Positions 1-64,000 of a stretch of DNA of 64,000 nucleotides are shown here, in pieces. The stretch is from assembly GCF_003234795.2 (NCBI RefSeq), contig NZ_CP126268.1:3534001-3598000 (forward strand), in the 5' to 3' direction. This DNA is from Curtobacterium sp. MCLR17_032. GTDB lineage: Bacteria; Actinomycetota; Actinomycetes; Actinomycetales; Microbacteriaceae. The notes beneath the pieces are model-generated. The model was not told where the DNA came from. It was given only the letters and a program-made list of their open reading frames with translations, and did not search any database. How positions within the stretch are numbered: position 1 is the stretch's first letter; each line of letters starts with the position of its first letter. The position numbers were made by a program, and so were the translations under genes.

Positions 1-1906
<1,906 letters not shown>

Positions 1907-1908
1907 GC

Positions 1909-2529
1909 GTGGCCGCCGAGATCGAGCCGTTCGTCGTCGCCGACGCCGCTGCCTGGCGTGCCTGGTTGGACGGGCACGAGGAGCTGTCCGACGGGGTGTG
2001 GCTGGTCCTCGCGAAGAAGGGCACGACGAGTCCGACGAGCCTGACGTACGCGCAGGCCCTCGACGAGGCGCTCTGCTCCGGCTGGATCGACGGGTCGAAG
2101 CGCGGCCTCGACGACGCCACGTTCCTCCAGCGGTTCACGCCGCGACGGAAGGCGTCGCTGTGGTCGCAGCGGAACGTCGGGCTGGTCGCGGCGCTGGTCG
2201 AGGCCGGACGGATGCGTCCTCGCGGTCAGGCGGAGATCGACCGGGCGAAGTCCGACGGCCGGTGGGACCGGGCGTACGCGGGTGCGGCGACCGCCGAGGT
2301 GCCGGCGGACCTCCGGTCGGCGCTCGACGCCGTACCCACGGCAGCTGCGCTGTTCGCCGACCTCGACGCGACGAACCGGTACGCGGTCGTGCACCGGGTG
2401 GTGACCGCCCCGAGCCCGATTGCGCGGGCGAACCGGGTCGCGAAGCTGGTCGGGATGCTCGAGCGTGGAGAGACGCCGTACCCCCGTCCCCGGGTGGACC
2501 CTCAGGACCGTGGTGCCGGGCAGGCGTAG
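1909..2529 (+). CDS. YdeI/OmdA-family protein
   Basis: 206 residues from a GTG located 2 bases after the previous stop. An upstream in-frame start exists but would overlap the thioesterase by 14 codons. The block YAQALDEALCSGWIDGSKR followed by RFTPRRKASLWSQRNV is typical of YdeI/OmpD-associated proteins, and the C-terminal region (AKLVGMLERGETPY) fits the same family. The biochemical role of the family is not settled; a link to envelope or antimicrobial-peptide stress has been described for YdeI. Likely co-transcribed with the thioesterase and perhaps with the AKR 9 bases downstream. Confidence 0.8.
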   Translation: MAAEIEPFVVADAAAWRAWLDGHEELSDGVWLVLAKKGTTSPTSLTYAQALDEALCSGWIDGSKRGLDDATFLQRFTPRRKASLWSQRNVGLVAALVEAGRMRPRGQAEIDRAKSDGRWDRAYAGAATAEVPADLRSALDAVPTAAALFADLDATNRYAVVHRVVTAPSPIARANRVAKLVGMLERGETPYPRPRVDPQDRGAGQA

Positions 2530-2538
2530 ACCGGGTGC

Positions 2539-3420
2539 ATGACCACTGGCACTGACACCACGAACCGTCCGGCCGCTTCGTCCGGCACCTTCCGCATCGG
2601 CGGGGACCTCGAGGTCAACCGCCTCGGCTACGGCACCATGCAGCTCACCGGCCCCGGCGTGTGGGGACCGCCGAAGGACCACGACGAGGCGATCCGCGTC
2701 CTCAAGCGCGCCGTCGAGCTCGGCGTCAACTTCTTCGACACCGCCGACTCGTACGGCCCCTACGTCGCCGAGGAGCTCCTCAAGGAGGCCCTGCACCCCT
2801 ACGGCGACGACGTCGTCATCGCGACGAAGGCCGGCCTGACCCGCACCGGCCCGAACGAGTGGCCGCCGGTCGGCCGCCCGGAGTACCTGCGCCAGGAGGC
2901 CGAGATGAGCCTCCGTCGTCTGGGTCTGGAGCGCATCGACCTGTTCCAGCTGCACCGCATCGACCCGAAGGTCCCGCTGGAGGACCAGATCGGGGAGCTC
3001 AAGAAGCTGCAGGACGAGGGCAAGATCCGCCACATCGGCCTGTCCGAGGTCTCCGTCGACGACGTGAAGGCCGCGCAGGAGATCGCCACGATCGTCTCCG
3101 TGCAGAACCTCTACAACCTCACCGACCGCTCGGCCGAGGAACTCCTCGACTGGTCGGAGCAGCAGGGCATCGGGTTCATCCCGTGGTTCCCGCTCGCGAC
3201 CGGCGGGCTGACGGGCACCGACTCGCCGCTGACCGAGCTGGCGAAGCAGAAGGACGCCACCCCGGCGCAGGTCGCGCTGGCCTGGCTGCTCAAGCGCTCC
3301 CCCGTCATGCTCCCGATCCCGGGCACCTCGAGCGTCGACCACCTCGAGGACAACCTGCAGGGCGCGACGATCGAACTCTCCGACGACGAGTTCCAGGAGC
3401 TGTCGAAGCTGCACAGCTGA
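2539..3420 (+). CDS. Aldo/keto reductase
   Basis: 293 residues, full length for an AKR. Catalytic residues are D67 and Y72 (FFDTADSYG), K97 (IATKAG) and H139 (LFQLHRID). The C-terminal NADP-binding signature [15 protein letters not shown] is present. The ATG is 9 bases after the YdeI-like gene, so this may be the last gene of a three-gene unit, and it ends in a strong hairpin at 3435. Probably a cytosolic NADPH-dependent carbonyl reductase; substrate unknown. Confidence 0.92.
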
Positions 3421-3434
3421 CGCACCGACTGCAT

Positions 3435-3475
3435 GACGGGAGGCTCCTCACCGGTCCGGTGGGGAGCCTCCCGTC
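3435..3475. terminator. Rho-independent-type hairpin after AKR
   Basis: Arms of 13 bases (GACGGGAGGCTCC and its complement at 3463-3475) enclose a second short inverted pair. It belongs to the GACGGGAGGC hairpin family that recurs across the left 37 kb. There is no long T-run. Confidence 0.75.
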
Positions 3476-3515
3476 CGTCGTCCGGATGATGTTCGCGGCG
3501 TTCGCTTGCCGACCC

Positions 3516-3541
3516 ATACCGAGTATGTGCATACTCGGTAT
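3516..3541. promoter_or_regulatory. 26-bp perfect palindrome, likely PadR operator
   Basis: Two 12-base arms (ATACCGAGTATG and its exact complement) are separated by TG. The site lies 38 bases upstream of the padR-like gene that heads an ABC transporter operon. PadR regulators commonly autoregulate through such dyads, so this is the expected operator position. Binding itself is inferred. Confidence 0.7.
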
Positions 3542-3579
3542 GCCCGCGGGGAAGTGCTCCGCCGGGTCGAGGGGGAACG

Positions 3580-4182
3580 ATGAGCGTTCGCATGGGCGTA
3601 CTCGCACTGCTGGTGGCCGAGCCGGGCTACGGCTACCAGCTCCGGGGGGAGTTCGAGCACCGCACGGGGGGCAGCTGGCCGCTGAACATCGGCCAGGTCT
3701 ACACGACGCTCGACCGGTTGGAGCGCGACGGCCTCGTGGCCCGCGGCGACGCCGACGACGACGGACACGTCGTCTACACGGCGACCGACGCGGGACGCGA
3801 GGCGGTCGACCGGTGGTTCAGCGAACCGGTGCCCGCCAAGCGCGGCCGCGACGAGTTGGCGATCAAGTTCGCCATCGCGGTGACCGTGCCCGGCGTGGAC
3901 GTGCAGCGCCTCGTGCAGGTGCAGCGGACGGCGGCGGTCCGGGCGCTGCAGGACCTGACCCGACTCAAGCGCACCACGGACCCCGAGACGGAGCTGGCGT
4001 GGTCGCTCGTCCTCGAGTCGATGGTGTTCCAGGCCGAGTCCGAGGTGCGGTGGCTCGACCACGTCGAATCGAGCGTCGCGCGGTACCGACCCGCTCCCCG
4101 GGCGAGCGCCGACACCCCGGACGACGAGGACGTGTACGGCAGCGAGCCCACCGGCCGCCGCGGCACGGGTGTCGTCCGATGA
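3580..4182 (+). CDS. PadR-family transcriptional regulator
   Basis: 200 residues. The N-terminal winged helix (residues 1-75: GVLALLVAEPGYGYQL, then LNIGQVYTTLDRLERDGLV) is diagnostic for PadR, and a C-terminal helical dimerisation domain (PadR_C-like, about 95-160) follows. Its stop overlaps the start of the ABC ATPase by 4 bases. With the palindrome at 3516 this indicates an autoregulated operon in which the regulator senses a compound handled by the transporter. The C-terminal 30 residues are acidic and look disordered. Confidence 0.9.
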   Translation: MSVRMGVLALLVAEPGYGYQLRGEFEHRTGGSWPLNIGQVYTTLDRLERDGLVARGDADDDGHVVYTATDAGREAVDRWFSEPVPAKRGRDELAIKFAIAVTVPGVDVQRLVQVQRTAAVRALQDLTRLKRTTDPETELAWSLVLESMVFQAESEVRWLDHVESSVARYRPAPRASADTPDDEDVYGSEPTGRRGTGVVR

Positions 4183-4910
4183 GCACGATGGCGCTCCTCG
4201 AACTCGACGCCGTCGCCGTGCAGTACGGCAGCGGCGCGCAGGCCGTGACCGCCCTGGCCGGTGTCGACCTGACGATCCGTCCCGGTGAGATGGTCGCCGT
4301 GATGGGCACCTCCGGCTCCGGGAAGTCGACGCTGCTGTCGGTCGCCGGCACCCTGATGCCCCCGACGAGCGGCGAGGTCCGCATCGACGGCGAATGGGTG
4401 TCAGACCGCCCGGCCCGCGAACTCGCAGCGCTGCGGCGACGCGTGCTCGGCTTCGTGTTCCAGGACTTCAACCTCATCCCCTCGCTGACCGCGGTCGAGA
4501 ACGTGGCGCTGCCGCTGGAGCTCGACGGCTGGCGCACCGGACGTGCACGGAAGGCGGCGGAGCTGGCGCTCGAGAGCGTCGAACTCGGCCACCGGCTGGA
4601 CGCCTGGCCGGACGACCTCTCCGGCGGGCAGCGGCAGCGGGTCGCCATCGCCCGCGGGGTCGTCGGCGACCGCAAGCTCGTCCTCGCCGACGAACCGACC
4701 GGGGCCCTCGACTCGCAGACCGGCGAGGTCGTGCTCCGCATGCTCCGCCGACACGTCGACTCCGGTGCCGGTGCACTGCTCGTCACGCACGACGCCCGGC
4801 ACGCTGCGTGGGCGGACCGGATCGTGTTCCTCCGCGACGGCCGCATCGTCGACGAGACCGTGTACGCCGGCGTCGAGCTGGCCCTGACCGACGCGCAGGA
4901 CCACCCGTGA
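4179..4910 (+). CDS. ABC transporter ATP-binding protein (MacB/LolD type)
   Basis: 243 residues. Walker A is GTSGSGKST at 43-51, the Q-loop glutamine is near 95, the signature LSGGQ is at 147-151 and Walker B VLADEP at 168-173. The sequence GFVFQDFNLIPSLTAVENVALPLEL is typical of ATPases that pair with FtsX/MacB-type permeases. Start and stop overlap the neighbours by 4 bases on both sides, so it is translated with the regulator and permease. Expected role: energising export or lipid/peptide handling at the membrane. Confidence 0.93.
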   Translation: MSTMALLELDAVAVQYGSGAQAVTALAGVDLTIRPGEMVAVMGTSGSGKSTLLSVAGTLMPPTSGEVRIDGEWVSDRPARELAALRRRVLGFVFQDFNLIPSLTAVENVALPLELDGWRTGRARKAAELALESVELGHRLDAWPDDLSGGQRQRVAIARGVVGDRKLVLADEPTGALDSQTGEVVLRMLRRHVDSGAGALLVTHDARHAAWADRIVFLRDGRIVDETVYAGVELALTDAQDHP

Positions 4911-7720
4911 GCGAGCGGCCCCGTCGGGACACGCACCGCCCGACGATCCGCAGTCGCACCCCGTTCGCCGTCCGGCCGGCACTGCTGCTGGCCCGACGTC
5001 TGGCGTTCGCCCGACCCGGGCGGGCCGTGCTCGTCGCGGCGCTCATCGGGCTGCCGATCGCCGGCCTGGCCGCGGGTGGGGTGCTCATCGCGTCGACCAC
5101 ACCGAGCACCCAGGACCGGTTGAACGTCGAACTCGGGCAGTCCGCGGCGATGCTCGAGGCGAACGGCCCCGACCTCGCCGGCATGCGGCAGGACCCGGTC
5201 GACCGGTACACCTCGACGATCGCCAAGAAGAGCCCGCTGCAGCGGTACTACGACCGACCGGACACCTCCGACGCCGACGCCAGCGCCTTCCCGACGCCGG
5301 ACCTGCTCGGCTCCGTGCCCGACGGGGCGGCGTCGATCCCGGTCCGGCAGAGCACCGCGGTCGTCAGCGGGCCGAAGGTCCCCGTCACGGTCAACGCCGT
5401 CGAGGGGCAGACCTGGGCCGGCGCACTGCAGGGGCACTGGCAGCACCTCGAGGGCAGTGTCCCGGAGTCCGGGGACCAGGTCCTCGTCACCCCGGCGACA
5501 CTCGACCGGTTGCACATCGCGATCGGCCAGACCCTGCAGCTCGACGACCCCGTCCAGCGACAGGTCACCGTCGTCGGGACACTCCGCGACCTCGGCATGC
5601 CGAACTCGAACCTCGCGGTCTTCGGGGAGTGGGGGTCGCTCGGGCTCGCAGACGACAGCACCACGCAGGTGTTCCTGCCCGACCGCAGCATCACGTGGCC
5701 GGAGATCCAGCGGTACAACGACCACGGCATCGTCGTCGAGTCGCGGGCCGTCGTGCTCCACCCGCCGTTCCCGAGCGCGAGCTCTCGCGGCTCGGGGTCC
5801 CTCGTCAGCTACGGGTACGTGGGGCTCGCCGGGGTGTTCGCGCTCTTCGAGGTCGGCCTGCTCGCCGCGGCCGCGTTCCTGGTCAGCTCCCGCGCCGACA
5901 CCCGGACCCACGCCGTGCTCGCCAGCGTCGGCGGGGACCGGCGCTTCCTGTTCGCCGTGGTGTCCTCGTCCGGGCTCGTGCTCGGTGCCGTCGGGGCGGC
6001 CGTCGGGACCGCGCTCGGCATCGTCGGTGGCGTCGTCGCGTTCCACCTGCTCGACTCGGGCGACCGGTTGCGGTACCCCGGCGTGCACCTGCCCTGGCTG
6101 GTGCTGCTCGTCGTGCTGGTGCTCGGCGTCCTGGCCGGCTGGGCCGCGTCGCTCGTCGCCGCCCGGAGCGCCAGCCGGGTCGACGTCGACAGTGCCCTCC
6201 GTGGAGCCACCCGTCCCGCCCCGGTCTCCCGGCGGCGGTGGGCAGCGGCGGCCGGACCGGTGCTCACGGTCGTCGGCATCGCGATGACCCTGGTGTGCGG
6301 TGTCGTCGTCCTCGCGCTCAACGCCCGCCCCGTGCAGGAGGACCACCTGGCCCTCATCGTCGGTGCCGGAGTCGCCCTCGGGCCCTGCCTGGCACAGCTC
6401 GGCATCGTCCTGGCCGCCCGGCGGCTGCTCGGCGCGGTCGCCCGGGTCGGCGAACGGTTCGGCCTGCCCGCCCGGATCGCCGTGCGGGACGCCGTCCGCA
6501 ACCCGGTCCGGACCGTCCCGGTGCTCGCGAGCGTGATGAGCGTCGTGTTCGTCGCCACCGTCGTCCTGACCTTCACGGCGTCGCAGTCGGCCCAGAGCAA
6601 CGAGCAGTACGCGTTCCGCACCGCGATGGGCGTCGGTACGACTTCGGTCACCGACACCGACGGGGCAGCGGATGCCGACCTCACCGCGCGTGCGGTACGC
6701 GTCGTGCGACAGGTCGTCCCGGAGGCGCACGTCCGCGTGCTCGGGGCGAGCATCGAGAACCGCTCGGACGACGGACCGGTCACCCTGCCCGTCGACGTCC
6801 ACCGGCCCGACTGCGCGAGCGGTGACAGCGGACCCTGCTCGGCCTGGTTGGCGGGGCCGGACAGCAGCAGCCCGCACGTCCTGACGGGCAGCGCCGACGA
6901 CCTCGGCGTGCTGATCGGGCACCAGCCGTCCCGAGCAGCGCGCGCCGCCCTCGAGCGCGGCGACGCGGTGGCGGTCCGGAGCGAGTTCGTCGAGGACGGC
7001 GCCGTCCGCTTCGACACCCGGAAGGCCTCGCAGTTCGCGATGTACGGGGAGCAGCCGACCGGCGAACCCCTGCGCACCACCACCGTGCCGGCCGTCGTCG
7101 AGCACACTGACGAGCCGCTGCAGATCGCCGTGTTCCTCACCCCGCAGGGTGCCGCACGGCACGGCCTGGAGACCGCGCCGAACTACCTGGTCGGCAGCTT
7201 CCCCGACGGCATGTCGACGGAACGCGCGGACACCCTCGCCGCCACCTGGCGGGCCGCCGCCGGGCAGCAGGCCGACACCTGGTACCCGTCGTTCACCGTC
7301 GAGTCCGGGCCACAGGACCCGTTCCGTCCGATCGCCCTGGTCGTCGTCCTGCTCGCCGGCATCGTCACGCTGGGTGCCACGACGGTCGCGATCGGGTTGG
7401 CCCGCGCCGACGGTCGCCGTGACGACGAGGTGCTGGACGCGATCGGCGCCTCCCCCGGGGTGCGTCGCCGGGTCTCCACCTGGCAGGCCGCGGTGCTCAC
7501 CCTGGTCGGCTCGCTGGTCGGGGTCGCGCTCGGGGTCCTGCCGCTCCGTGCGCTCACGCTGCGGTTCACGCCGACGCCGCTCGGGGTCTCGCACCTGCCG
7601 TTCGCGCCGGACCCGACCTCGCTCGTGGTGCTCGCGATCGGGCTGCCGCTCCTGGTCACCGCCGGGGTGTGGGCCGTGGCCGGGCGTCGGCGGCGGGTCG
7701 CGGTGCGCCGGACGGCCTGA
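4907..7720 (+). CDS. FtsX-like ABC transporter permease
   Basis: 937 residues from a GTG overlapping the ATPase stop (GTGA). One N-terminal helix (about 40-62) is followed by a long extracellular region, then FtsX-type blocks of membrane helices near 300-430 and at the C-terminus, with a second large extracellular segment between. This two-module, about 10-helix plan fits actinobacterial MacB/FtsX-like permeases. Repeated motifs such as RADTRTHAVLASVGG and RADGRRDDEVLDAIGA mark the two FtsX domains. Substrate unknown; induction through the PadR regulator is likely. Confidence 0.92.
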   Translation: MSERPRRDTHRPTIRSRTPFAVRPALLLARRLAFARPGRAVLVAALIGLPIAGLAAGGVLIASTTPSTQDRLNVELGQSAAMLEANGPDLAGMRQDPVDRYTSTIAKKSPLQRYYDRPDTSDADASAFPTPDLLGSVPDGAASIPVRQSTAVVSGPKVPVTVNAVEGQTWAGALQGHWQHLEGSVPESGDQVLVTPATLDRLHIAIGQTLQLDDPVQRQVTVVGTLRDLGMPNSNLAVFGEWGSLGLADDSTTQVFLPDRSITWPEIQRYNDHGIVVESRAVVLHPPFPSASSRGSGSLVSYGYVGLAGVFALFEVGLLAAAAFLVSSRADTRTHAVLASVGGDRRFLFAVVSSSGLVLGAVGAAVGTALGIVGGVVAFHLLDSGDRLRYPGVHLPWLVLLVVLVLGVLAGWAASLVAARSASRVDVDSALRGATRPAPVSRRRWAAAAGPVLTVVGIAMTLVCGVVVLALNARPVQEDHLALIVGAGVALGPCLAQLGIVLAARRLLGAVARVGERFGLPARIAVRDAVRNPVRTVPVLASVMSVVFVATVVLTFTASQSAQSNEQYAFRTAMGVGTTSVTDTDGAADADLTARAVRVVRQVVPEAHVRVLGASIENRSDDGPVTLPVDVHRPDCASGDSGPCSAWLAGPDSSSPHVLTGSADDLGVLIGHQPSRAARAALERGDAVAVRSEFVEDGAVRFDTRKASQFAMYGEQPTGEPLRTTTVPAVVEHTDEPLQIAVFLTPQGAARHGLETAPNYLVGSFPDGMSTERADTLAATWRAAAGQQADTWYPSFTVESGPQDPFRPIALVVVLLAGIVTLGATTVAIGLARADGRRDDEVLDAIGASPGVRRRVSTWQAAVLTLVGSLVGVALGVLPLRALTLRFTPTPLGVSHLPFAPDPTSLVVLAIGLPLLVTAGVWAVAGRRRRVAVRRTA

Positions 7721-7740
7721 GCGGCGGACGGTCTGACCGG

Positions 7741-7783
7741 CGGACGGGAGGTGCGGTGCCAGCGGGCACCGTGCCTCCCGTCC
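7741..7783. terminator. Hairpin after the ABC operon
   Basis: GGACGGGAGG pairs with CCTCCCGTCC at the base, and GGTGCC with GGCACC near the loop, with one or two mismatches. It serves the ABC permease (ends 7720) and, on the other strand, the gene ending at 7803. Confidence 0.75.
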
Positions 7784-7802
7784 GGTGTGTGGTCGCGGAC
7801 CG

Positions 7803-8087
7803 CTACTCGGTCAGCCGGACGAGCAGTGGCAAGAAGAGCCCGGCGAGCCAGGAGAGCACGAGCACCGAGGCACCGACCGCCAGCAGGCGGCGGCGACTGC
7901 GCTGCTTCGGGCTCTCCGCGATGCCCCAGACGCCGGCGCGGACGAGCAGGCGGTTCGCTTCGCCGACGAGGCGGCGGACCTCCGGGTCCTCCATGTCGAG
8001 GTCGCCGTTCTCGGCGTGCTCGGCGATGGCGGTGGCCTCGTCGACCGTCAGCGCGGTGTCGCCCGTCGCACGGTCCCTGCGTCGCAT
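7803..8087 (-). CDS. Small protein with one C-terminal membrane helix
   Basis: 94 residues. A soluble, acidic first half (DEATAIAEHAENGDLDMEDPEVRRLVGEANRLL) is followed by a basic patch KQRSRRR and a single hydrophobic stretch near residues 68-90. No known family is recognised; it is probably anchored in the membrane with its N-terminus inside. The ATG at 8087 lies 6 bases after TACCGT, matching the leaderless pattern used elsewhere in the window. Longer upstream reading is repeat-derived and unlikely to be translated. Confidence 0.6.
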   Translation of the reverse strand: MRRRDRATGDTALTVDEATAIAEHAENGDLDMEDPEVRRLVGEANRLLVRAGVWGIAESPKQRSRRRLLAVGASVLVLSWLAGLFLPLLVRLTE

Positions 8088-8152
8088 GCGCCCACGGTAG
8101 CCCGCGGGTGCCCGGAGGGCCACCGGCGCGGCCGCGGGGCGCGCTCGGGCTG

Positions 8153-8214
8153 CGCACAACGGAAACCGGCTCGAACCACGGACTGCCGTGGTTCGAGCCG
8201 GTTGCTGTTGTGCG
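8153..8214. repeat. Long hairpin repeat, copy 1
   Basis: Two 29-base arms with two mismatches around a 4-base loop (ACTG). The inner 16 bases of each arm pair perfectly (CCGGCTCGAACCACGG). Copy 2 lies 199 bases downstream in the same orientation. The stretch 8088-8517 has no gene I can support and is filled by this duplicated unit. Confidence 0.8.
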
Positions 8215-8351
8215 GCGCCAGCTCGCGCCAGCGGGCCCGCGGGCCGCGGCGGACGGGAGGCGCGGGGCCACCGGTGGCGACGGTCGGGCGGCCCGCGGCC
8301 CGCGGCCCGCGGCGAGCTGGGCCAACGCGCTCCGGCGGCGCGTCCGGGCTG

Positions 8352-8413
8352 CGCACAACGGAAACCGGCTCGAACCACGGACTCCCGTGGTTCGAGCCGG
8401 TTGCGGTTGTGCG
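8352..8413. repeat. Long hairpin repeat, copy 2
   Basis: Nearly identical to copy 1 with loop ACTC. The flanking CAGCTCGCGCCAGCGGGCC and the GCGGCGGACGGGAGG arm are repeated with it, so the duplicated unit is about 200 bases. The two copies differ at the same unpaired columns. Confidence 0.8.
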
Positions 8414-8466
8414 GCGGCAGCTCGCGCCAGCGGGCCGCCGCGCGCCAGCGGGCCGTGGGGCCGCGG

Positions 8467-8510
8467 CGGACGGGAGGTGCGGGGCAGGCTGGCACCGCGC
8501 CTCCCGTCCG
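8467..8510. terminator. Hairpin after SDR gene
   Basis: GGACGGGAGG and CCTCCCGTCC arms of the window's common terminator family, with imperfect inner pairing. It lies directly after the stop of the minus-strand SDR gene ending at 8518. Confidence 0.65.
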
Positions 8511-8517
8511 GCGGCGG

Positions 8518-9183
8518 TCACTCGGGCAGCGGCTCCGCGTACGTGCGGAACTCGCCGCGCTCGGTGTGGATCGCCCAGAGACGCTCGGCGATCGACCGAC
8601 CCGAGTGCTCGTCCTGGCCGTCGTCGATGCCGAACGGGATGATCAGCTGGCCGACGTGGACGTCCTCGTCGCGGACGGCGTCGTGGAGCAGCTGCGCGTA
8701 CGCGGTCTCACCGGCGAACGCGACCGAGGTGCCGGTGACGCGGGCTCCCGGGCGGACGGCGCTGCCGCCGTTCACGAACAGGATCGTGCCGTGGCCGAGC
8801 GCGCGCATGCCGGGCAGGACCTGACGGACGGCGTTCACCGAGCCGTAGACCGAGAACTCGATCGGGCCGACGAGGTCCTCGGCGGTCGTCTCGAGGACGG
8901 GCCGCATGTACTCCTTCGCGGGCAGCGGGCTGTACTGCAGGACCTCGATCGGGCCGAGCTGCTCGGTGGCCTGCTCGAGCGCGTGGCGGAGCGAGTCGCC
9001 GTCACGGACGTTCGCGGCGAAGCCGGCTGCCTGGTGCCCCTGCTCGCGGAGGGACGCGGCGAGCTCGTCGAGGCGCGCCTGGTTGCGGGAGATCAGGGCG
9101 ACGGCGAAGCCCTCGCGGGCGAAGCGTTCCGCGACGGCGAGCCCGAGGCCCTTGCCGGCGCCGACGATGGCGATGGTGGTCAT
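8518..9183 (-). CDS. SDR-family protein lacking the YxxxK pair
   Basis: 221 residues with a Rossmann start (IVGAGKGLGLAVAERFA, a TGxxxGxG variant), an acidic/basic cofactor strand (ISRN) and the NGGS serine strand. In the place where SDR enzymes carry Y-x-x-x-K the sequence reads FAGETAYAQLLHD, with no lysine, so classical catalysis is doubtful. The start follows a GGAGG site. It may bind nucleotide and act as a regulator or an atypical reductase. Stands alone between the hairpin repeat region and a cupin gene. Confidence 0.8.
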   Translation of the reverse strand: MTTIAIVGAGKGLGLAVAERFAREGFAVALISRNQARLDELAASLREQGHQAAGFAANVRDGDSLRHALEQATEQLGPIEVLQYSPLPAKEYMRPVLETTAEDLVGPIEFSVYGSVNAVRQVLPGMRALGHGTILFVNGGSAVRPGARVTGTSVAFAGETAYAQLLHDAVRDEDVHVGQLIIPFGIDDGQDEHSGRSIAERLWAIHTERGEFRTYAEPLPE

Positions 9184-9265
9184 GTGGTCCTCCGGGGACG
9201 GTTGGTGGTCGTTCCACTGAACCAGGCGGCCCGGTGCGGCAGCCCGGGATCGGTGGCCGGTTCGT

Positions 9266-9667
9266 TCAGGGGCGGTGGTACTCGTCGTCGGCGACGTGCT
9301 CCAGCCAGGTCGTCGTCGTCGCGGGGTCCTCGGCGTTGTCGAGCATCGCCAGGTGCGCCATGAAGTCGTCGGGGGCCGCGCCGTGCCAGTGCTCCTCGCC
9401 CGGGGGTGTGTACAGCGTCTGGCCGGGGTGCAGTTCGACGACCTGGCCGTCCCGCGTGCCGACGAGGGCGACCCCGTCGGTGACGTGCAGCGTCTGCCCC
9501 TTGGCGTGCGAGTGCCAGGCGGTCCGGGCTCCCGGTGTGAACCGGACCATCGCGACGGTCATCGTCTGCCCGGGCTCCTTCGGCGCCGCGATCGGGTCGA
9601 GCCAGACGTCGCCGGCGAACATCTCGGGCGGGTTCTTCGTGGTGGGCTGCTTCGGTTCGATCTGCAT
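9266..9667 (-). CDS. Small cupin-domain protein
   Basis: 133 residues, one cupin barrel. Motif 1 reads GARTAWHSHAKGQTLHVTDG and motif 2 PPGEEHWHGAAP, giving the His pair and later His expected for a metal site; the glutamate of motif 1 is replaced by glutamine. This resembles the cupins related to (R)-mandelonitrile lyase and carboxymuconolactone-linked proteins. The ATG is 7 bases after TACCGT (leaderless type), so the longer upstream frame is not used. Function unassigned. Confidence 0.85.
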   Translation of the reverse strand: MQIEPKQPTTKNPPEMFAGDVWLDPIAAPKEPGQTMTVAMVRFTPGARTAWHSHAKGQTLHVTDGVALVGTRDGQVVELHPGQTLYTPPGEEHWHGAAPDDFMAHLAMLDNAEDPATTTTWLEHVADDEYHRP

Positions 9668-9722
9668 GCCGTCGACGGTAGGACGATCGGGTCGACGTGG
9701 GGAGGTTCTGGTCGGACACCCC

Positions 9723-10229
9723 TCAGCGGGCCTCCGAGACCTGCGGCGTCCACCCGGGTGTGGCGATCGTGCCGTACCAGAGCGCGTACTCCGACCGGTC
9801 ACTCGTGCGCGCCTGGATCCACACCCCGGAACGAGCGGGCACGGTCACCGGGATGCGCGCCGTCCGTCCACACCGCAGCGCAGCCCGGCCAGCGACGACG
9901 CCGTCCTCGCCGTCGCGGCCCTCGGGGAAGACCCGGACCGTGACCCGGACCGCTCCGGCATCGCGGCAGACCGCGACGACGTCGTAGTGGCCGGCGGGGG
10001 TCGAGTCGCTGATGAACCCGCCCTCGGCGACGTCGCCGCTGCGGAGGAGCTGCCCACCGCCGCTGTCCCAGCCGTCGGGGTCGGCGACGGTGTCCGCGGT
10101 CCGGTCGAGCCATGCCTGGGCGGAACGTTGCCGGTCGCCGTCGGTGCCCGAGCACGCCGTCAGCGCCAGGACGCCGAGGACGAGTGCGGCGACGACGGCG
10201 AGGCGACGACTGCCGGCGGTGGTCTGCAT
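9723..10229 (-). CDS. Putative lipoprotein, unknown function
   Basis: 168 residues with a lipoprotein signal: basic N-end, hydrophobic core and lipobox LTAC (cysteine near residue 26). The rest is a small beta-rich extracellular domain with two cysteines (VAVCRDAG, ALRCGRTA) that could pair. No family recognised. It is divergent from the PQQ-type dehydrogenase lipoprotein at 10368, with 138 bases between. That gap holds short direct repeats of CGTGTCC (about 10265-10295). Confidence 0.75.
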   Translation of the reverse strand: MQTTAGSRRLAVVAALVLGVLALTACSGTDGDRQRSAQAWLDRTADTVADPDGWDSGGGQLLRSGDVAEGGFISDSTPAGHYDVVAVCRDAGAVRVTVRVFPEGRDGEDGVVAGRAALRCGRTARIPVTVPARSGVWIQARTSDRSEYALWYGTIATPGWTPQVSEAR

Positions 10230-10367
10230 GCCCGGAGCATGGCACGGCCGACCGACACGACGAGCGTGTCCGTGTCGTGTCCGCGTCGTGTCCGTGACCC
10301 GCACACGCCCAGCCCGTCCGCACCTCCGCGGGGTGCAATCGGTCCACACCCACCCCGGAGGCACCCC

Positions 10368-11486
10368 ATGACGCAGACCCGTCGTACCGTCTCGGCCGTG
10401 AGCGTCGCGCTCGTCGCCCTCGCCCTCACCGCCTGCACCGGCGACGACCGGAGCGACCCGTCGGGCGCACCCCGGGCCTCCGCCCCGGCCGATCTGGCGA
10501 CCGGACAGGTCGCACCGGACGGGCCAGCGAGCGACGTGGTCACCGGACTGGAGGCGCCCTGGTCCGTCGTGCGCACCGGTGACGGTGCCGACGCGCTCGT
10601 CAGCCTGCGCGACTCGGCGGAGGTGCTGGAGCTGTCGGCCGACGGCGACACCCGCACCGTGGGTACCGTCCCCGGCGTCCGGCACGGCGGCGAGGGCGGA
10701 CTGCTCGGGCTCGCCCTGCACGACGACGACCTGTTCGTCTACTCGACCGGCGAGGACGGCAACCGCATCGAGCGCTACGAACTACGGGGCTCGACCGGCT
10801 CGTACGAGCTCGGTGACGCGACGACGCTGATCGACGACCTGCCCGCGAACACCTTCCACGACGGCGGCCGGATCGCGTTCGGACCGGACGGCATGCTCTA
10901 CGCCAGCGTCGGGGACGCCGGCGCGAGCGAGGACGCGCAGGACCAGGACTCGCTCGCCGGCAAGATCCTGCGACTGACCCCGGACGGCGACGTTCCGGAC
11001 GACAACCCATTCCCGGACTCCCCCGTCTGGAGCCTCGGGCACCGGAACGTGCAGGGCCTCGGGTGGAGTGCGGACGGCACGATGTTCGCCTCCGAGTTCG
11101 GGCAGGACCGGCGTGACGAGCTCAACGTCATCGAGCCGGGCAGCAACTACGGCTGGCCCGAGGTCGAGGGCACCGGCGGCGAGGACCAGGGGTTCGTCGA
11201 CCCGGTGCAGCAGTGGGCCACCGACGACGCCAGCCCGAGCGGTCTGGCCGTCGTCGGCGACACGGTGTTCATCGCGAACCTGCAGGGCCGGGTGCTCCGC
11301 GGCGTCCCGGTCGCCGACCCGGGCAGCGCGCACGAGTACTTCGCCGGCGAGTACGGCCGGATCCGCACGGTCCTGGCCGGGCCGGACGACACGCTGTGGT
11401 TCGTCACGAACAACACCGACGGGCGCGGTGACCCCGGCGCGGGCGCCGACCGGATCGTGCAGGTCCCGCTGACCACCGGGTCCTGA
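10368..11486 (+). CDS. PQQ-dependent sugar dehydrogenase-like lipoprotein
   Basis: 372 residues. The signal peptide ends in lipobox LTAC (Cys 23), so the mature protein is anchored outside the membrane. The rest is a six-bladed beta-propeller of the soluble glucose dehydrogenase/HHIP family: HGGEGGLLGLA, NTFHDGGRIAFGPDGMLYASVGD, LGHRNVQGLGW and EFGQDRRDELNVIEPGSNYGWP. The His of GLLG-x-HG type and the arginine of GHRN fit the catalytic and PQQ contacts of the family. The ATG follows CCCCGGAGG. The substrate is probably an aldose; PQQ supply is not visible here. Confidence 0.88.
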   Translation: MTQTRRTVSAVSVALVALALTACTGDDRSDPSGAPRASAPADLATGQVAPDGPASDVVTGLEAPWSVVRTGDGADALVSLRDSAEVLELSADGDTRTVGTVPGVRHGGEGGLLGLALHDDDLFVYSTGEDGNRIERYELRGSTGSYELGDATTLIDDLPANTFHDGGRIAFGPDGMLYASVGDAGASEDAQDQDSLAGKILRLTPDGDVPDDNPFPDSPVWSLGHRNVQGLGWSADGTMFASEFGQDRRDELNVIEPGSNYGWPEVEGTGGEDQGFVDPVQQWATDDASPSGLAVVGDTVFIANLQGRVLRGVPVADPGSAHEYFAGEYGRIRTVLAGPDDTLWFVTNNTDGRGDPGAGADRIVQVPLTTGS

Positions 11487-11516
11487 CCGCGCCACGCGGT
11501 GCCGCGCCCGATCCGG

Positions 11517-12584
11517 TCAGGGGACGAGCCGCTCCGCCCGGTAGCGGTCGAACAGCCGGGTGAACGAGTCGAGGGTGCGGTGGTGCTCGGTGAACCCGGC
11601 GAGCCGGCTCTTCGACATGTCGGTCATCACCTCGATGTCCCGACCGAGGTCCGCGTCGGTGTGCCACCAGGACGCCAGGCGCTCCAGGTCGGGCTCGACC
11701 AGGCCGTGCTCGGCGACGATCTCGGCCCAGACCGGTGCCGCCTCGGCCATCTGCTCCTCGAAGGGGCGCGGGGCGGTGTCGAAGCCCTCGGCCTCGACGC
11801 CCAGGTGCGCAGCGATCCGCGGCCACATCCAGCGCCAGCGGAACACGTCGCCGTTCGCGGTGTTGAACGCCTCGTCGGCCCCGGCCGGGTCCGTCGCCGC
11901 CCACATCATCTGCGCGGCGAGCAGGTCGGCGTCGGTGACGTCGGTCAGGCCGTTCCACTGCGTCTCGCTGCCGGGGAACACCATCGGTCGGCCGGTGTGC
12001 CGGCTGATCGCCGCGGCGACCGCGATCGTGAGCCCCATGTTCATGGCGTTGCCGACCGCGTACCCGAGGACGGTGTGCGAGCGGTGCACCGACCAGGTGA
12101 AGCCCTGACGCGCGGCGGCGGCGAAGAGCTCGTCCTCCTGCGCGTAGTAGAAGTTGTCGACGTCCAGGCGCGGCTCGTCCTCGTGGAACGGGGTGTCCGG
12201 CATCGCGCCCTGCCCGTACGCCTCGAACGGGCCGAGGTAGTGCTTCAGCCCGGTCATCAGCGCCACGTGCTGCACCGGCGCGTCGGCGAGCGCGGCGAGC
12301 AGGTCGCGGACCATGCCCCCGTTGACGGCGATGTTCTCGGCCTCGGTCGCCTGCCGCGACCATGCCGTGAAGAACACGTGGGTGGCGGGGACGTCCGCCA
12401 GGGTCGCGGTCAACGACTCCGCGGAGCGCAGGTCGGCGGAGCGCCAGGTGACGCCGTCGCGTTCGGCTCCCGGGCGGCGGGAGAGCGCGGTGACGGTCCA
12501 GCCGTCGGCGACGAGGTGGTCGACGATCGCCGATCCGGCGATGCCGGTGGCGCCGACGACGAGGGCGTGCGGGGTCGCGGTCAT
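11517..12584 (-). CDS. Extended SDR oxidoreductase (PRISE / iridoid synthase-like)
   Basis: 355 residues. VVGATGIAGSAIVDHL is the nucleotide-binding motif. HVFFTAWSR, LMTGLKHYLGP and the NFYYAQED tyrosine follow the progesterone 5-beta-reductase/iridoid synthase (PRISE) layout, where the enzyme reduces activated C=C bonds with NADPH. The lysine of GLKHY and the tyrosine of NFYY are the expected catalytic pair. The start follows GGAAGGA. A 12-base dyad lies about 36 bases upstream of the ATG. Confidence 0.85.
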   Translation of the reverse strand: MTATPHALVVGATGIAGSAIVDHLVADGWTVTALSRRPGAERDGVTWRSADLRSAESLTATLADVPATHVFFTAWSRQATEAENIAVNGGMVRDLLAALADAPVQHVALMTGLKHYLGPFEAYGQGAMPDTPFHEDEPRLDVDNFYYAQEDELFAAAARQGFTWSVHRSHTVLGYAVGNAMNMGLTIAVAAAISRHTGRPMVFPGSETQWNGLTDVTDADLLAAQMMWAATDPAGADEAFNTANGDVFRWRWMWPRIAAHLGVEAEGFDTAPRPFEEQMAEAAPVWAEIVAEHGLVEPDLERLASWWHTDADLGRDIEVMTDMSKSRLAGFTEHHRTLDSFTRLFDRYRAERLVP

Positions 12585-12619
12585 GCGGGTCCTTCCGGTG
12601 GAGGGCGGTGAACCGGAGA

Positions 12620-12631
12620 CAACACCTGTCG
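12620..12631. promoter_or_regulatory. Dyad upstream of PRISE-like gene
   Basis: CAACACCTGTCG, 10 of 12 bases identical to the perfect palindrome before the SDR gene at 22623. Candidate binding site for a shared regulator. Confidence 0.35.
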
Positions 12632-12792
12632 GCTGTGTGCATTCCGTCCCGCGCGTGGTCCTCCCCGAGCCCGCCCCGCTGAGACTCCGCACACCTCTGC
12701 GGCCGCGATGCCAGTACCGGAGCGGGATGTCCCCCAGCGGTCCTCCGAATGCCGGACTTGTCGACCCTTGGCAGCGGCCCGAGCATTCGATC

Positions 12793-14325
12793 GTGAAGCA
12801 CACTCAAGGGGAACTCGGATCGACGCCGAAGACGGCGCGCTCCCGGGTCAAGGTCGGATTCATCGGGATCGTGACAGCCACGATCGCTCTGGTGGGGGCG
12901 GTGGGGCTCGCCACACCGGCCCTCGCCGCACAGCCCGGACAGAACACGGGCGGCGGGCCCTCCACGGCGGCCAACGACGCCATCGCCTACGCGGAGAGCA
13001 TGTGGAGCACGAGCGACGGCGGCCAGAACAACAGCACCTACTACGCACTCGGCGGCAACGGCCCCAGCGCATGGGACTGCTCGGGCCTGGTCTGGAAGTC
13101 GTACCTCCAGGCCGGCATCGACCTGTCGAACGGTGCGTCCCGCCCGGTCGTCGGTGACGAGTACAACGCGTTGAAGAGCAACCTCGTGTCCCGGGCGAAC
13201 GCGGAGCCCGGCGACATCCTGTTCTGGACGAGCACCGGCACCACCGGCGGCGACTTCCTCCACGACGGCATCTACCTCGGCAACGGGTACATGGTCGCAG
13301 CGGCCGCTCCGGGCGAAGGCGTCAAGGAGCAGACGCTCTGGTCGGAACCCGGTGAGCAGCTCCTCGACGTCGTCGGGCGACCGACCGGTTCGCTGAGCGG
13401 CTCGGGCTCGGGCGGCAGCGCCGTGAAGACCACGACCTACGTCACCGCTGCACAGGTCAACACCGGCAAGCTCTGGAGTGTCACGGCGGGCAACGCAGCG
13501 ACCGCCTACCCGGTGGGCGTCGCTGCGGGAACCAGCCCGGCGATCGCCACCCTCGGCGGCGGCAAGTACGTGACCGCGTTCCAGGCTGCGGGCGGTGCGC
13601 TCTGGACCGTCGATTCGGGCGGAGCGGCGACGTCGTTCCCGGTCGGCATGAAGGCCGGCACGAGCCCGTCGATCATCCCCACCTCCGGCGGTGGGTACGT
13701 CGTGGCGGTGCAGACCAACACGGGCAAGCTCTGGACGATCACGAACACGAAGGCAGCGACCGCGTTCGACATCGGCATGGCGGCCGGGACGAGTCCCTCG
13801 ATCGCGGCTGTCGGCAGCGGCTACGTCGTCGCCGTCCAGACGAACACCGGTGACCTGTGGAGCGTCACGAACACCAAGGCCGCGACGTCGTTCGGCGTCG
13901 GGATGCAGGACGGCACCAGCCCGTCGATCACTGCCACCGCGAACGGTGGCTACGTCATCGCCGCGCAGACGAACACCGGTGCGCTGTGGAGCGTGACGAA
14001 CACGAAGGCCGCAACCGCCTTCCCGATCGGCATGCAGGACGGCACCAGCCCGTCGATCCTCGCGCTCTCGAACGGCGGCTACGTCATCGCTGCGCAGACG
14101 AACACCGGCAAGCTGTGGACGATCACGAACGGCAAGGCAGCGACGGCGTTCGACATCGGCATGGCATCGGGCACCAGCCCGGCCATCGCCGCGGTCGGCA
14201 GCGGTTACGTCGTGGCGGTCCAGACGAACGGCAACGACCTCTGGACGGTCACGAACGACAACGCCGCAACCTCGTTCAACGTGGGCATGAAGGCAGGAAC
14301 GAGCCCCGCGATCCTCGCCCAGTAG
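12793..14325 (+). CDS. Secreted NlpC/P60 hydrolase with C-terminal repeats
   Basis: 510 residues from GTG 12793; an ATG at 12727 with a GGAGCGGG site would add 22 residues, so the start is uncertain. The Sec signal ends in TPALAA (about residue 46). The NlpC/P60 domain (about 55-185) has the catalytic Cys in AWDCSGLVW (C96) and His in FLHDGIYLGNG (H157), so it should cut peptide stems of peptidoglycan. From about 210 to the end there are about seven 43-residue repeats built on YVVAVQTNTGKLWTITNTK and IGMAAGTSPSI. These probably form a beta-propeller-like binding module for the wall or a glycan. Confidence 0.87.
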   Translation: MKHTQGELGSTPKTARSRVKVGFIGIVTATIALVGAVGLATPALAAQPGQNTGGGPSTAANDAIAYAESMWSTSDGGQNNSTYYALGGNGPSAWDCSGLVWKSYLQAGIDLSNGASRPVVGDEYNALKSNLVSRANAEPGDILFWTSTGTTGGDFLHDGIYLGNGYMVAAAAPGEGVKEQTLWSEPGEQLLDVVGRPTGSLSGSGSGGSAVKTTTYVTAAQVNTGKLWSVTAGNAATAYPVGVAAGTSPAIATLGGGKYVTAFQAAGGALWTVDSGGAATSFPVGMKAGTSPSIIPTSGGGYVVAVQTNTGKLWTITNTKAATAFDIGMAAGTSPSIAAVGSGYVVAVQTNTGDLWSVTNTKAATSFGVGMQDGTSPSITATANGGYVIAAQTNTGALWSVTNTKAATAFPIGMQDGTSPSILALSNGGYVIAAQTNTGKLWTITNGKAATAFDIGMASGTSPAIAAVGSGYVVAVQTNGNDLWTVTNDNAATSFNVGMKAGTSPAILAQ

Positions 14326-14340
14326 TCCGTCCTGCCCGAT

Positions 14341-14378
14341 CAGGAGCACCCCGCACCACCCGGTGCGGGGTGCTCCTG
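14341..14378. terminator. Hairpin after NlpC/P60 gene
   Basis: Perfect 16-base arms (CAGGAGCACCCCGCAC) with a 6-base loop. It starts 15 bases after the stop codon. Confidence 0.8.
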
Positions 14379-14434
14379 CACGAGGTACGGACGTGACCTC
14401 CCTCGTGTGGTCGTCTGCGCCTACCGTCGTGGAG

Positions 14435-15673
14435 GTGACACCACAGACCCCGAACCCGTCCGGACCGCACGGCATGACGACCGGCCGTACCCTCCTGTTC
14501 GCCGTCGGCGGTGGCGCCGCGGTCGGGAACCTGTACTGGGCCCAGCCGCTGCTCGACGAGATCGCCGCGGACCTGCACGCTTCGTCGTCGCTGGCCGGGT
14601 TGCTCGTCACCGTGACGCAGGTCGGGTACGCACTGGGGATCCTCCTGGTCGTCCCCCTCGGTGACGTCCTGGACCGTCGGCGTCTGGTCCCCGGGGTGCT
14701 CGTCGCGTCGGCCGTCGCGCTGCTGCTCGCCTCGGTCGCACCCTCGTTCGGCGTGCTGCTCGGTGCCCTCGGCCTGGTCGGGCTGACGACCGTCGCAGGG
14801 CAGCTGCTCACGCCACTCGCCGGCGACCTGGCCGACCCGGCCGCCCGAGGTCGTGTGGTCGGCACCGTGGCGTCCGGCATGCTCACCGGCATCCTGGTGT
14901 CGCGGACGGTCAGCGGGCTCGTGGCCCAGGTGGCCGGCTGGCGCGCGATCTACGTCGTCGCCGCGGTCGCCGCCCTCGTGCTCGCAGTCCTGCTGCGCCG
15001 AGCGATCCCCCACCTCGACCGTCGCGACCGCGTGCCGTACCCACAGCTCATCGGGTCGGTGTTCCGTGCGGTCGCGCACCACCGGTCGGTGCAGGTGACC
15101 CTGGTGCTCGGCGCGTCGGCGTTCGCGGTGTTCACGATGTTCTGGACGGCGCTGACGTTCCTGCTGAGCGCTCCGCCGTTCGGGTACTCCCCTGCCGCGA
15201 TCGGCCTCGTCGGGCTGGCCGGGCTCACCGGGGCTGTCGCTGCCCAGCGTGTCGGACGTCTGCACGACCGCGGGCTGTCGGTGCCGGTGACCGGGACGGC
15301 GCTCGCGCTCGGGCTCCTGTCACTGGTCGTCGCCGGGCTCGGAGCGCGGTCGATCGTGGTGGTCCTCGTCGCAGTGGTCCTGCTGGACGTCGGAGTGCAG
15401 GCGGCGAACGTGCTCAACCAGACCCGGCTGTTCGCGATCGACCCGGCAGCCCGGAGTCGGCTCAACACGGCCTTCGTGACCGGGAACTTCATCGGGGGCG
15501 CCGTCGGTTCCGCGCTGGCCTCGGTGCTCTGGGGGCTCGGCGGGTGGACAGCGGTCACGATCGGTGGAGCCGTCCTGTTCGGGTTCGCCTTGACGGTGTG
15601 GGCAGTCCACCGCCGCGGGGCACTCGCGCCGCCAGGTGGTGGTGACGCCGCGGCGGCAGCCGGGAGGCCCTGA
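14435..15673 (+). CDS. MFS transporter
   Basis: 412 residues with about 12 hydrophobic segments. The loop between helices 2 and 3 reads PLGDVLDRRRLVPG, the MFS motif A. NLYWAQPLLDEIAADL near the N-terminus is typical of the EmrB-unrelated 12-helix drug and sugar efflux group. GTG 14435 lies 7 bases after TACCGT, so a leaderless start is preferred; an ATG 13 codons further in is possible. Likely a proton-driven efflux pump; substrate unknown. Confidence 0.87.
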   Translation: MTPQTPNPSGPHGMTTGRTLLFAVGGGAAVGNLYWAQPLLDEIAADLHASSSLAGLLVTVTQVGYALGILLVVPLGDVLDRRRLVPGVLVASAVALLLASVAPSFGVLLGALGLVGLTTVAGQLLTPLAGDLADPAARGRVVGTVASGMLTGILVSRTVSGLVAQVAGWRAIYVVAAVAALVLAVLLRRAIPHLDRRDRVPYPQLIGSVFRAVAHHRSVQVTLVLGASAFAVFTMFWTALTFLLSAPPFGYSPAAIGLVGLAGLTGAVAAQRVGRLHDRGLSVPVTGTALALGLLSLVVAGLGARSIVVVLVAVVLLDVGVQAANVLNQTRLFAIDPAARSRLNTAFVTGNFIGGAVGSALASVLWGLGGWTAVTIGGAVLFGFALTVWAVHRRGALAPPGGGDAAAAAGRP

Positions 15674-15728
15674 CCACGACCGTCGCGGAGCAGCGGTCAC
15701 ACCGCACGCCAGGACCACTGCCGGTGGC

Positions 15729-16370
15729 TCACCTCAGACCCGTCGGCTCCAGCCGCAGGACGCTCGCCGCCCAGGCGACGACGGAGGGGTCGTGCGTCGC
15801 GACGAGCACAGCAGCTCCGGCCGATGCGAAGTCGGTGAGCGTCTCCGACACCATCCGGGCGTTGTCGTCGTCGAGTGCGCTGGTCGGTTCATCGGCCAGG
15901 ATGACGTCGGGCTGCTTCACGAGGAGTCGAGCGAGTGCGACGCGCTGCTGCTCACCGCCGCTGAGGTCGTGCGCACGGTCGCTTCCGCGTCCTGCGAGTC
16001 CGACCCGCTCCAACGCCTCGGCAGTCCGCATCCGGGACCCCCTTCGTGCACGACCCGGACGTCCGATGTCGATGTTGGCGTCGACCGTCATGTCGTGTAC
16101 CAGGCCGAAGTCCTGGAAGAGGTAGCCGAGGTGGTCCCGCCGGAGTCGTCTGGCTCGACCGAAGCTCCTGCCCGCGGTCGTCCCGTCGATGCGGACCGCC
16201 CCGGAGTCCAGTGAGTCGATGAGCCCGATGCAGTCGAGCAGGGTCGACTTGCCCGATCCGCTCGGTCCGGTGAGTGCGAGGACCTCGCCTCGCGCCACAC
16301 CGAACGACAGGTCCTGCCAGAGCAGCCGTCCACCCCGGCGCTTCGTTGCACGGTCCACCTCGAGCATCAC
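15729..16370 (-). CDS. ABC ATPase, putative bacteriocin-export type
   Basis: 213 residues. Walker A GPSGSGKST at 35-43, LSGGE at 136-140, and Walker B VILADEP just after 155. The short length and the sequence GYLFQDFGLVHDMTVDANIDIG are like the ATPases of the lactococcin 972-type ABC group. Its start overlaps the permease stop by 4 bases, so the two are translated together. Expected to drive the membrane partner in export of, or immunity to, a bacteriocin-like peptide; that role is inferred from the family. Confidence 0.85.
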   Translation of the reverse strand: MMLEVDRATKRRGGRLLWQDLSFGVARGEVLALTGPSGSGKSTLLDCIGLIDSLDSGAVRIDGTTAGRSFGRARRLRRDHLGYLFQDFGLVHDMTVDANIDIGRPGRARRGSRMRTAEALERVGLAGRGSDRAHDLSGGEQQRVALARLLVKQPDVILADEPTSALDDDNARMVSETLTDFASAGAAVLVATHDPSVVAWAASVLRLEPTGLR

Positions 16371-18388
16371 GATCCACCTCCACGGGACCGGACGACCGCC
16401 CGGGTCGAAACGGCGATCACGGCCACGGCCACCAGCGAGAGCAGCACGAGCACCGCGGCTGCCGATGCTCCACCCACGCCCGACGCGCGTGCGGCGGGAT
16501 CCAGTGCCGAGACGGCTCCCGACCCGTCAGGTCGTGCTCGCCACCAGCGGTTCAGGACCGCCATACCGCCCACTGCCAGCAGGAGGCACTCGACGAGCAG
16601 CAGGTCGCCGTTCGCACGGGCCGACGGGCGACCGGCCGCGATGTCGGTGAAGAGCCGACGGCCGTGACGTCGGTGATGTGCCGTGGTACCGATCACGGCG
16701 AGGGCGACGACGACCGCCAGACCACTGATCGTCGCGAGCACCGCGATGCCCACGGCGGTCTCGGCCTGGCGTCGACGTTCAGCTGCCGCCTGCCCCACGG
16801 ACACGACTGCGCTGAACTCGTCGCCGAGATCGGCCGCGTCGATGGCGCGATCGGCAGCGGCTTCAGAGGTGAAGACGACATCACCGGTGGACAGCCAAGC
16901 CCCGAGCTGGTCCGGCGTGAAGACACGGGAGGCATCCGGGACGACGACGACCACGGCGTCGGTCAGCCAGGAGACCGCCGACGAGTCACCGGCGTACGTG
17001 TACGCCCCGGCGGATCGGAGGACCCCACCGCCGATGTGCCGTCGCTGCTCGTCGGACGCCCCGCGGAGTTCCCAGCCCACCAGCGCACGGATCACCGCCG
17101 CTCGGTCGAGGTCGGACCCCGGCGGGGTCCAGACCGCGATGCGGTCGTCGGTCACCGTGATGCGGTCACCGTTCTCGGCCCGGAGGTCCTGATGACGCAG
17201 GTACTCGGCGTCGACGAACAGCGCCGGTGCGGAACGCGAACCGGTTCCCGTGCCGACCTCGACCGCGGCGGTGAGCAGGGCGTCGTGCCGGTCGAGAGCG
17301 GTGCCGACGAGATCACCGATCCGGTCCCAGTAGTCCTGCGTCGTCGATCCGGGCCGGGGGTCCGGGGTGACCCACAGTTGGACGGCCTCGCCGGCCGCAC
17401 GGAGCTCACGGTCACCGGATCCCGACCGGGCCGCTGCGACTGCCGCCGTGAGGTCGAACACCGCTACGACCAGCAGCAACGTCGCGGCGAGTCGAGCAAC
17501 CTGTGCCACCAGGACGATCGTCCCCGGAGGCCGAGCTCCCCTGAGGGTGGCCGCGATCGGACGGCGGGCCGCGATGAGCGTTCCGACGACGTGGACCACC
17601 ATGACCGGGATGAGCAGGGCTGCCAGGAACACCGCTGCCGAGGTCGCGAAGGTCGCCCACGCCGCGAGACCGTTGTGGCACCAGAGGACGAGTCCGACGA
17701 CCGGTGCTCCGACCAGCGCGACGAGCACGGTCGCCCGGGCCTCGGACAACTCGGAGCCGACGATCGCCCAGGCGCTGCGACCGTGCAGACCGCGGACAGC
17801 CGTCCGGCGTGGCGATCCGACCGTCCCGACCAGGCAGAGCGTCACACAACCGAGCACGAGGCAACCGACGAGTCCGGACGTGCCCTTGACGCCCCCGGCG
17901 ACGCCGAGGCGGTCGAGGACGGGGACCGACTCGGAACTGGTCGTGAAACCGGCGGCCTGCAGCGCTGCGACAGTGGCCCGTCCGGCGCCGTCGTCACCGA
18001 TGACCTCGTACGAGCCGGCGGGGTCGTAGCGGTCGAGTGCCGCCATCGGCCGCACCGTCGTGCGTACCGTCCGGGAGAAGTCCGCGTAGCCGTCTCGCAG
18101 CCACTCGGCACCGTCGGTCCCCGGCGCGGCGGTCACCAGAGCGGTGCGCCGGGCGGTCGGTGCGGACCGGTCGGCGACGGTCCGGACGACCGTGGCCTGG
18201 TGTCGTCGTGCGACGTCTTCGAGGGCGGCGGCGATCCGGCCGTTCGACGTGATCCCGCGCTCGGCCACGGCCGTCACGACGGAGGAGACACCGACCACGC
18301 CGGACTCACTGAGTCGGGTCGCGCCGAGGAAGGCGAGGACGACGGCGAGCACTGGTGGGATGACGTAGGCGAGACGCACCGAGCGCAT
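16367..18388 (-). CDS. Bacteriocin-associated integral membrane protein-like permease
   Basis: 673 residues. One N-terminal helix, an extracellular domain, then helices near 175-195, 220-240, 245-275, 290-310 and at the C-terminus, with a second large extracellular domain (about 330-540). The length, two extracellular domains and pairing with a short ABC ATPase match the bacteriocin-associated integral membrane (putative immunity) proteins. The ATG at 18388 follows GGAAGGAGAC. I looked in the 114 bases upstream and in the flanking gaps and saw no small secreted bacteriocin gene. Confidence 0.65.
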   Translation of the reverse strand: MRSVRLAYVIPPVLAVVLAFLGATRLSESGVVGVSSVVTAVAERGITSNGRIAAALEDVARRHQATVVRTVADRSAPTARRTALVTAAPGTDGAEWLRDGYADFSRTVRTTVRPMAALDRYDPAGSYEVIGDDGAGRATVAALQAAGFTTSSESVPVLDRLGVAGGVKGTSGLVGCLVLGCVTLCLVGTVGSPRRTAVRGLHGRSAWAIVGSELSEARATVLVALVGAPVVGLVLWCHNGLAAWATFATSAAVFLAALLIPVMVVHVVGTLIAARRPIAATLRGARPPGTIVLVAQVARLAATLLLVVAVFDLTAAVAAARSGSGDRELRAAGEAVQLWVTPDPRPGSTTQDYWDRIGDLVGTALDRHDALLTAAVEVGTGTGSRSAPALFVDAEYLRHQDLRAENGDRITVTDDRIAVWTPPGSDLDRAAVIRALVGWELRGASDEQRRHIGGGVLRSAGAYTYAGDSSAVSWLTDAVVVVVPDASRVFTPDQLGAWLSTGDVVFTSEAAADRAIDAADLGDEFSAVVSVGQAAAERRRQAETAVGIAVLATISGLAVVVALAVIGTTAHHRRHGRRLFTDIAAGRPSARANGDLLLVECLLLAVGGMAVLNRWWRARPDGSGAVSALDPAARASGVGGASAAAVLVLLSLVAVAVIAVSTRAVVRSRGGGS

Positions 18389-18502
18389 GCGAATGGGTCT
18401 CCTTCCACGCAGCAGCAGTCACGACCAGGGAGCTGTCATGACCAGGGTGCCGGTTGGGAACACCTGGGAAGGAGTATGCCGTATTTCAGGCGTGCGGACG
18501 CG

Positions 18503-19483
18503 TCACACGACGAGCGCCCCCGCCGCCTCGACCTCCCCGTGCTCCACGAGCCACCGCACCGCGTCGAGCACCGTCTCCTCCGCCGTGTACCGCGGCGCGT
18601 ACCCGAGCAGCCGCCGAGCCTTGTCGATGCTGAACACGTGGCTGCGCGACAGGTGCTCCCAGCTCGCGTCCGCGTGCTCGGCGGCGGTGCCCTCTCGGAA
18701 CCGGTCCCACGTGACGGGCTCGAGCCGGGCCTCCTGGCCGAACCAGGACGCGGCGAGCGCCGCGTACCCCCGCACGTTCAGCGCCGTGGGGGCGACGACG
18801 GTGAAGTCCTGGCCGGCTGCTGCATCACGGTGCTCGACGACGAGCGCGAAGGCCTGGGCGACGTCGTCAGCGTGGACGTGGGCCATCGTCTCGGCACCGA
18901 AGCCGGGCACGAGGAGCGGTTCCCCGGCGGACAGTGTGCGCCAGACCGACGGGTCGAGGTTGCCGACCGGGCCGATCGGCGCCCAGCCCGGGCCGCTGAT
19001 GTGCCCCGGGTGGAGCGAGGTCGTGGCGAGACCCCCACGGGCGGTTTGTTCCTTGAGCATCCGGGCGATGACGTCCTTCTGCGTGCCGTACTCGCCCACC
19101 GGCGGGGTCGCGTTCTCCTCGGTGACGGGCAGCACGGTGCTGGGTCCGGCGCGCCAGATCGAGCCGCAGTGGACCAGGTGCACGTCGGTGCCGCGGAGCG
19201 CGTCGACGAGGGCGGTGGCCGACTCGAGGGTGAAGCAGACGAGGTCGATGACGACGTCGGGGCGCAGTCCGACGATGCGGTCGCCGAAGACGCCGTCGCG
19301 GTCCTCCTGCTCGCGGTCGGCGGTGACCTGCTCGACCTGCTGCCACTCCGGGGCGTCGACGTAGGCGGCGCGGGTGCCGCGGCTGATGGTGACGACGTCG
19401 TGGCCAGCACGCACCAGACGGGGGACGAGGAAGGTGCCGATGTGACCGGTGGCACCGATGACGACGACGCGCTGTCTGCTCAT
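18503..19483 (-). CDS. NAD-dependent epimerase/dehydratase family protein
   Basis: 326 residues, extended SDR fold. VVIGATGHIGTFLVPRL binds the nucleotide. HCGSIWRAGP and GEYGTQKDVI take the positions of the Ser and the Y-x-x-x-K pair; the latter reads YGTQK, so the catalytic Tyr and Lys are present. TSLHPGHISGPGW is the substrate-side motif. The ATG is 6 bases after TACGGT (leaderless type). It probably acts on a sugar nucleotide or similar carbonyl compound; divergent from the AKR at 19572 with 88 bases between. Confidence 0.85.
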   Translation of the reverse strand: MSRQRVVVIGATGHIGTFLVPRLVRAGHDVVTISRGTRAAYVDAPEWQQVEQVTADREQEDRDGVFGDRIVGLRPDVVIDLVCFTLESATALVDALRGTDVHLVHCGSIWRAGPSTVLPVTEENATPPVGEYGTQKDVIARMLKEQTARGGLATTSLHPGHISGPGWAPIGPVGNLDPSVWRTLSAGEPLLVPGFGAETMAHVHADDVAQAFALVVEHRDAAAGQDFTVVAPTALNVRGYAALAASWFGQEARLEPVTWDRFREGTAAEHADASWEHLSRSHVFSIDKARRLLGYAPRYTAEETVLDAVRWLVEHGEVEAAGALVV

Positions 19484-19571
19484 GCCGTCACCGTACGCGC
19501 GGCCCGCCGCTCGCCACGCGCAGCGGACGATGCCACCGTCCGCCCGGCGACCAGGGGCTAGCGTCGATCCC

Positions 19572-20552
19572 ATGCAGCGACGCACACTGGGCCGTACGGG
19601 CCGTGAGACCTCCGTGATCGGACTCGGCACCTGGCAGTTCGGCGGCGACTGGGGTCCGGTCGCGGCCGAGGACGCCTTCGCCGTGATGGACGCCTCCGCC
19701 GAGGCCGGCACCACCCTGTTCGACACCGCCGACGTGTACGGGGACGGCCGGAGCGAGCAGCTCATCGGCCGCTGGATCGCCGCGCACCCCGAGGCCGGGG
19801 TGACCGTCGCGACGAAGATGGGTCGCCGCGTCGACCAGGTGCCGTCGAACTACGTCGCCGCGAACTTCCGGCAGTGGGTGGACCGGTCGCGCGAGAACCT
19901 CGGCCAGGACACGCTCGACCTCGTCCAGCTGCACTGCCCGCCGACCGAGGTCTTCTCCGACGACGCCGTCTACGACGCGCTCGACGCCCTGGTCGCTGAC
20001 GGGTCGATCGCGGCGTACGGCGTCAGTGTCGAGACCGCGGACCAGGCCCTGACCGCGATCGCCCGCCCGGGGGTCGCGAGCGTGCAGGTCATCCTCAACG
20101 CGTTCCGCCTGAAGCCGCTGGACCGCGTGCTGCCCGCCGCCCGGGAGGCCGGGGTCGCGATCCTGGCGCGCGTCCCGCTGGCCTCGGGGCTGCTCACCGG
20201 CAAGTACACGACGGAGACGACGTTCGCGCCGGAGGACCACCGCACCTACAACCGGGAGGGTCAGGCCTTCGACCAGGGCGAGACCTTCAGCGGCGTGCCG
20301 TTCGAGGACGGCGTCCGTGCGGCGCAGGAGTTCGCCGCGTCCCTGCCCGAGGGCGTCTCCGTCCCGCAGGCAGCGCTGGCGTGGGTGGTCGCCCAGGAGG
20401 GCGTGACCGCCGCGATCCCGGGTGCACGGAACGCCGAGCAGGCCCGGTCGAACGCGGCCGCCGGGTCCCTCGACCTGCCGGACGACCTCGACGCGACTGT
20501 GCACGAGCTCTACGACCGGTGGTTCCGCGCGACGGTGCACGAGCGCTGGTGA
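19572..20552 (+). CDS. Aldo/keto reductase
   Basis: 326 residues. The AKR tetrad is D51 and Y56 (LFDTADVYGDG), K82 (VATKMG) and H121 (VQLHCPP). RRTLGRTGRETSVIGLGTWQFGG is the common start of the AKR11/YajO-like group, and AAIPGARNAEQARSNA is the NADP site. Start ATG follows TAGCGT by 7 bases (leaderless type). NADPH-dependent carbonyl reductase of unknown substrate. Confidence 0.92.
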   Translation: MQRRTLGRTGRETSVIGLGTWQFGGDWGPVAAEDAFAVMDASAEAGTTLFDTADVYGDGRSEQLIGRWIAAHPEAGVTVATKMGRRVDQVPSNYVAANFRQWVDRSRENLGQDTLDLVQLHCPPTEVFSDDAVYDALDALVADGSIAAYGVSVETADQALTAIARPGVASVQVILNAFRLKPLDRVLPAAREAGVAILARVPLASGLLTGKYTTETTFAPEDHRTYNREGQAFDQGETFSGVPFEDGVRAAQEFAASLPEGVSVPQAALAWVVAQEGVTAAIPGARNAEQARSNAAAGSLDLPDDLDATVHELYDRWFRATVHERW

Positions 20553-20677
20553 CCGGCGGCCCCGGGGCCCGCTGACGTCCCGGGTTCCTGTGGTCCGCTC
20601 GGAAGGACCTCAGGAAGCGTGACCACTTCACATCCGGCCTGCGGCCTGCGCGGGCCGGTCGGTCCTACGGTGATGCC

Positions 20678-21583
20678 GTGCAACCACGTGCCCTCCGTCA
20701 GCCCCGCGTCCACGAGCCCCGTCCGGGTCGTCGCCGACGCATGCTGTGCGTCGCGGGGGTCCTCGGTGCCGCCGCCCTGCTCGGCGCGGGCGTGGTGGTG
20801 GTGGTGGTGCCGGGCATCGTCTCGGCGGCTGAACACCCGGCGGTCGTCGGGAGTGCGCCCCACGAGCGCGTCGCGGGCGTCGTCCCGGCGGGCACCGTCC
20901 GGGCCGACGCCGAGCGCACGTGGGAACTCGACCACACGCCGGACCAGGTGCTGACCGGGCCGCTCGGGACGGCAGCACCCGGTGCCGTGCGCTTCGCGTA
21001 CGCGGGAGACTCGGTCACCGCCCGCCCCGGTTCGTGGTTGCGCGACCTCGCCGCCGATCCTGCCGTCCACGCGGTGGGCGGGTACGCCCACAGCGGCTAC
21101 CGTGCCGACCAGGTCACCGCGCTCATGCCCGCCGTGCCCGGAGCCGACGTCCTGGTCGTCGAGCTCGGCACGAACGACGTGAACCAGGACGTCCCGGCCA
21201 CCCGCACGATCGCGGCGATCAACACCCTGGTCGCCCGTGCCGGCGCACAGCACGTCCTGGTCGTCGACACCCCGCCGTCCGACCACACGACGAGCCTGTG
21301 GGGCGTCGACCGGCGGACCGGGAACGCCGAGATGAACCGTGACCTCGCGAGCGACGCCCGGCACCACGGCTGGACGGTCATCGACCCGTTCGCCGCCGTC
21401 CGCACCGCAGACGGCGCGTACGCCCCGGGCACGACGCTCGACGGGATCCACCCGACGGCGACGGCCAACATCGCGATCGCGCGGCGGTTCGCCCGGGCGA
21501 TCGTCGCCGCGGGCCACTCGGCGACCACCGCCACGACGGCGGCCGGCACCACTGCGGCCGGCACGACCGCGGCCGGGGCCTGA
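20678..21583 (+). CDS. Secreted or anchored SGNH/GDSL hydrolase
   Basis: 301 residues. A basic N-end and a hydrophobic stretch at 23-50 form a signal or anchor. The SGNH residues are S112 (AYAGDSVT), G139 (YAHSGYR), N166 (ELGTNDVN) and D255/H258 (DGIHPT). This is an esterase/lipase or carbohydrate deacetylase fold acting outside the cell. The C-terminus carries a threonine/alanine/glycine repeat (TTAAG three times), probably a flexible tail. GTG start 6 bases after TACGGT, leaderless type. Confidence 0.87.
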   Translation: MQPRALRQPRVHEPRPGRRRRMLCVAGVLGAAALLGAGVVVVVVPGIVSAAEHPAVVGSAPHERVAGVVPAGTVRADAERTWELDHTPDQVLTGPLGTAAPGAVRFAYAGDSVTARPGSWLRDLAADPAVHAVGGYAHSGYRADQVTALMPAVPGADVLVVELGTNDVNQDVPATRTIAAINTLVARAGAQHVLVVDTPPSDHTTSLWGVDRRTGNAEMNRDLASDARHHGWTVIDPFAAVRTADGAYAPGTTLDGIHPTATANIAIARRFARAIVAAGHSATTATTAAGTTAAGTTAAGA

Positions 21584-21660
21584 CGCGCCGACGAGTTCCC
21601 GGGCGGTCCGTGTGCACCTGCGCGCCCGACGGCGGCACGGCAGCGTGCTCTGCTGACCGC

Positions 21661-22623
21661 TCAGCGCGTGGCGAGCAACGCGTCGCTCGCGTCCCACAGC
21701 TTCTCGGCGGACTCCGGGTCCAGCGCCTCCGGGCGCACTCCCACGAGCGGCCGGTCGTCGCTCGCCGGCACCGCCTCGGCGCAGTCCTCGAAGTACCGGC
21801 CGCCGACACCCTCGACGAGCGGTGACGCCGCCACGAGCACCGAGGTCGCGGCGCCCTGCTCCGGGGTCTTGAAGCCCTCGGCCGGCGAACCGTCCTCGTG
21901 GACGATGCCGATCGCGAGCGCCTGCTCGTGCGACAGGTGCCGGGAGAGGTCGGTGAGGATGCCGCCGGGGTGCACGGCGTTCGCGACGATGCCGTCGGCG
22001 GCCCAGCGTCGGGTGGCCTCCACCGCGAAGAGCGCGTTCGCGGTCTTCGACTGCCCGTAGGCCACCCACGGGTCGTAGGGGCGCCGCTCGAACATGAGGT
22101 CGTCGAGGTCGATCCCGGCGGTGTGGTGCCCCGCGGAGCTCAACGCGACGACCCGTGCGGCGCGTCCGGTCCGGTCCGCCCCGGCGCGCAGGGCGTCACG
22201 GAGGCCGGCGACCAGACTGTGGTGCCCGAGGTGGTTCGTGGCGAACTGCAGCTCCCAGCCCTCCGGCGTCCGGAGCTCGGGGGTCGCCATGACGCCGGCG
22301 TTGCCGATGACGACGTCGAGCGGCCCCGTCCACCCGGCGACGAAGGCGCGGACGGAGGCACGGTCGGCGAGGTCGAGCGGGCGGACCTCGACCGAGGCAC
22401 CGGGGACGTCGGCGCGGAGGCGTCCGGCCGTCCGCTCCCCCTGCTCGGGCCGCCGCACGGCGAGGACGACCGAGGCCCCGGCACCGACGAGGGCGGCCGA
22501 GGTCGCCGCGCCGATCCCGGCGGCACCGCCGGTCACGATGACCCGCAGCCCCGTGAGGTCGATGCCGCGGAGGACCTCCGCGGCGGTGGTCGTGGCGTCG
22601 AACGGGGTCGTGATCCTGGACAT
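21661..22623 (-). CDS. Short-chain dehydrogenase/reductase
   Basis: 320 residues. TGGAAGIG is the cofactor motif, NAGVM the structural motif, and the active site is S (VVALSSAGH) with Y-x-x-x-K in AYGQSKTANALF. The extra C-terminal segment fits the retinol dehydrogenase/WW-oxidoreductase-like SDRs. ATG 6 bases after TAGACT (leaderless type), and a perfect 12-base palindrome sits just upstream of that box, a good position for a repressor. Confidence 0.92.
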   Translation of the reverse strand: MSRITTPFDATTTAAEVLRGIDLTGLRVIVTGGAAGIGAATSAALVGAGASVVLAVRRPEQGERTAGRLRADVPGASVEVRPLDLADRASVRAFVAGWTGPLDVVIGNAGVMATPELRTPEGWELQFATNHLGHHSLVAGLRDALRAGADRTGRAARVVALSSAGHHTAGIDLDDLMFERRPYDPWVAYGQSKTANALFAVEATRRWAADGIVANAVHPGGILTDLSRHLSHEQALAIGIVHEDGSPAEGFKTPEQGAATSVLVAASPLVEGVGGRYFEDCAEAVPASDDRPLVGVRPEALDPESAEKLWDASDALLATR

Positions 22624-22637
22624 GTCCGGAGTCTACG

Positions 22638-22649
22638 CAACAGGTGTTG
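22638..22649. promoter_or_regulatory. 12-bp palindrome upstream of SDR
   Basis: CAACAGGTGTTG, a perfect dyad 5-10 bases upstream of the presumed -10 box TAGACT of the minus-strand SDR gene. A near copy lies upstream of the PRISE-like gene (12620). Likely operator, regulator unknown. Confidence 0.45.
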
Positions 22650-22650
22650 T

Positions 22651-22701
22651 TGACGGACGGGAGGCCCGGCGCACGTCGCGTGCCGGGCCTCCCGTCCGTC
22701 A
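22651..22701. terminator. Hairpin after DUF4126 gene
   Basis: About 20-base arms (TGACGGACGGGAGGCCCGGC and complement) with a 10-base loop, directly downstream of the minus-strand gene ending at 22712. Member of the GACGGGAGGC family. Confidence 0.8.
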
Positions 22702-22711
22702 GGTGGTCACG

Positions 22712-23206
22712 TCAGCCGGCGCGCACCACCGCGCGCGAGCCGGCGATGACGGCGACGTCCTCGGCGACGGCGACGACCGGGTCCGGCAGGACCGTGCCGA
22801 CGGCCTTGCGGGCGGCCCAGGCGACGTAGGAGCCGACGAGGGCTCCGATCGCGCCGAGGATCGCGCCCTCGATGCGCAAGTCGGACTTGCCGGACTTCGT
22901 GGTGGTGCCGAGGGCGAGACCGGCGAACGCGCCCGCACCGATGCGGCCGAGGAGCGCCGGGAAGGCGATCCGGTTCGGGGTCTTCGGCATCTTGTCGGCG
23001 ACGATCTCGCCCGCGGCTCCGACGACGAGACCGGCGCGACCGATCGACGAGTCGAAGGTCTTCCAGTCCTGCCACTCACCGCGCAGGTCCTTGTCGCCGT
23101 GGTGCAGTCCGAGGACGGCGAGCGGCGTGGCGGAGCGACCGCCGCTGAGGATCCCGAGCAGCAGGGCTCGCGTCAAGGTGCTGGTGGTCCGGCTCTTCTT
23201 CGACAT
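22712..23206 (-). CDS. DUF4126 membrane protein
   Basis: 164 residues. GILSGGRSATPLAVLGLHHGD at the N-terminus and the glycine-rich hydrophobic segments (GLVVGAAGEIVADKMPKTPNR, GAILGAIGALVGSYVAWAARK) fit DUF4126, a family of small bacterial membrane proteins with no settled function. The start follows GAAGGAGAC. It lies upstream of, and apart from, the sugar ABC genes. Confidence 0.75.
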   Translation of the reverse strand: MSKKSRTTSTLTRALLLGILSGGRSATPLAVLGLHHGDKDLRGEWQDWKTFDSSIGRAGLVVGAAGEIVADKMPKTPNRIAFPALLGRIGAGAFAGLALGTTTKSGKSDLRIEGAILGAIGALVGSYVAWAARKAVGTVLPDPVVAVAEDVAVIAGSRAVVRAG

Positions 23207-23263
23207 GTGTTCCGTCTCCTTCGTGTCCCGGTCGACGCTACTCAGTCCGGCTGTCCCCGAGGC

Positions 23264-24190
23264 TCAGCCCTTGACCGCTCCGGCGGACATGCCGGACACC
23301 AGGTTGCGCTGGATGATCATGAAGAACACCACGACGGGCAGCGAGAACAGCACGGAGGCGGCCATCTGCCCGGTGAAGTCGGTGCCGGCGGTCTGCGTGG
23401 TGAAGGACGCCAGCCAGACCGGCAGCGTGTAGTGCGCCTGGTCCTGCATGAACGTGTAGGCGACGATGTAGTCGTTCCACGCGGCGATGAACGCGAACAC
23501 GCTCGTCGCGATCACGCCGGGCATCACGAGCGGGAACAGCACCTTCGTCAGGACCTGCCAGGTGCTCGCGCCGTCGATCCGGGCCGCCTCTTCGATCTCG
23601 ATCGGGATGGCGAGGAAGAACCCGCGCATCACCCAGATCGAGAACGGCAGCACCGCGGCGACGTAGGCCAGGATCAGGCCGAAGTAGCTGCCGGTGAGCC
23701 CGGTCTGGTTGAAGATGAGGAACTGCGGGATGAGCAGTGCGGTGCCGGGCAGCATCTGGACGAGCAGGATCACGACCAGGATCGTCCGGCGTCCGCGGAA
23801 CCGGAAGCGCGACAGCGCCGCCGACGCCAGGATCCCGAGCACCAGCGACAGGACGACCGCCCCGACCACGACGATGCTCGAGTTCTTCAGGTAGACGAGG
23901 AAGTCGGCGCGGGTGAACGCGGTGACGAAGTTGTCGATCGTCGGGTGTGCGGGGGCGAACAGCGGGGTGCTCGTCAGCGCTTCCGACCGCGGCTTGAACG
24001 CGGTGTTCACCATCCAGTAGACGGGGAAGATCCACACCACGCAGAAGACCACGGCGATGGTGCTGCTGATCCACCGCACCGGTCGGCGGCGGCGGCGGTT
24101 GCGCCCGGTGGCCGCGACGCCCTCCGGGGTGGGGACGGCGGCGGGGACGTCGGCGTCGACGGGGACGCCCGTCGGCAGTGCGGTGGTCAC
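23264..24190 (-). CDS. Carbohydrate ABC transporter permease (MalG-like)
   Basis: 308 residues, six predicted helices. The EAA loop is EEAARIDGASTWQVLTKVLFPLVMPG, the site that contacts the ATPase in MalG-type permeases. The GTG start overlaps the stop of the partner permease by 4 bases. Third gene of a binding protein-permease-permease operon read on the minus strand; no ATPase gene is here, as is common for actinobacteria that share an MsiK-type ATPase. Confidence 0.92.
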   Translation of the reverse strand: MTTALPTGVPVDADVPAAVPTPEGVAATGRNRRRRRPVRWISSTIAVVFCVVWIFPVYWMVNTAFKPRSEALTSTPLFAPAHPTIDNFVTAFTRADFLVYLKNSSIVVVGAVVLSLVLGILASAALSRFRFRGRRTILVVILLVQMLPGTALLIPQFLIFNQTGLTGSYFGLILAYVAAVLPFSIWVMRGFFLAIPIEIEEAARIDGASTWQVLTKVLFPLVMPGVIATSVFAFIAAWNDYIVAYTFMQDQAHYTLPVWLASFTTQTAGTDFTGQMAASVLFSLPVVVFFMIIQRNLVSGMSAGAVKG

Positions 24191-25122
24191 AGCTCTTCTC
24201 CCGATCGGACGAGGTTCCGGATGTAGAGGGCGCTGAGGGCCATCAGGATCAGCGCGGCGATCACGGCGACGGCGGACCCGGTACCGATGTCGTGCCCGAC
24301 GAAGGCGGTGATGTAGGTGAAGACGCCGAGGGTCGAGGTCGCACCGTCGGGACCGCCCTGCGAGACGAGCCAGATCTGGTTGAAGACGTTGAAGTCCCAG
24401 ATGATCGAGAGCATCGTCACGAGGAGCAGCGTCGGGCGGAGGTACTCGATGGTGACGACGCGGTAGACGGTCCACTCGGAGCCGCCGTCGAGCCGGACGG
24501 CTTCCTTCACCTCGAGCGGGATCTGGGTCTCGGCCGCGTAGAGCGTCAGGGCGATGAACGGCACCGCCTGCCAGACGACGAGCATCCAGATCGACGTGTA
24601 CGCCAGTCCGGCGCTGTTGCCCCAGTCGGTGTTCGTCATGTCGCCGAAGACGTGCAGCTGGGTGAGCGCCCAGTTCACGACGCCGTAGCCCGGCTGGAAC
24701 AACCAGTTCCACACGAGCGAGGACGCCACGTTCGGCATGCCCCAGGCGCAGATCAGGACGATCGTCACGGCGTACCGGAGGACCACGCCGAGCCGGGTCA
24801 TCAGGTGGGAGACGCCGGCGCCGATGAGGATGCTGCCGAGCACCATCGCGGCGGTGAACAGGACCGTGCGCACCAGGGAGGCCCAGAACGTCGGGTCGGT
24901 GAGGATCTGCACGTACTGCGCCAGGCCGACGGCGTCGTAGGCCCCGGTGTAGAGGGAGCGCTGGTCGTAGTCGGTGAAGGACGTGAAGACCAGGAAGACG
25001 ATGGGGGCGATCGTCACGAAGACGAGCACCAGGCCCGCCGGCGTGAGGAGCCACAGCGGGGCGGACGAGCGAGCGGGACGGCCGGTGCGCTCCTGGCTCG
25101 GGCGGGTGGCGGAGACGGTCAC
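24187..25122 (-). CDS. Carbohydrate ABC transporter permease (MalF-like)
   Basis: 311 residues, six predicted helices and the EAA-type loop KEAVRLDGGSEWTVYRVVTIEYLRP. LLTPAGLVLVFVTIAPIVFLVFTSF is the typical first helix of MalF/UgpA-type proteins. GTG start with an AAAGG site. It lies 41 bases downstream of the binding protein gene and overlaps the second permease, so the three form one operon. Confidence 0.92.
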   Translation of the reverse strand: MTVSATRPSQERTGRPARSSAPLWLLTPAGLVLVFVTIAPIVFLVFTSFTDYDQRSLYTGAYDAVGLAQYVQILTDPTFWASLVRTVLFTAAMVLGSILIGAGVSHLMTRLGVVLRYAVTIVLICAWGMPNVASSLVWNWLFQPGYGVVNWALTQLHVFGDMTNTDWGNSAGLAYTSIWMLVVWQAVPFIALTLYAAETQIPLEVKEAVRLDGGSEWTVYRVVTIEYLRPTLLLVTMLSIIWDFNVFNQIWLVSQGGPDGATSTLGVFTYITAFVGHDIGTGSAVAVIAALILMALSALYIRNLVRSGEEL

Positions 25123-25163
25123 GTCTGGCCTTTCCGTGAGGGGTGGACGTCGAGGAGTGCGGC

Positions 25164-26492
25164 CTACTTCTTGTTGAGCGTCGCGTCGGCTGCCTTGTCG
25201 AAGGTCGCGGCGGCCTCCTCCGGGGTCTTCGAGCCGGAGACGATGCTGGAGAACAGGTCGTTGATGCTCTGGTCACCCTCGAGGTCGGCCCAGCGGGAGT
25301 TCGCCGGCGTCGCCTTCGAGTTCAGGGCTGCCGTGAAGAAGCCCTTGTTGATGTCGCTGAGCGTCGAGTCGGCGGCCTTGATGCCGTCGGTGCTGTTCGG
25401 GATCCAGCCGTTGTCGCCGTAGACGTACTTGCTCTGCATGTCCGGGCCGGACGCGATCTTCACCCACTGCAGGGCCAGGTCGGTGTTCTTCGACTTCGCG
25501 GCCACACCCCAGTCGGAGCCGCCGAGCATGACCGGCTGGGTCTTGCCGGACTTGCCCGGGAACGGGAAGGTGCCGAGCTTGTCCGCCGTCATCTCGGGGT
25601 TCGCCTGCTCGATGAGCCCGAGCGTGCCGCTGGTGCTGAGGATGGCCGAGGCCTTCTCGTCGGCGAAGACCTGGTTCATGTCCGGGCTGTCGGTGTTGAG
25701 CGTCGCCGAGGCCTTCGAGGAGTGGTCGTTCGCGAACTCCTTGAAGTCCGTCAGACCCTGCTGCGCCTTCGCGTCACCGAAGCCGGCCTTCCAGGTGCCG
25801 TCCTGCTCGGTCGCGATCTCACCGCCGGCGTCCCAGACGAACTGCATGCCGGCGTACCAGTACTGACCGGGCATGTAGAAGGCCGAGAAGTCGTTCGCGG
25901 TGTTCTTCGCCTTCACCTTGTCGAGGTCCGCGGTCAGTTCCTCGTAGGTGGTCGGGGCCGTCGTGATGCCGGCGTCGGCCCACATCTGCTTGTTGTAGAT
26001 GACCGACCGGGCTCCGGCGAACCCGGGGACGCCGTACAGCGAGCCGTCGACGGTCGCCGGGTCCGAGAGCCCGGCGAGCCAGGTCTGCCCCTGCGCCAGG
26101 TCCTTCTTGTAGGGCGTCAGATCGAGGAGCGCCCCGTTGGCGGCGTAGCTGGCGACCTGGGTGTTGCCGAGGTCGAGGACGTCCGGCGGGGTGTTCGTCG
26201 CCAGGGCGGTGGAGATCTTCGTCGTGATGCCGTCCCACTGCTGGATCTGCACCTTGACCTTCGCACCGGTCTTCGCCTCGAACTCCTTGTTGATCGCGGC
26301 GATGGTCTTGTCGGAGTAGTCCCCGGTCATGGCCCACACGGTCAGCGTCTTGCCGTCGCCCTTGACGTCGGCGACGTCCTTGGTCCCACCGCCGCCCCCG
26401 CCACCGGCGTTGCCGGCGCTGGAGCAGGCCGTCAGGCCCATCGCGATGGTCAGGGCCACGGCAGCTGCTGCCGCGAACTTCGTCGTACGCAT
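25164..26492 (-). CDS. Extracellular sugar-binding lipoprotein
   Basis: 442 residues. Lipobox LTACSS (Cys 23) anchors it to the outer face of the membrane; a glycine-rich linker follows. The fold is solute-binding protein family 1 (KTLTVWAMTGDYSDKTIAAINKEFEAKTG; GNTQVASYAANGALLDLTPY). It delivers an oligosaccharide or monosaccharide to the two permeases downstream. The operon is next to a ROK regulator in the same orientation; substrate is not evident, though nearby sugar kinase and hydrolase genes suggest a plant or microbial glycan. Confidence 0.92.
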   Translation of the reverse strand: MRTTKFAAAAAVALTIAMGLTACSSAGNAGGGGGGGTKDVADVKGDGKTLTVWAMTGDYSDKTIAAINKEFEAKTGAKVKVQIQQWDGITTKISTALATNTPPDVLDLGNTQVASYAANGALLDLTPYKKDLAQGQTWLAGLSDPATVDGSLYGVPGFAGARSVIYNKQMWADAGITTAPTTYEELTADLDKVKAKNTANDFSAFYMPGQYWYAGMQFVWDAGGEIATEQDGTWKAGFGDAKAQQGLTDFKEFANDHSSKASATLNTDSPDMNQVFADEKASAILSTSGTLGLIEQANPEMTADKLGTFPFPGKSGKTQPVMLGGSDWGVAAKSKNTDLALQWVKIASGPDMQSKYVYGDNGWIPNSTDGIKAADSTLSDINKGFFTAALNSKATPANSRWADLEGDQSINDLFSSIVSGSKTPEEAAATFDKAADATLNKK

Positions 26493-26537
26493 TGCTTCTC
26501 CTTGGTGGTCGTTCTGCGGTGTCGGTGTCGGGTCGGG

Positions 26538-27683
26538 TCAGCTCACGCCGAGCTCCGCGGCGAGCAGGAAGGCTGCTCCGCCCCGGAGGATCAGGTCGCT
26601 GTTGGTGGAGGTGGCGGTCACGGCGAGGTCGTTGCCGACGCTCGCGAGGGTCCGTGCCGTGGCGGTCGCGCGGACGGCCTGGATGAAGGGACCCTGCACC
26701 AGGTCGGCGGGGCCGGTGACGACGATCTCGGTGATGTTCACCGCGCTGATGATCGGCGCGAGGACACCGCCCAGCGTGCTGCCGGCGGAGCGCAGGACCG
26801 CGTCGCGGCCGTCGGGCGACGCGGCGATCCGGCGGGTCAGGTGCTCGGCGCCGATGAGGACCTCGAGGCAGCCCCGGCGACCGCAGAGGCAGGGTTCGCC
26901 GTCCTCGTCGATCGTCAGGTGCCCGATCTCACCGGCGGCGAACCGTTCGCCCAGCACCAGGCGGCCGCCGAGCACCATGCCCGTGCCGACACCGTGTTCG
27001 AGTGCGACGACGAGCAGGTCGTTGCCGGGCTCGGCCTCGAACGCGTGCACCCCGAGGGCCGCGGTGTTGGCGTCGTTGAGCACGTGCACGGGCAGCCGGA
27101 AGTGCTCGGTGAGCTGTGCCTGTAGCGGCAGGTCCGCTCCGAGGGCCACCGAGTGCAGCACGGTGCCGTCGGCGTCGATGACCCCGGGGCAGCCGACCGC
27201 GATGCCGAGCAGGCGGCGGGTGGTCATCGTCGCGAGGCGTTCCACCAGCCGGATGATCCGAACGACGGCCTGTTCCCCGGTGGCACCGTCGACCTCGATC
27301 TTGGCGCTGTCCACCACGTCGCCGCGGAGGTTCGTGACCGCGCCGACGAAGTGGTCGGGGAGGGACAGGTCGACGACGACGATGTGGAACGCGTCGACGT
27401 TGAGGGTGATGAGGGTCGCGGGCTTGCCGACCCGCAGGTCCTCCCGCGGGCCGAGCTCGGTGACCAGTGCGTCGACCTCGAGTTCCGCCACGAGTCCGGA
27501 CACGGTGGGGCGGGTGAGGCCCGACTGCCGGGACAGGTCGGCGCGGCTCATGGCCCCGTCGGTGAAGAGCGTCTGGAGGATCAGCGAGCGGTTGTGGGCT
27601 CGGCTGTGCTGCGGGAGCGCCTTGCTGCGGGAGCGTCGGAGCTGCGCGCCGAAGGTGGTCTGGACGTCCGTCTCGTTCGGCAT
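26538..27683 (-). CDS. ROK-family transcriptional regulator
   Basis: 381 residues. An N-terminal winged helix (about 28-90: NRSLILQTLFTDGAMSRADLSRQSGLTRPTVSGLVAEL) precedes a ROK sugar-binding domain with the zinc motif CLCGRRGCLE. This matches the NagC/XylR repressors, which respond to a sugar or sugar phosphate. The gene leads the sugar ABC operon and is divergent from a ROK kinase. The shared upstream gap carries two TTAGTAA-type dyads. The ATG follows GAGGGAGGAG. Confidence 0.93.
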   Translation of the reverse strand: MPNETDVQTTFGAQLRRSRSKALPQHSRAHNRSLILQTLFTDGAMSRADLSRQSGLTRPTVSGLVAELEVDALVTELGPREDLRVGKPATLITLNVDAFHIVVVDLSLPDHFVGAVTNLRGDVVDSAKIEVDGATGEQAVVRIIRLVERLATMTTRRLLGIAVGCPGVIDADGTVLHSVALGADLPLQAQLTEHFRLPVHVLNDANTAALGVHAFEAEPGNDLLVVALEHGVGTGMVLGGRLVLGERFAAGEIGHLTIDEDGEPCLCGRRGCLEVLIGAEHLTRRIAASPDGRDAVLRSAGSTLGGVLAPIISAVNITEIVVTGPADLVQGPFIQAVRATATARTLASVGNDLAVTATSTNSDLILRGGAAFLLAAELGVS

Positions 27684-27710
27684 CAGATCTCCTCCCTCCG
27701 AGCGGTTGCC

Positions 27711-27731
27711 TTAGTAAAGGACCGTTCCTAA
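27711..27731. promoter_or_regulatory. ROK operator candidate, regulator side
   Basis: A 21-base imperfect palindrome TTAGTAAAGG-A-CCGTTCCTAA, 8 of 10 positions paired, 28 bases upstream of the ROK regulator start. TTAGTAA-type half sites are typical for ROK repressors. Confidence 0.6.
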
Positions 27732-27811
27732 TCACCTGTCAAGACCCGATCTGCAGCCGTAACACGTGCGTGATCTGGCGGAAACAGGCGGAAGTCATCG
27801 CTTGCCACGGA

Positions 27812-27832
27812 TGCGTAAGGCGTGTTTACTAA
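27812..27832. promoter_or_regulatory. ROK operator candidate, kinase side
   Basis: TGCGTAAGGC-G-TGTTTACTAA shares the TTAGTAAA half-site with the dyad at 27711. It overlaps a possible promoter (TTGCCA at 27802, 17-base gap, TTTACT at 27825) for the ROK kinase gene. Confidence 0.5.
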
Positions 27833-27899
27833 CCCGCATGCGCAGCCCAGACGCCGCGTCCTCGACGCCGAGGCCGGACACCCCGACGACCGGTTCCCG

Positions 27900-28805
27900 A
27901 TGAGGATCGGCCTGGACATCGGCGGGACGAAGATCGATGCCGTCGCGGTCGCCCCGACCGGCGAGACCGTCGACCGGGTCCGCGTGCCGACGGGCTTCGG
28001 CGCCGACGCCGTCGTCCGGAACACGCTGCAGGTGATCGACTCGCTCCGCGCCCGGACCGGCACGGCACCGACCGCGGTCGGCATCGGGATCCCCGGGCTC
28101 ATCGACCACGAGACCGGCTGGGTCAGGCACGCCGTGAACCTCGGGTTGTCCGAGGTCGCCCTCGGGCCGCTCGTCGCCGAACACGTCGGACTGCCCGTGC
28201 AGGTGGAGAACGACGTCAACGTCGCCGCGCTCGGAGCGGCGCAGGCCATGCAGCTCGACGGGCCGCACGCCTACCTCAACATCGGCACCGGGTTGGCGGC
28301 GGGCATCGTCGTCGACCGACGGCTCTGGCGCGGTGCCCGGGGGAACGCCGGCGAGGTCGGTCACATCCCCGTCCTCGCCGACGGCCCGGTCTGCGTGTGC
28401 GGGCAGCGCGGCTGCCTCGAGACGGTCGCGTCGGGCTCGGCCCTGGCCACCGCCTGGCCCGGACACCCGGGCAGCACCGCCACGAACGTCTTCGACAGCG
28501 CGGACGCCGGGGACCCGGCCGCGACCGCGGTGCGGGACCGGTTCGTCGCCGGCGTCGCCTCGGCCGTCCGGATCCTCGTCGTGACCGCCGACGTCGAGTC
28601 CGTCGTCATCGGTGGCGGGCTGGCCACCCTCGGCGAGCGCCTCCTCCTGCCGCTCCGGGCGGACTTCGACGCGGCGGCACGTTCCTCCCCCTTCGTCGCG
28701 TCGCTCGGCCTGTCGTCCCGCGTGCGCCTCGCACCGCTCGACCAGCCGCTCGCCGCACTCGGTGCCGCCCACCTGGCTCCCGAGTCCGCCGTGACGACCG
28801 CCTGA
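27900..28805 (+). CDS. ROK-family sugar kinase
   Basis: 301 residues. DIGGTK (5-10) is the phosphate-1 ATP motif, EVGHIPV gives the zinc His, and CVCGQRGCLE the zinc cysteines. VENDVNVAALGA contains the catalytic Asp. A glucokinase-like enzyme for a hexose or aminosugar taken in by the adjacent ABC importer. Upstream in-frame GTG at 27822 would place the operator inside the coding region; the ATG at 27900 gives the canonical MRIGLDIGGT start, so I prefer it. Confidence 0.9.
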   Translation: MRIGLDIGGTKIDAVAVAPTGETVDRVRVPTGFGADAVVRNTLQVIDSLRARTGTAPTAVGIGIPGLIDHETGWVRHAVNLGLSEVALGPLVAEHVGLPVQVENDVNVAALGAAQAMQLDGPHAYLNIGTGLAAGIVVDRRLWRGARGNAGEVGHIPVLADGPVCVCGQRGCLETVASGSALATAWPGHPGSTATNVFDSADAGDPAATAVRDRFVAGVASAVRILVVTADVESVVIGGGLATLGERLLLPLRADFDAAARSSPFVASLGLSSRVRLAPLDQPLAALGAAHLAPESAVTTA

Positions 28806-28809
28806 CGCG

Positions 28810-28844
28810 AGGGGCGGGACCCGGCCGAGCCGGGCCTCCCGTCC
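28810..28844. terminator. Imperfect hairpin after ROK kinase
   Basis: GGGACCCGG pairs with CCGGGCCTCCC with mismatches and a CCGAGC loop, 5 bases after the stop. It ends in the CCTCCCGTCC arm of the local terminator family. Confidence 0.35.
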
Positions 28845-28956
28845 GCCGCGTCGGTCGCCACGGCCCCTGTCGGCGCCGACCACCCGGTCGGTCCGGCGCC
28901 CCTCCCGTCCGGATCCACCGTCCGCCGCGACCGCCGCGGCTGGAAGTGAGCACGCC

Positions 28957-30297
28957 ATGACCGACCCGACACGTCCCTCCGAGCCGTCCGCCCCTGCCGA
29001 CCACCGCGCGTCCGGCTCGCTCAGCCGCCGTGGCGTCGTCCTCGGTGGCGCCGCCGCCGTCGCCGCCGCAGCCGTGGCCCTCGGTTCACCGGGGGTCGCC
29101 TCGGCCAGCCCGGGAGGCGCGGCGACCGTCGCGAGCACCGGCCGCCGGCCCGGCGCTCCCACGCTGTCCCGCACGCGCTCCCGGGACCTGGCGTACGAGT
29201 ACCTCGACCTGCGGATGGACGAGTACGGCAGCGGTACCGCCCTCCGGCTGCCGCGGAGCTACTCCGGCGGCTACTTCGCGTCCCTGCCGACGGAGTTCGT
29301 GTCCTCGTTCGCGTACGACGACGCGCTGATGGTCCTGGCGTGGCTCGGACGCGGGCGGCGGGGTGACGTGCAGCGGGCGACGGTCCTCGGCGACACCCTG
29401 CTGTCCCTGCAAGCGGCGGACCCGATCGGGGACGGCCGGACGCGGGCGTCGTACCAACCGGACACGTTCCCGGTCGCGACGCCCCCGCGGCCGATCGACA
29501 TCGGCTCCGCCGCGGCCTACACGGGCAACCAGTCGTGGGTCGGGATGGCGTTCTGCCGGTTGTACGCGGTGACGCGGCAGCGACGGTTCCTGGACGGCGC
29601 CCTCCGCCTCGGCACGTGGATCGAGGAGCACACCCGCGACGACGTCCGTCAGCCCGCCGGGTACACCGGTGGCCGGAACGCCGACGACCAGCCGATCACC
29701 TACAAGTCGACCGAGCACAACATCGACGTGACCGCGTTCTTCACCCAGCTGGCGCAGCTCAGCGGCGACCGGACGTGGAAGCGTCGAGCAGCACTGGCGG
29801 AGTCGTTCGTGCGAGCCATGCAGGACCGGACGGACGGGCACCTGTGGACCGGCACCGACCCGGACGGCGTGACGATCAACCGGGTGCCGATCCCCGAGGA
29901 CGTCCAGGTCTGGGCGTTCCTGGCGACCCTCGACCGCCGGTACTCGGCATCGGTGACGTGGGTGCTCGACACCCTGATCGCACACGACGGTCCGTACACC
30001 GGGCCGTCGTTCTCGGACACCGACACGAGCAAGGTCTGGTTCGAGGGCTCGGGGCAACTCGCGCTCGCGCTGGAGGTCCGTGGTGCACGCGGCGACCGGG
30101 CCCGGGCCTCGTCGGTCCTGGACAGCGTGCAGCTCGCGCAGCGGACGCAGCCGAACGGGGACGGCAAGGGGATCGTGTCGGCGTCGTCGGACGGGCTCGA
30201 CACCGGGTTCGGGGACCTGTACTACGCGAGCCTGCACACGGGTGCGACGGCGTGGTACCTGCTGGCGGTGACCCGGACGAACCCGTTCCGCCTCTGA
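28957..30297 (+). CDS. Tat-exported alpha-barrel glycosidase-like protein
   Basis: 446 residues. The N-terminus has a twin-arginine signal (SRRGVVLGG followed by a long Ala-rich core, cleavage near ASASPG about residue 52). The rest looks like a six-hairpin alpha/alpha barrel: repeated helical pairs with FAYDDALMVLAWLGRG, TGNQSWVGMAFCRLYAVT, KSTEHNIDVTAFFTQLA and WFEGSGQLALALEVRG. Such proteins are often annotated as glycoside hydrolase-like, but I cannot name the family. It lies after the ROK kinase and before a GH43 gene, so glycan breakdown is likely. Confidence 0.75.
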   Translation: MTDPTRPSEPSAPADHRASGSLSRRGVVLGGAAAVAAAAVALGSPGVASASPGGAATVASTGRRPGAPTLSRTRSRDLAYEYLDLRMDEYGSGTALRLPRSYSGGYFASLPTEFVSSFAYDDALMVLAWLGRGRRGDVQRATVLGDTLLSLQAADPIGDGRTRASYQPDTFPVATPPRPIDIGSAAAYTGNQSWVGMAFCRLYAVTRQRRFLDGALRLGTWIEEHTRDDVRQPAGYTGGRNADDQPITYKSTEHNIDVTAFFTQLAQLSGDRTWKRRAALAESFVRAMQDRTDGHLWTGTDPDGVTINRVPIPEDVQVWAFLATLDRRYSASVTWVLDTLIAHDGPYTGPSFSDTDTSKVWFEGSGQLALALEVRGARGDRARASSVLDSVQLAQRTQPNGDGKGIVSASSDGLDTGFGDLYYASLHTGATAWYLLAVTRTNPFRL

Positions 30298-30313
30298 CGG
30301 CGCCGTGCCGGGG

Positions 30314-30871
30314 TCAGTGGTGCGCGGGCAGTGCCACGGCCCCGGCGCCCCGAGCGTCGTCGGGCACGACGTCGCCGGTGGCCGCCTCGTCCATCGCGGC
30401 GGTCAGGTCCTCGAAGAAGGCGCTCATCTCGGTCAGGGTCGTCGCCGAGAGCCGGTCCGCCGCGGCGATCATCCGCGCGTGCACCCCGGTCAGGTGCGAC
30501 CGGACGGTGTCGTCGCCGTTGTCCGTGGCGACGAGCAGGAACCCGCGGCCGTCGCTCGGGTCGGTCTGTCGTTCGACGTGGCCGGCGGCGACGAGTCGCT
30601 TCACCAGCGCCGTGGTCGACGCCGTCGTGATGCCGAGGTGCGCCGCCAGGCCGGTCGGCTTCACCACGGTGCCGCGCTGTCGCGCCTGCAGCAGGAAGCG
30701 GACGGCGGCCATGTCGGTCGGACCGAGCTGCATGGTGTCGCGGGTGCGCTGCCGCATGGCGACCTCGGCGGACCGGTAGCGGCGCATCGCGTTGAGGAGC
30801 TCCACGCCGGTCTTGGTCGCGCGGTCGGGGTACCAGTACCCGGACTCGTCGTAGGTCCTCGCGTCGACCAT
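30314..30871 (-). CDS. MarR-family transcriptional regulator
   Basis: 185 residues. The winged helix (about 50-115) reads LGPTDMAAVRFLLQA, PTGLAAHLGITTASTTALVKRLVAAGHVERQTDPSDGRG, which is the MarR recognition helix and wing. Flanking helices form the dimer part. The ATG at 30871 is chosen because upstream frame sequence is shadow-like. It faces the small protein gene at 31086 across 214 bases and ends 17 bases from the convergent glycosidase gene. Ligand unknown. Confidence 0.88.
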   Translation of the reverse strand: MVDARTYDESGYWYPDRATKTGVELLNAMRRYRSAEVAMRQRTRDTMQLGPTDMAAVRFLLQARQRGTVVKPTGLAAHLGITTASTTALVKRLVAAGHVERQTDPSDGRGFLLVATDNGDDTVRSHLTGVHARMIAAADRLSATTLTEMSAFFEDLTAAMDEAATGDVVPDDARGAGAVALPAHH

Positions 30872-31085
30872 GGCGTCCCACCTCGTCCTCGACCACGGGG
30901 TGCGGCCGATCCCCCAGGAGTACCAGCACGTCGGGGTGCCGGTCCAGCGCCTCTGCGGACTTGTCCCCCGACCGCCGACTGCTCGAGAGGCGCCCGCCCG
31001 CGCGTCCCCCGCGAAGTGGGCGAGAGCGGGAATGCGCGCAGGGCTCCGCGTGTACAGATGATCACCTCGACGAAAGGAGTCCGCC

Positions 31086-31211
31086 GTGATCGACGACGAC
31101 CGCACCCCAGGCCAGCGCACCGACGTGGCCCAGCACCCGCAGTTCCGCCTGCAGGACGACGAACCGACGGGCTTCGGCCGCTGGCTCGGACTCATCAACG
31201 CCGGAGACTGA
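31086..31211 (+). CDS. 41-residue acidic small protein
   Basis: A short ORF with a strong ribosome site (GAAAGGAG, 6 bases before GTG). The product starts VIDDDRTPGQ and ends in a more ordered FGRWLGLINAGD. It is acidic and has no signal peptide or membrane helix. It is followed 48 bases later by a perfect terminator, so it is probably a real single-gene transcript, divergent from the marR gene. Function unknown; a partner or target of the MarR regulator is possible. Confidence 0.6.
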   Translation: MIDDDRTPGQRTDVAQHPQFRLQDDEPTGFGRWLGLINAGD

Positions 31212-31258
31212 GCACTCCGGGAACTTCCGGACGCCGCTCCGGGGGCGACCACGACACG

Positions 31259-31298
31259 GACGGGAGGCGCGGTGCCAGCTGGCACCGCGCCTCCCGTC
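31259..31298. terminator. Perfect hairpin after 41-residue gene
   Basis: 18-base arms (GACGGGAGGCGCGGTGCC and complement) around AGCT, the clearest member of the local terminator family. Confidence 0.8.
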
Positions 31299-31398
31299 TC
31301 GTTGTCCGTTCCACCCCGGAACCTTGCGCTCCCCGTGGCCTGGCCACAGGATGTTGACGTTGCCAACGGAGGCAGCACGAGCTGAGGAGGCCGGATCG

Positions 31399-33372
31399 AT
31401 GGGGATTCGCCAACGACGGACAGAGCGCGACACGACGTCATCGGGCCGGTGGTGGCGCCTCGCAGCAGGGGTGACCGTAGCCGCCCTCGCGATCGGGGGG
31501 CTCGGTGCCGCACCCGCCCTCGCGGACACGACGCCCACGACCTTCCACCCGGGCCAGCAGTGGCTCGACGACACCGGGCAGCCGATCCAGGGACACGGCG
31601 GCCAGGTCGTGACGAGCACGGACGACGCCGGCGGGACCATCTACTACTGGTACGGCGAGGACCGCGTCAACGGGTACACCGACACCCGCGGCGTGCACGT
31701 CTACTCGTCCCGGGACCTGACGAACTGGACCGACCAGGGCCTTGCCCTCCGGACCATGACGGCACGGTCGGACTTCGACCAGCCGTACTTCTCGGCCCTC
31801 TACGGCGGCTACGACGGCTCGCAGCGCGACGCCGTGTACCGCGACCTCGGGGTGACGGCCGAGAGCAGCACCCGCCCCGGCGCGATCCTCGAGCGGCCGA
31901 AGGTCATCCACAACGCGAAGACCGGGCAGTGGGTGATGTGGGTGCACGCCGACGGTCCCACCGCCGACTCGGACGCGCAGTACGCCAAGGCCACCGCCGG
32001 CGTCGCCGTGTCCGACTCCCCCACCGGGCCGTTCCGCTACATCGACTCGTACCGCCTGGACCGGGTCCCCGCCGACGACCCGACCAACCACCAGCCGGAC
32101 TCCCCCGGCATGGCCCGCGACATGAACCTGTTCGTCGACGACGACGGCACCGCGTACATCGTCTACGCCAGTGAGGAGAACCTGACCCTCTACATCTCGA
32201 AGCTCGACGCCGACTACACGAACCTGTCGGCCGAACCGAGCAAGGCCGTGGAGGGCGTCGACTTCCGCCGCCCCCAGCCGTGGATCGGCGGGCAGCGCGA
32301 GGCACCGGCCCTGACGAAGGTCGGCGGCACCTACTACCTGGTCACCTCCGGCGCGACCGGCTGGGCACCGAACGCCGCCGCGTACGCGACCGCCACCGAC
32401 CTGCTCGGCACCTGGACCGCGCGCGGCAACCCGGCCACCGGCACCGGCGCCGACACGACCTGCAACTCGCAGAGCACGTCGCTGCTGAACCTCGGCGACG
32501 GCCGCGTCGTGTACATCGGCGACCGGTGGAACAACGCCACCGACCTGCGGACGGCACCGTCGGTCTGGCTGCCGGTGACGTTCGGCGAGGGCGGCGCGAT
32601 GTCGTTCTCGTGCGACACGACCTCGTGGTCGCTCGCCGACCTGCATCCCTCCACCCCGTGGACGGTCACGACGCCGATCGCCGGCCAGGCCACGCTCGAC
32701 GACGACACCAAGGCGCTGCCGGGCAGGGTCGCCGTCCGCGAGGGCTCCACCACCCGCACCCACCGCGTCACCTGGGCCGACGACGCCCTGGCGACCGCGG
32801 GCGAGCGGACCGTCACCGGGACGCTCGACGACGGCCGCACCTTCACCCGCACCGTCACCGTGTTGCCGAAGAAGATGTCGTACTTCGTCGACGCCGGTGG
32901 GCAGGGCACCGCGGACCACACCGCGGACCTGGCCTTCCTGCAGAAGCGCGGCGACCGTCTGCTCAACAGCGTCGAGGACCAGCGCTTCGGCGTCGACCCC
33001 GCCACCGGGAACCACTGGGGGTACCTCGGCACCACCGGCGGCACCTCGGGGACGAGCGGCGGCACCATCACGGACACCGTCCGCTGGCAGGCCGACAAGA
33101 CCGACCTGGAGTACGCCCTGGGCGGCCTGAAGAAGGGCTCGTACCGCGTGGACGTCGGGTTCTGGGACCCGTGGACGAAGAGCGCTCCGGGTCGGGCTGC
33201 CGCGGTCGCCGTCGACGGCGAGACCGTGGCGACGGACCAGCCGATCGACGGCACCTTCCGCACCCTCGCGACCACGGCGACCGTGGGCAAGGACGGCATC
33301 GTCGACCTGCGCATCTCGCCGGCCACGAAGTACGGCATCCAGGTGAGCTGGATCATGGTGTCGAAGGGCTGA
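31399..33372 (+). CDS. Secreted GH43-like glycoside hydrolase with accessory domains
   Basis: 657 residues from an ATG after GAGGAGGCC. Signal peptide ends in APALAD (about residue 43). A five-bladed beta-propeller like glycoside hydrolase family 43 spans about 45-430: YYWYGEDR, LERPKVIHN, RDMNLFVDDDGTAYIVYAS and REAPALTKVGGTYYLVTS give the acidic residues expected. The layout resembles exo-beta-1,3-galactanase-type members. An Ig-like Big_4 domain (about 440-500) and a C-terminal beta-sandwich similar to carbohydrate-binding modules follow. Works outside the cell on plant or microbial polysaccharide. Confidence 0.87.
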   Translation: MGIRQRRTERDTTSSGRWWRLAAGVTVAALAIGGLGAAPALADTTPTTFHPGQQWLDDTGQPIQGHGGQVVTSTDDAGGTIYYWYGEDRVNGYTDTRGVHVYSSRDLTNWTDQGLALRTMTARSDFDQPYFSALYGGYDGSQRDAVYRDLGVTAESSTRPGAILERPKVIHNAKTGQWVMWVHADGPTADSDAQYAKATAGVAVSDSPTGPFRYIDSYRLDRVPADDPTNHQPDSPGMARDMNLFVDDDGTAYIVYASEENLTLYISKLDADYTNLSAEPSKAVEGVDFRRPQPWIGGQREAPALTKVGGTYYLVTSGATGWAPNAAAYATATDLLGTWTARGNPATGTGADTTCNSQSTSLLNLGDGRVVYIGDRWNNATDLRTAPSVWLPVTFGEGGAMSFSCDTTSWSLADLHPSTPWTVTTPIAGQATLDDDTKALPGRVAVREGSTTRTHRVTWADDALATAGERTVTGTLDDGRTFTRTVTVLPKKMSYFVDAGGQGTADHTADLAFLQKRGDRLLNSVEDQRFGVDPATGNHWGYLGTTGGTSGTSGGTITDTVRWQADKTDLEYALGGLKKGSYRVDVGFWDPWTKSAPGRAAAVAVDGETVATDQPIDGTFRTLATTATVGKDGIVDLRISPATKYGIQVSWIMVSKG

Positions 33373-33384
33373 CACGCACCGACG

Positions 33385-33425
33385 GGAGGCCCGCCACCGG
33401 TCTGCGGGACCGGTGACGGGCCTCC
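33385..33425. terminator. Hairpin after GH43 gene
   Basis: GAGGCCCG and CACCGGTC pair with GACCGGTG and CGGGCCTC, each side carrying one bulged base. It starts about 13 bases after the stop. Confidence 0.7.
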
Positions 33426-33480
33426 TGTGCGTTGCCCCGGCGACCAGCGCCACGCACGCCGACGCGGGTACGGTCGGAGC

Positions 33481-34008
33481 GTGCACGGGATCGGTGAGGT
33501 CGACGAGGCCGGACGGCTGCGGCTGCTCGGCAGCGCGGCGGCGGGTGCGGGCTTCGCGCTCGTGTTCACGATGCTCGTGCTGTCCTCGTTCCAGACCGCG
33601 ACGCCGCAGGTGCTCGTGTCGGTCGGACTGCCCGCGGCGCTGATCGGTGCCGGGGTCGCCGGTTGGTTGCAGCTCCGCTCCTGGCGGGTCGACGGCGGCT
33701 ACGAGGCCGTCGTGATGGTCGAGCGCTGGGTGACCGAGCGGCAGGTGCCGACCGGGGTGCCCGCGGAGATCTGGGTCCCGCGACTGCAGGCCCAGGCCGA
33801 CCAGCAGACCGCCGGCTGGGGCAAGATCGTGCTCGCCGTGTTCTGGAGTGCGATGACCTGGTCCATGCGTGACCAGCACGGCACCGTGATCACACTGCTG
33901 CTGCTCGGGCTGTGGGCCGGCCTGGCGCTGTGGAGTGCGCTGTGGGTGATCCCGCGGTCCCGCGTGGCGCGCGACATGCTGCGGCAGGGCGTCGTCGTCC
34001 GCGACTGA
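33481..34008 (+). CDS. Small integral membrane protein, unknown function
   Basis: 175 residues with four hydrophobic stretches, two near 15-60 and two near 115-155, and a central soluble stretch (ERWVTERQVPTGVPAEIWVPRLQAQADQQ). No family recognised. GTG 33481 is 6 bases after TACGGT, so a leaderless start is preferred to the in-frame upstream start at 33427, which overlaps the terminator region. Confidence 0.65.
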   Translation: MHGIGEVDEAGRLRLLGSAAAGAGFALVFTMLVLSSFQTATPQVLVSVGLPAALIGAGVAGWLQLRSWRVDGGYEAVVMVERWVTERQVPTGVPAEIWVPRLQAQADQQTAGWGKIVLAVFWSAMTWSMRDQHGTVITLLLLGLWAGLALWSALWVIPRSRVARDMLRQGVVVRD

Positions 34009-34052
34009 GCTGTCGGGTCAGCACCACGGGTCGGTCAGCCTGACCGGTCGGG

Positions 34053-34631
34053 TCAGCCGAGGGCGGCCGTCGCGGTCCGGAGCTCCTGCAGGACGTCGAG
34101 CGCGTGACGCGCGAGCCCGTCGTCGTCGCTCCGCTCGCCCTCTGACCAGCGCGCGTAGCCCTGCTTGAACGCCAGGACCCCCATCTCGCTGGCCAGGTGC
34201 GCCGTGGTCTCGGGGACGCCGCGCTCGAGCAGCGCCGAGGTCATCGCCGCAGCCATCCCGACGCTCTTCAACGCGTCGCGCTCCTGCAGTTCGGTGCTGG
34301 CGGCGACGGCGGCCTTCAGGCGCGGGCCGAGTTCGCGGTTCCGGGGACCCATCTCGCCGGAGGCCCGTTCGAGTCCGGCGGCGACGGCCTCCAGCGGGCT
34401 GGCGTCGGCCGGGGCTGCGGTGATCCCCTCGGCGAGCAGGCGACTCAGGGTCTCCTGCCCGGCGACGAGGAGCTCGCGCTTGTCGGGGAAGTGCCGGAAG
34501 AAGGTGCTCTTCGTGACCCCGGCGCGTTCGGCGATCTCGGTGACGGTCGTCGCGTCGTAGCCCTGCTCGGTGAACAGGTCGACGGCGGCGAGGACGAGCC
34601 GTTCGCGTGCTCCTGGTTCCCATCGCGCCAT
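34053..34631 (-). CDS. TetR-family transcriptional regulator
   Basis: 192 residues. The helix-turn-helix reads RLVLAAVDLFTEQGYDATTVTEIAERAGVTKSTFFRHFPDKREL (residues 11-54), standard for TetR; the remainder is a ligand-binding helical domain. ATG 6 bases after TAGGAT (leaderless type). The near-perfect palindrome at 34648 lies between this gene and the divergent SDR gene at 34720, so it probably represses both. Confidence 0.93.
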   Translation of the reverse strand: MARWEPGARERLVLAAVDLFTEQGYDATTVTEIAERAGVTKSTFFRHFPDKRELLVAGQETLSRLLAEGITAAPADASPLEAVAAGLERASGEMGPRNRELGPRLKAAVAASTELQERDALKSVGMAAAMTSALLERGVPETTAHLASEMGVLAFKQGYARWSEGERSDDDGLARHALDVLQELRTATAALG

Positions 34632-34647
34632 GGTCCGATCCTAGTCG

Positions 34648-34665
34648 ATGAGACAATTGTCCCAT
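34648..34665. promoter_or_regulatory. TetR operator candidate
   Basis: ATGAGACAATTGTCCCAT, 8 of 9 paired positions, 17 bases upstream of the tetR start and overlapping its presumed promoter. A second half-site TGTCCCATCAC occurs at 34691, close to the divergent gene. Confidence 0.65.
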
Positions 34666-34719
34666 CACGGGTCTACAGTGACGGTACACATGTCCCATCA
34701 CTCGACTCGAGGAGTCCCC

Positions 34720-35601
34720 ATGCACGTCTTCGTCACCGGTGGCACCGGCACGATCGGCACCGCCGTCGTCGCCGAACTGCTCGCCCACGGCCACACCGTC
34801 CTCGGGCTCGCCCGCTCGGACGCCTCCGCCGCCACCCTCACCGCTGCCGGCGCAGAGCCACTGCGCGGCTCCCTCACCGACCTCGACGTCCTGCGCGACG
34901 GCGCCACCCGGGCCGACGGGGTGATCAGCCTCGCCTTCAGCCGCGACTACGGCAGTGCCGAGGCACTCGAGCAGGGGCTGGCCGAGGAACGCGACGCGAT
35001 GGCGACCCTCGGTGCCGCGCTGATCGGCACGGACAAGCCGCTCGTCACCGTCTCGGGTACCCCGTGGGTGACGGGACGCCCCTCGACCGAGGCCGACCCG
35101 CTGCCGACCGAGGGCCCGGTCGCCAGCCGCGCGATCGCCGTCACCGACCTGCTCGCGCTGTCGTCGCAGGGCGTCCGGGCCTCGGCCGTCCGGATGCCCC
35201 GCACGGTCCACGAGGACGGGCAGGGCGGCTTCGCCGGGCTGCTCACCGACGCCGCCCGGCGCTCCGGGATCGCCGGCTACCCGGGTGACGGTGAACAGCG
35301 CTGGCCCGCCGTGCACGCACGCGACGCCGCTGCGCTGTTCCGGCTCGCGCTCGAGTCCGCACCCGGCGGCACCGCCTGGCACGCCGTCGCCGACGAGGGC
35401 GACCGGGTCCTCGACATCGCCACCGTCGTCGGGCGTCGCCTCGGCCTGCCGGTGCAGTCCGTCCCGGACGAGACGTTCGGCCCGTTCGGCCCGATCTTCG
35501 CGATGGACCAGTCGTCCTCCAGTGCGCACACCCGGCAGGCGCTCGGATGGGTGCCGACGCACCCGTCCCTGCTCGAGGACCTGGAGGCGCTGCGGCCCTG
35601 A
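34720..35601 (+). CDS. NAD(P)-binding SDR-like oxidoreductase (atypical)
   Basis: 293 residues, extended SDR/NmrA-like. HVFVTGGTGTIGTAVVAELL binds NAD(P); RMPRTVHEDGQGGFAGLL and PAVHARDAAALFRLALE fit the family of reductases commonly controlled by a divergent TetR. I do not see a clear Y-x-x-x-K. The ATG follows CGAGGAG. The last 48 bases of the gene, stop included, are repeated in tandem after it. Confidence 0.85.
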   Translation: MHVFVTGGTGTIGTAVVAELLAHGHTVLGLARSDASAATLTAAGAEPLRGSLTDLDVLRDGATRADGVISLAFSRDYGSAEALEQGLAEERDAMATLGAALIGTDKPLVTVSGTPWVTGRPSTEADPLPTEGPVASRAIAVTDLLALSSQGVRASAVRMPRTVHEDGQGGFAGLLTDAARRSGIAGYPGDGEQRWPAVHARDAAALFRLALESAPGGTAWHAVADEGDRVLDIATVVGRRLGLPVQSVPDETFGPFGPIFAMDQSSSSAHTRQALGWVPTHPSLLEDLEALRP

Positions 35602-35649
35602 CCGACGCACCCGTCCCTGCTCGAGGACCTGGAGGCGCTGCGGCCCTGA
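35554..35649 (+). repeat. 48-bp tandem duplication at gene end
   Basis: Two identical 48-base units (35554-35601 and 35602-35649), followed by 10 bases of a third. The first unit is the 3' end of the SDR gene with its TGA, so the second copy lies outside the reading frame product. The unit is a multiple of three. Confidence 0.9.
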
Positions 35650-35665
35650 CCGACGCACCACGCGG

Positions 35666-35709
35666 CGGACGGGAGGCGCCCCACCAGCTGGTGGGGCGCC
35701 TCCCGTCCG
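35666..35709. terminator. Perfect bidirectional hairpin
   Basis: A 44-base perfect palindrome (CGGACGGGAGGCGCCCCACC arm) between the SDR gene and the convergent gene ending at 35724. Confidence 0.8.
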
Positions 35710-35723
35710 TGCCAGGAACGCGA

Positions 35724-35951
35724 TCAGCGCCGATCGCTGCGGTTGCGGAGGCGCAGGCGCGCGACGGTACCGACGTAGATCCCGCTCGCCCCGGTGGCCA
35801 CGCTCGAGGCCAACGCTCCGATCCAGTGGCTCGGGGTGCCGCTGGTCGCCGCGAAGCAGGCGGAGCCACCGACGAGAGCGCCCATGGAGACGATGATCGC
35901 GAACCGCACGCTCGTGAGCACACGGACGAGGGACTTCCGGGTGTTCGACAT
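35724..35951 (-). CDS. Small two-helix membrane protein
   Basis: 75 residues, basic ends (MSNTRKSLVR and RLRLRNRSDRR) around two hydrophobic segments near 16-36 and 42-62. No family recognised. The ATG has a GAGGAACGAGG site directly upstream. Probably a small inner-membrane protein. It ends 14 bases from the bidirectional hairpin at 35666. Confidence 0.55.
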   Translation of the reverse strand: MSNTRKSLVRVLTSVRFAIIVSMGALVGGSACFAATSGTPSHWIGALASSVATGASGIYVGTVARLRLRNRSDRR

Positions 35952-36051
35952 CCTCGTTCCTCACACGTTCAGGTCGCCGGACCGGCAACTCGTGTCGGAA
36001 CCGTACCGAAGCGTGGCCGGAACTTCAATGTGATGTTGCAGTAAGCGCCGC

Positions 36052-36184
36052 TCAGTGCTCGACGAGCGCCGGCAACGCGCGGTCGGTCTCGGCGACCTCG
36101 GTGAGCTTCGCCGCGAGCGGGCGGAGCGGCTTCGCCATCAGCACCCGACCCATGACCCCGCGCAGCGCGAGCGCCAGCCGGGAC
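36052..36184 (-). pseudogene. C-terminal remnant of a minus-strand gene
   Basis: Reading the minus strand towards the stop at 36052 gives a coherent 43-residue tail (VMGRVLMAKPLRPLAAKLTEVA then ETDRALPALVEH in order). It is cut by an upstream in-frame stop near 36194 and has no start. Its composition is protein-like, unlike the other frames. The source family is not identified. It abuts the truncated marR-like gene head to head. Confidence 0.4.
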
Positions 36185-36209
36185 TGCGTTCGCGGAACTC
36201 AACCAGCAG

Positions 36210-36602
36210 ATGTCGTCCTGGCTCGACCTGCCCACCACCGACGCGAACGCCCTCGGACAGGTGCTCTGGGCCGACTCGTCCGGGGATCCGCTCTCACCCG
36301 CGCGACTCGGGCAGCGGATCGGCATGACCTCCGGCTCCGTCACGGTCCTGGTCGACCGTCTGGAGGCAGCGGGCCTGCTGGCACGCAGCCGCGAGCACAG
36401 CGACCGCCGCCGGGTGACCCTGCGGCCCACACCCGCGGCGCGGGAGCGTGCGCGCGCGTTCCTGGCGGAGTCGAGCGCCGAGATCGCCGCCGCGCTGCAG
36501 GGCGCGTCCACCGCCGAGCTCGCGACCTCGACGGCGTTCGTCCGCACGATGGCCGCCGCCGCGTCGGACGCCACGACGAGGCTCCGGGCCGGACGCTCGT
36601 AG
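36210..36602 (+). pseudogene. N-terminally truncated MarR-like regulator
   Basis: 130 residues from ATG 36210, with coding-like sequence extending about 8 codons further upstream (FAELNQQ) into a junction without a start. The winged helix is intact: LSPARLGQRIGMTSGSVTVLVDRLEAAGLLARSREHSDRRRV. The first dimer helix expected in MarR proteins is missing about 20 residues, and the minus-strand neighbour is cut at the same place. It could still be translated from the ATG, but dimerisation would be affected. Confidence 0.5.
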
Positions 36603-36607
36603 CCGGC

Positions 36608-36669
36608 ACCACCTGACGGACGGGAGGCCCGGTACCAGCTGGCACCGGGCCTCCCGTCCGTCAGGTGGT
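36608..36669. terminator. Long bidirectional hairpin
   Basis: About 28-base arms with one mismatch (ACCACCTGACGGACGGGAGG inwards to GGCCCGGT) around AGCT. It serves the marR-like gene and the minus-strand pseudogene ending at 36686, and is the last hairpin of the GACGGGAGGC family seen in the window. Confidence 0.8.
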
Positions 36670-36685
36670 CGCGTCGCGACCGCGC

Positions 36686-38097
36686 TCAGTTGTAGCTGGC
36701 CAACCGGTTCGGCGCGGTGTTGCCCGCCGGGGTCGGGACGGCACCACCGACGCCGTTGATGACACTCGAGATGGTGCCGGTGTCACCGAGGGACACCGTG
36801 ACCAGCCCGTGTGCCTTCACGCCGGCGGTCTGCGGCACCTCGAACGCGCGGTCGGCGTGCACCGACTTGTTCGTGTTGAAGAAGCAGTAGACACCGCCGC
36901 CCCAGATCTCGTGCGTCGTGACCGTCGACGCGACCTTGTAGGCGGCGTACCCGGCGCCGGTCGGACTCTGCCACGAGGCGTTGTCCGGCACGTCGTACGG
37001 CATCTCGTTCTGGAAGAAGATCGTCTTCCCGTTGTTGCCGTTCCACTGCACTTCGTACTTCTGGTAGTGCTCGACGAAGAGTCCGGTGGCCAGGACGTCG
37101 TTGCCGTTCACCTCGACCCCGGTCGCTCCGGTGTTGACCGTCCAGCCCGTCGCGGCCCCACCGTGGTCGGCGCGCCAGGCCCAGATGTGGTCGACGAGGG
37201 TGTCGTCGGCGTTCACCTGCAGCGTCGTCGTCGCCCGGCCCTGGATGCTCGAACCGACGCGGAAGAACACGTCCTGGATGCTCTGCGGGTCTGCCGCGTG
37301 GTCGACGTGCGAGCCGCTGGTGCCGAGACGGAGCAGCTGCGCGCTGTTCTGCGAGCCCGCGTCGACCACGAGGTTCGACACGTTGACGCCGGCGACGTCG
37401 GACGAGGTCAGCACGGCGTTGCCGGCCGTCGGCACGAGCGTCGGGAAGCCGATGCCCGTGACGACCGTGTCCGGCCGCGTCACGTTGAGCGCGGCGCTGA
37501 GTTGGTACGTGCCGGGCGTGAAGAACAGGTTGAGGCCCTGCGCCAGCGCGCTGTTGATCGTCGCCGCGGAGTCGCCCGGGTGCGCCACGTAGAAGTTCCG
37601 CATCGGCAGGTCCGTGCCGCCGGTGTTCGGCCAGGTGACACCGCTCGAGTTCTGCTTGAGCGACGGGACGAAGACGTGGTATTTGTTCGACGAGTCGATG
37701 TACAGGTACGGCTTCTCGCGGGTCGTCGGCGTGGTGGCGAGTGTCGTGTAGCTCTTCGAGAAGTCGTTCGCCGGAGCACCCTGCACGCCCGAGAACGTCA
37801 TGTTCCAGTTGCCGCCCTGCCACGACCCGAGCGTGGAGTTGCGGGTGTACCACTGCTGCTGCGAGCCCGACGTGACCGTGCCGTCGACCTTGCTGTCCGC
37901 GATGTAGCCGCCCGACGAGTAGCCCTGACCGCCGTCCTGGTTCGACGGCCCCATCGTCAGGTTGCCCTTGATGTGCACACGCCGCATCGGCGCGGCCTGC
38001 GACACCGCCCAGCGGTCGGTCCCGCCCTCGGCACCCCAACCGTGATCGTCGCGGCGGCAGCCAAAGCAAGCACGCCCATCGCGATGTTCTTCCTCAT
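36686..38097 (-). pseudogene. Secreted beta-helix protein, broken after its signal peptide
   Basis: From ATG 38097 (site AGGGGG) a signal peptide MRKNIAMGVLALAAAATITV is encoded in one frame. The mature-like part (about 440 residues from GGTDRWAVSQAAPMRRVHIK to the stop at 36686) is in another frame. The join is near 38030-38040. The body resembles the secreted right-handed beta-helix proteins labelled adenylyl cyclase in actinobacteria, which normally have about 100 or more residues between the signal and this motif. So an internal deletion with frameshift is the likely history. The remainder is well preserved, suggesting a recent event or a sequencing error. Confidence 0.65.
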
Positions 38098-38186
38098 AAT
38101 TCCCCCTGTCCTGGTGCCCCCTTGGCACCTGGAACGGACCATAGCGCAGGGCGGGGACACTTCGGGAAGTCGCTTACGGTAGGGCT

Positions 38187-38672
38187 GTGTCACGACAACG
38201 AAGCGCCTATCGGATCCAGCTCGCTTTGGGCATCACGGTGCTGACAGCGGCGCTTACGGGTTGCACGAATGCGGTCTCGCTGACCGCGGCACCCTCCGCG
38301 AACGCTCCGCAGTGCGCTGCCGTGCAGGTGCGCCTCCCCGGCACGGTGGCGACGAAGTACGAGCTCCGCAACACCAACGCTCAGTCAACCGCTGCGTGGG
38401 GGGATCCGACGGTGATGCTGCTGCACTGCGGCGTGCCGGCACCCGCGGTGTCTGACCTGCCGTGTTTCTCCCTCGGCGGCATCGACTGGATCCGCGATGG
38501 GTCCGAGAAGGACGCCATCACTTTCACGACTTTCGGTCGAGCTCCGGCTGTGCAGGTGACAGTGGCGGCGGCCACGTACACGAACACGATGCTCAGTGAT
38601 CTGAGCGATGCCGTGAACACCCTTCCGAAAGACGGGCACCGCTGCCTCGACCCGCAGGATGTCCAGCAGTAG
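38187..38672 (+). CDS. DUF3515-family lipoprotein
   Basis: 161 residues. Lipobox LTGC (Cys 26). The body has the DUF3515 hallmarks: WGDPTVMLLHCGVPAP, GIDWIRDG, FTTFGRAPAVQV, with conserved cysteines. Members are surface lipoproteins of actinobacteria with no known role, often found near D-Ala-D-Ala ligase genes; no such neighbour is here. GTG 6 bases after TACGGT (leaderless type). Confidence 0.85.
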   Translation: MSRQRSAYRIQLALGITVLTAALTGCTNAVSLTAAPSANAPQCAAVQVRLPGTVATKYELRNTNAQSTAAWGDPTVMLLHCGVPAPAVSDLPCFSLGGIDWIRDGSEKDAITFTTFGRAPAVQVTVAAATYTNTMLSDLSDAVNTLPKDGHRCLDPQDVQQ

Positions 38673-38770
38673 TAACCCGAAGCGGTGATCGCTCGCCGGG
38701 CCTGCCAAGAGGACAGGCGGTGGTGTGCGCAACCATGACGCGAGATTTCGGTGAGGCCCGGTGGGACGCC

Positions 38771-39364
38771 TCAGCTGCTCTTCGCTGCGTCGTTGACGAG
38801 CGTCTCGAGCACATTCGCGTTGATTTGGCCGAGGATGCGCGAGCTCACTCGGCCCTGCTTGTCGAGCACGATCGTGGCCGGGGTGGAGTTGGGGGCGTTC
38901 TTTCCGGCGAAGGCGATCTGCACGGCCCCACTGTCCGCGTCGAGGACGTTGGTGTACTGCACGTTGAAGGAGCGAACGAAGGCTTCGGCCGTGCCGCTGG
39001 AGTCACGCACATTGACGCCGACGAAGGTCGCATCCGAGGTGGTCTTCTGACTCACCGACTCGAGATCCTTCGCTTCCGCTCGGCAAGGAGCGCAGCTGGC
39101 GTACCAGAAGTTGAGTACTGCGACCTTGCCTCGGAGCCCTTCGGCGGTGACCTCCGCCCCTTGAAGGTCCTTGGTTGTGAAGTCGACCGGCGCGCCGCGG
39201 TCCTTCGCTCCGAACTCGCTGACCGCCCCGTCACCGGAGATGTAGTTCTTGGTGTCGCCTGACTTGTACTGATTCGCCAGTGAGTCGTTGTCGCTCGAGC
39301 AGCTGGCGGCGCCAAGGCCGAGGGCGAGGGTGACGGCAACAACGAGCAAACTTCGTAACTTCAC
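38771..39364 (-). CDS. TlpA-like thiol:disulfide oxidoreductase lipoprotein
   Basis: 197 residues. Lipobox GAASC (Cys 22) anchors it outside. The thioredoxin fold has the active site CAPC (C91, C94) in NFWYASCAPCRAEAKDLE, and the cis-Pro in STPATIVLD. Expected to reduce disulfides in extracellular proteins or in cytochrome c assembly. GTG start 6 bases after TAGACT (leaderless type). Confidence 0.9.
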   Translation of the reverse strand: MKLRSLLVVAVTLALGLGAASCSSDNDSLANQYKSGDTKNYISGDGAVSEFGAKDRGAPVDFTTKDLQGAEVTAEGLRGKVAVLNFWYASCAPCRAEAKDLESVSQKTTSDATFVGVNVRDSSGTAEAFVRSFNVQYTNVLDADSGAVQIAFAGKNAPNSTPATIVLDKQGRVSSRILGQINANVLETLVNDAAKSS

Positions 39365-39466
39365 ATGAAAAGTCTACGTCCCGTACCTTGTCGGCTCGTG
39401 TGGTCGCCTGCAAGGGTGCACATGTCGGTCTACTGGGACTGGCAATGACATAGCTAGGGGAAAACT

Positions 39467-39910
39467 ATGCGTAAGCACACAATCAAGCTCGCAACGCTCG
39501 GAGCAGGGCTGCTCCTCGCCGCGACGGTGGTTGCTATGCCGACCGCCGCGAACGCCGCTCCGGCGAGCACGCAGAGCGTCGGAACGTGCACGACGGTCAA
39601 GACCTTCAGTGCACCCGGGGGCAAGAAGTACACCGCACCCGTGACCTCGGGCGGCAGCCGCGACTGCCGACTCGAGCAGGGCAACCAGAGCTCGGCAGTC
39701 ACGCGACTGCAGCAGGAACTCAAGAACGGATGCGAGGGCGACCACAACATCACCGTTGATGGGCAGTTCGGGCCAGCGACGAAGTCGGCGTTGCAGGACG
39801 CACAGAAGAGCCTGGGGATCTCCGCTGACGGCATCTACGGGAGCCAGAGCGCGAGCAAGTTCGCGTGGCTGACCACCGACGGAAACCTCTGCTACACGCC
39901 TGGGATCTAG
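39467..39910 (+). CDS. Secreted peptidoglycan-binding-domain protein
   Basis: 147 residues. Sec signal ends in ANAAPA (about 31). A PG_binding_1 three-helix domain (about 70-130) has VTRLQQELKNG, ITVDGQFGPATKSALQDAQKSLGISADGIYG. Two pairs of cysteines flank it. It has no catalytic domain, so it likely binds the cell wall or serves as a small adaptor. It is a paralogue of the gene at 47135 on the other strand. The site is AGGGGAAAAC before ATG. Confidence 0.85.
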   Translation: MRKHTIKLATLGAGLLLAATVVAMPTAANAAPASTQSVGTCTTVKTFSAPGGKKYTAPVTSGGSRDCRLEQGNQSSAVTRLQQELKNGCEGDHNITVDGQFGPATKSALQDAQKSLGISADGIYGSQSASKFAWLTTDGNLCYTPGI

Positions 39911-39936
39911 TCCACTCATTAGCGGGAGCCACAGAA

Positions 39937-39976
39937 AGTGCGGAGGAACATCGCCACGGCGATGTTCCTCCGCACT
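39937..39976. terminator. Hairpin after PG-binding gene
   Basis: Nearly perfect 18-19-base arms (AGTGCGGAGGAACATCGCC). It starts 27 bases after the stop and has a different arm from the left-side terminator family. Confidence 0.8.
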
Positions 39977-40135
39977 CTCGAGCGCCGACCTGAACCGAGA
40001 GCGTGAAGACGACAGCTGGGTGAAGCGGCAAGCGGTGGACGATCCGCGATCCGGAAACGAGAATTCCTGATCGCAGAGGTTGCGGGGGCGCTCGGAACAC
40101 CCCTAGTTTTACTGTGAAACCAACTGGGGGAAACA

Positions 40136-41290
40136 GTGAAATACATCAATAAAGTCGCACTTGCCGGGGTGAGCACCGTCTCGCTACTGATCGCGGGCGT
40201 CGCGCTCGCGCCGGCAGCCATGGCGGACGAGCCGGCCATCACCGATGGGGCGTCGACACTCTTGGCGGTCGCGCCGGGAACTGTCGTAGGAGACACCGCC
40301 ACCACGCAGATCAGCGTGCAGGAGCCAGCATCCGGACGGGCTCGACTGCGGGCAGCGGCGCCCCTCGCGCCGACGATCGCAGTGACCTCGACACCGAAAG
40401 ACAGTGAACCGTTGTCCGTGCAGTTCGCCCTCGACGGAGCGACAACCACGGCCGGCACCTCTGACGGCGTGACGTCGTTCGCGACGGCTGATGCGACCGT
40501 AGCGCGCTACGTCTCCGACGCTGGAACTGGTGCGCGAGTCCTGACGGCGTACGCGGCACCGCAGAGAAGCTACGAGAGCCGCACGACGTTCACGTTCGTC
40601 GATGGGGAACACGTCGCTCCTCGTCCGGGAGGCGGCTACTACTTCAAGATCGGTGACGACATCGTCGGGGCTCTCGATCCCGCATGGGCTGTCGATGCTG
40701 ACGGCACGTCGCTTGAGACCGGCTACCGCTGGGACGGGTCAACCCTGGTCCAAGACGTTCAAGTACCTGACGATGCCGCGTTCCCGGTCGTTGCGGACCC
40801 CGCTTGGTCGTACACATGGACAGCAGTGGTCAAGAAGGGTTCACCCGCGGACCTGCACAAGCGGATGCATGACTGCTTCAACTGCATCTTCCCCGTTTCC
40901 GGCGCCCCCAAGGCGTTCCCGACGTACCACCAGAAGCTGCCCCTGACGGTGCTGACGATGAGCTTCGCCTGCATCTTCGAGCAGGAGCAGTTCCTGCCTG
41001 CCGGCAACCCACTCTTCCCCGGCGGAGACTTCGGCTTCTACTTCACCGCGGATAAGGGCCACGTCGATGGAGCAGGCTCAACGATCAGCTTCGATTGGTG
41101 GACGGGGGCCGACAACCCGGTCGCCGGCGAGAAAATGCGCTTCACTGTCGCCGGGTACGTCCTCAACGAGGACGTACCCGGCGGACAACCCCTCTACCGC
41201 GCGGGCGCGAAGAGCGAATGGGGCAAGTTCGTGAACCAGTACATGCTGTCGATGATGGCGCCGGACGGGTCCTGGTATTGGACCAATTGA
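40136..41290 (+). CDS. Secreted protein of unknown function
   Basis: 384 residues. Sec signal with cleavage near APAAMAD (about 31). The middle has an actinobacterial secreted-protein segment ending in FPVVADPAWSYTW, which in other proteins stands between an N-terminal region and a C-terminal effector domain. The C-terminal 150 residues carry two cysteine-containing motifs (HDCFNCIF) and no family I recognise. GTG start with a GGGGGAAA site. The next gene, a membrane protein, starts 23 bases later, so the two may work as a pair (secreted effector and membrane partner is one possibility). Confidence 0.75.
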   Translation: MKYINKVALAGVSTVSLLIAGVALAPAAMADEPAITDGASTLLAVAPGTVVGDTATTQISVQEPASGRARLRAAAPLAPTIAVTSTPKDSEPLSVQFALDGATTTAGTSDGVTSFATADATVARYVSDAGTGARVLTAYAAPQRSYESRTTFTFVDGEHVAPRPGGGYYFKIGDDIVGALDPAWAVDADGTSLETGYRWDGSTLVQDVQVPDDAAFPVVADPAWSYTWTAVVKKGSPADLHKRMHDCFNCIFPVSGAPKAFPTYHQKLPLTVLTMSFACIFEQEQFLPAGNPLFPGGDFGFYFTADKGHVDGAGSTISFDWWTGADNPVAGEKMRFTVAGYVLNEDVPGGQPLYRAGAKSEWGKFVNQYMLSMMAPDGSWYWTN

Positions 41291-41313
41291 CCACCACGCG
41301 GGATGGTGGGGGC

Positions 41314-41763
41314 ATGCGTGCCCTCACCACCCCGCGTTTCACCGGTGCCACACGAAGCGTCGCATGGGTCGGAAGCCGTCTCGTGCTTCTCGTTGTGCAG
41401 CAAGTGACATTCGCCATCACGCGAGCGGTAACCGGCGACCCGTTCCTAGACCACACGGTCGGCACGAACTTCGGATTCGGGCTGCTCTACATCCCGCTCA
41501 TGGCACTCGTGGCCTCCGCTCTGTGCTGGGTGGGTCTTGAGTTCATTGGAGCAACTCAGAGTCGTCAGCCCGAGTCACGTGCAGTGCGACGCGCGTGCAG
41601 TGCAGCTGTGGTCCTCGTGCTCGCGGTTGAGGCGCTCGTGTGCGGTGGCACGCTGCTTCTCGTCGTCCCGAATTACCCGGCAACGGTCGCAGTGATCGCC
41701 GCCGCTACCGGTGCGGACGTGCTTCTGCTGTGTTGGCTGCACCGGCCGGCGCTACGCCACTGA
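41314..41763 (+). CDS. Four-helix membrane protein
   Basis: 149 residues with hydrophobic stretches near 18-38, 50-72, 93-112 and 118-140. No family recognised. The ATG is preceded by GGTGGGGG; a TTG at 41287 overlapping the previous stop is an alternative. Closely linked to the secreted protein gene upstream and likely co-transcribed. Confidence 0.6.
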   Translation: MRALTTPRFTGATRSVAWVGSRLVLLVVQQVTFAITRAVTGDPFLDHTVGTNFGFGLLYIPLMALVASALCWVGLEFIGATQSRQPESRAVRRACSAAVVLVLAVEALVCGGTLLLVVPNYPATVAVIAAATGADVLLLCWLHRPALRH

Positions 41764-41890
41764 TCGACAGCCCTGGTGCTTCCGGAAGACTATGTATCCA
41801 CCAGTCCGGTGCCGTCTTGCATGCCGGTCGGCGCGGCGCCGAAAGGGTTCAGCCAAAGGGTTGTCGACCGGAGTGCTGCCTCGCGGAGTC

Positions 41891-41915
41891 GGAGCGAACG
41901 TCGGAGGTTCGCTCC
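41891..41915. terminator. Hairpin in convergent gap
   Basis: Nine-base perfect arms GGAGCGAAC/GTTCGCTCC around GTCGGAG, located between the convergent genes ending at 41763 and 41939. Confidence 0.5.
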
Positions 41916-41938
41916 GCTCCCGCTTCCGCTTTCGGCGT

Positions 41939-43255
41939 CTAGTGTTGCCGCGCGCCCGCGGCGACCAGGGGTCGCCGGGTTGGGATGAGCGCTTTGGATG
42001 CTGTGGCCTGATCCAGTTCCCCCTGCCACCGCGCGACGACGAGTGCGGCGACGCAGTTGCCGAGCAGGTTCACGCTTACCCGCATCGAGTCCATGATTCG
42101 GTCAGCCCCCAGCAGCAGGGCGACGCCCGCGACCGGGAAGAGGCCGAGTGTCGTCGCCGTCGCGGACAGCGCCAGGAACGACGAGCCGGGCACGCCCGCC
42201 ATCCCCTTCGACGTCAGCAGCAGCACCCCGAGGGCTGCGACCTGCTGTTCCAGCGTCAGCGGGATCCCGAACGCCTGCGTGAGGAACAGCAGCGAGATGG
42301 ACAGGTAGATCGCGGCGCCGTCGAGGTTAAACGAGTAGCCCGTCGGTACCACGAGCCCCGCGACACTGCGGGATACACCGACTTCGGTCAGCCGGGTGAT
42401 CATCCGTGGCAGGACCGCCTCGGTTGACGCTGTCCCGAGTGCGAGTCCGAACTCGGCGCGGGTGTGCCAGACGAACCGCCAAATCGGCACGCCGGACAGC
42501 AGTTGCCCGATGACCAGCAGCAGGAGGATGAACACGGCCGCGGCGCCGTAGCAGGCGGCGATGAGCCACCCGTAGGAGCTGAGCGTTGTGAGCCCGTACT
42601 GTCCCACGACGTACGCCATCGCCCCGAAGGCACCCAGCGGCGCCAGACGCATCACCCAACCGAGGATTCGGTAGACGACCTCGAGGCAGAGGTCGAGCCC
42701 GCGGATGAGCGGTGCGGTACGTTCCGGGCCGATCGCAGCGATCGCGGCGCCGACGAACACCGCCGCGACCAGCACTTGCAGGATGTCGTTGGTGGCGAAC
42801 GCGTTGATCACGCTCGAGGGGATGAGGCCGAGAACGAACTCCCCCGGGCTCGGTGCGGCAGCGTTTCCCGTCTTCGCCGTGACGGCGGATGCGTCGAGTG
42901 TGGACGGGTCGATGCGGAGCCCGCTGCCCGGGGCGACGAGGTTGCCGATGATGAGGCCGAAGACCAGCGCCGCGGAGGACGCGAGGAGGAAGTACAGCAT
43001 CGCCTTACCGGCGACCGCACCGACTGCTCGCAGGTTGCCGACGTGCACGATGCCGGTGATGACCACGATGAAGACCAGTGGTGCGATCACCATCTCGATC
43101 AGGCGGATGAAGCCCTGCCCCACCACGTTCAAGGCTGGCGCAGCGGCCGGCGCGCAGACCCCGACGATGATTCCCGCCACGACGGCAACCGCGATCTGCA
43201 CGAACAGTGAGCGGTACCAGCGTGCGGGGGCCCGATTCGACGCAGCAAGTTCCAT
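41939..43255 (-). CDS. Dicarboxylate/cation symporter (DctA/GltP family)
   Basis: 438 residues, eight or more helices. TSKGMAGVPGSSFLALSATATTLGL and TGYSFNLDGAAIYLS are the substrate and sodium/proton site motifs of the DAACS family. Imports dicarboxylates such as succinate/fumarate or acidic amino acids with protons or sodium. The ATG has a GGAGG site. Region 43256-43602 upstream, about 350 bases, shows no gene I can support. Confidence 0.93.
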   Translation of the reverse strand: MELAASNRAPARWYRSLFVQIAVAVVAGIIVGVCAPAAAPALNVVGQGFIRLIEMVIAPLVFIVVITGIVHVGNLRAVGAVAGKAMLYFLLASSAALVFGLIIGNLVAPGSGLRIDPSTLDASAVTAKTGNAAAPSPGEFVLGLIPSSVINAFATNDILQVLVAAVFVGAAIAAIGPERTAPLIRGLDLCLEVVYRILGWVMRLAPLGAFGAMAYVVGQYGLTTLSSYGWLIAACYGAAAVFILLLLVIGQLLSGVPIWRFVWHTRAEFGLALGTASTEAVLPRMITRLTEVGVSRSVAGLVVPTGYSFNLDGAAIYLSISLLFLTQAFGIPLTLEQQVAALGVLLLTSKGMAGVPGSSFLALSATATTLGLFPVAGVALLLGADRIMDSMRVSVNLLGNCVAALVVARWQGELDQATASKALIPTRRPLVAAGARQH

Positions 43256-43602
43256 GCCTCCAGCACACCGACAAGATGTTTCCTCTGGGTGACAGCGACG
43301 TACCAGCGGTGTTCCGCGCGAGTGCTGGGGAACGCGCCACTGTGTTGATGCTTCGATGGGGCAGTAGTGCCGCGACGCGGGTCGTGGCGGGCACGACCGT
43401 CACCGACCAAGCTGGAGCCGGTACCGCGACGGCGTACGGTGACCAGCCGCAGTGCCTTCCGCGCGTGGGGGCGCTCACATCCGCTCATTAGGCGGAGGAA
43501 ACCGCACCGCCCCCACCCGCGTTGCCGTCGCCGTCCGGCTCGTTCGCGCGAACAGGGCGGAGGCGACGTCGTGCCGACCCTGCTCCGGAACCGATGACAG
43601 GC

Positions 43603-44643
43603 TCAGAGGCGAGCGGTCGAGGGCGAGTCGGTGTCGGGGCGGATGGCGGCCGCGAGGTCAGCCTCAGTCGGGAGTGCGGCCTGCACGGATGGTGGCAGGA
43701 GGTCGTAGCTGGCGACCCCGATGGGTGTCTGCTGTCCGGCGAGGGAGTACCGGACGACGGCGTCGTTCTTGTCCGCCACGAGGAGCAGGCCGACGGTGTC
43801 GGCGTGCTGGGTGCGGCGGAGGCGGTCGTCGACGAGGGATACGTAGAAGCCGAGCTGGCCGAGGTACTCGGGCTTGAACTTTCCGGTCTTGAGTTCGATG
43901 ACGACGTAGCGGAGCTGCTCGACGTGGAAGAAGAGCAGGTCGACGTAGAAGTCGTCGCCGTCGACGTCGAAGTGCACCTGCCGGCCCACGAACGCGAACC
44001 CCTCTCCGAGCTCGCGGAGGGTGTCGATGATCCGGTCGACGAGGGCCTGCTCGAGGTGGCGTTCCTTCCCATCGCCGTCGAGGGCGAGGAAGTCCAGCAC
44101 GTACGGGTCCTTCGTCAACTGCTGCGCGAGATCTGAATCGCCGGCGGGCAGGACCTCGGCGAAGTTCGTCGGCGCCGCTTCCAGCCGCACGTGGGAATCG
44201 GTGCGGATGTGGTGCTCGAGCACGTTCCGGGACCACCCGTGCTGCAGGGCCTGCTCGGCGTACCAGTTGCGGGTCTGCTGGTCGTCGAGCCGGTCGAGGA
44301 GCACGGTGATGTGCCCCCAGGGCAGTTGTGCAACAGCCTGTTGCACAGTCTCCTGCTGCGACCAGGCAGCAGCGAACGCGCGCATGTAGGCAAGGTTCCG
44401 GGGAGAGAAGCCGCGCATCTCCGGGAACTCGGCTCGGAGATCCTCCGCGAGACGGCTGATGACCTTGGTGCCCCACCCCTCTTGTTGCTGCCGATGCAGG
44501 ATCGTCGTACCGATCTGGCCGTACAGCACCACGAGTTCCGAGTTCACGCGACGTTGCGCCGTGAACCGCGCATTCCTCACGTGCTCCTTCAGGCTCGCCA
44601 ATGTTGCCGCGTAGCTCGACGGGACAGCCGTATTCGCACTCAC
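43603..44643 (-). CDS. PDDEXK nuclease-domain protein (YhcG/DUF1016 type)
   Basis: 346 residues from GTG 44643. The N-terminal DUF1016 part (SELVVLYGQIGTTILHRQQQEGWGTKVISRLAEDLRAEFPEMRGFSPRNLAYMRAFAAAW) is DNA-binding-like. The C-terminal PDDEXK nuclease has DGDDFYVDLLFFHVEQLRYVVIELKTGKF with the D-x(n)-E-x-K core. Family members cut DNA and often sit in restriction-modification or defence islands; here it stands alone beside lsr2. The longer frame upstream is not supported. Confidence 0.88.
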   Translation of the reverse strand: MSANTAVPSSYAATLASLKEHVRNARFTAQRRVNSELVVLYGQIGTTILHRQQQEGWGTKVISRLAEDLRAEFPEMRGFSPRNLAYMRAFAAAWSQQETVQQAVAQLPWGHITVLLDRLDDQQTRNWYAEQALQHGWSRNVLEHHIRTDSHVRLEAAPTNFAEVLPAGDSDLAQQLTKDPYVLDFLALDGDGKERHLEQALVDRIIDTLRELGEGFAFVGRQVHFDVDGDDFYVDLLFFHVEQLRYVVIELKTGKFKPEYLGQLGFYVSLVDDRLRRTQHADTVGLLLVADKNDAVVRYSLAGQQTPIGVASYDLLPPSVQAALPTEADLAAAIRPDTDSPSTARL

Positions 44644-44752
44644 CGTCCTAGTTTGCACCCCGGATCCCGGGCCACCGCGCGCGGGCCATGTAATCAAGGG
44701 GAGACATGTGTCACAGTAGAGCCGCAATCCTCGAATGAAAGGCGGCGTTCCT

Positions 44753-45100
44753 ATGGCGCAGAAAGTCACCACGACCCTGGTCGATGACCTGACCGGCGAC
44801 ACCATCGACGAAGGCAAGGGCCGTACCGTGTCCTTCTCGTTCGATGGCAGCCACTACGAGATCGACCTCTCCGACGACAACGCTGACGCGCTTCGCGAAG
44901 CGTTCTCCGACTACGTTGCCGCAGCGCGGAAGGTCAGTGGCAACCGCCAGGGCCGCTCGAGCGGCGGAAGCACGGCCAAGCGCAGCAACTCCGACGAGCT
45001 CGCGAAGATCCGCGAGTGGGCGAACGCGAACGGGCACGAGGTCTCGAGCCGTGGCCGCATCAGCCAGGCAGTCCGCGACGCGTACGACGCCGCACACTGA
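44753..45100 (+). CDS. lsr2: Lsr2 nucleoid-associated protein
   Basis: 115 residues. N-terminal dimer domain (KVTTTLVDDLTGDTIDEGKGRTVSFSFDGSHYEIDLS) and C-terminal DNA-binding domain with the AT-hook-like SSRGRISQAVRDAY. Lsr2 binds AT-rich, often foreign, DNA and silences it. The presence of an lsr2 copy inside an island is common. ATG 44753 has an AAAGG site; an ATG 6 codons earlier is less likely. A strong hairpin follows at 45115. Confidence 0.95.
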   Translation: MAQKVTTTLVDDLTGDTIDEGKGRTVSFSFDGSHYEIDLSDDNADALREAFSDYVAAARKVSGNRQGRSSGGSTAKRSNSDELAKIREWANANGHEVSSRGRISQAVRDAYDAAH

Positions 45101-45114
45101 CTGTCACTTCACGC

Positions 45115-45153
45115 AAGAACGGCCGGCACCCGCTACGGGGGCCGGCCGTTCTT
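45115..45153. terminator. Hairpin after lsr2
   Basis: 13-base perfect arms (AAGAACGGCCGGC) with a 13-base loop, ending in CTTCAT. Confidence 0.85.
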
Positions 45154-45164
45154 CATACAATCTC

Positions 45165-45237
45165 AACCAGCGGCTTGCCGCTGGTTGGTGGAAAGGTGCA
45201 GGCGGCATAGCAACCCGAATGCCATAGCACCTGCACC
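45165..45237. other. Structured intergenic segment
   Basis: A 10-base perfect hairpin (AACCAGCGGC-TT-GCCGCTGGTT, 45165-45186) is followed by a nested stem GGTGCAGG/CCTGCACC (45195-45202 with 45230-45237) that encloses GGCAT/ATGCC. It could be a terminator pair or a small RNA. The rest of the gap to 45549 holds only the GAACGA dyads. Confidence 0.4.
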
Positions 45238-45356
45238 GAACCACCCTACAGAACTCGCGCTATGCAGAAGGACGAGTGGTGCTGGTCACCGGGGCATGAC
45301 CGAGGCGCAGCTCGGCGTTTACGGAGCCGTCGTTGTTCCCACCCCTCGATTTACCA

Positions 45357-45376
45357 TGAACGATCGTTTTCGTTCA
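45357..45376. promoter_or_regulatory. GAACGA dyad 1
   Basis: TGAACGA-N6-TCGTTCA, perfect 7-base arms, 174 bases upstream of the peptide-binding protein gene. Shares the GAACGA unit with the dyad at 45461. Confidence 0.5.
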
Positions 45377-45460
45377 CGGCAGCAGCGCTGGTCGTTGCTC
45401 GGATTCATCGATTTCACTTGACGGTCAGCACTGTCAGACGTGAACTTGATCGGCCGTGAA

Positions 45461-45475
45461 TCGTTCCATGAACGA
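45461..45475. promoter_or_regulatory. GAACGA dyad 2
   Basis: TCGTTC-CAT-GAACGA, perfect 6-base arms in the opposite arm order to dyad 1, downstream of a possible -35 TTGACG at 45419. Position between promoter and start suits a repressor site. Confidence 0.5.
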
Positions 45476-45549
45476 GATTGGTCGGTAACCTCGTGCGAGC
45501 GCGACGCGACGACCGTCGCTCCCACGCGCCCGGAAGGAACCCACAACCC

Positions 45550-47088
45550 ATGAGTCCGCTCCTCCCCCGCCTGGGTCGACGTGCAGCACGCGTCGCCCTC
45601 GCCAGCACGGCCGTCGCGGTCGTCTCGGCCCTCGCCCTGACCGGGTGCTCGGGATCGTCGAACGAACGGGGCGGCGCCGACGCGACCGTCCGGATCGGGC
45701 TCGTCCTCGAACCGACCAGCCTGGACATCCGCACGCAGTCCGGTGCCGCGCTCGACCAGGTGCTCATCGACAATGTGTACCAGGGGCTCGTCGGCCGGTC
45801 GGGCTCCGACGGTGGCATCCGCGACGTGCTCGCCTCGGAGCACGAGGTCTCGGCGGACGGGCTCACCTACACGTTCACGCTCCGCGACGGGACGACGTTC
45901 CAGGACGGCAAGCCGGTCACCGCCGCCGACGTGGTGTGGTCGCTGCAGCAGGTGCAGGACGACGCGTCGTACGTCGACTCCGCGCAGCTCGCGAACGTGG
46001 CGTCGATCGAGTCGCCGTCCGCCGACCAGGTCGTGCTGCGCCTGTCGAAGCCGGACTCCGACCTGCTCTGGAACCTGACCGGCCGCGCCGGGCTCGTGCT
46101 CGAGCGGGCCGCGAAGAACGACCTGTCGGACTCGGCGAACGGCACCGGCCCGTACGAGGTGTCGAGCTGGAAGCAGGGCGACGCGCTCGTCTTCGCCCGG
46201 AACGCCGAGTACTGGGGCACGAAGGCGAAGGTCGCGAAGGTCGAGTTCCGCTACATCACCGACGGGTCCGCGGCGGTGAACGCGATGGCGGCTGGTGACC
46301 TCGATGTGCAGACGTCGGTCGACGGCACGCTCAGGAGCCAGCTCGAGGGCAACGCCGACATCTCGCTGCACACCGGGAAGACGACGGACAAGTACACGCT
46401 CGCGTTCAACGACCGCAAGGCACCCTTCACCGACGTGCGCGTCCGCAAGGCGATCCGCCAGGCGATCGACCCGAAGGCGCTCATCAAGGCGATCGGCGGG
46501 ACCGGCGTGCCGCAGGGGGGCCCGATCCCCGAGCTCGACCCGGGCTACCAGGACCTGACCGGCGTCGATGCGTACGACCCCTCCGCCGCGAAGCAGCTGC
46601 TGAGCGAGGCCGGGGCGAAGGACCTCGAGCTCACGCTGACCTACCCGAACATCTACGCGGCGACGATCGGCGACGTGCTGAAGTCGCAGCTCGCCGACGT
46701 CGGGATCACCCTGAGCGTCAAGCGGGTCGACTTCGCCACGTGGCTGTCGCAGGTGTTCGAGCAGCCCAAGACCGGCGAGCGGGACTTCGACCTGTCGATG
46801 GTCAACCACGTCGAGTCCCGCGACTTCGGCAACTGGGCGAACCCGGACTACTACTTCGGGTACGACAACCCGCAGGTGCAGGCGCTGTACGCCCAGTCCG
46901 TCGCCGCGACCACCGAGCAGGCCAAGGACGAGGCGCTCCGCGCGGCCGCGAAGATCGTCAGCGAGGACGCCGCCGGCGAGTGGCTGTACACCGCGACGGC
47001 GATCACGGCCGTCCGGAAGGGCGTGACCGGCGTGCCATACGACGGCACGAACTCGCGCCTGGACCTCGCGCAGCTCGCGGTCAAGTAA
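45550..47088 (+). CDS. Peptide/nickel-type ABC substrate-binding lipoprotein
   Basis: 512 residues, lipobox LTGCSG (Cys 35). SBP_bac_5 fold: GLVLEPTSLDIRTQSGAALDQVLIDNVYQGLV, DGLTYTFTLRDGTTFQDGKPVTAADVVWSL and RKAIRQAIDPKALIK are typical of oligopeptide-binding proteins (OppA/DppA). It should capture peptides outside the cell. No permease or ATPase gene is adjacent, so it must use a transporter encoded elsewhere. GGAAGGAA site 10 bases before ATG. Confidence 0.92.
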   Translation: MSPLLPRLGRRAARVALASTAVAVVSALALTGCSGSSNERGGADATVRIGLVLEPTSLDIRTQSGAALDQVLIDNVYQGLVGRSGSDGGIRDVLASEHEVSADGLTYTFTLRDGTTFQDGKPVTAADVVWSLQQVQDDASYVDSAQLANVASIESPSADQVVLRLSKPDSDLLWNLTGRAGLVLERAAKNDLSDSANGTGPYEVSSWKQGDALVFARNAEYWGTKAKVAKVEFRYITDGSAAVNAMAAGDLDVQTSVDGTLRSQLEGNADISLHTGKTTDKYTLAFNDRKAPFTDVRVRKAIRQAIDPKALIKAIGGTGVPQGGPIPELDPGYQDLTGVDAYDPSAAKQLLSEAGAKDLELTLTYPNIYAATIGDVLKSQLADVGITLSVKRVDFATWLSQVFEQPKTGERDFDLSMVNHVESRDFGNWANPDYYFGYDNPQVQALYAQSVAATTEQAKDEALRAAAKIVSEDAAGEWLYTATAITAVRKGVTGVPYDGTNSRLDLAQLAVK

Positions 47089-47091
47089 CAG

Positions 47092-47126
47092 CAGAGCGGG
47101 CCCGGGAGAGCACCGGGCCCGCTCTG
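47092..47126. terminator. Bidirectional hairpin
   Basis: 14-base perfect arms (CAGAGCGGGCCCGG) around GAGAGCA, followed by TTAC. Shared by the convergent genes ending at 47088 and 47135. Confidence 0.85.
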
Positions 47127-47134
47127 TTACTTGC

Positions 47135-47569
47135 CTAGATGCGCTGGAAGCCGCAGCTTCCGCTCTGATCGAAGATCGGCCATCCCAGGGCACGAGCGGT
47201 GTTCGTGCCGTAGATGCCATCGGCGGTGACACCGTACTTCGCCTGCGCACGCTGCAACGCTGCCTTCGTCGCAGGCCCGAAGTTCCCGTCCTGTGTGAGC
47301 CCTGCCCGCACACCACACGAGGAATTGAGCTCCGCTTGCAGCGCCCTGACTGCGCCGCTCACAGCACCCGGGTCCATGCGGCAGTCGCCACTGCCACCCG
47401 AGGTGACCGGTACCACGATCGAGGCGCCGGACGTGGCAGTCACCGTCTTGGAGGTGGAGCAGGTACCTACCGCCTGGGCGGCTGCGTTTGCTGCTCCCCC
47501 CGAGGCGAGTGAACCAACGACGAGCGCTGCAGCAACGACACTCGTCGCGAAAATCTTGCTTCGAATCAC
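47135..47569 (-). CDS. Secreted peptidoglycan-binding-domain protein, paralogue
   Basis: 144 residues from GTG with a GGGGA site. Sec signal ends near ANAAAQ (30). The body matches the protein at 39467: VGTCSTSKTV, PVTSGGSGDCRM, then the PG_binding_1 domain ALQAELNSSC, LTQDGNFGPATKAALQRAQAKYGVTADGIYG. Same cysteine pattern. Presumably a small wall-binding secreted protein. A wider upstream frame is shadow. Confidence 0.85.
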   Translation of the reverse strand: MIRSKIFATSVVAAALVVGSLASGGAANAAAQAVGTCSTSKTVTATSGASIVVPVTSGGSGDCRMDPGAVSGAVRALQAELNSSCGVRAGLTQDGNFGPATKAALQRAQAKYGVTADGIYGTNTARALGWPIFDQSGSCGFQRI

Positions 47570-47808
47570 ACTGTCCCCTTTGATCAGCGAGCGAGATGTC
47601 GCCCTCGGGCAACTTAGAACTAGGCAGACCGCTTTGTCTACTCTCTTCGAGCAAAATTCACCTCGAGGGCGGTGCGGAACTTCGGGTTTTGACTCTGGGA
47701 CCGTGGAGTTAATCCTCAGCACCGGGCTGCCGGCGAGCCCCCGCGGTAATGCCCTACCCTCGAGCGGAGCCACTTCCACGGTGGGTGAGCCGCCTCGCAA
47801 GGCCGGCG

Positions 47809-47964
47809 GAGATCGACCTCTCCGACGACAACGCGGACGCGCTGCACGATGCTGTCTCTGACCACGTCGCGGCCGCCTGAAAGTTCGGTGGCCATCAGGC
47901 AGGCAGCGCTGGCGGCAACGCGCGCAAGCGAGGCAACTGGGGCGAGCTCGACGCCGCACACTGA
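47809..47964 (+). pseudogene. Degraded lsr2 remnant
   Basis: Translates as EIDLSDDNADALHDAVSDHV then AAA-stop, matching intact Lsr2 (EIDLSDDNADALREAFSDYVAAARK). An in-frame TGA at 47878 replaces the arginine codon. After it the frame continues with GGNARKRGN and ends in ELDAAH, so about 27 residues of the DNA-binding domain are deleted. The 5' part upstream of 47809 is disrupted by unrelated sequence. Region 47570-48134 holds no intact gene. Confidence 0.8.
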
Positions 47965-47980
47965 CCAGACTCCCCCGACC

Positions 47981-48020
47981 GCGACGAAGGCCGACCGCAT
48001 GGGCGGCCGGCCTTCGTCGC
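47981..48020. terminator. Hairpin after lsr2 remnant
   Basis: 13-base perfect arms (GCGACGAAGGCCG) with a 14-base loop. It lies 16 bases after the remnant's stop and probably was its terminator. Confidence 0.7.
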
Positions 48021-48134
48021 GTGTGCTGATAGCGGTCTCTTATGTCAGGTGGCGTTCGGAGCGGCTATTTGAGCGCTGTCAAAGCCCGAAGATCAGGTTT
48101 GCACTTGACGAACAAGTGTGCAAAAGGGTGCCAG

Positions 48135-51100
48135 TTAGAAGTGATGGAGGAAAACTCGAACTTTATCCGCCTTTTCTGGGGTGAATCGCGATACAATCCC
48201 TGCCACCCTCAGTCTTTCGAGTACCGTCCGAACAGCATCATTGTCCGGAAGCCTAGGACGCTTCCGTCCCGGGTCAGCGACAGCAGCATATTCGCCTTTG
48301 AGTGCCCGGAGGATCTCCCGCAACTCGTCGATCGATATGCGCTCACTGTTGACCGTGAGGAGGCGGATGATGCGGTCAGGGGCCACACCTCCACGATGCA
48401 GCCTCAAAATAGTGGGCGCACCGATCCGGACGCGTCCGCTCAGCGAGCAGTCTGCCGCTGCTTCAAACGAGGCTTGAGGCAGCGACTCCCACTCCCCCAA
48501 CAAGGTAATCACGCGTGCCTGGACCGCCGACGCGACGGAGTTGCTGCTGAGGAGCTGAGCAACGAAACGTGGTTGAAGCGTCGACGGACCGACAAGCTCC
48601 ACGTACTTGGTCGAGGCGCGGATTGCGCGCTCTTGTGTTGACCAGTCCACCATCAGACGTACCGTGAAAGCCTCCTCGTCATCACCAATGAGTTGCGCGG
48701 CGATGAGTTCCGCGATCAGGTCTCCTGCGCGCGGCTCGATATCCGTGCTTGGAAGCACCCCGGGCTCGAGCGCCGCCACGATACGCGCACGATCCGACGC
48801 CGTGAAAGAGTCCGAAGGGGAGTTCACTACTGCGAGAGCGACCAAGGTCAGATCTTCGGCACTTTCATCCACCGCCCCCTCAATCGACCCGGACTCGAGA
48901 ATTAGGTCTACTAAGGGCTGGTCGACTTCGCCTCGCTCCTTCACGTACGCTAGAACATTCGCGAAGGAGGCGGTTGTACGTCGCGCTGCGACGAGAGCTA
49001 CCCACGCGGAACTAGGGACGTCAGACAAACTGCCGACGACGGCTGTTGGTTCAGCGCGCCGGACAACAGCATCAAGCGCCGATGGGCGCCATTCCGCAAC
49101 GTCAGTGACCACGTCCACGAACACCGAGGCCTGCTCGACCGTAAGCTGATCCTCAGGAGCATCGCTTAAGGCTGCGAGATACCCCGTTGGATCTGACACA
49201 ACGTAGGCATATACCTCGGGGGCGGTGCCCCGTAGCCTGTCAAGAGCAAGAGAGTCAGACCCACTGACGCGCAGGATATTTGCTGCGGTCAACGCATAAT
49301 TACGAGTTGGTTGGAGAGCTCGCACAATGGCGGTCGGCAAACCATCAACAGATGGTAGGACCGCCCCCGACGCTGTGAGCGCCGCTACCGCATGATTTGC
49401 GTCTTCGGCCGAACGAGCCTCGCGGAAGGTCGCAAACTCGACTACGTGCTCCTCAATGTACTCGCGCACTTGATCGCCGTACTCGTAATCGTGTTCGGCG
49501 TCGTCCCGATGTTTCATAGCGATACTGACCAGCCGCAACCGCTCTGCCGCATCCAGCGGTGCGTCCTCGACGACGTATCGGATGACCGCTGGCCAATGGG
49601 GTGCGAGGAAAGTAACGAAAGCTTCTTTCTCCGAGCCGCTCTCGAGGTACCGGTCAACAAGTAGAACACCCGTGCTGTCGCGGATTGCGCGTTCGATGAT
49701 GGTTTTAGCACCATCCGGTCGGGTATCCAGGAGCCGATTCAGAATGTCTAGATTTCGCATGCTCCGGCTATTGAAGACAGGCGACCCCTGGTCTTCAAGG
49801 ATTGCATCGACATCGTCAGCCGAAAGCGGGAAGTCCATGTCCGCAGTGCCTCCGTCCACGTTTCGCATGATGTACGTCATCGCGTCGGGAGGAAGCAGCT
49901 TGCCGTAGAAAGTCGAAACATAGAGCGGGAAATAGGAAGTAATAAAGCCAGCTTCTACCATTTCGTATATAAGGGATGAGGGCAGGAGCGCATCAGCCCA
50001 CTCCGCGAACGACCGTTGCCCGGTCTCTTCGCTAGCAAATCGGAGGTCCGGACGCTCAAACAACTCTTTCCAGGTATGCCGCCTCTGCAGGAACACAATA
50101 TGCGAGGCATTCCGTTGTAGGTTCTGTTGCACCCCTACGGCCACCTGTTCGACGAAACGCGAGTCATCCAGGGAAAGACCCGTCAAGCCACTGATGGCAG
50201 CCGGAGTGAGATTTGCCGACTGCTGATAGTAATTGACCGTATAATGAATTGTGAGTGTTTTAGTGCCGTGAATAACAGCGCGCCAGAACGACGCGGTCGA
50301 CATTGCGCTCTCACTGACGGGTCCCTGCTCGTCGTAAATCGTACTCTCAGTCAGGCCGTTATGGACTGATGCGAACGCTGCAATGGAGCCATGCAAGGCT
50401 TTCGAGAGACGCGCTGCGTATTCGTTGGCAGCCCTGGTGCTGTTGAGCCGACTTCGCAGCTGCTCGTTTTCGCTATGGAGGTTCATCAAGTTCTGCGTGA
50501 CCAGCAGTCGCCAAACGTCATAAAGCTGGTCCAAACTGCTCTCACTGCGTCGCACGGCTTCAAAATCGGCGGCCTGGGTGTTCTTGAAGAGCATCATCGC
50601 GAAGAGGCGCTCCGGGGTAAGACCGGGGACGGGCGTTTCAACCTCGATCAGCTTCCGCCGGTAGACTTCATACTCATTCACTACATTGTGAATGGTGCGC
50701 ATGTCAGGGAGGTGCCGCGCTGCAAGATCAATAAGTTTACGATCAATCTTGTGACCGCGTTCCTCGAGAACCCCATGCATTACCTCGCGCGCGTTCTTAT
50801 GAGTAATGAAGGGCACTATAGGAATAATGAGCTCGAAGAACTTCGTCCTATTCGCGCGTGCAAGTTCGGCTCGCGTATCATCAACAGTTGCATCGCGTTC
50901 TGATCGACCAAGCTTCTCAAAAATACTGTCACGCACTGCGTATACAAACCGGATATCCCGGGTACCCAATTGCTGTGATGCATTCAATAGTGAATTCAGG
51001 GCGCGCAGAGATTCATAAATTGCGGGGACGTCGAAGCGGTCGAGGTCCTCGATAATGACGATGTCGCGCTTCGGATTTAATTCGAAGAAGTAGACAATCT

Positions 51101-51794
51101 CGTCGAGGTACTCGTCGAAGTAGCTTGTGGAGCGGGGTGAAAGCGAAATGGCCGCGGGGCCAGCCGCGACCTTGTCGATCCCGACGCGGCCACGCGCGAT
51201 CATGCGAAGCAGGAACACGACAGCCACTACGGCGCCCAAGGCAAGAGCGCCTACAGTCCACCAACGAACCGAGTCTGGGAATGTAGGCAGCCGAAGACTG
51301 AGGAGGTCGGCCACTCCAGTGAGCATGCCTGACACCATGAGTAGTCCGACGGTGATGACGGCAATGACAAGAGCGACTAGGGATTCCTCACCCCAGTGCG
51401 GTCGGTCGATCCGGCGAAACCTCGACAGTGTCGTCCTCTTCGGGCTCTGCTGGTATAGAAGCTGTTTGACAATCTCTTTCTGAATTCGGTTGGACGTCGT
51501 ATTTGCGGCCGGGTTGACACCTTCGCCTGCGGGGGGAGTTTCTGGGGCGACACCCAGGGTCAACAGAGATATGCCTATCACTCGCCGCTTGCGTCGGCGC
51601 GCGAGTTCATCAAGCACGCTGCTTTTCCCGACTCCATACGGTCCAGCCAACGCGATGTTGCGCACCGTGGTCGGGTGCTCATCAATTGCTCGCTCAAGCG
51701 CAGCGACGTACAGGCCATGGTCTGCGTCTGAATAATTTGGCGCAAGTGGAACCAGGTTCAGTGGCTCACTGACAGGTACCTGGGGATCGCTCAC
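48135..51794 (-). CDS. Large membrane P-loop NTPase (YobI/KAP-like)
   Basis: 1219 residues. Walker A GPYGVGKSS at 51-59; two membrane helices (about 137-160 and 179-200) lie between Walker A and Walker B (DIVIIEDLD, 244-252). This insert is the hallmark of KAP/YobI-type NTPases, placing the ATPase inside the cell at the membrane. A helical region follows, then about 600 residues of alpha-rich repeat-like sequence. Related proteins occur in defence and mobile regions, but the role is not settled. Base composition is visibly lower in GC than the flanks, in line with transfer. No partner gene adjoins it; the next 333 bases (51795-52127) hold no gene I can support. Confidence 0.8.
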   Translation of the reverse strand: MSDPQVPVSEPLNLVPLAPNYSDADHGLYVAALERAIDEHPTTVRNIALAGPYGVGKSSVLDELARRRKRRVIGISLLTLGVAPETPPAGEGVNPAANTTSNRIQKEIVKQLLYQQSPKRTTLSRFRRIDRPHWGEESLVALVIAVITVGLLMVSGMLTGVADLLSLRLPTFPDSVRWWTVGALALGAVVAVVFLLRMIARGRVGIDKVAAGPAAISLSPRSTSYFDEYLDEIVYFFELNPKRDIVIIEDLDRFDVPAIYESLRALNSLLNASQQLGTRDIRFVYAVRDSIFEKLGRSERDATVDDTRAELARANRTKFFELIIPIVPFITHKNAREVMHGVLEERGHKIDRKLIDLAARHLPDMRTIHNVVNEYEVYRRKLIEVETPVPGLTPERLFAMMLFKNTQAADFEAVRRSESSLDQLYDVWRLLVTQNLMNLHSENEQLRSRLNSTRAANEYAARLSKALHGSIAAFASVHNGLTESTIYDEQGPVSESAMSTASFWRAVIHGTKTLTIHYTVNYYQQSANLTPAAISGLTGLSLDDSRFVEQVAVGVQQNLQRNASHIVFLQRRHTWKELFERPDLRFASEETGQRSFAEWADALLPSSLIYEMVEAGFITSYFPLYVSTFYGKLLPPDAMTYIMRNVDGGTADMDFPLSADDVDAILEDQGSPVFNSRSMRNLDILNRLLDTRPDGAKTIIERAIRDSTGVLLVDRYLESGSEKEAFVTFLAPHWPAVIRYVVEDAPLDAAERLRLVSIAMKHRDDAEHDYEYGDQVREYIEEHVVEFATFREARSAEDANHAVAALTASGAVLPSVDGLPTAIVRALQPTRNYALTAANILRVSGSDSLALDRLRGTAPEVYAYVVSDPTGYLAALSDAPEDQLTVEQASVFVDVVTDVAEWRPSALDAVVRRAEPTAVVGSLSDVPSSAWVALVAARRTTASFANVLAYVKERGEVDQPLVDLILESGSIEGAVDESAEDLTLVALAVVNSPSDSFTASDRARIVAALEPGVLPSTDIEPRAGDLIAELIAAQLIGDDEEAFTVRLMVDWSTQERAIRASTKYVELVGPSTLQPRFVAQLLSSNSVASAVQARVITLLGEWESLPQASFEAAADCSLSGRVRIGAPTILRLHRGGVAPDRIIRLLTVNSERISIDELREILRALKGEYAAVADPGRKRPRLPDNDAVRTVLERLRVAGIVSRFTPEKADKVRVFLHHF

Positions 51795-52127
51795 ACACGA
51801 ACCTTAGCTGCCACGTGTGGCCTAGACCTGTCACCAGCTCGAAGTCTCGCGGTCGCACCTTGGCTGCTCACAGGGGTTTGCGCCACCTTCTTCGCTCGCC
51901 AGCCATGGGGTGTATCGCTCAGCGCGAGGAGCTTGGGCACTGCGTTGGGGTATACCCCACCGCGGGCGCTGGCGCGTCGATCCTCGCTGTGGTTCTAGGG
52001 TCCACGTTCGGATGCCTCAACACATCGGCTCGTAGGTCTAGAGACCGTGCACCAACCGCGCTGTGGCAGCGGCGCACGGCAGCAGATGCGCATCGCACGC
52101 GAGCAACGAGCCGGCGACGCTCCGCCG

Positions 52128-53489
52128 TTACGGCTGAGCTGCTGCTCGTCGACGTGTTGAGAAGCTGACGGCGAGGATGATGCACAGCGCTACAAGCGTC
52201 AGCCCAGCGCAGATCAGGAACATGTTCCGGTAGCCGCCGATGAGGGTCGTGAGTGCGACGAGTCCACCGGAGACGACTGCACCGATGCGTCGCACGTTGG
52301 TGAACAACCCTGACGCCAGCCCTGGTCGAGGGATGACGTCCTGGAAAAGCGTCAGTCCGACACCGGCGATGACTGCGAAGAACGCGGCGTTCAGAAGTTG
52401 TACGGCCACAAGCTCAATGGGCCCTTGCACGAATGCCACCGCGACGTAGTAGCAGGCGCCGACAACGCAGGCAGCGGCAATGAGGGTCAGGTTGGAGAAA
52501 CGGGTGGCGAGCCTGCCCGCGAACAGGAGCGCTGGAATCTCGGCAGCGGCAGCCACAGCGAGTGCAACCCCGGCCCAGACGACGGGCAGGTGCAGTGTGC
52601 GGCTGACGTAGAGCGCGAGAACGGACGTCACGACGTAGTTCGTGGCCTGCAGTGCGACGAACGCGATGCCGATGCTGCCGATCGCGATGACGGGAAGCTG
52701 CCCGCTCGCGGCCTCGTTCATGGCGGCAGCGTGTGCTACGTCGAGTACGGAGGACCGCCGTCGGAGGATGAACGTCGTCATCAGTCCGAGCGCTGCGATC
52801 ACCGCGATCGCGAGGAGGACGGCGCGGTCCCCGAAGGCTCCGGCGAGGAGGGTGGCGATCGGAGGGCCAGCCACCCAGGCGAAGGAAACAACGGCACGGG
52901 TGTTGATGATGGAGCGCTGTGGGTACCCGGTGGACCGGAGGTGCGCGAACAGCAGTGACGAGCCGACGCTTGCGGGACCGCCGAACACGATCAGCGCAGC
53001 GACCGCTGCGGACAGGTTCGTGGTGAGCCCCAGGACGGCCATCAGCGGCATGGTCGCGAGTCCCGACCACATGATCGGTGTCAGGTAGTTGCGGCGGCGG
53101 TCCGCGAGTGCCGGGATCACGAGGGAGCTGACGAAGCCGCTGACGTTGTAGAGCCCGAGCGCGAGACCGATCTGCGCTGCGGTGGCGTTGAAGTGGCCCG
53201 CGAGGATGAGGGCGAGCGCCGGGTTGAAGAACGCGAACTGCAACCCCCAAGCGAACGCCGCGGTCGGGACAACCCCTGCAACGCGTGGGGGTTGAACGTG
53301 TCCCGGTTTGGGCGACGTAGCCGCTCTTGCAGAGTCGCCTGGCGTGGTTGAGGCGGTCGGCTCTGACCCTGGACGTCGGATGGCTCCCCCTGGACTCGAC
53401 GGTGAACAAGACGTAGCGTGCAGGTGAACGATACGTTCTACGGCGCTGAGCGCCAACCAATTCGTACCAGGCCAAGGGGGGCCTCTCAC
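52128..53489 (-). CDS. MFS transporter (sugar-efflux SetB-like)
   Basis: About 380 confident residues with 12 helices: TAAFAWGLQFAFFNPALALILAG, LVIPALADRRRNYLTP (motif A) and RSIINTRAVVSFAWVAGPPIATLLAG are like the SetA/SetB sugar and drug efflux transporters. The start is uncertain: no ATG, GTG or TTG lies between the first helix and TTG 53456, and GTG 53489 is the next. A GGGGGA site stands just before an ATC codon near 53366. Either an unusual start or a mutated one is possible. Divergent from the glycosyltransferase operon; likely exports its product. Confidence 0.75.
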   Translation of the reverse strand: MRGPPWPGTNWLALSAVERIVHLHATSCSPSSPGGAIRRPGSEPTASTTPGDSARAATSPKPGHVQPPRVAGVVPTAAFAWGLQFAFFNPALALILAGHFNATAAQIGLALGLYNVSGFVSSLVIPALADRRRNYLTPIMWSGLATMPLMAVLGLTTNLSAAVAALIVFGGPASVGSSLLFAHLRSTGYPQRSIINTRAVVSFAWVAGPPIATLLAGAFGDRAVLLAIAVIAALGLMTTFILRRRSSVLDVAHAAAMNEAASGQLPVIAIGSIGIAFVALQATNYVVTSVLALYVSRTLHLPVVWAGVALAVAAAAEIPALLFAGRLATRFSNLTLIAAACVVGACYYVAVAFVQGPIELVAVQLLNAAFFAVIAGVGLTLFQDVIPRPGLASGLFTNVRRIGAVVSGGLVALTTLIGGYRNMFLICAGLTLVALCIILAVSFSTRRRAAAQP

Positions 53490-53552
53490 GATGTGGAAAC
53501 CGATCACTGCCGCGCCGTCGACTGCTTGGGGATACCAGTCGGGAGTGCGTGG

Positions 53553-54602
53553 ATGAGCTTCATCCGCGGGCGAACCTTCGATCCTCGAAACTCGATCGCC
53601 GGCGCAGCAGTCGCCTATCTGGATCCGAGCTCGCGGGATGTGAGCGCGACCTGTTGGGCGTCGAGCCAAGACGCCAATGCTGCCGCTGCGCGTTGGTTCG
53701 GACTGGTCGCTCGCGACCTCGAAGAACCGGTCGACGCTGCCGCCCTGTTCCTTGAGCTCCGCGCCGAGCTCGAGACTCAAACGGCCAGCGCGGAGATGGT
53801 GAGGCTCGCGGATGAGGTCGAGTCGCACAGTCGGCTCTTGTTCCACCGCTCCACAGCCGAGCAGGCGGCCATGCCGCCCGCGCGGCCCACCAGCCAGCAC
53901 GTTGCGATCGTGATCCCGTTCCGCTCGAGCAGTGACACACCCCTGCGCACCGCGAATCTCCGCACGGTTGTCCATGCCCTCGAACGCCAGCAACTACCCA
54001 GAGATCAGTACTCGATCATCGTTGTCGAAGAAGCAGCAGAGACGACCGTCCCAGACGATCTCGTCGCTCGAGTCGACACGTTCATACGACTCCCCTACAC
54101 GGGCCCGTTCAACAAGGCACTCGCCCTCAACACGGGTGTTGACGCAGCGCCCTCCGATGCGGTGCTCTGCTTGCTCGATGGCGACATCGCACCGGACGAG
54201 CACTTCGTTGCCCGGAACGCATCTCGCGTTGCCACGCGACCCGACGAGGCGCACCTGCCGTACTCGGACATGTTCTGCCTACTGCCCGAGGACAGCGCAG
54301 CGATCCGACGAGGTGAGCAGCCCGGAGACACCGCCCGTACTGGCTACGTCATCACGCACCCTCCCGGCGGCTGTGTGTTCCTCACGGCCGCGCTCTACCG
54401 AGCCATCGACGGCTTCGATGAACGCTTCGTCGGCTGGGGTGGGGAGGACCGCGACTTCATCAACCGGATCGAGGCCCGGACCAACGTCCGTCGACACCCT
54501 GAGCTCCTGACCCACCTGCACCACGAGCGTCCGCGGATGCGCGAAAGCCGGGAGGAAATCATGACGACGATCGCGCCAGCTACCGGAAGCCGGATCAACT
54601 GA
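53553..54602 (+). CDS. Glycosyltransferase (family 2/27 type)
   Basis: 349 residues from ATG 53553 (site GGGAG, 8-base spacing); a GTG at 53418 would overlap the divergent promoter. The catalytic half (about 115-349) has VAIVIPFRSSSDTPLRTANL, CLLDGDIAPDEHF with the DxD-like metal motif, and GWGGEDRDFINRIE, the motif of the GalNAc/galactosyltransferase C-terminal part. The first 110 residues are unassigned. It likely adds a sugar to a small molecule or peptide. Its stop overlaps the next start by 1 base (TGATG). Confidence 0.82.
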   Translation: MSFIRGRTFDPRNSIAGAAVAYLDPSSRDVSATCWASSQDANAAAARWFGLVARDLEEPVDAAALFLELRAELETQTASAEMVRLADEVESHSRLLFHRSTAEQAAMPPARPTSQHVAIVIPFRSSSDTPLRTANLRTVVHALERQQLPRDQYSIIVVEEAAETTVPDDLVARVDTFIRLPYTGPFNKALALNTGVDAAPSDAVLCLLDGDIAPDEHFVARNASRVATRPDEAHLPYSDMFCLLPEDSAAIRRGEQPGDTARTGYVITHPPGGCVFLTAALYRAIDGFDERFVGWGGEDRDFINRIEARTNVRRHPELLTHLHHERPRMRESREEIMTTIAPATGSRIN

Positions 54603-55012
54603 TGGATGTCTCGTTCAAAGCCGTCCTCTTCGACGACGCAGGACGCGTGCTCCTGGGCACCAACCCTCGCGACGAGTGGGAGCTGCTCGGCGGGCGAGCA
54701 GACCCCGAAGACTCGGGACCCGCCGACACCATCACCCGCGAACTCGTTGAAGAGGCTGGCGTTCCCATCCGAGTCGGCCACCTCATCGACATCTGGTACT
54801 ACGACATACCGCATGAAGGTCGCGTTGCGGTTGCCAGCTACCTCGCGCACTTCATCGGACCCGCGACCCTCCAGGCAAGCCACGAACACTCGCGGCTTGC
54901 GTTCTTCTCCATCGACGAACTCGACGGGCTCCGAATGCCCTCGCAGTACGCCACGACCATCAGAGCCGCCGCCACGTACCTGCACGACCGTCAACAGAAA
55001 GGGATCCAATGA
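54602..55012 (+). CDS. Nudix hydrolase
   Basis: 136 residues. The Nudix box reads GRADPEDSGPADTITRELVE then EAGV (31-54), with E at 36, RE at 46-47 and the EE pair at 50-51; the box has two extra residues in its loop compared with the standard spacing. Expected to cut a nucleoside diphosphate linked to another moiety, for example a nucleotide-sugar related to the adjacent transferase. Overlaps the previous stop by 1 base and the following start by 4 bases. Confidence 0.85.
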   Translation: MDVSFKAVLFDDAGRVLLGTNPRDEWELLGGRADPEDSGPADTITRELVEEAGVPIRVGHLIDIWYYDIPHEGRVAVASYLAHFIGPATLQASHEHSRLAFFSIDELDGLRMPSQYATTIRAAATYLHDRQQKGIQ

Positions 55013-55704
55013 CGGACACCATCGAACTGACACGACCCAGCGACGTCGACCGCGCAGCAGAACTCAAGCACCAAGTTGATAGCGACGGCATCGCACTGTT
55101 CAAGCTCGCCTCCCGAGACGAACTCCTAACTTTCAGTCGAGGATTCGGGGACCTCCTCATGCACCGCGATGCGGAACCCGACACCGTCACCGTCGTGAAG
55201 CACGTTCCTGACAAAGAGGGCCTCGACGGCTACGCGGGGCTCGCTGCCGGCCCGCTGCGTCCGCACACTGATGGGTCCGGGAACGACGTCGTCCCGAAAT
55301 ACATCACCCTGTGGTGCGCGAAGAACGAGGGCAGCGGTGGACAGTGCACGATGGCGGATGGTCAGGCCGTGGTTGAAGACCTCCTGCGTGACACTCCTTG
55401 GGTGGTCGAGAAGCTCGCTGCTGAGAACGCTGCGATCTACAAGTCCGGTTCGGAGCAGTACAGCGGCCCCGTGATCTGGAAGGACAACGGCCGCTGGAAG
55501 ATCCGGCTCCGGATCGACTCGAACGGATTCTTCTCCGCCGAAGCTCTGCATGCCGTCGAAGTGCTCCGTGAAGCCATCGCGGCGAGGACGTTCACCTTCC
55601 CGCTCGAACCTGGGGATGGATACATCATCGACAACGAACGTTACCTCCACGGCCGGCTCACGTTCAGTGGCGCACGTGAGATGCTGCGGACGCTGATGCT
55701 CTAA
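55009..55704 (+). CDS. Fe(II)/2-oxoglutarate oxygenase (TauD/asparagine oxygenase-like)
   Basis: 231 residues. The metal triad is H86 and D88 in RPHTDGSG and a distal His 214 in RYLHGRLTF, with an arginine soon after for 2-oxoglutarate. DGYIIDNERYLHGR and the layout fit the TauD/TfdA and clavaminate synthase/asparagine-oxygenase type. It would hydroxylate or oxidise an amino-acid-like or pathway intermediate. Last gene of the three-gene operon, followed by a perfect hairpin. Confidence 0.88.
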   Translation: MTDTIELTRPSDVDRAAELKHQVDSDGIALFKLASRDELLTFSRGFGDLLMHRDAEPDTVTVVKHVPDKEGLDGYAGLAAGPLRPHTDGSGNDVVPKYITLWCAKNEGSGGQCTMADGQAVVEDLLRDTPWVVEKLAAENAAIYKSGSEQYSGPVIWKDNGRWKIRLRIDSNGFFSAEALHAVEVLREAIAARTFTFPLEPGDGYIIDNERYLHGRLTFSGAREMLRTLML

Positions 55705-55747
55705 TCCTCACCTGATCCTCCCCAGCGCCCTCGACAGGAAGAGCGCC

Positions 55748-55780
55748 CGACGGCTGGCACCTGGCAGGTGCCAGCCGTCG
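55748..55780. terminator. Perfect hairpin after oxygenase gene
   Basis: 15-base arms (CGACGGCTGGCACCT) and a 3-base loop, 44 bases after the stop. The minus-strand reductase gene ends 46 bases further on. Confidence 0.8.
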
Positions 55781-55825
55781 CCTCTTCGCTCATACGGCGC
55801 CTGCGGTTGAGGACAGCGATCGGGC

Positions 55826-56404
55826 TCAGATTTCCCAGTCCGACGAGTACGTTCGCCCCCGAAGCAAGGTCGCGAGTTCGGCGTGCACCATCATGGCCTT
55901 ATCCAGCCGAGCGGCTCGACCAACGGTCAGCGATTCCGCGTCCCAATCTCGTTCCGAAAAGTACGCCGCGTACGGGTTCACGACGCACTTGAAGTCGAGC
56001 ATCAGGGATTGACTCAGCGCCGCGGTCGCCATGTAACTGTGCGGCAGGCCCGCGGCACACACGAACGTGATCACCTTGTCGAACCACGCCGCACGACGCC
56101 CATTTCCGGTTGCGCCCGTGGCCTCAAGCAGTGACTTGACGGTTGAGGACGGCGCCCAGTTGTAGATCGGAAACGCCAACACCACCCCGTCAGCCTCACG
56201 GATGAGAGCGTGCAGGGCGCGGACCGACTCACTGTCGAAGACGCTGTCGTTGTCGAATGGCGGCAGGTCAACTGCTGCGAGATCTATGACCTCCGATTGA
56301 TGTCCAGCCACAGTGAGCAACCTGGCCGACCGCTCGGCAAGACGGCGACTCCTGCTGGCCGGGTCGAGACTGCAGGAGATGACCGGCAAACGCAGAGAGC
56401 TCAC
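55826..56404 (-). CDS. NAD(P)H-dependent FMN reductase-like flavoprotein
   Basis: 192 residues, flavodoxin-like fold of the FMN_red/NADPH_dep_FMN_reductase type. VISCSLDPASRSRRLAERSARLL is the phosphate loop, LAFPIYNWAPSSTVKSLLEATG is the characteristic family motif. It supplies reduced flavin or acts as a quinone/azo reductase. GTG 56404 lies 6 bases after TACCGT (leaderless type), which removes 10 weak N-terminal residues. Possibly part of the same small pathway as the genes at 53553-55704. Confidence 0.85.
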   Translation of the reverse strand: MSSLRLPVISCSLDPASRSRRLAERSARLLTVAGHQSEVIDLAAVDLPPFDNDSVFDSESVRALHALIREADGVVLAFPIYNWAPSSTVKSLLEATGATGNGRRAAWFDKVITFVCAAGLPHSYMATAALSQSLMLDFKCVVNPYAAYFSERDWDAESLTVGRAARLDKAMMVHAELATLLRGRTYSSDWEI

Positions 56405-56515
56405 CTCTGCACGGTACCGAGCGGGACAGTGCACAGTGGAAAAATTGTGCCCACCCGTCGTCTCGTGGGCCGACGCACCGGGTGCACTTCGACGTCGAGG
56501 TGGAGGACGGACCGG

Positions 56516-57505
56516 CTAGCTCGAGATATCTGGTGCTATCGCTCGCTCGTGCGGGGTAGCGGCGTGTTCCAGGTCAGAGTCGAGCGCTTGCGCGTCGTTC
56601 CAAATGGCGGTGAGCCTCGCGATCGCGGCGTCAACGGCATCCTCCGTGGCGCCGAGCTCGGCGTAGGTCTCCTGCAGTGTGAGCGCGTCGAATCGTGAGG
56701 GCTGTCGCGCGATCGCGCCGACGGCTTCCGCGATTGGGCCGTCCGCAGCTTGAGCACGTCGTGTCGGGATGATGCTCGTCATGGACCGACCTGACAGACT
56801 CACCCCGGTGCGCGCCCACCCGTGGACGTCTAACGGCAACAGCAGCTGCTCCGCTCGGCGCCACTCCCCCGGTACCGGCTGTGCGCAGTCGTGCTGGTCG
56901 AGGTTCCCTTTCGTCGGGTCGAGCAGGCGGATGACGTCGCCGCGGAATCCGGTCCAGACGGGTCCGGCGATGCGCAGCCACCGGGTCACCGCGCAGGCAG
57001 CACAGGACACCGGGTCATCGGATGAGGGCACGACGTGTCCGCGGATCCGGACGATGCTCGTCACCGCGACGTCGGCAGGGGTGATGGTGCGGGCTTGTTC
57101 GCGGGTCAGGTGGAGGACCCCGAGGAGGACGATGAGGAAGGCATCGCGGCGGCCGCGGAGCCCGATCGGGTACCGGTACTTGGGGATCGCCGCGAGTACC
57201 TCTTCGACGGCCGCTTGGTCGGGGGCTTCTGGTCGCGGCCACACCCGCGCCTCCACCGTGGGTATCGGGTCCGGGAGACCGGCTGCGATGTGGTGTGCGC
57301 GGATCGCGCGCCGGCGGAGCCGCTGTGTCGACGCGCTGCCGGGGAACAGCGTCAGGAACTGTCCGATCGTGGCTGCCGTCGTCGGAAGCGACTCGTGACC
57401 TGCCGCCTCACACCACGCGACGAACCGACCCCAGTGCGCCTCGAGCAGAGCCTCGCTGTTGGGCCCGAGTTTGGGGTCGAGTTTGGGGGAAGTTTGGGGG
57501 GTCAC
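56516..57505 (-). CDS. Degenerate tyrosine-recombinase paralogue
   Basis: 329 residues from GTG, overlapping the integrase stop by 4 bases. N-terminal core-binding domain-like helices (about 18-80) are followed by a catalytic-domain start (YPIGLRGRRDAFLIVLLGVLHLTREQARTITPADV, with R135 as box I arginine). The CAAC pair matches the CAPC of the integrase. The H-x-x-R and catalytic tyrosine of the C-terminus are absent. It is therefore likely an inactive partner that helps recombination or DNA binding. Its N-terminus is coded by three GTTTGGGG-like repeats (57465-57500). Confidence 0.65.
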   Translation of the reverse strand: MTPQTSPKLDPKLGPNSEALLEAHWGRFVAWCEAAGHESLPTTAATIGQFLTLFPGSASTQRLRRRAIRAHHIAAGLPDPIPTVEARVWPRPEAPDQAAVEEVLAAIPKYRYPIGLRGRRDAFLIVLLGVLHLTREQARTITPADVAVTSIVRIRGHVVPSSDDPVSCAACAVTRWLRIAGPVWTGFRGDVIRLLDPTKGNLDQHDCAQPVPGEWRRAEQLLLPLDVHGWARTGVSLSGRSMTSIIPTRRAQAADGPIAEAVGAIARQPSRFDALTLQETYAELGATEDAVDAAIARLTAIWNDAQALDSDLEHAATPHERAIAPDISS

Positions 57506-58776
57506 AAGCGCATCCGGGTGACGGCGTTGCGGACCAGGGGTGCGTATTCGCGGTCGTAGATCTGCAGGGTGGCGGCGTTGGTGTGGTGGGTCTGGTTCAT
57601 GATCTCCACATCCGTCGCGCCGGCGTTGCGTGCTTCGGTGACGAACCCTGCGCGCAGGGAGTGCCCGGACCAACCGTCCTCCCCCAACCCGGCCGCGAGC
57701 GCGCGGCGGGCGACGGCTTTCCCGACCGTCGTCGGACTGATACCGGTGTTCCGGAACAAGCCCCACTTCGACACGGCGCGGAAGAACGGCGTCGACGGCG
57801 GCAACCGGTCGGTTCCGAGTCCGTCGGCGCAGACGTGCACGGCGAGACTCGCGCCGGTGAGCGTGGCGAAGAGGCCCGCTTCCCCGCGGGCGTCCTGCGC
57901 GGCCATGAGCCGGGACAGTCGCACGTAGGCGCAGGGGGCGCAGGTGACTGGGTTCGCGCCCTGCTGCAGCACCTTGATCCGGCCGAGGCCGTCCTGGTCG
58001 GTCTTGGACTTCCGCACGCGGGCGTAGACGCCCTCGCCGTCGACGAGGCGAAGATCGTCGACGGTGAGGGCGGTGAGTTCGGACTCGCGGAACGCGCCGA
58101 CAAACCCGAACAGCAGCAACGCCTGATCGCGGGTTCCGAGCGCGCCGGTCTGCAGGTCGGCGACGTCGATCTTCAGCAGCGTCGTCTGCAGCGCCTTCAA
58201 CGTCATCGGCTTCGCCCGCCGCACCGGCACGGACCGGGTCCGGCGGATGCCCTTCAGGACATCGCGGACGATCGGCGTGGAGCCGGGTGGGGTGTGGCCG
58301 CGGCGGGCGTGCTCCCAGTCGATCGCGGCGACGTACCGGCTGATCGTCGCCGGCGCGTACCGCTGCCCGCCATCGGGGAGGACCGCGTTGGCCTTGTCCG
58401 CGAGGAACGCTGCAACCTCGGCCGGATCGACCGGTGCGGTGGTGATCTGCTCGAGCTCGTGCGGTTCGGAGATCTCGTGGTCGAGGAACCCCGCACGCCA
58501 CCGGGCGAACTGTCGCAGGTCCGAACGGTACGCGCGGATCGTGTTCGGCGACAGGGACGCCTCGGCGAAAACCCGCGGCGACGCGTCCGCCGGCACCACC
58601 ACGGCCCCCAACTCGGCAGGATGCCCCTCCCCCGCTGCGGTGCGGAACCGCGCGAACGCCGTCCGGGACCGCTCCGCAGCGGCACGCTCCTCAGCAGACG
58701 CACCGCGACCAACGGAGCGAACGCCCCGCGAGCTCGTCGCGACGCCCGCCCTATCCGTCTCGCTCACGTCGTCCAC
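57502..58776 (-). CDS. Tyrosine-type site-specific integrase
   Basis: 424 residues. SAM-like core-binding domain about 70-160 (SLSPNTIRAYRSDLRQFARW). The catalytic set is complete: R230 (GAFRESELTAL), K256/258, H372 and R375 (HSLRAGF), H397/398 and Y407 (IYDRE). GTG 58776 with GAAGG. Mobilises or maintains the surrounding island. Region 58777-59166 upstream has no gene I can support; an AT-richer stretch near 58827-58860 may be part of its attachment site. Confidence 0.9.
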   Translation of the reverse strand: MDDVSETDRAGVATSSRGVRSVGRGASAEERAAAERSRTAFARFRTAAGEGHPAELGAVVVPADASPRVFAEASLSPNTIRAYRSDLRQFARWRAGFLDHEISEPHELEQITTAPVDPAEVAAFLADKANAVLPDGGQRYAPATISRYVAAIDWEHARRGHTPPGSTPIVRDVLKGIRRTRSVPVRRAKPMTLKALQTTLLKIDVADLQTGALGTRDQALLLFGFVGAFRESELTALTVDDLRLVDGEGVYARVRKSKTDQDGLGRIKVLQQGANPVTCAPCAYVRLSRLMAAQDARGEAGLFATLTGASLAVHVCADGLGTDRLPPSTPFFRAVSKWGLFRNTGISPTTVGKAVARRALAAGLGEDGWSGHSLRAGFVTEARNAGATDVEIMNQTHHTNAATLQIYDREYAPLVRNAVTRMRL

Positions 58777-59166
58777 GTGCCTTCGTCTCTGCCGGCGACG
58801 GCACTGTGCACGCCTGCCGGGTCAGTTCCGATAATAGCGATTCTCGGATGATTACGGCGTGGGTGGAAGCGCCGAGGGCTGGTGGCATGAACCAAGGGGA
58901 GTGCATGCGGCAAGCCCGTGAGTGGTCAGCTTCGGATCGGGTGACGATGTTCCCTTGAGGGCCGTCGGCTGCGCGGGCCTGATCTGGTTCATTTCCGGAG
59001 CGCTCCACCACCTCGTGCCGAGACACCTGGCAAGGAGTACTGCCGCACAAGGCGCCGGCACCCACTCAAGCCACGGTGGAAATGGTTTGCGTCTCGTGCC
59101 GTACGTTCTCTACCGACGAGCACGACTGCCCTTCTGCTTCCGCGCAGATCACCAGAGGTCTCGGAC

Positions 59167-59418
59167 CCGATCGGGCTCCGCGGCCGCCGCGACGCCTTCC
59201 TCATCCTCCTCCTCGGGGTCCTCCACCTCACCCGCGAACAAGCCCGCACCATCACCCCTGCCGACGTCGCGGTGACGAGCATCATCCGGATCCGCGGCCA
59301 CGTCGTGCCCTCAACGGACGACCCGGAGTCCTGTGCCGCCTGCGCGGTGACCCGGTGGCTGCGCATCGCCAGACCCGTCCGGACCGGATCCAGCGGCGAC
59401 GTCACCCGCTATGAATAG
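59167..59418 (+). pseudogene. Inverted fragment of the recombinase paralogue
   Basis: Codes for 83 residues homologous to residues 113-195 of the protein at 56516; 71 of the first 79 match by my reading (PIGLRGRRDAFLILLLGVLH onwards). It has no start and ends in a chance TAG. It is on the opposite strand, giving a long inverted repeat with 56930-57168. Region 59419-59773 downstream has no gene I can support. Confidence 0.85.
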
Positions 59419-59773
59419 ATCTTTCCGACAACTCCACGAAGAGCAGACTGGTGTGAGGTCTGCGTCGACAGTGAGTCGTCAGGTGAGCTCGCGGTGGACT
59501 GTCGCTAGCGACCCCGTCCTCGTCCGACCGCAGCGTCGCCCTGTTGGATGAGCCGACTCTGATGCTTGCGATGGAGGTCCGATCGCCGTGACTGGACAGC
59601 GCCATCACCGAGTTCACCAACGGCGCGGGAACCAGTGGACTGCCAGCGCTGGGTGGGGTTGTCGTTGTGGCGCCCGCGTGCCCCTTGGTCGCAGCGAAAG
59701 GCTATGAGGTTTCCTTATGCGACCGGACAAGCCAAGACCGGCCGCGCAGCACACGACGCCCCCTGGGGAGCTT

Positions 59774-60754
59774 CTAGTCGGCATCAGCGTCCCTCGCAGC
59801 CCCGAAAACATACTGATAGAGGCTCGCCCTTTTTACAAACCCCAGAGATTCATTCAACCGGAGGATCGGCTCGTTTGTGGTCCGATTCACCGTCACTAGA
59901 TATTTCGACGCAGGACTCCGGCTCCGCAGAAGCGCTGTATTGCTACTCTTCAAGCCAGACGCCCAACCCTGCCTGCGATATTCAGGTCGAACGAGCGTCA
60001 CGCCCTGTGTGGCTTCGACAGGGTCACTTTTTTTGACGCTAATCCGAGAGTGCCCAATCAATTCACCGTTGCCACTTAGAGCTACAGATACAAACATCGT
60101 TTTACCTAACGCGGCAGCCTGCGCCTCGGCCCGCCGATAAGCCACGACAACTTCATCTGATCCGACGCGTTTAGATCCGAAACCCGATGCCACCAAAGGT
60201 GCGTACTGCGCAACTAACTCTTCGGGGCAGGCGCCCTCCCACGAGACAATCTCACCGCAAGGAGCCTGCACAGCCGCCTCTTTGAGCGACGCGAGGTCCA
60301 ACGACTGCTCAGCACTTACCCCCTCGAGCAGGAAACCCGTTCCGGCTGCAAGAGCGGAGGCGGGTTTATCGATGACATCCGGAACCCGATGCTGTGCGAA
60401 CAGTCTTGTCACTCCGAGGGATGCACTTGTAGCAATGATCTGATGCGTGAGCGCCTTTCCTGCCCCCTTCCCTCGCGCGGATGGTACAACTCCGACGCGA
60501 GCATGCCCAGTCGCAGTAGAGAAATGCTCTGGGTACACGTAACCGACACCGACCGGCTCTCCTCCCAAGTAGGCGATATAGACCCGAGCGTTGGTATCCG
60601 GCCCTCGAAGATGGTCATTAAGGATGTCAGGGCTGTCTTCTGCGGCACTTTTCCATAGCCCTGAGGTGGCCGCTAATTCCCACCACTCGGAGAACGCGCT
60701 ACTGTCCACCAGAACCTTATAACCGCGTCCGTTCAGGGCTTGACGAACTGACAT
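59774..60754 (-). CDS. Double-domain GNAT acetyltransferase
   Basis: 326 residues with two GNAT folds. The first has the acetyl-CoA loop VGVVPSARGKGAGKAL (about 88-103); the second has VRPEYRRQGWASGLKSSN (about 254-271) with ILRLNESLGFVKR after it. Such tandem GNATs acylate amines on small molecules or peptides. It starts 22 bases inside the end of the methyltransferase gene and has a GAGAGGCAGGG site, so it is the last gene of the peptide operon. Lower GC than the left half. Confidence 0.85.
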   Translation of the reverse strand: MSVRQALNGRGYKVLVDSSAFSEWWELAATSGLWKSAAEDSPDILNDHLRGPDTNARVYIAYLGGEPVGVGYVYPEHFSTATGHARVGVVPSARGKGAGKALTHQIIATSASLGVTRLFAQHRVPDVIDKPASALAAGTGFLLEGVSAEQSLDLASLKEAAVQAPCGEIVSWEGACPEELVAQYAPLVASGFGSKRVGSDEVVVAYRRAEAQAAALGKTMFVSVALSGNGELIGHSRISVKKSDPVEATQGVTLVRPEYRRQGWASGLKSSNTALLRSRSPASKYLVTVNRTTNEPILRLNESLGFVKRASLYQYVFGAARDADAD

Positions 60755-61710
60755 CCCTGCCTCTCTAACCGTTGGAGAAGCGGCATGTGGTCGAGCCGTT
60801 CGAGAAATTCATCAACTGCTCGCGTCGCGCCTGCCCACTTCCCATAATCGTCAATTATAACCACGCCACCAGTTACCACGCGAGGATACAACACTTCGAG
60901 CTCAACCTTGGTCGAATCATACAGGTCCGTATCAAGGTGAAGAATTGCGATTTGGGCTGGCGTAGTCTGCTGAAGAGTTTCCTGCACGAATCCAGCAATG
61001 AGTCGAAGTCGCGATTCGGGCAAGCTCCCCTCGAGGAGATATGACCTTACTGATGCAAGTGAAACCAGCCCGTCCGACGCGTCACCAAATTCCTCCGCTA
61101 CTTGGAGATCGACGTCGGGATTTGTGATGAGGTGGTCGTCAGTGGTTGGAGGTTCCCAAGTGGCGGAGAAAGTGTCGTATCCCCACAATGATCGATGAGA
61201 TGTAGGGCCGAGCGCTTCCGCCATCGCTCTAAGCCATCCCCCACGCCACACCCCGCACTCGACGACGTCCCCTCCCAGCGTATTGGCGTTGACATACTCA
61301 AGTGCGCGAATCGATGCCAGAATTGTTGCGGGAGTAACGTAAGTTCGTTCCTGCACGCGCTGGAACAGATAAGCAACGTCTGGTCGCGTAATGGCTATGT
61401 CGAGGTAGGGTGCCGACCGCTCGGCCGGCAACCAGTCCGCGTTGCGGTTTTGGCTGTTACCGGGTCTGTCGGGCACGTCGGTATGCCGTCGAACCAATAT
61501 TCCTGCCGCTTCGAGCTGAGCGACGTGATTATCAGCGTCGTCCGGTACGTCTTCCTGAGGGCGGTCGACGTCCACGACATCGAGCATGGTCCGAACGGCT
61601 TCGGTTGTCATTTCGACAGTCGTGAAAGGGTCGTCGGTGAAACCTGCCACAAATTGGTTGTCTACCGCCTGAAGGAAGACTCGCGGGGAGATGCTTGGTC
61701 GTTCAGACAC
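60733..61710 (-). CDS. TylF/MycF-like methyltransferase with PqqD-like N-terminus
   Basis: 325 residues from GTG, overlapping the cupin stop by 8 bases. The C-terminal part is a TylF/MycF-type methyltransferase: GGDVVECGVWRGG (147-158) binds SAM, and LHLDTDLYDSTKVELEVLYP with VIIDDYGKWAG (about 258-294) holds the metal-binding aspartates. Residues 8-75 (VFLQAVDNQFVAGF, then a helix MTTEAVRTMLDVV, then HVAQLEAAGILV) look like the strand and winged-helix order of a PqqD-type RiPP recognition element. That domain reading is an inference. It would bind the 33-residue peptide encoded upstream and methylate it. Confidence 0.78.
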   Translation of the reverse strand: MSERPSISPRVFLQAVDNQFVAGFTDDPFTTVEMTTEAVRTMLDVVDVDRPQEDVPDDADNHVAQLEAAGILVRRHTDVPDRPGNSQNRNADWLPAERSAPYLDIAITRPDVAYLFQRVQERTYVTPATILASIRALEYVNANTLGGDVVECGVWRGGWLRAMAEALGPTSHRSLWGYDTFSATWEPPTTDDHLITNPDVDLQVAEEFGDASDGLVSLASVRSYLLEGSLPESRLRLIAGFVQETLQQTTPAQIAILHLDTDLYDSTKVELEVLYPRVVTGGVVIIDDYGKWAGATRAVDEFLERLDHMPLLQRLERQGCQFVKP

Positions 61711-62776
61711 GCGCAGGCAGGAGTCCGAGGGCGCCGAGTGCGGTGTCGAGCTCGACCTGAAGATCGCCAAGTTCGAGTAGTCCTGCGTATGCGCGTCCGA
61801 GCGCCGCCTGTCCGTCGCCATCGTGGGCTATCTCCGCCAGAGCTTCAAGCAGAACAGCTCGCTCGACGTTTGCCCAGAGCAGCCCAGCGAGCATCTGCGC
61901 TTCGTCGTCCTCGCCAGCGAACGTTCCTCCAAAGGTGGAACGCTTCACTAGTGCTGCCCTACCCCTCGTGAGTTGTGTGAGGACTTCGTCGTGCTGGTGC
62001 AGACCGGCGAGAGCGCCGTCCAGGGCGTCCGGGTGCGCCACAGCAGCTCCAACGAAGGCCGCGACCTTCTGCGATGCGCTTCCGGAACGAAAAACTTCGG
62101 TCATCGCTTCAACGTAGATACCTTCGTCCGCTTGAGCCAGCAGGTCGAGCGCCTCGGTACGTCGCTTTACGAGGGAGTCCTGCAGGCGCAGCGGGTCCAC
62201 GATGCGAAGCCCAGGCCATAGATAGTCGGCGGGTCGGCGAGTGACTCCCGGGTGCTCGTTGCAGCGAACCACTATGGTTACGCTGGGCGTATCGAGCCAG
62301 TAGATGTCGTGAATGAGGTCCGGCTGAATTTCTGCAGCTTCGCCTTCCCGCATGAAGTGGAAATCATGAACATTGAGCTGTCCGACGGTGATGTCCGCGT
62401 CCTCCGCGGAAACGCCGTCGAACGAATACCGAGTGTGCAAGCGGTCGCCGAGCAACGCACCGAATGAACCGCAAGTCACGTGATCGTGTACCGGTGCTGC
62501 TTTTTGCATCCAAAAGAGAAGGTCGATTCGGAGCAGGTCGTTACGCGCCACCGTGATAGCAGGTTCGCCGAAGTCGAAGTTCCAACCTTGAACCGGCAAC
62601 TCCTTTGTACCGATCGACCACGCCAGGAAATCGCCTGGATCGAACTCTGATCGAGCCATGAAGGCTTGCAGGTGCTCGTTCGAGATGGCGCCGAGCGCAT
62701 CATGCTTATTCCCTGTGGAGTTATAAGCAGATAGGATCTTTTCAGCGAGCTGCGAGAAAGCCTCAATATGCGACAA
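61703..62776 (-). CDS. Cupin-fold oxygenase-like protein
   Basis: 357 residues from a TTG with AGGAG seven bases upstream; no ATG or GTG fits. The cupin core has PVHDHVTCGSFGALLGDRLHTRY (H97, H99 ligands) and IHDIYWLDTPSVTIVV (H156), like thiol-dioxygenase-type cupins. The N-terminal 90 residues and the helical last 150 residues are unassigned. Lying between the peptide and the methyltransferase, it is a good candidate for oxidising a residue of the peptide. Confidence 0.75.
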   Translation of the reverse strand: MSHIEAFSQLAEKILSAYNSTGNKHDALGAISNEHLQAFMARSEFDPGDFLAWSIGTKELPVQGWNFDFGEPAITVARNDLLRIDLLFWMQKAAPVHDHVTCGSFGALLGDRLHTRYSFDGVSAEDADITVGQLNVHDFHFMREGEAAEIQPDLIHDIYWLDTPSVTIVVRCNEHPGVTRRPADYLWPGLRIVDPLRLQDSLVKRRTEALDLLAQADEGIYVEAMTEVFRSGSASQKVAAFVGAAVAHPDALDGALAGLHQHDEVLTQLTRGRAALVKRSTFGGTFAGEDDEAQMLAGLLWANVERAVLLEALAEIAHDGDGQAALGRAYAGLLELGDLQVELDTALGALGLLPARV

Positions 62777-62814
62777 GTCAACACTCCTTACATTTGGATG
62801 GAACAGTGTGGGAC

Positions 62815-62852
62815 AATGTGGAGCGGGGCACGGTATCGCCCCGCTCCACATT
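62815..62852 (-). promoter_or_regulatory. Hairpin between peptide and enzyme genes
   Basis: 15-base perfect arms (AATGTGGAGCGGGGC) and an 8-base loop, starting 5 bases after the peptide stop. Such leaky terminators raise precursor over enzyme expression in RiPP operons. Confidence 0.7.
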
Positions 62853-62856
62853 GGCG

Positions 62857-62958
62857 TCAGAACAGCTTCACTGGCTCCTTCGCCGATGCCTTGTCGACCT
62901 TCTTCACGACGATCTTGAAGGCCTTTTTCGGCTGCGACTTCTGCTTGTCGTTCTTCAT
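62857..62958 (-). CDS. 33-residue lysine-rich peptide, candidate RiPP precursor
   Basis: Short ORF with a strong site (GGAAGGGAA, 8 bases before ATG). The product has 11 lysines, 2 Asp, 1 Glu, no Cys and one central hydrophobic patch (AFKIVVKKVDK), and ends EPVKLF. It has no signal peptide or membrane helix. It sits between an MFS exporter and three putative modifying enzymes and is followed at once by a strong hairpin, the usual layout for a precursor gene. Assignment as precursor is by context; no known family is recognised. Confidence 0.65.
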   Translation of the reverse strand: MKNDKQKSQPKKAFKIVVKKVDKASAKEPVKLF

Positions 62959-62976
62959 GATAGTTCCCTTCCTTTA

Positions 62977-62997
62977 TTCCAGGCGGTTTGCCTGGAA
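62977..62997 (-). other. Small hairpin between exporter and peptide genes
   Basis: 8-base perfect arms TTCCAGGC/GCCTGGAA with a 5-base loop, directly after the MFS stop and 18 bases before the peptide start. It could be a processing site or protect the peptide mRNA. Confidence 0.45.
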
Positions 62998-62999
62998 GC

Positions 63000-64000
63000 C
63001 TATAGTGATGCTTTCCGCAGCGACCGGTTACACCACCCGATAATGGCCGATATGCCGAGTACCGCCGCGCAGAGCGCGATTCCAAGCTCGACGCCGGTCT
63101 TTGCGATGAAGGCGCCAAGAAAGACGGTGCTGAGGCCGAGGAGGGCCGTCTGCACCAGCGCCTGGGTCGATTGCACCCGCCCCATGAGCGCGTATGGCAC
63201 GGAGCGCACCAACGGCGCACCGTGCGCGATGTAGAGCCCTTGTCCTAGGCCCGCCACTGCACAACCGATGAAGGCACTGATTTGGCCATCAACGGCAAGC
63301 ACGGAAAAGCCCACCGCAGCAAGGGAGACTCCTGCGAGAGCCCAGGCGCCCAAATGTTTGGAAGCACCCCGGATACTGACAACTAGGGCTACCAACATTG
63401 TGATACCGGAGATTGTCGCGAGTAGGGCCCCCGCCCCTACGCTTCCCATGGCGCGTTCTCGAGCGACAAGCGGCACGAGAAGGGTGGACAACGGGAGGAG
63501 GAACCCGGCTACGGCGCCAGTCAGCGCGACGACTGAACGAAGCAGTCGATCGCGGGCAACAAACGTCAGCCCCTCAGCGATGGACTGAAAGGCGCCCACG
63601 GTGCGCTTTTGGGGACGCGGGAGATGCACCTGAAGGAACAGGAGTACTGCGAACACCACGAGATACGTTGCAGCATTCATGACGGATGCCAAAGCGAGCC
63701 CGCCAACGGTGACAATCACGCCGCCGACGAGCCGGCCACCAATGCTCGCGAGCTGCCCCACAACTTGCCGGAGCGAAAGAGCCCGCGCAAATCCCTGCTT
63801 TGAAACAAGCTGACGGGTCATGGTCGCGGAGGACGGCGTGTAGAACGCAGTCTCAAGGCCCAGCGCGACCGCAAAGACTACAAGCCAGACGGGGTTCAGT
63901 GCGTGAAACCAGCCAACAATTGCAGCTCCGATTGCAACAAGAAACATGATCGCAGTGGAGACCAGCATGACCTGACGCGGTCGCAGACGGTCAGAGAGAG
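63000..64000 (-). CDS. MFS exporter, N-terminus beyond window
   Basis: At least 333 residues, continuing past the right edge: the frame is open to 64000 and reads LSDRLRPRQVMLVS, the MFS motif A after helix 2. About ten helices are visible. VFAVALGLETAFYTPSSATMTRQLV and GAFQSIAEGLTFV are typical of the MFS_3 / enterobactin-exporter-like group. Upstream of the peptide gene by 41 bases; likely exports the mature product or confers resistance. Confidence 0.88.
   Translation of the reverse strand, partial: LSDRLRPRQVMLVSTAIMFLVAIGAAIVGWFHALNPVWLVVFAVALGLETAFYTPSSATMTRQLVSKQGFARALSLRQVVGQLASIGGRLVGGVIVTVGGLALASVMNAATYLVVFAVLLFLQVHLPRPQKRTVGAFQSIAEGLTFVARDRLLRSVVALTGAVAGFLLPLSTLLVPLVARERAMGSVGAGALLATISGITMLVALVVSIRGASKHLGAWALAGVSLAAVGFSVLAVDGQISAFIGCAVAGLGQGLYIAHGAPLVRSVPYALMGRVQSTQALVQTALLGLSTVFLGAFIAKTGVELGIALCAAVLGISAIIGWCNRSLRKASL

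Follow-up and report, generated by a model that had tools for sequence, protein, structure and literature searches.

Organization and genomic setting of the locus

The analyzed window (64,000 nucleotides of Curtobacterium sp. MCLR17_032) harbors, within positions 59774–64000, a run of five minus-strand genes specifying, in this order, an MFS exporter, a 33-codon lysine-rich peptide, a cupin-like protein, a TylF-type methyltransferase, and a double GNAT acetyltransferase. All five frames are open on that strand, as reported in the first-pass annotation of the DNA, and the whole set occupies approximately 4.5 kb. The reported distance of 41 bases between the exporter and peptide genes was exact, as was the 22-base overlap between the methyltransferase gene (end at 60733) and the GNAT gene (ATG at 60754). 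The reported 8-base overlap between the cupin-like and methyltransferase genes is obtained if the latter starts at GTG 61710, but extends to 119 bases if it starts at ATG 61821. The earlier description of the locus is accurate except for this overlap, which hinges on a start codon.

The GC content of the operon, from the GNAT gene to the exporter gene, is 56–62% (1-kb segments) versus 68–74% from 9 kb onward of L002, the locus record that includes the complete exporter ORF. The left flank contains a 245-bp repeat present in inverted orientation (56927–57171 and 59165–59409, 94% identity) and a recombinase-like ORF (57502–58776), identified by reading its sequence. The right flank contains an IS3-type element. 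The stretch with this element matched 37 plasmid records, including 22 from Curtobacterium (best match, 89% identity). Since the base composition deviates and the operon is flanked by a recombinase-like ORF, an inverted repeat, an insertion sequence, and regions matching plasmids, the island was probably acquired horizontally.

A short lysine-rich frame bracketed by two hairpins

The 33-codon gene (62857–62958, minus strand) specifies a candidate precursor peptide, MKNDKQKSQPKKAFKIVVKKVDKASAKEPVKLF, containing 11 lysine residues and displaying a net charge of +8. The peptide contains no Cys, two Ser, and no Thr, in agreement with its first description as a precursor devoid of Cys and poor in Ser and Thr. 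The ribosome-binding-type sequence AAGGAAGGG (62966–62974, minus strand) is located upstream from the ATG. Strong ribosome-site words preceded 8 of the 232 ATG-started frames of 25 to 60 residues in the window, this count being based on four words that were picked after the peptide gene had been seen. The numbers of codons containing G or C at positions 1, 2, and 3 are 15, 7, and 30 out of 33, respectively, and the third-position value was reached in none of 200,000 permutations of the bases of the gene. The peptide gene also stands out among its neighbors in the operon, for which third-position GC is 0.57–0.67. As judged from these sequence features, the short lysine-rich frame noted in the first-pass annotation is probably a real, translated gene.

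The charge of the peptide, its small size, and the location of the exporter gene directly upstream would suit an unmodified, secreted basic peptide resembling leaderless bacteriocins, associated with an exporter and self-protection enzymes. We consider this explanation improbable: large hydrophobic residues are few (two Phe, one Leu, and no Trp), whereas leaderless bacteriocins of the aureocin A53 type are rich in both Trp and Lys, and such a peptide would not need three enzymes.

Hairpins flank the peptide gene on both sides. A perfect 8-bp hairpin with a loop of 5 bases (62977–62997, minus strand; −13.6 kcal/mol), which the first-pass annotation had not mentioned, is located between the exporter stop codon and the peptide ribosome site. 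The second hairpin (62814–62853, minus strand), located between the peptide gene and the cupin-like ORF, comprises 17 pairs (16 Watson-Crick pairs and one G-U pair beside the loop of 6 bases), with a free energy of −34.7 kcal/mol in a 56-base fold. The fold z-score was −4.2 for a 95-base stretch containing the latter hairpin and −5.1 for a 253-base stretch containing both, values equaled by none of 200 shuffles in either case. The 17-pair hairpin is not a canonical intrinsic terminator since no T run is present after the stem; message protection or a partial control of read-through would fit this structure better than standard termination. No Rfam family was detected in the hairpin at the gathering score, and matches of both strands to mir-4018 (23 and 22.5 bits for a gathering score of 66) were attributed to chance.

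The ribosome site of the cupin-like ORF is left uncovered by the strong hairpin in the minimum-energy fold and is touched by a weaker hairpin further down. A function of the hairpin as a translational attenuator was judged from minimum-energy and centroid folds only. The position of the strong hairpin is at odds with the short gene being a regulatory leader for the enzyme genes (see below), and such a leader need not show the codon bias detected here.

The exporter and the putative modification enzymes

The part of the exporter gene present in the window (63000–64000, minus strand) is the 3' portion of an ORF of 426 codons (L002 3501–4781) that runs past the window. This portion matched Pfam MFS_1 (E = 4.6e-17) and MFS_3 (E = 9.1e-11), both above the cut-off, and NCBIfam TIGR00900 with a score of 83.5 bits, below the cut-off of 319.6.

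The frame of the cupin-like ORF is open back to GTG 63220 (505 residues, the length originally listed). A start at TTG 62776, preceded by AAGGAG seven bases upstream, is likely from the sequence and defines a protein of 357 residues (61703–62776, minus strand). This protein had no match in Pfam (none at E ≤ 10), NCBIfam, or the PDB, and hence no Pfam match above the gathering score that would place it in PF05995. It was also compared to a cysteine-dioxygenase model built from 15 of the 19 loci matched by PF05995; the remaining four were left out (no frame in one case and wrong frames in three), and one of the 15 model proteins (L167) lay below the Pfam cut-off. The cupin-like protein scored 11.4 bits against this model, the best of 200 shuffles reaching 4.5 bits. 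His98, His100, and His157 (numbering of P0002, in which the TTG codon specifies residue 2) aligned with the conserved histidines of cupins of the cysteine-dioxygenase type. In cysteine dioxygenase, the conserved histidines bind the metal. Comparison of the protein with the cysteine-dioxygenase set by hhalign gave a probability of 2.3%. A single-sequence AlphaFold model (pLDDT of 38) was set aside. The alignment suggests that the protein is likely a three-His cupin. Being devoid of Cys, the peptide could not provide the thiol for a reaction of the cysteine-dioxygenase type.

Assignment of the GNAT protein (326 residues; 59774–60754, minus strand) is based on a match to Acetyltransf_1 (PF00583) in two stretches, with a score of 52.8 bits for a cut-off of 20.7 (E = 5.8e-14). 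Two of its seven plasmid relatives were examined. Both are encoded beside a cytochrome P450, FAD enzymes, and an acyl-CoA carboxylase, and no precursor peptide is visible at either locus.

The methyltransferase gene (60733–61710, minus strand) specifies a TylF core (PF05711; 110.6 bits for a cut-off of 23, E = 1e-31; residues 135–304 aligned with positions 82–245 of the 264-position profile) and an additional N-terminal domain (approximately residues 1–80). The start at GTG 61710, which has no clear ribosome site, is tentatively preferred to ATG 61821, with which the gene begins in the frame list (362 residues, GGAG ten bases upstream), because the longer version would extend by 37 codons over the end of the cupin frame. 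Structural relatives of the methyltransferase in the PDB include NovP and the mycinamicin III 3''-O-methyltransferase. The core is common, since it was detected in 7 of 299 genomes of the family and 49 of 376 genomes of the phylum, the genome of the strain itself being included in both counts.

The N-terminal domain of the methyltransferase

Of 54 methyltransferase relatives detected in a genome scan, a single one, from Nocardia africana (locus L041), aligned with the N-terminal domain. The other relatives start to align at residue 60 or later, and their N-termini appeared short or different by eye. Twelve of 98 Nocardia genomes had a match to the methyltransferase, the best being the genome that contains L041; the match was listed from residue 64 in this search and extended to residue 8 by tblastn. 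The Nocardia enzyme aligns with residues 8–323 (35% identity) and its N-terminal domain is 25% identical to that of the window protein. Its gene neighbors differ from those of the operon, since they encode three acyl-CoA dehydrogenases, two FabA-like proteins, and an acyltransferase. A scan for short frames at this locus (18–80 residues, a ribosome-site word, and little overlap with genes) returned three frames, none of which was lysine-rich. This setting speaks against a peptide-specific role of the N-terminal domain.

By eye, residues 6–72 of the methyltransferase resemble a PqqD-like domain. The first-pass annotation had singled out residues 1–80 as a candidate RRE. This proposal found no support in Pfam or NCBIfam (no match at E ≤ 10), in PDB profiles (no match), in a comparison with one PqqD by hhalign (probability of 1.8%), or in a model built from three PqqD sequences, for which the window domain scored −1.0 bits and 203 of 500 shuffles did at least as well. 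Against the latter model, the score of the Nocardia domain was 1.4 bits, a value attained by 57 of 500 shuffles. Thus, neither a sequence match nor a profile match relates the domain to RREs of the PqqD type. An AlphaFold model based on two sequences (mean pLDDT of only 66) predicted three strands, two helices, and a short strand. The order of strands followed by helices is that of PqqD-like domains. Foldseek searches with this model returned nothing at E ≤ 0.001; TbiB1, an RRE in complex with a leader peptide, ranked 11th (E = 0.49) amid unrelated folds. According to the RRE-Finder paper, PF05402 fails to cover most RREs, a few classes excepted (PMC7470986). The absence of a PqqD match is therefore compatible with an RRE.

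The loci of these relatives would also suit a role in the modification of non-peptide compounds. The cupin-like protein, the methyltransferase, and the GNAT could modify a small molecule made elsewhere or imported, the MFS protein would export it, and the product of the short gene, acting as a leader peptide or as a small accessory protein, would control expression of the enzymes. In agreement with this explanation, the names of several TylF relatives with solved structures refer to the modification of antibiotics or sugars, the relative of the N-terminal domain belongs to a fatty-acyl or polyketide-like locus, and the MFS protein matches drug-efflux models, although far below the cut-offs. 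In addition to the strong hairpin and codon bias discussed above, the gene content of the operon argues against it: no recognized scaffold-making enzyme was found among the five proteins in Pfam and NCBIfam, the cupin-like protein matching no family. We regard a small-molecule tailoring and efflux cassette as plausible, if clearly less than probable. It is nearly as good as the RiPP-like reading developed below since the relative of the N-terminal domain and the two examined GNAT relatives are found in loci of this kind.

Distribution of the operon

Relatives of the operon were searched for in overlapping samples of genomes (family, 299; class, 394; phylum, 396 and 376). The cupin-like protein matched 3 of the 299 family genomes (that of the strain itself and two weak matches, E of 6–7e-4), 1 of the 394 class genomes (that of the strain itself), and, at E ≤ 0.01, 8 of the 396 phylum genomes (that of the strain itself and seven matches of 16–21 bits). 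The two weak family matches and the seven weak phylum matches, which cover only parts of the query, were attributed to chance; the frames of L095 were inspected in this respect. No relative of the cupin-like protein was detected in plasmids, phages, or viral contigs, or in a scan of genome contigs with six exact 8-residue words. Nor did it match in the genome of Nocardia L041, in a search of 13 genomes performed without a positive control. At the DNA level, the operon matched 3 of 66 genomes of the genus, at full length only in the strain itself and over 28–62 bases in the two other members. The peptide alone was searched for in plasmids, in the genome of the strain, and in the fetched loci; no relative was detected in plasmids and the only match in the genome was the peptide itself. 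No second genome containing the operon was found in the sampled family, class, phylum, and genus genomes, plasmids, phages, and viral contigs. The operon is, by these sequence comparisons, an orphan.

Such a distribution would also be compatible with a short ORF that is not a gene and with an operon that is a remnant, degraded on a mobile island: no relative of the peptide was detected in plasmids, the other 65 genomes of the genus hold no operon DNA beyond the short matches, and the recombinase-like ORF, the inverted repeat, and the insertion sequence described above lie around the operon. We nonetheless consider a remnant very improbable in view of the codon-position GC pattern and ribosome site of the peptide gene and of the open frames kept by all five genes.

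A tentative RiPP-like pathway

The locus combines a short gene for a ribosomally made peptide, to which we assign a putative precursor role, with genes for enzymes of the modifying type. Our favored interpretation, held tentatively and short of being probable, is that of a horizontally acquired RiPP-like operon. It regards the peptide as the natural substrate because none of the recognized enzymes encoded in the operon builds a scaffold. The enzymes had been described as able to oxidize, methylate, and acylate. Profile matches uphold the methylating and acylating types, whereas the cupin model points only weakly to an oxidizing type.

The catalytic, binding, and transport steps that we infer are as follows. 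The 33-residue basic peptide would be made in excess over the enzymes, since the two bracketing hairpins would protect the message and limit read-through. The N-terminal domain of the methyltransferase would be the docking site for the middle of the peptide (FKIVVKKV), bound as a strand. Modification would take place on residues of the C-terminal part (ASAKEPVKLF) or on its carboxylate, with oxidation by the cupin-like metal enzyme and methylation by the methyltransferase. The peptide would then be trimmed by a protease encoded elsewhere, no recognized protease being present in the operon, and the product exported by the MFS protein. Finally, the double GNAT would acetylate either the product, as a tailoring step, or its intracellular form, for self-protection.

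In favor of the RiPP-like reading, we counted the compact run of five frames, the translation signature and ribosome site of the peptide gene, the hairpins on both sides, the lack of a recognized scaffold-building enzyme, the three-His pattern of the cupin-like ORF, the TylF core with its added N-terminal domain (aligned in one of 54 relatives), the strand-helix order of the model of this domain (pLDDT of 66), and a loose precedent in Tistrella mobilis (see below). Against it, we counted the lack of a second operon, the unsupported RRE, the loci of relatives without a visible precursor, the lack of a protease, and the low hhalign probability of the cupin-like ORF.

A stronger version of the RiPP-like reading, which had been raised in the first-pass annotation as a new peptide class, finds no backing in conservation, and is considered doubtful here, is that the operon defines a new RiPP class, with a leader-core peptide devoid of Cys and containing few Ser and Thr residues, a three-His cupin outside the cataloged families, a TylF enzyme with a built-in leader-binding domain, and GNAT-mediated self-protection. 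If true, TylF enzymes would act on ribosomal peptides, beyond small molecules and sugars, and a RiPP pathway would be built from a TylF methyltransferase and an uncataloged three-His cupin. To our knowledge, neither TylF methyltransferases nor such three-His cupins are known to act on ribosomal peptides. In the open-licence literature, which leaves most subscription papers outside, nothing was found that joined TylF with RiPP, cupin, and precursor peptide, and nothing on cysteine dioxygenase in combination with RiPP and precursor peptide. For TylF with RiPP and either precursor peptide or methyltransferase, that literature contained nothing beyond work on a Streptomyces promoter.

Comparison with known systems

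In the microcin C operon, a hairpin comes after the short peptide gene, and an MFS exporter and an acetyltransferase for self-immunity are also encoded. The window operon shares the short peptide gene with its hairpin, the MFS exporter, and the acetyltransferase. However, microcin C-like systems carry an MccB-type ThiF adenylyltransferase, and none was found among the five proteins in Pfam and NCBIfam. The window peptide, moreover, does not end in Asn, and the other enzymes are unlike.

RiPPs of the pbs and biphenomycin-like type rely on a cupin-like hydroxylase acting on the precursor and an RRE-containing partner protein, with an MFS transporter in the cluster (PMC12257519). According to the same source, which does not mention a methyltransferase, the pbs cluster differs from the window operon by the presence of an MNIO, a B12-rSAM enzyme, and an arginase, and by a cupin with a JmjC protein as relative (PMC12257519). 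The three-His type is suggested for the window protein.

A third locus, on plasmid pTM1 of Tistrella mobilis (L172), turned up fortuitously among three plasmid records matched in a search for PqqD. It contains, in one run, genes for TylF and CmcI-type methyltransferases, a PqqD protein, an HPr-kinase-like protein (a weak likeness, below the cut-offs), an O-GlcNAc-transferase-type protein, and ORFs of 48 and 50 codons. As in the window operon, a TylF methyltransferase is thus encoded in the same run as short ORFs. In contrast, PqqD is a separate protein (Pfam E = 2.6e-13), the TylF enzyme is devoid of such an N-terminal domain (Pfam match spanning residues 5–274 of 275), the short ORFs are not lysine-rich, and the HPr-kinase-like and O-GlcNAc-transferase-type genes stand in place of the cupin and GNAT genes. 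By analogy, this locus may be taken as a loose precedent for the association of a TylF enzyme with peptides.

Genomic surroundings of the operon

In L002, the stretch of the source genome reaching past the right window edge, an IS3-type element (5001-6265), whose best plasmid matches were from Curtobacterium, lies directly upstream of the MFS exporter gene and may influence the promoter from which the operon itself is transcribed. At L002 14074-15576, three small ORFs of 161-174 residues each follow one another; judged by eye, they are lipoprotein-like and resemble each other in sequence, and are apparently tandem duplicates. The operon is also adjoined by a 245-bp inverted repeat (56927-57171 and 59165-59409 of the window; copies 94% identical), which flanks a recombinase-like ORF (57502-58776).

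Comparison with other TylF loci

The Nocardia africana locus (L041 4565-12311) combines acyl-CoA dehydrogenases, FabA-like proteins, an acyltransferase and a TylF protein carrying the extra N-terminal domain, and looks like an uncharacterised acyl-chain pathway. No lasso cyclase was found among the annotated features in 24 kb of Tistrella mobilis plasmid pTM1 (L172). Its locus at 9882-14863 encodes TylF- and CmcI-type methyltransferases, PqqD, an O-GlcNAc-transferase-type protein, a protein with weak likeness to HPr kinase, and two short ORFs sharing a W-V-x-P-V-A stretch, and is possibly a peptide-modification locus.
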